This document shows positions 1 through 23,869 of a DNA stretch of 23,869 bases, piece by piece. The notes under the pieces were generated by a model. It made no database searches. It saw nothing but the letters and a program-made list of their open reading frames with translations, and was not told the origin of the DNA. The translations under genes and the position numbers were made by a program. Origin of the DNA: a virus; IMG/VR virus record IMGVR_UViG_3300044678_000294, positions 1 through 23,869 of that record. One strand, written 5' to 3'. Numbering within the stretch: position 1 is the first letter of the stretch; each line of letters starts with the position of its first letter.

Positions 1-2
1 AT

Positions 3-89
3 GAAGAGCAGTGGGACTTAGCGTCGTCTGAAGATAGAGATAAAGCGCCTGTGCGTTTTGTACCTAGAAACATGTTTTACTATAGATAA
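3..89 (+). CDS. C-terminal end of an upstream phage gene (partial)
   Basis: The first 28 codons of frame 3 are open and end at a TAA whose last base is the first base of the next ATG (TAATG coupling). The visible peptide is charged and ends FVPRNMFYYR. Too little remains to assign a family. Its position just before the zinc-ribbon and adaptor-like genes suggests a head gene, which is inference only. Confidence 0.55.
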   Translation, partial: EEQWDLASSEDRDKAPVRFVPRNMFYYR

Positions 90-511
90 TGCCTAATCAA
101 TTTGCATCAGGTAAATATGCAATTGCTCAATGTGACCGCTGTGACCAGCGCTACAAGCTAAAGGAATTGCGTACACAGACAGTTAAGACCAAGCCTTTTA
201 AGATTAAGGTCTGTAAAACTTGCTGGGACCCTGACCAACCGCAGTTGCAACTAGGTATGTATCCAGTTAATGACCCACAGGCAGTCCGTGAACCACGCCC
301 TGATTTAAGCTATTTAGTTTCTGGTACAACAGGTTTGCAAGAATTGTTAACTAATAGCACTAGTGTTCAAGGAATCGGATTTCCTAGTGGAGGTAGTAGA
401 GAAATACAATGGGGCTGGAATCCTGTTGGAATGGGTAATGACGGCGGTTTAACACCAAATAACTTGCTAGCGCAGGGACAACTTGGTACAGTTACAATAA
501 CAACTTCTTAG
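89..511 (+). CDS. Zinc-ribbon phage structural-operon protein, unknown function
   Basis: This 140-residue protein has two CxxC pairs (C15/C18 and C42/C45) near its N-terminus, the second followed by WDPDQPQ. This is a four-cysteine zinc ribbon typical of small conserved phage proteins placed between capsid and adaptor genes. The rest is low in charge, contains a Gly/Ser-rich stretch, and ends in a beta-prone TVTITTS tail that resembles the C-terminus of the gene at 11891-12229. The start overlaps the previous stop as TAATG. A virion-associated role is likely from context, but no function is recognised. Confidence 0.75.
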   Translation: MPNQFASGKYAIAQCDRCDQRYKLKELRTQTVKTKPFKIKVCKTCWDPDQPQLQLGMYPVNDPQAVREPRPDLSYLVSGTTGLQELLTNSTSVQGIGFPSGGSREIQWGWNPVGMGNDGGLTPNNLLAQGQLGTVTITTS

Positions 512-520
512 GAGTAAATC

Positions 521-715
521 ATGGCATATAAATCAGGTGCAGACGGCATCACTAAACAAGGCAAAACTAAAGGTCGTAATCTTGGTGATTCAGGTCCGAC
601 AGTAGCTATCCAGTCTGGTAAAGGCTCTAAGAGCTCAGGCGGTGGTAAACGCAATATTGATATGAAAACTATGGGTCGTGGCTTAGCTAAAGTCGCTGCT
701 CAGAAAAGAGGCTAA
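521..715 (+). CDS. Small basic phage protein, unknown
   Basis: This 64-residue protein is rich in Lys, Gly and Ser and ends in the basic segment MKTMGRGLAKVAAQKRG. It is preceded by a good ribosome binding site (taggag, about 507-512) at suitable spacing from the ATG. It sits 2 bases before the next small gene, with which it shares the MAY start and basic, Gly-rich composition. It could be a DNA- or virion-associated peptide. The family looks familiar from aquatic phages but has no known role. Confidence 0.7.
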   Translation: MAYKSGADGITKQGKTKGRNLGDSGPTVAIQSGKGSKSSGGGKRNIDMKTMGRGLAKVAAQKRG

Positions 716-717
716 TC

Positions 718-978
718 ATGGCATACAGCATGAAAAAAGGCGGTAAAGAAGTAGGTTCAGCCGAGGTTTACGCTGAGCCACATACTATGGACGGCAAAAA
801 AATGACTACTACTAAAGACGCGGTAGTTAAACCTGGTAACGGTATGGACAAAGTTAATATGTCTGTTGGTGGGTTTAGCAAGGGTAACTACGAGCCAATC
901 AATAAGCATGGTGAAATGAAGATTCGTGGTACAGGTGCAGCTACTAAAGGCACTAAAGCTAGAGGACCAATGGCCTAA
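718..978 (+). CDS. Small Gly/Lys-rich phage protein, unknown
   Basis: This 86-residue hydrophilic protein has Lys/Gly/Met-rich composition and ends GTGAATKGTKARGPMA. A ribosome binding site (gaggctaatc) precedes the ATG, and its TAA overlaps the next ATG by one base, implying translational coupling to the adaptor-like gene. No catalytic motif, membrane segment or signal peptide is visible. It is probably a minor virion or head-assembly protein, by context only. Confidence 0.7.
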   Translation: MAYSMKKGGKEVGSAEVYAEPHTMDGKKMTTTKDAVVKPGNGMDKVNMSVGGFSKGNYEPINKHGEMKIRGTGAATKGTKARGPMA

Positions 979-1667
979 TGAACTACACTACTCTGTTCGA
1001 AACCATCAAGGGTTACGTTGAAAACGATTTCCCAAACCAGGACTGGACTAGTTCAGCTGGTAGTGGCACCGTTACGCTTACTGGTACAGAACAGATTAAT
1101 ACTTTTATTTATCAAGCCGAACAACGTATTTTTAACTCAGTTCAGCTTCCAGACTTTCGTAAGAACGTAACTGGACAGTCCACAACGGGTAATAGGTTTC
1201 TAAACGTGCCTTCAGATTGGTTGGCAACGTTTTCTTTAGCCGCGATTGACCCAGTAACAGGTGCTCAGTCTTACTTACTAAATAAAGACGTTGAGTTTAT
1301 CCGTGAGTGCTATCCAGTACCGACGGTTACAGGTTTACCTAAGTATTACGCTATATTTGACGATACAACCTTTATTGTGGGTCCGACTCCTGATGTTGAT
1401 TACAACATGGAGTTACATTACTTTTATTACCCAATTTCTATTGTTAATTCACCTAGCGGAACTTCATGGTTAGGCAATAACTTTGATTCTGTTCTACTTT
1501 ACGGTTCTCTTTTGGAAGCATATACTTTCATGAAGGGTGAAACTGACGTAATCCAGAACTATATGGCTCGTTACAACGAAGCATTAGCTCAGTTGAAACA
1601 ACTTGGCGAAGGTAAAAATCGTCAAGATACTTATAGAACAACTCAAGCTAGGATACCGGTACAATGA
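978..1667 (+). CDS. Head-to-tail adaptor protein (podovirus adaptor type)
   Basis: This 229-residue protein has the layout of podovirus adaptor proteins that bind under the portal ring (functional counterpart of P22 gp4, T7 gp11 and the SU10-type adaptor). It has an N-terminal helical part ending in a segment like INTFIYQAEQRIF, then a beta-rich middle with the conserved run VGPTPDVDYNMELHYFYYP. It ends with a helical part around LLYGSLLEAYTFMKGETD and a basic, Gln-rich tail. Length and order (after head genes, before tail genes) fit. The assignment is by remembered family pattern, so the subfamily is uncertain. Confidence 0.75.
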   Translation: MNYTTLFETIKGYVENDFPNQDWTSSAGSGTVTLTGTEQINTFIYQAEQRIFNSVQLPDFRKNVTGQSTTGNRFLNVPSDWLATFSLAAIDPVTGAQSYLLNKDVEFIRECYPVPTVTGLPKYYAIFDDTTFIVGPTPDVDYNMELHYFYYPISIVNSPSGTSWLGNNFDSVLLYGSLLEAYTFMKGETDVIQNYMARYNEALAQLKQLGEGKNRQDTYRTTQARIPVQ

Positions 1668-1954
1668 ACTTCGACACAGTAGACGGCTTTTTAGGTGGCA
1701 ATGTTACGGTGCTTTCAACATCTGGACGTGGTTTTACCCCAGAAGAGTTAGCCGAAATGGCGCTAGACAAGATTGTTTATGTTGGGTCAAAGTCTCACCC
1801 AGTGATTCGTGACCAAGCAGAAGCATTTAAAAACAACTTACGGGTTGTTTTAATTCAGTATTTGCAACAAGCGGTGCTCTCAGACCGTACGACTATTGCT
1901 AATCGTTTAAGAGAAGCTGGTCATCCTGAGTTAACTATTTTATTAAAAGATTAA
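1664..1954 (+). CDS. Conserved small phage protein, unknown
   Basis: This 96-residue protein starts by ATGA overlap with the adaptor-like gene. The mostly helical sequence contains GRGFTPEELAEMALDKI and a segment around SHPVIRDQAEAFK, a pattern I recall in small proteins beside the adaptor of aquatic podoviruses. No catalytic residues are evident. A head-completion or assembly role is inferred from location. The following intergenic bases hold the AAGGAG site for the next gene. Confidence 0.7.
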   Translation: MNFDTVDGFLGGNVTVLSTSGRGFTPEELAEMALDKIVYVGSKSHPVIRDQAEAFKNNLRVVLIQYLQQAVLSDRTTIANRLREAGHPELTILLKD

Positions 1955-1965
1955 GGAGTCCTTAA

Positions 1966-2442
1966 ATGGCCATCACCCAAAGTATGTGCACGTCTTTCAA
2001 AGCTCAGCTTTTGTTAGGTGTTCACGATTTCCGTCCTTCAGCACAAGCAGGTGCAGACACTTTTAAACTAGCTTTGTATACATCTTCAGCTTCATTGGAT
2101 GCTAATACAACTACCTACTCAGCTTCAAATGAGGCTACTGGCGTTACTGCTGGTGGTGCAGCTTTGACTAACACTGGTGTTGGTACAACAAATACTAACG
2201 CTACTGCTGGTACAGGCTTTACTGATTTTAGCGATTTGACATTCTCAAACGTTACTACAACAGCTCGTGGCGCGTTGATTTATAACACAACACCTTCTGC
2301 TAACGACAACTCAAACGCAGCGCTAACAAACGCAGCTGTTTGTGTGTTGGACTTTGGTAGTGACAAGACGTCTACTGCAGGTGACTTCACAATCATTTTC
2401 CCAGCATTTGACGCATCTAACGCTATTATTCGTATTGCTTAA
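1966..2442 (+). CDS. Phage structural protein (beta-rich, tail/decoration type)
   Basis: This 158-residue protein is rich in Thr, Ala, Ser and Asn with few charges, and opens MAITQSMCTSFKAQLL. The middle is a beta-prone Thr/Ala run, and the last third has the conserved-looking VCVLDFGSDKTSTAGDFT followed by SNAIIRIA. The type is common next to fibre genes in freshwater phages and is usually annotated only as hypothetical. A virion role is inferred from composition and position. AAGGAG lies just upstream, and the ATG is 12 bases after the previous stop. Confidence 0.7.
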   Translation: MAITQSMCTSFKAQLLLGVHDFRPSAQAGADTFKLALYTSSASLDANTTTYSASNEATGVTAGGAALTNTGVGTTNTNATAGTGFTDFSDLTFSNVTTTARGALIYNTTPSANDNSNAALTNAAVCVLDFGSDKTSTAGDFTIIFPAFDASNAIIRIA

Positions 2443-2444
2443 AT

Positions 2445-3272
2445 ATGGCACTGCCCTACGGTGAAGGTAACTGGAACCAAGGGCCTTTTGGCGAGGGCGG
2501 AGCTTTTGTTGAGCAAACCGTAACAGGTGTAGATGCTTCTATTACACTTTTTGGTGTTGCCGCAGGTCAGGCTGGTGGTTGGGGGTTAAGCCCTTGGGGC
2601 GAACCTTTTGGCTGGGGTAGTGTTTTAAGTATTGAAGTATTTGCAACAGGTGTTGAGGCTACTAGTACTGCTGGCGCTGTAGAAATAGAAGGTAAAGCTA
2701 GTGTAGTTTTAACTGGTGAAGCAGCGCTAGTAACTAATGAAACTGGCGTGGCTGTTGATGCTGACTCTAACCACGGTGTAACCGGAGAAGCTGCACCGAC
2801 AGTTCTTGGCACAGTAACTGTTTCTGGTAAGGGTAATTTAACCTTAACGGGTGTTGTGGGTACTGGAGCTATTGGAACGGCAGAGGTAGATGCTAAAGCT
2901 ACAGTAAGTGTGACTGGAGTTAGCGCAACTGTTGGGCTTGGCGAAGAAGAAATAGATGGTAATGCTAATGTAAACGTAACGAGGAATACTGGTCGAGGGG
3001 CCATAGGCTTTGTAGACGTAACTGGTATAGCGGTTGTTAACGTTACAGGGGTAGCTGGAACTGTAGGTTTAGGGGAAGTAGACCAGTCTTCAAGTAATAG
3101 TGTCCAAGTTACAGGATTATTAGGAACAATTTCTCAAGGTAGTGTTGCCATAAAGGGCAAAGCTACTGTATATTTAACGGGTGTGAGCGCTACTGGTCGA
3201 GTAGCTAGACCTTTGGTCTGGGGCTTAATTGATACGTCGCAAACGCCAAACTGGGTGCCCATAGCGGCTTAG
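2445..3272 (+). CDS. 22-residue beta-repeat virion protein
   Basis: This 275-residue protein begins with an aromatic/Gly-rich head containing two WG..PWGE-like turns, then runs into regular repeats. From residue 132 they keep an exact 22-residue period of pattern V-x-V-T-G-V-x-x-T-x-G-x-G-x-x-x-[IV]-x-G-x-A, with looser copies upstream. The C-terminus is VWGLIDTSQTPNWVPIAA, a tryptophan-containing tail I recall from other phage structural proteins. It contains almost no charge clusters, no signal peptide and no catalytic motif. It is likely an elongated virion component such as a fibre or spike accessory. Repeat number may vary between relatives. Confidence 0.7.
   Translation: MALPYGEGNWNQGPFGEGGAFVEQTVTGVDASITLFGVAAGQAGGWGLSPWGEPFGWGSVLSIEVFATGVEATSTAGAVEIEGKASVVLTGEAALVTNETGVAVDADSNHGVTGEAAPTVLGTVTVSGKGNLTLTGVVGTGAIGTAEVDAKATVSVTGVSATVGLGEEEIDGNANVNVTRNTGRGAIGFVDVTGIAVVNVTGVAGTVGLGEVDQSSSNSVQVTGLLGTISQGSVAIKGKATVYLTGVSATGRVARPLVWGLIDTSQTPNWVPIAA
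2838..3233 (+). repeat. Tandem 66-base (22-codon) coding repeats
   Basis: Five full copies start at 2838, 2904, 2970, 3036 and 3102, and a shortened copy starts at 3168. They are recognised at the protein level by a VTG/LTG core every 22 residues. The nucleotide copies are diverged, so the array is old or under selection for protein shape. Looser copies lie upstream from about 2630. Confidence 0.75.
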
Positions 3273-3281
3273 GAGTAATAA

Positions 3282-4427
3282 ATGGCAAGTACATATTCAG
3301 CTTTAAAAATTCAGCTCATGGCCACGGGTGAGAACTCAGGTACGTGGGGTAACGTAACAAACGTAAACTTAGGCACAGCCTTAGAAGAAGCTATCGTTGG
3401 CTCAGCGGATGTAACTTTTGCTAGCGCTACTGTAACGCTAACGCTTACAGATTCTAACTCTACACAGGTAGCGCGTAATCTACGTTTAAACCTAACAGGT
3501 ACATCTGGTGGTGCACAGAACTTGATAGTTCCCACCATTGAAAAAGTCTATATTGTTAATAACGGATGTGCGGATGTCATTACAGTTAAAAACTCCGGTG
3601 GCACAGGTATTGCAGTTCCAGCCGGTAAAACAATGTGGGTTTATAACGACGGCACAAACGTAGTTGATGCGGTTACTCATTTAACATCATTAACACTAGG
3701 CACAGCGTTACCTATCGCTTCCGGTGGTACAGGCTCAACATCTACAACCTACGCTAATTTACAGTCAAACGTGACTGGGGTTCTTCCAGTTGCTAATGGT
3801 GGTACAGGCTCTAACTCAGCAACATTCTCAGGCGCAAACATAACAGCATTAAATGCAACATCAATATCAAGCGGCACTATTGATAATGCGAGAACAACAG
3901 CTTCAAGCTCAAACGGTGCTTCAACAATCGTAGCTCGTGATGCTTCAGGTAACTTTACTGGCGCTACTATTACAGCTACAACATTTAGCGGTTCTGGCTC
4001 TGGTTTAACTGCACTTAATACAACAGCTAGCTATCAAGTAGGCTCATTTGGTGTTGGCACAGCAGCTTCAGGTACAGCTGGTGAAATTCGTGCTACAAAC
4101 AACATTACAGCATATTACTCTTCTGACGCTAAGTTCAAAGAAAATGTGCGTGTAATTGACGGCGCTGTTAGCAAAGTAGCTGCGATTGGCGGTAAATACT
4201 TTGATTGGACTGATGCTTACATTGCAGAGCATGGTGGCGAAGATGGGTACTTTATTCAGAAAGCTGACTTTGGTGTTATTGCTCAAGATGTGCAAGCAGT
4301 ATTCCCACAAGCGGTTCGTAGCCGCCCAGACGGGTCACTAGCGGTAGATTATGAAAAATTAAGCGCATTAGCTTTTGCTGCTATTGCTGAACTTGTTAAA
4401 CGGGTAGAGGTTTTGGAGGGTAAATAA
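3282..4427 (+). CDS. Tail fibre with C-terminal peptidase S74 (intramolecular chaperone) domain
   Basis: This 381-residue tail fibre opens with a conserved-looking virion-attachment segment (SALKIQLMATGENSGTWG). A beta-rich Thr/Asn/Gly shaft follows, with two ASGGTGS/ANGGTGS-type turns near residues 146 and 169. From about residue 275 it becomes a peptidase S74 domain. The self-cleaving dyad is visible as S281 and K286 in SSDAKFKEN, followed by FGVIAQDVQAVFPQAV and a terminal coiled coil (LVKRVEVLEGK). S74 domains assist trimerisation and then cut themselves off the mature fibre. A taggag site precedes the ATG, and the TAA overlaps the next ATG as TAATG. This is probably the main receptor-binding fibre. 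Confidence 0.88.
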   Translation: MASTYSALKIQLMATGENSGTWGNVTNVNLGTALEEAIVGSADVTFASATVTLTLTDSNSTQVARNLRLNLTGTSGGAQNLIVPTIEKVYIVNNGCADVITVKNSGGTGIAVPAGKTMWVYNDGTNVVDAVTHLTSLTLGTALPIASGGTGSTSTTYANLQSNVTGVLPVANGGTGSNSATFSGANITALNATSISSGTIDNARTTASSSNGASTIVARDASGNFTGATITATTFSGSGSGLTALNTTASYQVGSFGVGTAASGTAGEIRATNNITAYYSSDAKFKENVRVIDGAVSKVAAIGGKYFDWTDAYIAEHGGEDGYFIQKADFGVIAQDVQAVFPQAVRSRPDGSLAVDYEKLSALAFAAIAELVKRVEVLEGK

Positions 4428-5311
4428 TGACAACGCCTTCAGGACAAATATCGCTAGGTGACGTTAATACTGAATTAGGGTATTCAGCCACAGCTTTAAT
4501 TACTATGAACGACGCAGCAGTGCGCACGCTTGCTGGTGTTGGTGGCTCAGGCACGGTTATAACAATGCAAAATTTGCAAGGTAAGTCTAACCGCGTAACT
4601 GCAAACGTAACAATTTCATCTGATACAGCTAACTATACGTTTAATACAGCAAAGATTACGGGATACGATGCAGGTAAAACTGATGCTACGTTAACAATTA
4701 ACTCAGGTGTAGTAGTTTATTCTGGTTCAACGGGTTCATATGCTTTGACTGTGGACACTTCATGGAATGTCTCAGATACAGTAACAATTGTTAATAGTGG
4801 TACTATTTTAGGTGATGGTGGTAACGGTGGACGAGGTGGAGGAGGTCTTCCTATATCTTCAGGCACAGGAGCTGGCCCAGCGTTATTAGTTCAACGCGCG
4901 ATTACTATGAGTAATTTAAATAGAATTGCTGGCGGCGGTGGTGGTGGCGGCGGCGGTGGTTATAGCATTGCAAACGTATCAACTAAAAGTGCTTTTACTG
5001 TTTCAGGTGGCGGCGGTGGCGGCGGTATAGGGGGAGGTAGCGGTGGACCTGGTGGAAATTCTAGTCCTTTTGGTACTTCTGGAACAGCAGGTACACTAAC
5101 ATCGGCTGGTCCTGGAGGAGCTGGTAGTAGCGGTCCCGGCGCTGTTGGTGGAACCGGCGGTAATGGTGGTAGCTATGGTAGTGGGGGGAGTAACGGAGGA
5201 GGGACACCTTTCGAAGGCGGTGCTAGTGGAGGTGCGGCTGGAGCAGCTATTGTTGGTAACTCAAACATTACTTATACAAATACAGGGACCATAAACGGGT
5301 CGGTTAGTTAA
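4427..5311 (+). CDS. Glycine-rich tail/adhesin protein
   Basis: This 294-residue protein has a beta-rich N-terminal half (about 1-130) and a C-terminal half made of long glycine runs interrupted by Ser, Pro and Asn. Examples are GGGGGGGGGGY and GGPGGNSSPFG. It ends TNTGTINGSVS. Gly-rich sheets of this type occur in phage receptor-binding adhesins such as the gp38 class, where they form polyglycine-II packing. Location directly after the S74 fibre supports a distal tail or adhesin role. The glycine codons give short GGT/GGC nucleotide repeats prone to expansion and contraction. Identity beyond a Gly-rich tail protein is not certain. Confidence 0.7.
   Translation: MTTPSGQISLGDVNTELGYSATALITMNDAAVRTLAGVGGSGTVITMQNLQGKSNRVTANVTISSDTANYTFNTAKITGYDAGKTDATLTINSGVVVYSGSTGSYALTVDTSWNVSDTVTIVNSGTILGDGGNGGRGGGGLPISSGTGAGPALLVQRAITMSNLNRIAGGGGGGGGGGYSIANVSTKSAFTVSGGGGGGGIGGGSGGPGGNSSPFGTSGTAGTLTSAGPGGAGSSGPGAVGGTGGNGGSYGSGGSNGGGTPFEGGASGGAAGAAIVGNSNITYTNTGTINGSVS
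4931..5240 (+). repeat. Low-complexity GGY (glycine-codon) tract
   Basis: Runs of ggt/ggc/gga codons are concentrated at 4931-4960, 5007-5027 and across 5130-5240, inside the Gly-rich tail gene. Near-identical short units recur, so slippage could change adhesin length. The tract stays in frame throughout. Confidence 0.65.
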
Positions 5312-5325
5312 ATAAAGGAATAAAT

Positions 5326-5676
5326 ATGGACTACGTAATAAATAATTTTAACGAGGCTACTGGACAGATTTCTGTTACATTTGGTGGAGTTTTAACCCAT
5401 TCAATTGATGTGCCTTTAGATAGCAACAACCTATACATAACTGATGAGGCGCTTGATGCGTACATAAAAGGTTTTGCGCCGGTAGATTTTATAACAAGAA
5501 AAAATAAAATTGCCGCTGGTATTGCTAACTCAGCAGTATTAAAAGCTTTAGAAACAGAGCCTTTACAAACCAGTCAGACAGAAGTAGACCTTCAAGCTAT
5601 TGAAGATGCCAAAGCTGCTGAGATTGAAAAGTTTGTTAAAGCTGCATTAATTAAAAACGGAATTATTTCTGTATGA
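5326..5676 (+). CDS. Small tail-fibre-associated protein (possible fibre chaperone)
   Basis: This 116-residue protein has a beta-rich first half with PLDSNNLYITDEALDAYIKG, then a helical second half ending FVKAALIKNGIISV. Small proteins with this LDAYIKGF-type core commonly follow fibre genes in aquatic phages. A fibre-assembly chaperone or fibre-tip role is inferred from location, not from a recognised domain. AAAGGA precedes the ATG, and the stop overlaps the next start as ATGA, so it is translationally coupled to the ATP-grasp-like gene. Confidence 0.65.
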   Translation: MDYVINNFNEATGQISVTFGGVLTHSIDVPLDSNNLYITDEALDAYIKGFAPVDFITRKNKIAAGIANSAVLKALETEPLQTSQTEVDLQAIEDAKAAEIEKFVKAALIKNGIISV

Positions 5677-6530
5677 CAACAGTCAAAATACTCCCAGCTT
5701 CGTTAGAACAAGCCACTGCAGAAGTTAAAGCAGCGTCGTTTGTTACTCCTTTAATTGAAGTTCTTGAACGAAATAACGTTGCTTATTCGTTTACTGAGGG
5801 GGATATTGACTTTGTTACGCAAGACCACTTAGCAATAAATGCAACTAATGCGTACCCTAATGGTATAGCGGCTAAGCTACTTGACAAAAAAGAATTGCAA
5901 AATACCCTAACCCCATTTGGTTTTAATGTGTTAGCTACAGAAGTAATTACAGATGTAGATGCTATTACTTTAACTAACTTTATTGTTAAGCTAAAAGAAG
6001 GTTCTGGCGGCAACTTAGAGGGTTCTACATACAAAAACTGGTTTGGTGGCGTGCTATTCACTGATAAAGAGGCATTTAAGCGCCACCCTTTATTCCAAGA
6101 CATGTTTGTTGCAGGTAAATACATTGCTCAGCAAGCTATTAGTAACGTCAGAAATCATACAGCTGTAAGCATATCAGCTACTGTTAACAGTAACGGCAAT
6201 GTTTATTTTGTCCGCAGTGCAACCGACACTTGGGTCAACTCAGTGCGTACACACGCTACGCTAAGTTACCAAGGTTACGAAGAACAGAAGCAACAGATTC
6301 AGGCTTTTGTTAAAGCAGTTGGTATAAAGAATGCTGTATTGATGCTTCAGTTTATGGTTCAAGACGGTGTGTTGTACCCTATTGATTGGAATTTTAGACT
6401 TGGCGTAAACATACCTACGCAAATGATTACTCGTAATTTTATTGAGTACGAAACGGCTATTCTTCACATGGTTGGCAGTGCACAAACTCCAGCTGCAACT
6501 TACACAGATGTGTGGGAAGTAGACTTTTAA
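5673..6530 (+). CDS. ATP-grasp-like ligase
   Basis: This 285-residue protein shows ATP-grasp landmarks in order. A DKKELQ...PFGFNV segment (about 71-86) resembles the start of the central domain. FIVKLKEGSGGN (103-114) resembles the nucleotide-binding VKP..GSGG loop. A beta strand and turn lie around FVAGKYIAQQAI (145-156). VQDGVLYPIDWNFRLG (229-244) carries D238-x-N240-x-R242, the place of the canonical E-x-N-x-R Mg/ATP signature. ATP-grasp enzymes form amide or thioester bonds through acyl-phosphates. The substrate is unknown. The gene is coupled upstream to a fibre-associated gene and lies just before a zinc ribbon and a 2OG oxygenase. It is shorter than many family members, and the fold call is by motif only. 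Confidence 0.62.
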   Translation: MTTVKILPASLEQATAEVKAASFVTPLIEVLERNNVAYSFTEGDIDFVTQDHLAINATNAYPNGIAAKLLDKKELQNTLTPFGFNVLATEVITDVDAITLTNFIVKLKEGSGGNLEGSTYKNWFGGVLFTDKEAFKRHPLFQDMFVAGKYIAQQAISNVRNHTAVSISATVNSNGNVYFVRSATDTWVNSVRTHATLSYQGYEEQKQQIQAFVKAVGIKNAVLMLQFMVQDGVLYPIDWNFRLGVNIPTQMITRNFIEYETAILHMVGSAQTPAATYTDVWEVDF

Positions 6531-6538
6531 AGGCTAAT

Positions 6539-6757
6539 ATGATTCAAGATAACGCTGCAGTTAAACTAGAAGACGGTACTATTCTTGCTAAACACAAGGT
6601 AGAAATCCTTTGCCCTAACTGCAGTCGTGATGTTGATGAAGCAGAGTTGACTGCACAGAAGTGTAATGATTGCGGACATGACCTTTCTACGCCCAAACAG
6701 AACGTTGCTATCAACGTAACATCAAAACCAATTGGTACTAAAGTTTGGGGCCAGTAA
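6539..6757 (+). CDS. Small zinc-ribbon protein with Trp-Gly-Gln C-terminus
   Basis: This 72-residue protein has a four-cysteine zinc ribbon, C25-x2-C28 ... C42-x2-C45 (CPNC and CNDCGHD), then a beta-prone tail ending KVWGQ. I chose the ATG at 6539, which has AAAGG 9 bases upstream, over a GTG at 6512 lying inside the ATP-grasp-like gene. The size, the ribbon and the C-terminal Trp-Gly recall LysW, the amino-group carrier whose C-terminal Glu is loaded by the ATP-grasp enzyme LysX. This protein ends in Gln and is less acidic, so the likeness may be chance. A plain virion zinc ribbon is the alternative. Confidence 0.72.
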   Translation: MIQDNAAVKLEDGTILAKHKVEILCPNCSRDVDEAELTAQKCNDCGHDLSTPKQNVAINVTSKPIGTKVWGQ

Positions 6758-6760
6758 TAC

Positions 6761-7324
6761 ATGAGTACGCTAGTGAACTACACATATTGGAAGTGGGACG
6801 CCGTATTAAGCAAAGAGTTTTGTCGCTCTGTACTAGAGCAGATTGACTGGGCAACGGCCAAAGACGCAACTATAAATGAAAATGGACAAGCAGTTGTTGA
6901 CCCTAAGTCTAGACGCACAGATGTCGTCTGGCAGCCATCTATACAGCCTATAGGATGTGTTAGCAAATGCTACATGGAGATAGCCAATCAGTCAGCCGAG
7001 TGGGGATATAACTTAAGCGGACAAGAAAATACGCAGATTGGCAGATATAAGAGCACAGATGAAGGGTATTATGACTGGCACATAGACGCCACTGCCCCAC
7101 AAAACGGTATACAACGCAAACTTTCTTGCGTTATTTTGCTAAATGACCCTTCTGAATTTGAAGGAGGTATCCTACAATTAAAGGGTATGGAAGACCAAAA
7201 CGTACTTGATAAACAGGGAAGTATTATTGTTTTTCCTTCATTTATAGAACATAAAGTAACACCTGTAACAAAAGGTGTTAGGTATTCAGCAGTGACTTGG
7301 GCGAGTGGCCCATCATTTAGATAA
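6761..7324 (+). CDS. 2-oxoglutarate/Fe(II)-dependent oxygenase (prolyl 4-hydroxylase-like)
   Basis: This 187-residue protein has the complete active-site set of the P4H/PKHD superfamily. The Fe ligands are H107-x-D109 (YYDWHIDA) and H164 (FPSFIEHKVTPV), and R174 (KGVRYSAV) binds 2-oxoglutarate. The GGILQLKG strand and the GSIIVFPS turn between them are typical. Such enzymes hydroxylate protein side chains or small molecules and are recurrent accessory genes in aquatic phages. It starts 3 bases after the zinc-ribbon stop, so the two are co-translated. The substrate is unknown. Proline/glycine-containing tail proteins upstream are possible targets, as are products of the ATP-grasp-like enzyme. 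All key residues are present, so activity is likely. Confidence 0.88.
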   Translation: MSTLVNYTYWKWDAVLSKEFCRSVLEQIDWATAKDATINENGQAVVDPKSRRTDVVWQPSIQPIGCVSKCYMEIANQSAEWGYNLSGQENTQIGRYKSTDEGYYDWHIDATAPQNGIQRKLSCVILLNDPSEFEGGILQLKGMEDQNVLDKQGSIIVFPSFIEHKVTPVTKGVRYSAVTWASGPSFR

Positions 7325-7333
7325 AGGCTAGCG

Positions 7334-7795
7334 ATGCGTAAGTTATTAGTAGGGCTATTGATATGTGGTTCTGCTTATGCGCAGGACACAACAATTAACT
7401 ACAAAGGCCAGCCTCCAGCAGGTGCTATGGCGCCGAGTATCTCTTCGTTCAGCCAAGATAACTGCTTGGTTGCGGTCTCTGGGGCTATTAGCTCTACGGT
7501 GATTGGCTTTTCTGGTGGTAGCTACATGATGGACGAAGATTGCTCAAGGCGTAAATGGGCTACATTCTTATCTAACAATGGACTTAAAGTAGCTGCGGTT
7601 GCTATTGCTTGTTCAGCACGTGAAGAAAACTGGGATGCCATGATGATGTCAGGCACGCCTTGTCCGATTGATGGTCTCGTTGGCGATGCTGCCCGTAACG
7701 AGTGGATTAAACGTCACCCTGAAAAGTTTAAGAGATTATATGGTTCGGTTCCTCCTCTTGTTGAGCTTAAGCCTACTGATTCTAAGGAGCAATGA
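7334..7795 (+). CDS. Secreted protein with Sec signal peptide, unknown
   Basis: This 153-residue protein starts with a signal peptide (basic MRK, hydrophobic core, likely SPase I cleavage after AYA at residue 16). The mature part contains a hydrophobic Gly/Ser stretch around residues 47-64 and several cysteines (in NCLVAV, EDCSRRK, IACSA and TPCPIDG), which suggests disulphides in the periplasm. A clear AAAGG lies 6 bases before the ATG. I recall similar proteins in freshwater phages near lysis genes, without a known function. Its 3' end overlaps the start of the next gene by 56 bases. It may act in lysis or envelope modification, by context only. Confidence 0.72.
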   Translation: MRKLLVGLLICGSAYAQDTTINYKGQPPAGAMAPSISSFSQDNCLVAVSGAISSTVIGFSGGSYMMDEDCSRRKWATFLSNNGLKVAAVAIACSAREENWDAMMMSGTPCPIDGLVGDAARNEWIKRHPEKFKRLYGSVPPLVELKPTDSKEQ

Positions 7796-8711
7796 TGTTC
7801 AAGCGAATTGTTATGCTAGTACGTGGTCTAATGGGGTGCCAGTCTACGGCTCCCTCTTCGTTGACGGTGGAACAACCCTCGCCCAGTGCCAAGCGCTCGC
7901 GTGCCAAATCTACCCAAGTATCTCCCCAAGCTGCCCAGGCGCAACCCCGCCCCCGCAAGTCGTCACCTGCACCTACTCAGCGCAAACCGAAACAAGAAGC
8001 TGCCCCATCAACTTCAGCGGCTCGCAAACCTGGAAAAAAGAAACCAACTGCCCGACAGGTAGCTATGGTCAGCCAGTCCAAACCGACTGGTTCAAAATCC
8101 AAGACACCTGCGTCCAAAACCCGCCAACATGTCAAATAAGCAGCCAACAACAAACGCTCAGCTGCCAGACAGGCTATACGGGGAGCATTACCCAGACTCG
8201 TTCCTCGATGTGTCCAGACCCATACGGGAGCCCAACGTGGCAACCTTGGGTGACTACATCAGACACTTGCAAGAAGTCGATAAACAACCCAACGAATCCT
8301 GTGTCGCCTGTGTCGCCCCTGAGTCCAACTTCAGCCACATCTGCCCCAACAATCCAATCCTCACCTGTAACTGCACCGACCCCAAATACTGTGCCGAACT
8401 CGGAAACGACCCCGACCGCCAGTACAGAGACCCAGACCCAAACAACGACGGCTTCTCCGACAACCTCGACTACACAGGCATCCCCATCCCCGCCCCCAAA
8501 AGGGAAAGTAAGAAGCTCGGTTGGCCTTGCGTTGTCGTTGGAGCTGTTTGTGAAACCTGGGTTACAACAACCGAACGTATTCTCAGAACCACAGCTGGTG
8601 AGTGGGATACCGAACAACATACTAACGCAGGACTTAATAATGATGGACCTGCTGCAACAACCAAGCTATAACCAACCATTTGATGCACCCGACTTAGGAT
8701 TTGAACAATGA
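7740..8711 (+). CDS. Secreted Cys-rich repeat protein with Pro/Ser/Thr-rich linker
   Basis: This frame encodes 323 residues with a Leu-rich signal peptide (about 1-22, cleavage after VQA). Two cysteine modules follow at 77-124 and 131-177, spaced C-x10-C-x15-C-x19-C and C-x10-C-x15-C-x18-C. A Pro/Ser/Thr/Gln-rich linker spans about 178-265, and the C-terminus ends APDLGFEQ. I start it at the ATG at 7740 because an earlier ATG (7668) would destroy the signal peptide. This frame has strong C bias at third positions while the other long frames here do not. The stretch 7845-8640 is clearly GC-richer than its neighbours, so it looks acquired. The function is unknown. It probably acts in the periplasm or outside the cell. 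Confidence 0.75.
   Translation: MVRFLLLLSLSLLILRSNDVQANCYASTWSNGVPVYGSLFVDGGTTLAQCQALACQIYPSISPSCPGATPPPQVVTCTYSAQTETRSCPINFSGSQTWKKETNCPTGSYGQPVQTDWFKIQDTCVQNPPTCQISSQQQTLSCQTGYTGSITQTRSSMCPDPYGSPTWQPWVTTSDTCKKSINNPTNPVSPVSPLSPTSATSAPTIQSSPVTAPTPNTVPNSETTPTASTETQTQTTTASPTTSTTQASPSPPPKGKVRSSVGLALSLELFVKPGLQQPNVFSEPQLVSGIPNNILTQDLIMMDLLQQPSYNQPFDAPDLGFEQ
7784..7789 (+). promoter_or_regulatory. Strong ribosome binding site (AAGGAG) of uncertain target
   Basis: AAGGAG lies 5 bases before ATG 7795 (and 2 before ATG 7792). Neither ATG is in the frame of the Cys-rich gene, which starts at 7740. The site instead fits the nested lipoprotein-like frame 7795-8139. It may be a relic of a gene order that existed before the GC-rich segment was inserted. 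Confidence 0.5.
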
Positions 8712-9160
8712 GCGATTTAGAGAAATTAGATAAAGTACAAGGCTTCGTAGATAAGTGGGTCACTTGGGCCAAACAGAACACCATGGTGGCTGGTTTCATC
8801 ATTGCTGGCGTGCCTGTTATTTTAGGTGCTGGCTATACAAGCATTACCAAGTTCAACGAAGTCAAAGAGATGTATGAAGGCTACAGCGACACTGCCGCAT
8901 CCGCATCAGCCGCAGAGCGCAAGGTTAAGCTACTAGAAGAGAAGGTAGCCGACCAGCGTGAAGTCATCGCTAAGATGCAAGAGCGCCTAGCCGAAGCATT
9001 GATGGCAGCCCGTGAAGCTAAGATTGTTGCAGAAAGCACACAGAAAGAACTACGTTCTGGCATGGCTGCACAAAAAGTTGAGCTAGATATTACAAGTTCT
9101 ACATTACGCTCTGAGATGAATACATTAAAACGTGCAACAACTAACCGATTAGGAAACTAA
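8708..9160 (+). CDS. Single-span membrane protein with coiled coil (spanin-like)
   Basis: This 150-residue protein has a short charged N-terminus, one transmembrane segment (about 25-44, MVAGFIIAGVPVILGAG) and a long charged Ala/Glu/Lys/Arg coiled coil (about 66-145). This is the topology of an inner-membrane spanin (Rz class), which bridges to the outer membrane at the last step of Gram-negative lysis. It lies directly before the holin and endolysin, and it overlaps the previous stop as ATGA. The cytoplasmic N-terminus is longer than in lambda Rz. No separate outer-membrane spanin gene is obvious apart from the doubtful nested frame at 7795-8139. Confidence 0.6.
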   Translation: MSDLEKLDKVQGFVDKWVTWAKQNTMVAGFIIAGVPVILGAGYTSITKFNEVKEMYEGYSDTAASASAAERKVKLLEEKVADQREVIAKMQERLAEALMAAREAKIVAESTQKELRSGMAAQKVELDITSSTLRSEMNTLKRATTNRLGN

Positions 9161-9161
9161 T

Positions 9162-9575
9162 ATGCTACCTATTGCAGCTTTACTAGACGTTGGCATGAAA
9201 GTGCTTGACAAGTTTGTTCCAGACCCAGAAGCTAAAGCCAAGGCTCAAGCTGAATTGCTCAAGATGCAACAAGAAGGTCGTTTGGCTGAACTTAATGCCG
9301 ACAATATTGAAGCTCAAGAGCTGACTAAACGCCATACGGCTGACATGGCTAGTGATAGCTGGTTGTCTAAAAATATTAGACCCGGCACGCTTATTTTTAT
9401 TCTTTTGGTTTACTCTACTTTTGCCATGATGTCTGCTTGGGATATCGAAGTTAACAACAACTACGTAGAATTGCTAGGCCAATGGGGTATGTTGATTATG
9501 TCGTTTTATTTTGGTGGTCGTACACTAGAGAAAATCATTGATGCAAAGGCTAAAAAAGATGAATCTAAGTCCTAA
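9162..9575 (+). CDS. Holin (3TM GTA-type family)
   Basis: This 137-residue protein has an amphipathic N-terminal helix with FVPDPEAKAKAQAELLK, then two clear membrane segments (about 74-93 and 101-118). The second is followed by FGGRTLEKI and a Lys-rich cytoplasmic tail. The PDPE.KA...EL, W and GGR.LEK pattern resembles the 3TM holin family first defined in gene transfer agents. Holins form the inner-membrane holes that time lysis. It ends inside the following M15 endolysin gene, with a 17-base overlap, as is usual for lysis cassettes. Confidence 0.78.
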   Translation: MLPIAALLDVGMKVLDKFVPDPEAKAKAQAELLKMQQEGRLAELNADNIEAQELTKRHTADMASDSWLSKNIRPGTLIFILLVYSTFAMMSAWDIEVNNNYVELLGQWGMLIMSFYFGGRTLEKIIDAKAKKDESKS

Positions 9576-9996
9576 TTTCACGCTAGCTGAACTAACTGCC
9601 AGCGAAACCGCCGAGCGTAATGGACTAGATAACACTCCTGATGCTACAGCATTAGCTAATTTACAGCGTTTGGCTGAGTTTTTAGAAACTATTAAAACCG
9701 CACTTAGCGGCAAACCTGTAATGATTAACTCCGCTTATCGTGGTCCAGCAGTGAATGCACATGTCGGCGGGTCTAAGTCTAGTCAGCATATGGTTGGTTG
9801 TGCAGCTGATATTCGCATTCCTGGCATGAACCCAGACCAAGTTTGCCGAGCCATTATTGAAGCTGGACTACCATTTGACCAATTAATTCGCGAGTTTGAC
9901 TCATGGACCCACATTAGCATTCCCAACGAAGAAGGCTCGACACCAAGAGGACAAACGCTTATCATAGACCGTGCAGGCACCCGCCCATTTGTTTAA
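9559..9996 (+). CDS. Endolysin, M15-family zinc peptidase
   Basis: This 145-residue protein has the M15 fold signature: SAYRG (58-62), VGGSKSSQHMVGCAADI (69-85) and WTHIS (116-120). The zinc ligands are H77, D84 and H118. Such enzymes cut peptide cross-links in peptidoglycan. I chose the ATG at 9559, with AAAGG 9 bases upstream, giving the conserved MNLSPNFTLAEL start. A TTG at 9538 and an ATG at 9541 would add a few residues. There is no signal peptide, so export depends on the holin next door. The length is normal for a single-domain phage M15 endolysin. Confidence 0.9.
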   Translation: MNLSPNFTLAELTASETAERNGLDNTPDATALANLQRLAEFLETIKTALSGKPVMINSAYRGPAVNAHVGGSKSSQHMVGCAADIRIPGMNPDQVCRAIIEAGLPFDQLIREFDSWTHISIPNEEGSTPRGQTLIIDRAGTRPFV

Positions 9997-10004
9997 GGTA
10001 AACC

Positions 10005-11894
10005 ATGCCATTCCAAAAGCTACAATTTAAGCCTGGGGTCAATAGAGACCAAACTAACTACACTAACGAGGGTGGTTGGAATGAGTGCGACAAAATTAGG
10101 TTCCGCTCTGGCTTTCCAGAAAAAATTGGCGGCTGGATAAAGGCTACACCTGAGTTTATGCTTGGCGTATGTCGGCAGTTGTTTGGTTGGATTACGTCTT
10201 ATGCAGACAACTTCTTAGCTTGCGGCACTAACAAAAAAGTTTATATTGAAGTAGGTGGGTATTTTTACGATATCACACCACTACGCGCTACTGTACCAAC
10301 ATTAACAACTACAGTTACTGATAACTGCATAACCACAACTAATGGCTCCGGTGTAGTAACTATTATTGCTGTTGGCTCTGATGCTGACGTAGGTAACTAT
10401 ATAGACATATCTGGCGCAACTTCGGTTGGCGGTATTACCGCGGCTACACTTAATGCTACACACGAAGTAGCTACTGTTATTAACGTTAATGCGTTTACTT
10501 TTGTTGTTGGTACAAATGCCTCATCTGGTGCTACAGGTGGTGGTACGGGTATTAATCTATCTTTTGAGATTGACGTTGGGTTTGCCTCTGCTACTTTAGG
10601 TTACGGTTGGGGCACAAGCACTTGGGGTATTGTAGGTTGGGGTTTAAATAGTCCAAACGGTATTTATTTACCTCAACAAGATTGGTGGTTTGACCAGTTT
10701 GACAACAACCTAGTTATGAATATCCGTAACGGTCCTATTTACTACTGGGAACGTGGCACTAACGCAACACCTGATACAGCTTTAGCAACTAGAGCTATCT
10801 TGCTTGAAGACATAAGCGGCGCTGCCAATGTGCCTGATTCTGCTATGCAGACTTTAGTTTCTCAAAACGACAAACATTTATTAGCTTTTGGTTGCCAACC
10901 TTATGCCGGTTCGGCAGGGGACTTTGACCCATTACTTATCCGTTGGGCGTCTCAAGATGACCCTGGTATGTGGACACCACAAGTAACTAATTCCGCAGGA
11001 TTTATTCGTGTTTCTCGTGGTTCAGAAATTGTACGTGCTATACCAACTAAGCAAGAGATTCTTGTATTTACTGAGGCTACACTAAGTTCATTACAGTTTA
11101 CTGGTACAAGCGACGTATTTGCCTTACAAGAGATTGGTGACAACCTGTCTATTATTGGTCCTCGTGCAGTTAGCATTGTTAACAACATGACGTTCTGGAT
11201 GGGTAAAGATAAGTTCTATGTATATACAGGTCGAGTAGAAACACTACCTTGCACACTACGTAACCACGTATTTACTAATATTAATTTGAATCAAACTGAC
11301 CAAATTATCTGCGGCACAAACGAAGGCTGGAACGAAGTATGGTGGATGTACCCAACGGCTAACTCAAATTATAACAACGCATACGTTATCTTTAATCACT
11401 TAGAGCGCATTTGGTACTACGGAACAATTGACCGCGCCGCGTGGTTAGATAGCCCACTACGTCAATTCCCACAAGCAATTGATGCCGATACTACTAACGA
11501 GTTAAGCTATTTGTATAACCATGAAGACGGCACTAACGACGATACATTACCTATGACGGCGTATATTCAGTCATCTGACTTTGACATCGCCGAGGGCGAC
11601 CAGTTTATGTTGACTCGTCGTATCATTCCTGACATTAACTTTGCTGGGTCTAGTGCCGCTAATCCAGAGGCTAATTTTGTTATACGCCCACGCAACTTCC
11701 CCGGCAGTGCGTATCAGTCAAATGCTAGCAACACTCAGCGCGTTATACAAACAACGGTTAATCAGTTTACTGACCAAGTATTCTTGCGAGCACGAGCACG
11801 TCAAGTTGCCTTAAAAATAGAATCTACAGGTTTAGATACGCAGTGGCAGCTAGGCAGCCCACGCCTTGATATGCGTCCGGACGGTAAGAGATGA
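10005..11894 (+). CDS. Tail nozzle / P22 gp10-like tail hub protein
   Basis: This 629-residue protein opens MPFQKLQFKPGVNRDQTNY and has repeated beta blades containing GWI, GWG and WWF motifs. It carries a Thr/Val/Gly-rich beta insertion (about 90-190) and a conserved middle around IPTKQEILVFTEATLSSLQF and GPRAVSIVNNMTFWMG. These features match the large beta-propeller-like nozzle (gp10-type) proteins that plug the podovirus tail and hold packaged DNA. Length and place after the lysis cassette fit a short-tailed phage. Its stop overlaps the next start (ATGA). The subfamily is uncertain, since only remembered pattern supports it. Confidence 0.75.
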   Translation: MPFQKLQFKPGVNRDQTNYTNEGGWNECDKIRFRSGFPEKIGGWIKATPEFMLGVCRQLFGWITSYADNFLACGTNKKVYIEVGGYFYDITPLRATVPTLTTTVTDNCITTTNGSGVVTIIAVGSDADVGNYIDISGATSVGGITAATLNATHEVATVINVNAFTFVVGTNASSGATGGGTGINLSFEIDVGFASATLGYGWGTSTWGIVGWGLNSPNGIYLPQQDWWFDQFDNNLVMNIRNGPIYYWERGTNATPDTALATRAILLEDISGAANVPDSAMQTLVSQNDKHLLAFGCQPYAGSAGDFDPLLIRWASQDDPGMWTPQVTNSAGFIRVSRGSEIVRAIPTKQEILVFTEATLSSLQFTGTSDVFALQEIGDNLSIIGPRAVSIVNNMTFWMGKDKFYVYTGRVETLPCTLRNHVFTNINLNQTDQIICGTNEGWNEVWWMYPTANSNYNNAYVIFNHLERIWYYGTIDRAAWLDSPLRQFPQAIDADTTNELSYLYNHEDGTNDDTLPMTAYIQSSDFDIAEGDQFMLTRRIIPDINFAGSSAANPEANFVIRPRNFPGSAYQSNASNTQRVIQTTVNQFTDQVFLRARARQVALKIESTGLDTQWQLGSPRLDMRPDGKR

Positions 11895-12229
11895 CAATTA
11901 AGAAGTTCGTTGCCCCAGCGTTGCCAACTGCACCAATTGAATACGACCATCGTAGGGACGACCAGCTTAACCAGAATTTACGTATTTACTTTAATAACTT
12001 AGACAACTTTTTAGTTGCTATATCTACACCACAAAACGGTACGACAGCTAACAGACCTACTCAAAACTTACAAGTTGGTCAGTTTTATTTTGATACAACC
12101 CTTGGCTACCCTGTTTGGTGGGATGGTGAATATTGGGTAAACGCTTTGGGGCATCACCCAATAGATGCGCCAGTTACGGGGTCAACAACAAGAGGATTAA
12201 CTGGAACAGTAACGGTTACAACGGTTTAA
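11891..12229 (+). CDS. Small conserved tail-region protein, unknown
   Basis: This 112-residue protein has an N-terminal helical part (RRDDQLNQNLRIYFNNLDNF). A compact aromatic region follows, NLQVGQFYFDTTLGYPVWWD then GEYWVNALG, and it ends in a TGTVTVTTV beta tail. The FYFDTTLGYPVWWDG pattern occurs in phage fibre-attachment and trimerisation segments. It is coupled to the nozzle gene by ATGA and is followed at once by the cupin gene. It probably joins a fibre or appendage to the nozzle, which is inference from context. Confidence 0.68.
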   Translation: MTIKKFVAPALPTAPIEYDHRRDDQLNQNLRIYFNNLDNFLVAISTPQNGTTANRPTQNLQVGQFYFDTTLGYPVWWDGEYWVNALGHHPIDAPVTGSTTRGLTGTVTVTTV

Positions 12230-12230
12230 T

Positions 12231-12737
12231 ATGACAACATCTATACAAAACACTCACGATAAGGTAAAGTTCAGACAGGATGTATTAACTGTTGAACAGG
12301 GTATAAAAGACAAAGTTGCGTCAGGAGAAGTTATTCCAGATGATAGCCCTCTAAAACATTACTTTTCGCCAATAGATGAGAAATATGGTTGTTGCGCTTA
12401 CGCAAGGGAAATTCTTTTACGCAAGGGCTCACTAGTTATAGGTAAAATACATAGGCATCAGCACTTAAATATTATCTCTAAGGGTAAAGTTACAGTGTTT
12501 ACAGAATTTGGTAAGAAAGAATTAGAAGGACCGTGTACTTTTGTGTCAGAAGTAGGGTTGAAAAGGGCTGTTTATGCCCATGAAGATACTATTTGGACAA
12601 CCATACATCTAACTGCTCATGTAGGCGAAGAGAATTTAGACAAAATGGAAGAGGAAGTTATAGCCCCAAACTATAGCGACCTAGGATTAATAGCGTCTGT
12701 TAATGACCTAGTAAAAATTAAAGAGGAAAAACTATGA
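12231..12737 (+). CDS. Cupin-fold protein
   Basis: This 168-residue protein has a central double-stranded beta-helix. Motif 1 is GKIHRHQHLNIISKGKVTV (metal-ligand candidates H74, H76, H78). Motif 2 is VYAHEDTIWTTIHLT (H117). The usual cupin motif-1 glutamate is not obvious, so metal binding may differ or the fold may serve only for structure or ligand binding. Small cupins occur between structural genes of aquatic phages, and their role is unknown. The gene starts right after the previous stop and overlaps the next start (ATGA), so it is co-translated with structural proteins and may be virion-associated. Confidence 0.7.
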   Translation: MTTSIQNTHDKVKFRQDVLTVEQGIKDKVASGEVIPDDSPLKHYFSPIDEKYGCCAYAREILLRKGSLVIGKIHRHQHLNIISKGKVTVFTEFGKKELEGPCTFVSEVGLKRAVYAHEDTIWTTIHLTAHVGEENLDKMEEEVIAPNYSDLGLIASVNDLVKIKEEKL

Positions 12738-14224
12738 CTTTCGTTGCCGCTGGAGTTACTGCCGCTGAACTTGCCGCTATGGAAGCTGCCGCCGTTGCCG
12801 CCGCTGAGATTGCCGCTACTGAGGCTGCTACCGCTGCCGCCGCCACTGCCGCTACTGAAGCTGCCGCTGCATCCGCTCCTAGTATTTTGCAAGCCGCTGC
12901 CCCTGAGATTCTTGCACCTGAAATACTTACACCGGGTATAGGGCAAGGCATTACTACTCCGATGGGTATTGAACAAATAGTTCCTGGCACAGGGGCTGAG
13001 GTTCTACCAGCCGCCGGGTCTCAACCGCTTCCAGCCGCCGGGTCTCAACCGTTACAATATGCAAACGCACCTACTACAGCTTCTGACGTAGGGCAGTATA
13101 ACCTAGACAAATCTACTGTTAATCAGATACAAAACTATCAACCAGGCCCTCAAACTGAGTTATCTCCAGAAGTACTTCAAGCCAGTGGTAATGTTCCAGC
13201 CCCAACCGCGTCTACTATTAATGCAAACAGTTCTTCATTCTTAGAAAATGACCCAAGTAATCAATCTAGTTTAGGTAGAGGTTTTGAAAAAGCCCTTAAT
13301 TATATGGATGCTAACCCGTTTAAAACGGGTTTATTAGGTTATACAGCATTAAATTTAGCGGGTGCGTTTGACCCTAACCAAGCTGAGATGCCTGATAGAC
13401 GCTACAAAGGCTCTTTAAATAACTATCGTATGTCACCTAACTTCCAACCTTCTAGAGCTACACCTAACGTATATACACCAAGATATGCGGCAGAAGGTGG
13501 CATTATGATGGCAGCTGGGGGTACTTATGACGATGAGCCAATCGGCGACAATAACGGCTATGCCCAAGGCGGTATTGCTTCTTACGCTCGTGGTCGCAGA
13601 GTTAGTTCTCAAGACGAACTAAATGAATATATGAAGATGATGGAAGGTGAAGCTACTGATTCAGCCCCAGCTCCAAGCTACGTAGGTAGTACAGGTATTA
13701 TACCGCTTGATGATATAGATACTCGTTATAAAGACGCTTTAAATGCTTCTATGATTCGCATGGGTAAAGTAAATAGTAGGGCTAACTATAATCCAGCTCA
13801 GGGTATGAAACGTCCTAATGCTTTGGGTGGTATTAACTTATCGGCACCTGGCGTAAAGAAAGAAGCTGCGTCTAGTTCTGATGATAGAGAAGATTATGCT
13901 GCTGGTGGTATTACTCAGGCAGATAGATATAACATGGGTGGTTATGCTTCTGGTTCTGTGCCAAGACTTCTTAAAGGTCCAGGCGACGGTATGAGCGACA
14001 ACATCCCAGCCAGTATTGATGGACGCCAACCAGCTCGTTTAGCCGACGGTGAATTCGTTATACCAGCAGACGTTGTATCTGGCTTAGGCAACGGTTCTAC
14101 AGAAGCTGGCGCTAAACACCTACATAAAATGATGACTGATGTTCGTAAAGCTAGAACAGGCAACCCAAAGCAAGGTAAGGAAATCGTAGCGCAAAAGTAT
14201 CTACCTAAGAAAAAACGCGCATGA
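12734..14224 (+). CDS. Ala-rich internal/structural virion protein with GGI motifs
   Basis: This 496-residue protein begins with an almost pure Ala/Glu/Thr helix (about 1-52), then a Pro/Gln-rich flexible part with a double LPAAGSQP repeat. Further on are three YAxGGI-type motifs (about residues 251, 276 and 388) and a conserved C-terminus, DGRQPARLADGEFVIPADVV, plus a Lys/Arg-rich end. The RLADGEFVIPADVVSGLG segment is familiar from podovirus virion proteins in internal-core operons. It precedes the GNAT-like and 951-residue genes and shares GGI motifs with the latter, so a DNA-ejection or internal-core role is likely. No enzyme motif is seen. Confidence 0.7.
   Translation: MTFVAAGVTAAELAAMEAAAVAAAEIAATEAATAAAATAATEAAAASAPSILQAAAPEILAPEILTPGIGQGITTPMGIEQIVPGTGAEVLPAAGSQPLPAAGSQPLQYANAPTTASDVGQYNLDKSTVNQIQNYQPGPQTELSPEVLQASGNVPAPTASTINANSSSFLENDPSNQSSLGRGFEKALNYMDANPFKTGLLGYTALNLAGAFDPNQAEMPDRRYKGSLNNYRMSPNFQPSRATPNVYTPRYAAEGGIMMAAGGTYDDEPIGDNNGYAQGGIASYARGRRVSSQDELNEYMKMMEGEATDSAPAPSYVGSTGIIPLDDIDTRYKDALNASMIRMGKVNSRANYNPAQGMKRPNALGGINLSAPGVKKEAASSSDDREDYAAGGITQADRYNMGGYASGSVPRLLKGPGDGMSDNIPASIDGRQPARLADGEFVIPADVVSGLGNGSTEAGAKHLHKMMTDVRKARTGNPKQGKEIVAQKYLPKKKRA
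12751..12870 (+). repeat. Ala-codon low-complexity repeat (gccgct units)
   Basis: Alternating gcc/gct codons interspersed with gaa, gag and act encode an Ala-rich helix at the start of the structural gene. The base pattern also opens long spurious frames on both strands here. Slippage could change its length in 3-base steps. Confidence 0.6.
13007..13051 (+). repeat. Short perfect tandem repeat, 24-base period
   Basis: A 21-base unit occurs at 13007-13027 and again at 13031-13051. It encodes PAAGSQP twice in frame, separated by a Leu codon. It lies in the disordered part of the Ala-rich structural protein and looks like a recent duplication. Confidence 0.85.
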
Positions 14225-14655
14225 TACAAGTCTCTTTAGTTCCTGTCGAGCATATTAATGGATGCTGGGGAAAGATTGAGTCTTTTATTGAAAAAGCGGC
14301 TAAATATACTTACGGAAGATTTACTACAAGCAATATTTATGACTTAGTTCTAGATGGCGAATATCAACTTTGGATAGCATTTGACGAATCAAGTATTAAA
14401 GGGGCTGTAGTTACAAACGTAGTTACATACCCACAAAGAAAGTTACTCTGCATGCAATTTTGCGGAGGTGTAGATTTAAAGCTTTGGAAAGAACCAATGT
14501 TGGCTCTTCTTAGGCGTTTTGCAAAAGATATAGGTTGCGACGGAATTGAGTCGACAGGACGTCCAGGATGGACTAAGATATTTCAGAATGATGGCTGCAA
14601 AGCTACTTGGGTAACTTACGAGTTACCGTTAGATATGGAGAATAGAAATGGGTAA
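14221..14655 (+). CDS. GNAT-like protein of the internal virion module
   Basis: This 144-residue protein has alternating beta strands and helices consistent with a small GNAT fold. It has an N-terminal helix, strands around YQLWIAFDESSIKGAVVTNVV and LLCMQFCGG, the helix WKEPMLALLRRFAKDIG and the strand CDGIESTGRPGW. Proteins of this size and pattern sit upstream of the internal core genes in many podoviruses, in a place like T7 gp13. A clear acetyl-CoA P-loop (Q/RxxGxG/A) is not visible, so it may be structural or assembly-related rather than an acetyltransferase. ATGA coupling upstream and an 8-base overlap downstream tie it to the ejection-protein genes. Confidence 0.6.
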   Translation: MIQVSLVPVEHINGCWGKIESFIEKAAKYTYGRFTTSNIYDLVLDGEYQLWIAFDESSIKGAVVTNVVTYPQRKLLCMQFCGGVDLKLWKEPMLALLRRFAKDIGCDGIESTGRPGWTKIFQNDGCKATWVTYELPLDMENRNG

Positions 14656-17503
14656 AGGCGGCGGCGGCGGTGGTCAAACCACTAGTACAGGAACAACGTA
14701 TACAACCAACCTTCCAGAATACGCACAGCCGTATGTGGAAACGATGCTTGGCGCTACGCAAAAACAATTGTTCCAAACTCAGGAAACTCCTGGTGTTTAT
14801 GACCCCAACACTGGTCAAACTTCTGCCGGTACAACTGAGATAACTGGTTTCCAACCGTATACACCTTACTCTACAGACCCATCTAAGTCTGTAGCTGGGT
14901 TTAGTCCATTACAGCAACAAGCTCAACAAACCGTAGCTGGTATGCAAACGCCTGGTGCATATGGTCAAGCTCAAGGCTTAGCTGGTATGGCTGGTATGGG
15001 TCAGTTTGGTACTGCGCAACAAGCAGGTGCACTAGGTAATCTTGGCATGTTAGGTGCTTCAGCAGCAGCTCCGGCGTTTGGTGCAGGGCAACAATACATG
15101 CAAGGTATTACTGACCCTAACACAATGGCTCAATATATGAGCCCGTATCAACAAAACGTTACCGACATTGCTAAGATGAACGCAGTGCGCGAAGCGCAGA
15201 TTGCTGGTAATCAAGCTAATCTAGGCGCAGCTCGTCAAGGTACTTATGGGGGTGCTCGTCAAGCTTTGGCAGGTTCAGAACGTGAGCGTAACTTATTATC
15301 AAACCTATCTAATATCCAAGCACAAGGCTCACAGTCAGCTTATGACCGTGCTTTAGCACAACAACAGTTTGGCGCTAACTTAGGTTTACAAGGCATCCAA
15401 ACAGGACTTCAAGGTATTTCGACTGGTATGCAAGGTATAGGCCAAGGTATTGGTGCACAACAAGCTGGTTATGCTGGTGCTGGTCAAGCTGCCTCTACAA
15501 TGGGTTCTTTGGCAGGTCAAGAGTTTGGTACACAGAAAGATATCGTTGGGTTACAAACTCAAGCTGGTGCCCAACAACAAGCACAACAACAGCAGATTGT
15601 TAATCAGGCTATTCAAGACTACGCTAACGCTCAGCAGTATCCGATGATGCAGTTAGGCTTCATGTCTAATATGCTTCGTGGCTTACCGATGCAGTCTACT
15701 AATACCCAGCAGTACGTTGCGGCTCCTAACCAGCTTACCCAGGGCATTGGTGCTTTGGGTGCCGGCGCTAATATCTATAGCGCGTTTTCTGGTAACCCTA
15801 CTAGGGTTGCTGAAGGTGGACAGATTAAGTCTTATGCCGAGGGTGGTATTACGTCTTATGATGTAGGTGGCAACGTTAAGTCAGACCTATCTAATATCAG
15901 AAGCGCCGAAGAACTTAGAGAGATAGCTAGAAATACTACTAGCGATAGGATTCGTGAAGAAGCATTGCGTTTTGCTAAGATGAGAGAAATGGGTCTAGCA
16001 GGTGGCGGCATTGTAGCGTTTAAAGAAGGACAAACAGTTTACAGACCTAATAAAACTCTAGAAGACTTTATAATTCCTGATTCTGATGAGTTAAAAGCTC
16101 GTCGTGAATCTGACGTTGCTGCTGCTATGACATTAAAAGCTGAGCGCGATGCAGAGGCACTAAAAAATCCACCAGCTAATAATTCTATAATGGCTGCGGT
16201 GACTTCTAACATACTTAAAGACGACCGTAACTATACATTTTCTCCAGCGGAGCCACCAAGTTTAAAAAGTATTCCGGCGGATACAACTAAAAAAGTAGTA
16301 GATAACACAATTGATGCATCAGGTAGAAATGCACTGGGCGAAAGACCTGGCGAAGGTACTCGTAAAGATGAAGCTCCTGCCGCACCTGCAGTTACAACTA
16401 AAAAAGATGATGGCATTAAAGCGGTTAAATTAAAAGATGAAGCCGCACCTGCAGTTACAACTAAAAAAGATGATGGCATTAAAGCAGCGCGTAAAGACGA
16501 AGCTGCAGTAACACCTAGTACAGAAGGTATTTCTAGAAAAAGAGCTAATATCCCTGGTATATCTCCTACTGAACAAGCTATGCTTAATGAAGCTGAAGGT
16601 AAACAACAAACCCTTGCAGAAATTCTAGCGGAAATGGAAACTGAAAAACGAAAATATGTTGGTCCAGATACAAGACCAGAAGAACGCTCTAAATTGATGG
16701 CTGAAAAAGTAAACATGCAAGATGAAGATGCGCGTAATAGAAAACTACAGATGGCTCAGTTCTTTGCGTCATGGGGTTCAACACCTGGTAGCACTTTGCA
16801 AGCCGCTATGGTTGCAGTTAATAAACATATCCCTACTATTATTGCTAGTGATAAAGAAGCTAGAAAAGCCCAAAACGAAGTTGATAAGATTATTCGTGAG
16901 CTTAATAAAGCTGAACGCCTTGAAAAAGAAGGCGACTTTGATGCTGCATACAAGATTAAGTCTGAACAGTCTAAGAGATATGAAGACCTATACAAAACTG
17001 TATTACAGAATAAGGGTCAAAGAGATGCGGCAGCAATTAGAACTGACGGCGCTGGCGGCGCCAAATTGCTTAGTGCGCTCAAATATCAAGAGAGCATCCG
17101 CAGCAAAATTCAATCAGAAAAGAATGATAAAAATGGTACATACTACCAAGCTAGAACTTTCCTTGATAATCTCCAAGATAAAGAAGGTAAGGCTTACAAA
17201 GATAAGGATTTAAAAGATAGGGTTGATAAAGCCCGCGCAACTATACGGGCTTTAGACCTTGAGCATGCAGGCCTAATACAAAAAGCTGATAAAACCGTTA
17301 ACTTTTATAAAGGTGTAGCCGATATCGATGTTGGTAATATGCCTAGTGATTCTACGACTACTTCATCAGTTTCAGAGGATAAAAAAGTAAATTTGCCTGC
17401 GGGAGTAGTGCCACCAAACTCTAAATACATAGGTACGTTTAAAGGTAATCCTGTTTATCAGTTAGAAGACGGAACTAAAAAAGTAGTTAAACAAGTTTCA
17501 TAA
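14648..17503 (+). CDS. Internal virion / DNA-ejection protein (951 aa)
   Basis: The start is Gly-rich (MGKGGGGGGQ), and a long Gln/Ala/Gly-rich helical region (about 80-330) with LQGI.TG repeats follows. At about residues 386-460 come AEGGQIKSYAEGGITSY and LAGGGIVAFKEG motifs. A charged, repeat-containing linker with a 21-codon duplication (about 575-615) leads into a Lys/Glu-rich coiled-coil part. The last segment has GTFKGNPVYQLEDGTKKV. Proteins of this make-up occur in the ejection-core operons of aquatic podoviruses and correspond in position to T7 gp15-class or P22 ejection proteins. No lytic transglycosylase motif is evident. The assignment rests on context and composition. Confidence 0.68.
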   Translation: MGKGGGGGGQTTSTGTTYTTNLPEYAQPYVETMLGATQKQLFQTQETPGVYDPNTGQTSAGTTEITGFQPYTPYSTDPSKSVAGFSPLQQQAQQTVAGMQTPGAYGQAQGLAGMAGMGQFGTAQQAGALGNLGMLGASAAAPAFGAGQQYMQGITDPNTMAQYMSPYQQNVTDIAKMNAVREAQIAGNQANLGAARQGTYGGARQALAGSERERNLLSNLSNIQAQGSQSAYDRALAQQQFGANLGLQGIQTGLQGISTGMQGIGQGIGAQQAGYAGAGQAASTMGSLAGQEFGTQKDIVGLQTQAGAQQQAQQQQIVNQAIQDYANAQQYPMMQLGFMSNMLRGLPMQSTNTQQYVAAPNQLTQGIGALGAGANIYSAFSGNPTRVAEGGQIKSYAEGGITSYDVGGNVKSDLSNIRSAEELREIARNTTSDRIREEALRFAKMREMGLAGGGIVAFKEGQTVYRPNKTLEDFIIPDSDELKARRESDVAAAMTLKAERDAEALKNPPANNSIMAAVTSNILKDDRNYTFSPAEPPSLKSIPADTTKKVVDNTIDASGRNALGERPGEGTRKDEAPAAPAVTTKKDDGIKAVKLKDEAAPAVTTKKDDGIKAARKDEAAVTPSTEGISRKRANIPGISPTEQAMLNEAEGKQQTLAEILAEMETEKRKYVGPDTRPEERSKLMAEKVNMQDEDARNRKLQMAQFFASWGSTPGSTLQAAMVAVNKHIPTIIASDKEARKAQNEVDKIIRELNKAERLEKEGDFDAAYKIKSEQSKRYEDLYKTVLQNKGQRDAAAIRTDGAGGAKLLSALKYQESIRSKIQSEKNDKNGTYYQARTFLDNLQDKEGKAYKDKDLKDRVDKARATIRALDLEHAGLIQKADKTVNFYKGVADIDVGNMPSDSTTTSSVSEDKKVNLPAGVVPPNSKYIGTFKGNPVYQLEDGTKKVVKQVS
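16379..16485 (+). repeat. In-frame tandem duplication, 63-base period
   Basis: The 44 bases at 16379-16422 recur without mismatch at 16442-16485, a period of 63 bases (21 codons). Each copy encodes AAPAVTTKKDDGIKA inside the linker of the 951-residue internal virion protein. The perfect match suggests a recent duplication. Confidence 0.9.
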
Positions 17504-17514
17504 TTGGGAGTGTC

Positions 17515-20500
17515 ATGGCTAAGTATGAGCTAGAAGATTTTGATGGTGAACTTGACCCTGCACAAGCGGCTTCTAAATATGAACTAGTTGACTTTGAAGG
17601 TGAACTAGACCGGGTAGAGGGTAAAGGTCCTAAGCAGCTATCTAGGGAGCAAGGTAAAGGTGTGGGGGCTAACTTCTCTCGCGCTTTTAGTAACTATTTG
17701 CCACAATTACAAGAAACAACAGGTGCTGCACAGGTACTTAGCGGTGTAGTTGCGCAAAAATTAGGCGCCAAAGAGACTGGTACTAACTGGGTACGAAGTG
17801 GTATCGAGAGTATGGAAGAGGGTCAAGGCGAGATGGTTGTCAGAGAATCTGACACATTTTTAGGTGCTTACGACCAAGGTATCGGCACGGTTATAACAGA
17901 ATACTTACCTTATATGGTGGGTTCTGGTATTACAAGTGTGGCTGAAATTGCTGCGTCTATGGGCGTTGGTGCGTTACTTGGTGGTGTTGCAGGAGCTGGT
18001 GTAGGAGCAGTTCCAGGCGCTATTGCAGGTGCTATTAATAAAGAGCTAGTTAAAAAAGGTGTTAAGGCTGAAGCTAAGAAAATTGCCGATAAAATGGGCA
18101 AGGAAGAAGCCAAAGCATATATTGAAGCAGAGTCTAAGAAAGTTCTTACTGAAGCCGCTACTAGATTGATGGCTAAAAAAGGCGCTCAAAGGTTAGGCGC
18201 TACTACTGGTATGGCTGGGTCATCAATACTTCATGGTATGGGTGAAGTTACAGGTAGAACTGTAGAAGAACTAGAGAAAAAAGGTCTACGCCCAGAAGAC
18301 ATGGACTTAGCTCGTGTATTGCCAGCGGCAGCGCTACATTCAGTGGCAGACTTTGTAGCCGATAAATTTTTATTGCAATCACTCAAGGGGCTAGATATTA
18401 CGGCTTCTAGGTCTTTAGCATGGGATATTACTAAGGCTATAGCGGTTACAGGTACTAAAGAACTTATTCCTGAACAAATTCAAACTATTGCTGAACGCTA
18501 TGGCGCTAGCTTATCTTTAACTGATGCTGAAGCCCTTAAAGACTATATTAATACTGCTGCCGCCGCGTATGCAATGTCTATAGGACCAGCCTCAGTGGGT
18601 GGAGTTCGCGCACACGTAGCGGGTAAACTTGAAAAAGATTTAAATCAGACTCAAGAAGAAGTTAATAAAATTAAGCAGAAGTTTGTTGTCGGTGATGACT
18701 CTTCTGTAGGAACTACTTCGACTGCTAACGTAGTGGATGACCCAGACTTGGCGCCGGCTAGTGATGAAACAGGTAAACCACTAATTGCTGTTGACCAAAG
18801 CACAGCTGTTCCGGCCCCTCCAGCAGCTTCTGAAGTTAACCAAGAAACCCAAGCTAGCTCTGCTCCAGCTGACTTAAATAAAGTTAATGAAGCGGTTGTT
18901 AATTTAAACCAACAACAAAGTGAAGCTTTAGATAAAGCTCCAGCAATTAAAGAAGAAGCAGCTCTTCCTGTTAATGAAGAAGTGGTTGCCAGCGTTACAG
19001 CTTATATTGCTGATATTGACTCAAATAAAGTTAAACCTAATGCGGCTAAACTAAAATCGTTTGCTGCTGCTCTGGGCATAAAGATAGAACCTGGTGAAGG
19101 GCTAAGTGCTAGAGCATTAACTGCAATTAAAGAACGTCTAACGGCGTTAGGAGGAGCAAATGTCCCAGTCACCAACGTTAACGATACAACAGGTGGAACT
19201 AGCGCTGCGATATCTGGACAGCAAACAGGAGTGCCCGCCGGAGGAGTTGCAGGAACTGTCGGCCAAGGACTGGGAGGAGCTCCAGCAGCTACTAACATTC
19301 CTGCAGGTGGAGAAGCAACACAGCAGCCTCCACTAGTAACACCTACTGCTACATCAACTGTTGCCGCACCGCCTGTAGCTACACCAGCATTTACACCGGC
19401 TGCACCTAGCGCACAACAAACAACAGGCTTTACTCCTGAAGCACAGTTGCGCCAAGCAATGATTGAGGAAGACCAGCGTAAAACCGCTGAAGAAGAACAA
19501 AATCGTTTAGCGTTTGAAGAGTCACAACGCAAGACTGTTCGTAGAGCTCCACAGATGCCTGAGATTCAAGAAGAGTATGAGGGCACTCGTCAAGAGTTTG
19601 AAGCTTTAGAATTACCAGCTTGGGAAAAATTAAGCGCCACTGAGAAAGATGTATATCTAGAAGGTATTAAAGATAACACCATTGCTGAGCACAATGCAGC
19701 GGCTAGAAAATTAGCTGAATACCGCGAAGGGCAGCAAGACGCTCTAGGCACTAAAGGACTGAAGCCATCTCAAATTCGTACAGTAAACATGTATGAAGAG
19801 AACCGTAAAACATACTCAAACCAAATGGGCATTCAGTTTCCTTCATGGGGCGAATTATCTGATAACGCGCGCAATGCTTATTTAAACGAAGTAGTTAACA
19901 ATACTCCTATCGAACAAGATTTTGGTTTTATAGAAATCGCCAAGAATCTAGAAGCTGAAGGTAGGGGTATACGCGGCGCAGCTAAAGTAGATATCGAGTC
20001 TGCTAAATTAGCTGGCCAATCTGAAGAGTCTAAAGCAGTTATACAAGAACGCGTAGCAAAAGAAAAAGCAGCTGAAGAGTCAGCACTTGGCAAGGGGGCT
20101 AAACTCCCTGAAGAAGCTATTGCATTACTTAAGAAACAAAATATCAACGGTTTCTTAGATTGGCTGTATGACAACGCCAAAGGATTCACAAGTTTAACAG
20201 CAAGAGTTGGAGACAAGACTTACAGAGGTGCTTCCACTAAATTAGCTCAGACTCGTAATCGTGCAGCGCAAATCATATTTAAATATATGGGGGCACGTTT
20301 AGGTCAGATAGACTTTAGTGGTTCTACTGTGATGATGAATCCTAAAGACCCTGTTATTCAAAGACTACAAAAAGAGGGTAAGCTAGCTGAATACAATCCT
20401 AGAACTAACACGTTCTACTTTACTCCTCAAGGTTTAGACCAAGTAACTGTATTGCATGAGGTTATTCATGCAGCAACCGTTAAGCTTATTAGCCGTTTTT

Positions 20501-23500
20501 ACTCTAACCCAAATTCATTGACTCAAGAGCAGCGCGAAGCTATTGAGCATTTAGATAAGCTCTTTAACTTTACTAAGAGCAAGTTGGGCGGCAAATTTAA
20601 AAACGCCTATGAAAATATCTACGAGTTTGTTACTTATGCTTTAACAGATAACAAGTTCCAGTTGGCTTTATCTCAAGTTCAGGCTCGTCCATTAGCTAAA
20701 TATACCTTGATGGCTAAAAATGCTTGGCGTCAATTTACCCAGGCGCTTAGCAAGATGTTTGGTTTGTATGACGCTAAAGCATCTAAAGAAGAGTTACCAG
20801 CCGAGATGTATCAGCAGGTTGCTAAAGAGTATGGCTCAATGGACCCTAACGAGCTATACAACGAAAAAATTATGGAGGAAATGGAAGAGCTAGACATAGT
20901 TATAATTCCTCCTACACTTGCTGAGCCTAAACCTAAAGAGCAAGACATCAAGGTTAAGAAAGTAAGAGTACCTACACAAGCTGAGAGATTTTTGACTATT
21001 GCTCCTGGCTTTGAAGGCAACGTACTACTTGAGATGGCAGAAATATTTGAGCGTATTGCATCAGCTCCAGTGCCAGTTAATGTGCAGCCACTTGCTGCTA
21101 AAAAAGCTGGCGCACAACCTAAACAGCCCAAACAAGCTGAAGAACCTAAAAAGGCTAAAGAACGTAGCTCAGCGGTTAGCGACTCTGATGAAAAGTCTTA
21201 TGATGTTAGAGAAGCTGATAAGTTAAAACCTTGGCAGTTTGTTAAAAATTTGTTGACTACTCAAGAAGGTCATAAAAATATCGTACAAGCTTTACAAAAT
21301 AAACACTATAGAGTTAAAGCATGGGAACGTATGTGGGAAAGAGCAGGCAAGATTGTTCACGACATCCCTGAGAAGATTAACAATATATACACTCAGATAA
21401 CTTTAGCAACCGGGCGTTCTAAAGTGTTGTATACAGTTTATGCAAAAGAATCCGCAGACAAACTAGAGTCAGCGTTCTATAAATACACAAAATTAACTGG
21501 GGATACAACTGAAAAAGCTTTGCGTGACTTGTTTATGTATCTAGAGGCGTTCCACGACCCTGAACGTCGTATGGTCAAATATATTCGTACAGTGCCTTTA
21601 AGCACTGCTAAAACTTTAAACGGTGGTGCTATAAGTCCAGCTGACCGTCGTGTATCTATTCTTAAGTTACTAGACGGAAAACAACTAAGTAAAGCTCAAG
21701 CTCAGCAGTTACGGCGCGAATTAAACACAATCATATTTCAAACTGATGCACAGGGTAATGTAGTTAAAGACGCACAAGGTAAACCACAACCTAACATGAA
21801 ATATGTTGATAAGTTAGGGCAAAGCCCACGCGCTAAATCTATAACTAAAAAAGGTGTTACTACTAAATCAGAAATGACTGTTGATTTTGACAACATCATC
21901 TATAGCGTAACTGGTCTCACTCGTGAAGGTATTCTTAAGCGTATGGAAGAATACAACAATAACCCTAATAAAGACGCTATTGATGAGATTAGAAAAGCTG
22001 TTCAAGAACTAAACGAAGCTACTAAACAGCTTAATAAGATTGGTAACTATTGGTCACAACCTGTAGATAACTATGTAAATTTTTACGGCTATAAAGACTA
22101 TATATCTCTAAAGGGTAAAGCTTTAAATGAAGACTTAGATGCTGAATTACATTTAGATTTAGACTTTACTGGTAAAGGCGGACGTGAAATGCAAGAGATT
22201 CCGTTCGAGGCAGCTGGTCGTATTTCAGTTGGTGAAAACCCAATTCTATTAACTATGTCTGAAGCTGCACGCGCTGCTATGCGCGCCGGTCGTAGAGATT
22301 TAACACTTGCTATTAAAAACTCTCTTAAAGCAAACAAATATAATCCAACAGGCCAAGGCTTAATAGATGGTGAAGTAATTAAAAAGATTCTTTTTGAAGA
22401 CCGCAACAACATAGATTTAAGAGAGCTAAGAGGTAAGACAACTTTATTCCATTACAACCAAGACGGTAGCATTGATATTATTGCTATACGCGATAAAAAT
22501 TTACTTGAGTCTATTCGTAGTACTTTTGGTAAAAGCCACAAGATTACTGAAATTTTTAACCAGCTAACCAGCGCTGTTGGACAAGGGCATACTCGGTACA
22601 ACTACAACTTTGCTCCAGGTAACTTTGTACGTGATGCGTTAACTAACGCATTTACGCTTGGCGCAGAAGAGAGCCCACTACAAGCTGTTAAATATTTAGC
22701 TGCTATTGGCTCAAAGGTTGCACAAGGTGGTTTAGCTAAATCAATGAAAGTGGCGGCTTTATATCAAACGGGTGACTATCAACAACTAGCTAAACTAGCT
22801 GAGTCTGACCCATACATTAGGGATATGGTTGAGTTTATTAATGAAGGCGGCATGGTTTCATATATTGAAAGTATTGCGCTTAAATCTAACTTTGAAGCTT
22901 TATACAGAGATGTAGATAAAAACGGGGTTCTTAAAACTAAAGAACAAGTTGATAAACTTTTAGACATATATAACGATATGTTTGAATTAGCAAGTCGTAC
23001 TGCTGCGTATAGTATTACTAAACGAAGTGAATTAGCAAAAAATGCAAGTCTTCAAACCGCTAAAATTAAAGCCGCCGCTCGTGCTAAAAACCTTGCTAAC
23101 TTTGAAGAAGTAGGCACTCACGGTAAATTAGTTGGCGCTATGTATATGTTCTTCCGCCCTGCTGCTACAGGTGCTGTTCGTGCTATTGAAGCCGCTGCGC
23201 CAGCGTTTCCTAATAGTCTTAAAAGGGCTGTTAAGAACCTTCCAGAGCAACTTAAGAATGACCCAGTAGCATTTGAGACATTTAAGAAGAACTACGCTAA
23301 ACAACAAAAAGCTGCTAGATATATGATTACTACTCTATTCGGGTATGGCATGGCTATGTATTATATGTCAGCGTTAATGGCGGATGATGATGATTTGGGT
23401 AGAAACGCTACTCAGAATGACAACATGGATTCGTGGACTAGATATGCTCGGTTCCACATCTCTAAAGAATTTACTAAATCTCTTGGCATTGAAAAACCCG

Positions 23501-23869
23501 TAGTATTCCAAATGCCTTGGGGTTTTGGTTTTGGTGCGTTTGCATCTGCTGGGGCGCAGTTTGCTGGTTACTTAGAAGGAGCACAAAGTGCTAAGAATAT
23601 GCTAGCTAACTTGTACTTGCAGATTGCTTTAGACTCGTTTGTACCAATCCCAGTATCACGTATGTCTCCAGCGGAAGAACCTTTAGAATTTTTACTAGAC
23701 TCTATAGCACCAAGTTTAGCCCGCCCATTACTAGAGTTTGTATTAAACAAAAACGGTTTAGGTCAAAACATCTACAGTGAATCTAACCGCCGTATGGGTG
23801 ATGCGTTTGTGGCTGGAGATAATATTCCTGAAGTTTATAAGGACGTAGCAAGACAGTTGTTTAAATCTA
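17515..23869 (+). CDS. Giant internal virion / polyvalent protein with zincin and LPD38-like regions (3'-truncated)
   Basis: The frame is open from the ATG at 17515 (GGGAG just upstream) to the window edge, over 2118 residues without a stop. The parts, in order, are as follows. A duplicated KYEL.DF.GELD motif lies at residues 3-14 and 21-32. A hydrophobic Gly/Ala stretch that could insert in membrane lies at about 127-172. A Pro/Ala/Thr-rich disordered part covers about 400-640, followed by Glu/Lys helices. A metallopeptidase motif H981-E-V-I-H985 is followed by a downstream Glu (E1037, YEFVTYALTD), the zincin pattern of phage polyvalent proteins. From about 1690, YNYNFAPGNFVRDALTNAF and a later MYMFFRPAATGAVRAIEAA resemble the C-terminal LPD38 domain. 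It is probably ejected into the host with the DNA. The C-terminus is not in the window. Confidence 0.75.
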   Translation, partial: MAKYELEDFDGELDPAQAASKYELVDFEGELDRVEGKGPKQLSREQGKGVGANFSRAFSNYLPQLQETTGAAQVLSGVVAQKLGAKETGTNWVRSGIESMEEGQGEMVVRESDTFLGAYDQGIGTVITEYLPYMVGSGITSVAEIAASMGVGALLGGVAGAGVGAVPGAIAGAINKELVKKGVKAEAKKIADKMGKEEAKAYIEAESKKVLTEAATRLMAKKGAQRLGATTGMAGSSILHGMGEVTGRTVEELEKKGLRPEDMDLARVLPAAALHSVADFVADKFLLQSLKGLDITASRSLAWDITKAIAVTGTKELIPEQIQTIAERYGASLSLTDAEALKDYINTAAAAYAMSIGPASVGGVRAHVAGKLEKDLNQTQEEVNKIKQKFVVGDDSSVGTTSTANVVDDPDLAPASDETGKPLIAVDQSTAVPAPPAASEVNQETQASSAPADLNKVNEAVVNLNQQQSEALDKAPAIKEEAALPVNEEVVASVTAYIADIDSNKVKPNAAKLKSFAAALGIKIEPGEGLSARALTAIKERLTALGGANVPVTNVNDTTGGTSAAISGQQTGVPAGGVAGTVGQGLGGAPAATNIPAGGEATQQPPLVTPTATSTVAAPPVATPAFTPAAPSAQQTTGFTPEAQLRQAMIEEDQRKTAEEEQNRLAFEESQRKTVRRAPQMPEIQEEYEGTRQEFEALELPAWEKLSATEKDVYLEGIKDNTIAEHNAAARKLAEYREGQQDALGTKGLKPSQIRTVNMYEENRKTYSNQMGIQFPSWGELSDNARNAYLNEVVNNTPIEQDFGFIEIAKNLEAEGRGIRGAAKVDIESAKLAGQSEESKAVIQERVAKEKAAEESALGKGAKLPEEAIALLKKQNINGFLDWLYDNAKGFTSLTARVGDKTYRGASTKLAQTRNRAAQIIFKYMGARLGQIDFSGSTVMMNPKDPVIQRLQKEGKLAEYNPRTNTFYFTPQGLDQVTVLHEVIHAATVKLISRFYSNPNSLTQEQREAIEHLDKLFNFTKSKLGGKFKNAYENIYEFVTYALTDNKFQLALSQVQARPLAKYTLMAKNAWRQFTQALSKMFGLYDAKASKEELPAEMYQQVAKEYGSMDPNELYNEKIMEEMEELDIVIIPPTLAEPKPKEQDIKVKKVRVPTQAERFLTIAPGFEGNVLLEMAEIFERIASAPVPVNVQPLAAKKAGAQPKQPKQAEEPKKAKERSSAVSDSDEKSYDVREADKLKPWQFVKNLLTTQEGHKNIVQALQNKHYRVKAWERMWERAGKIVHDIPEKINNIYTQITLATGRSKVLYTVYAKESADKLESAFYKYTKLTGDTTEKALRDLFMYLEAFHDPERRMVKYIRTVPLSTAKTLNGGAISPADRRVSILKLLDGKQLSKAQAQQLRRELNTIIFQTDAQGNVVKDAQGKPQPNMKYVDKLGQSPRAKSITKKGVTTKSEMTVDFDNIIYSVTGLTREGILKRMEEYNNNPNKDAIDEIRKAVQELNEATKQLNKIGNYWSQPVDNYVNFYGYKDYISLKGKALNEDLDAELHLDLDFTGKGGREMQEIPFEAAGRISVGENPILLTMSEAARAAMRAGRRDLTLAIKNSLKANKYNPTGQGLIDGEVIKKILFEDRNNIDLRELRGKTTLFHYNQDGSIDIIAIRDKNLLESIRSTFGKSHKITEIFNQLTSAVGQGHTRYNYNFAPGNFVRDALTNAFTLGAEESPLQAVKYLAAIGSKVAQGGLAKSMKVAALYQTGDYQQLAKLAESDPYIRDMVEFINEGGMVSYIESIALKSNFEALYRDVDKNGVLKTKEQVDKLLDIYNDMFELASRTAAYSITKRSELAKNASLQTAKIKAAARAKNLANFEEVGTHGKLVGAMYMFFRPAATGAVRAIEAAAPAFPNSLKRAVKNLPEQLKNDPVAFETFKKNYAKQQKAARYMITTLFGYGMAMYYMSALMADDDDLGRNATQNDNMDSWTRYARFHISKEFTKSLGIEKPVVFQMPWGFGFGAFASAGAQFAGYLEGAQSAKNMLANLYLQIALDSFVPIPVSRMSPAEEPLEFLLDSIAPSLARPLLEFVLNKNGLGQNIYSESNRRMGDAFVAGDNIPEVYKDVARQLFKS

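Follow-up and report, generated by a model that had tools for sequence, protein, structure and literature searches.

A divergent phage ATP-grasp protein encoded between an adhesin cassette and a zinc-ribbon gene: apparently neighbouring passengers of separate history

ATP-grasp ligases that act on a small protein carrier include LysX, whose carrier LysW ends in EDWGE. The amino acid is attached to the gamma-carboxyl group of the C-terminal Glu (Glu54) of LysW, and the GSWGR motif of the ligase recognises this end (PMC10433800). R2K-clade ATP-grasp peptide ligases are reported from phages, with modification of host proteins as their proposed role (PMC4431377, PMC7824862), and ORF28 of the LUZ24-like phage UFV-P2 belongs to the early module, where it is accompanied by genes for an amidoligase and a glutamine amidotransferase (PMC3890496).

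The window analysed here is the whole IMG/VR virus record IMGVR_UViG_3300044678_000294 (23,869 bases), which derives from an uncultivated tailed phage (a virus of bacteria). An earlier note had proposed that three genes at 5673–7324, encoding an ATP-grasp-like enzyme, a zinc ribbon and an oxygenase, form a joint ligase–carrier–oxygenase system. Its description of the locus holds: the coordinates, strand and near-abutting order are confirmed, and fibre and adhesin genes are recognised upstream (Table 1). The joint system itself does not survive comparison with other phages, as set out below. The three genes recur at 100% identity in a second IMG/VR contig. They are genuine genes and not random open frames, because the P0001 protein is conserved in two other phages (L033, 47% identity over 249 columns; L080, 30%) and the zinc ribbon occurs in 53 viral loci, i.e. 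that of the window's own phage and 52 others.

Table 1. Genes of the fibre-to-lysis region of the window
Feature	Coordinates	Strand	Remarks
S74 tail fibre	3282..4427	+	C-terminal S74 intramolecular chaperone; PF13884 2.7e-12, PHROG tail families
Gp38-like glycine-rich receptor-binding adhesin	4427..5311	+	PF05268 2.2e-6, phrog_2056 1.4e-16; upstream slot border
116-aa protein, function not assigned	5326..5676	+	relatives in L033, L088 and L089
P0001, divergent ATP-grasp protein (predicted), 285 aa	5673..6530	+	slot cargo; 4-nt overlap with preceding gene
P0002, four-Cys zinc ribbon, 72 aa	6539..6757	+	8-nt gap after P0001; C-terminus VWGQ
P0003, PKHD-type 2OG/Fe(II) oxygenase, 187 aa	6761..7324	+	3-nt gap after P0002
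153-aa secreted-looking protein	7334..7795	+	downstream slot border; encoded 3' of the zinc ribbon in both L033 and L088

The 153-aa gene is followed by overlapping small genes and then by an M15 peptidase endolysin. Three same-strand open reading frames here (7668–8711, 7792–8139 and 8129–8671, + strand) lie in different frames and overlap over about 900 bases; long overlapping frames are likewise open at the matching place in L033 and L088. Mismatches in the region of the long frame favour the third codon position, less so than in the neighbouring gene at 8708–9160. Dual coding would fit this mismatch pattern. Elsewhere in the window, a 168-aa protein (12231–12737, + strand) matches a PHROGs short tail fibre protein (phrog_12032, 1.3e-35) and no Pfam family, and a reading frame at 17515–23868 (+ strand), which stays open for at least 2118 codons and continues past the window end, probably encodes a giant internal virion protein.

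Searches of Pfam, NCBIfam and PHROGs with P0001 gave nothing useful, with no NCBIfam match up to an E value of 1. As a single sequence it matches 4dim, an ATP-grasp protein of solved structure, with an E value of 0.015, and a profile of the three known members strengthens this match to 2.8e-5. In the profile alignment, D238, R242 and G244 line up with the E, R and G of the last strand of 4dim, while N240 lies opposite a Thr. The D238-W-N240-F-R242 stretch holds the sole D-x-N of P0001, and together with K72, K106, G112 and Q226 it is invariant in all three members, which are as little as 30% identical. The features expected of an ATP-grasp protein (i.e. a conserved Lys pair, a glycine loop and a metal-binding acidic-x-Asn motif) are all found, as K72 and K106, S111-G112 and D238-x-N240-x-R242, each unchanged in the three members; their roles would be those of the analogous residues in characterised enzymes. 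AlphaFold predicts P0001 and the L080 protein with low confidence (mean pLDDT 48.7 and 48.1, respectively). Even so, Foldseek listed 50 PDB matches for each of these two poor models and every one is an ATP-grasp protein, with PurK and L-amino-acid ligases at the top and best E values among those listed of 2.2e-6 and 5.4e-7. VIA likewise points to the ATP-grasp superfamily (Z 8–9, up to 9.1), and in a viral fold library only ATP-grasp proteins of giant viruses and scattered phages were matched. Assignment of P0001 to the ATP-grasp fold, as the earlier note had suggested, is therefore well supported by the profile match, the Foldseek and VIA matches of the predicted structures and the invariant residues.

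Enzymatic activity of P0001 would follow by analogy with the superfamily. The protein could instead be a degenerate, non-catalytic binding protein that retains the fold, in keeping with the mismatch of N240 and Thr noted above and with the acidic residues typical of the ATP hinge, which are not evident by eye. Nevertheless, K72, K106, Q226, D238, N240 and R242 are maintained even in the most distant member, and we regard loss of catalysis as distinctly unlikely. Alternatively, P0001 might attach a tag to a protein of the host, the role suggested for the phage R2K-clade ligases, and thereby redirect the host or block its defence. The rare and patchy distribution of the family would suit such a role. 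However, no R2K match was found in Pfam. The R2K clade has a second conserved Lys/Arg in the loop after the strand-2 lysine; here the residue two positions after the strand-2 K106 is Lys, Arg or Ile in the three members, and this loop is poorly aligned. Tagging of a host protein is quite improbable.

We then consider whether P0001 could load an amino acid onto the C-terminal end of the zinc ribbon, with the oxygenase acting on the carried group, in the manner of LysX and LysW. P0002 has four zinc-binding cysteines (Cys25, 28, 42 and 45), where LysW/ArgW carriers have four or three, and ends in TKVWGQ, so that an ATP-grasp fold does adjoin a small zinc ribbon with a W-G-Q end, and WGQ or WGE ends are found in 19 of the 52 other loci (10 and 9, respectively). 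The remaining 33 end in ITW, ILW, STL, QTL, ATL, ATF, GVM, HTF, ITF or VTF. Moreover, an ATP-grasp gene lies beside the zinc ribbon in only one of these 52 loci (L033), and the ligase profile found no convincing match in 31 of the 32 other zinc-ribbon records scanned whole. Conversely, the L080 contig has the ligase, and no zinc-ribbon relative was seen there. At the sequence level, Gln replaces Glu54, P0001 contains no S-W-G and hence no GSWGR, and neither P0001 nor P0002 matched LysX or LysW in NCBIfam. By the earlier note's own standard, a zinc ribbon that is regularly unaccompanied by the ligase and differs at its C-terminus speaks against the proposal. The parallel is therefore largely refuted, and a carrier system of this type seems scarcely credible. 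The distribution of the zinc ribbon shows that it is not an amino-acid carrier and marks it as a conserved resident landmark of this phage group, which separates the fibre cassette from the lysis region. The phage DSL-LC04, for example, has the zinc ribbon with a GGGVM end, and its record contains no P0001 homologue.

P0003 is a 2OG/Fe(II) oxygenase with all its active-site residues, as had been noted: the HxD...H iron triad (H107-x-D109 and H164) and the 2OG-binding Arg (R174) are present, and it matches PF13640 (3.8e-16), phrog_61 (6.4e-40) and the solved PKHD hydroxylase PiuC (6e-9). Outside the phage of the window, the closest relative (L004, 93% protein identity) is encoded between TerL and portal, and further relatives (67% and 44%) likewise lie between terminase and portal. 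DNA similarity between the window and L004 spans exactly 6761–7324, from start to stop codon, and occurs nowhere else. Since the similarity is confined to this gene, P0003 is a mobile single gene that moved alone. A PF13640 gene is present somewhere in 14 of the 32 other zinc-ribbon records, so that nothing is unusual about finding an oxygenase in a phage of this kind. Two further arrangements were seen: tandem 2OG oxygenase genes (371 and 182 aa) at L067:1547–3214 in a zinc-ribbon phage, and, in the L036 record, an oxygenase gene with a copy downstream of it that is interrupted by an internal stop codon.

To judge from the loci compared, the region is a modular cargo slot between the Gp38-like adhesin with its 116-aa companion and the lysis region. 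After the adhesin and 116-aa genes, the slot holds (i) the ATP-grasp gene in the window; (ii) an ATP-grasp gene and a TctC gene in L033; (iii) a cupin gene in L088; and (iv) a directly adjoining 189-aa gene in L089, whose HxD...H...R pattern reads by eye as 2OG-like, with no Pfam match. The ligase is absent from the latter two. Three of these loci have the zinc ribbon at the far end of the slot; the L089 locus ends before that point. In L031, the genes immediately 5' of the zinc ribbon encode a DUF6817 protein and a second oxygenase. The 116-aa protein was also considered as a partner of the ligase and ruled out, because it follows a Gp38-like adhesin in four phages, some of which lack the ATP-grasp gene. 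To judge from their relatives, the three genes at 5673–7324 are independent passengers set side by side, with separate histories, and not one machine.

The slot position raises the possibility that P0001, alone or together with the oxygenase, acts on the phage adhesin or fibre, e.g. by attaching an amino acid or a peptide, and so alters receptor binding. The order adhesin, 116-aa protein and ATP-grasp protein in both the window and L033 would fit this, as would the frequency of oxygenase genes in zinc-ribbon phages. However, L088 and L089 have the adhesin and 116-aa pair without the ligase, and in L080, the most distant relative, the ATP-grasp gene lies outside any tail module. Decoration of a tail protein, which the earlier note had envisaged, is consequently unsupported and remains a fairly unlikely explanation.

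The P0001 family appears to be small, rare and unnamed, with three known members, and is overlooked by the standard libraries. P0001 and its L080 relative found no match in annotated phages and 84,980 genomes, and the ligase profile matched convincingly only L033 and L080 among 33 records scanned whole, many of which are fragments in which absence is not proof. A match of 11.6 bits in the L045 record is marginal and was taken as chance. A DNA pattern search for YP-[IV]-DWN gave one extra contig (L083), in which the match lies on the strand opposite a giant open reading frame and was likewise dismissed as chance.

Neighbourhoods of the two relatives bear on the possible substrate. The L080 contig, which encodes a gp59-type helicase loader, belongs to a T4-like phage, and its ATP-grasp gene adjoins genes for a TauD-type 2OG oxygenase and TctC-like and NMO-like proteins. 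The full row (L080:1953–7562) runs from the ATP-grasp gene through the TauD oxygenase, the TctC-like gene, a reverse-strand gene and the NMO-like gene to a second 2OG oxygenase, and is possibly a phage-borne metabolic cluster; the reverse-strand gene has an SGGSDS motif, PP-loop-like when read by eye. TctC is the tripartite tricarboxylate transporter receptor. L033 carries a full-length copy (TctC 6e-46) at 1552–2481, next to its ATP-grasp gene and within the phage fibre/lysis slot. Among 50,697 phage records, just two contain a relative of this protein, and a search of viral contigs returned the L033 copy only.

We therefore prefer a small-molecule substrate, given the TauD, TctC-like and NMO-like neighbours in L080 and the adjoining TctC, rare in phages, in L033. 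The interpretation that we hold to be somewhat the more probable combines a modular slot, a resident zinc ribbon and a mobile oxygenase with P0001 as an accessory small-molecule ATP-grasp ligase. By analogy with its superfamily, P0001 would use ATP to form an acyl phosphate on a carboxylate and would pass the acyl group to an amine, like L-amino-acid ligases and PurK/GAR synthetase-type enzymes; its substrate may be a small host metabolite, which would make it an accessory metabolic gene. Only two neighbourhoods in this family of three are informative for the metabolic reading, and with so few members it is a lead; against it, two of the three members sit directly behind an adhesin cassette, which would also fit a tail-modifying role. 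A bolder version, in which a rare, unnamed ATP-grasp family moves among unrelated phages in the company of 2OG oxygenases and TctC-type solute-binding proteins, so that a carboxylic acid is captured, oxidised and ligated to an amine, is unlikely. If true, the ATP-grasp/2OG/TctC route would be a small natural-product-like or nutrient-scavenging pathway during infection.

In brief, adjacency within a phage cassette can mimic a pathway, here through three co-directional, near-abutting genes with separate histories. The new phage ATP-grasp family is a modest find, and its occurrence with TctC-type neighbours in two unrelated phage lineages offers a lead on phage metabolic genes.

Compared with LysX/ArgX and LysW/ArgW, the likeness lies in an ATP-grasp gene adjoining a small four-Cys zinc ribbon that ends in W-G-x. 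P0002, however, has Gln in place of Glu and no EDWGE, so it lacks a side-chain carboxylate of the kind that LysX uses; P0001 lacks GSWGR, nearly all relatives of the zinc ribbon occur without a ligase, and other genes of the pathway were not recognised nearby. The R2K-clade and amidoligase-linked phage enzymes (PMC4431377; UFV-P2 ORF28, PMC3890496) are ATP-grasp accessory genes too, but P0001 is encoded in a fibre/lysis region with neither an amidoligase nor a glutamine amidotransferase. Judged by its stabilisation protein (35%) and zinc ribbon (53%), DSL-LC04 (OR003939, proposed Dishuiviridae, PMC10611076) is the nearest named relative, and differs from the window's phage in the zinc-ribbon end and the ligase as described above. 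Among phage 2OG-Fe(II) oxygenases (phrog_61; PKHD/PiuC-like), P0003 is an ordinary member, unusual only in its position behind the zinc ribbon. P0001 is smaller than the PurK/GAR-synthetase-like enzymes and L-amino-acid ligases (4dim, 3etj, 3vot and 4wd3), is less than 20% identical to them in the aligned regions and goes unrecognised by Pfam and NCBIfam, yet it appears to share with them the fold and the acidic-x-polar-x-Arg-x-Gly signature of the last strand.
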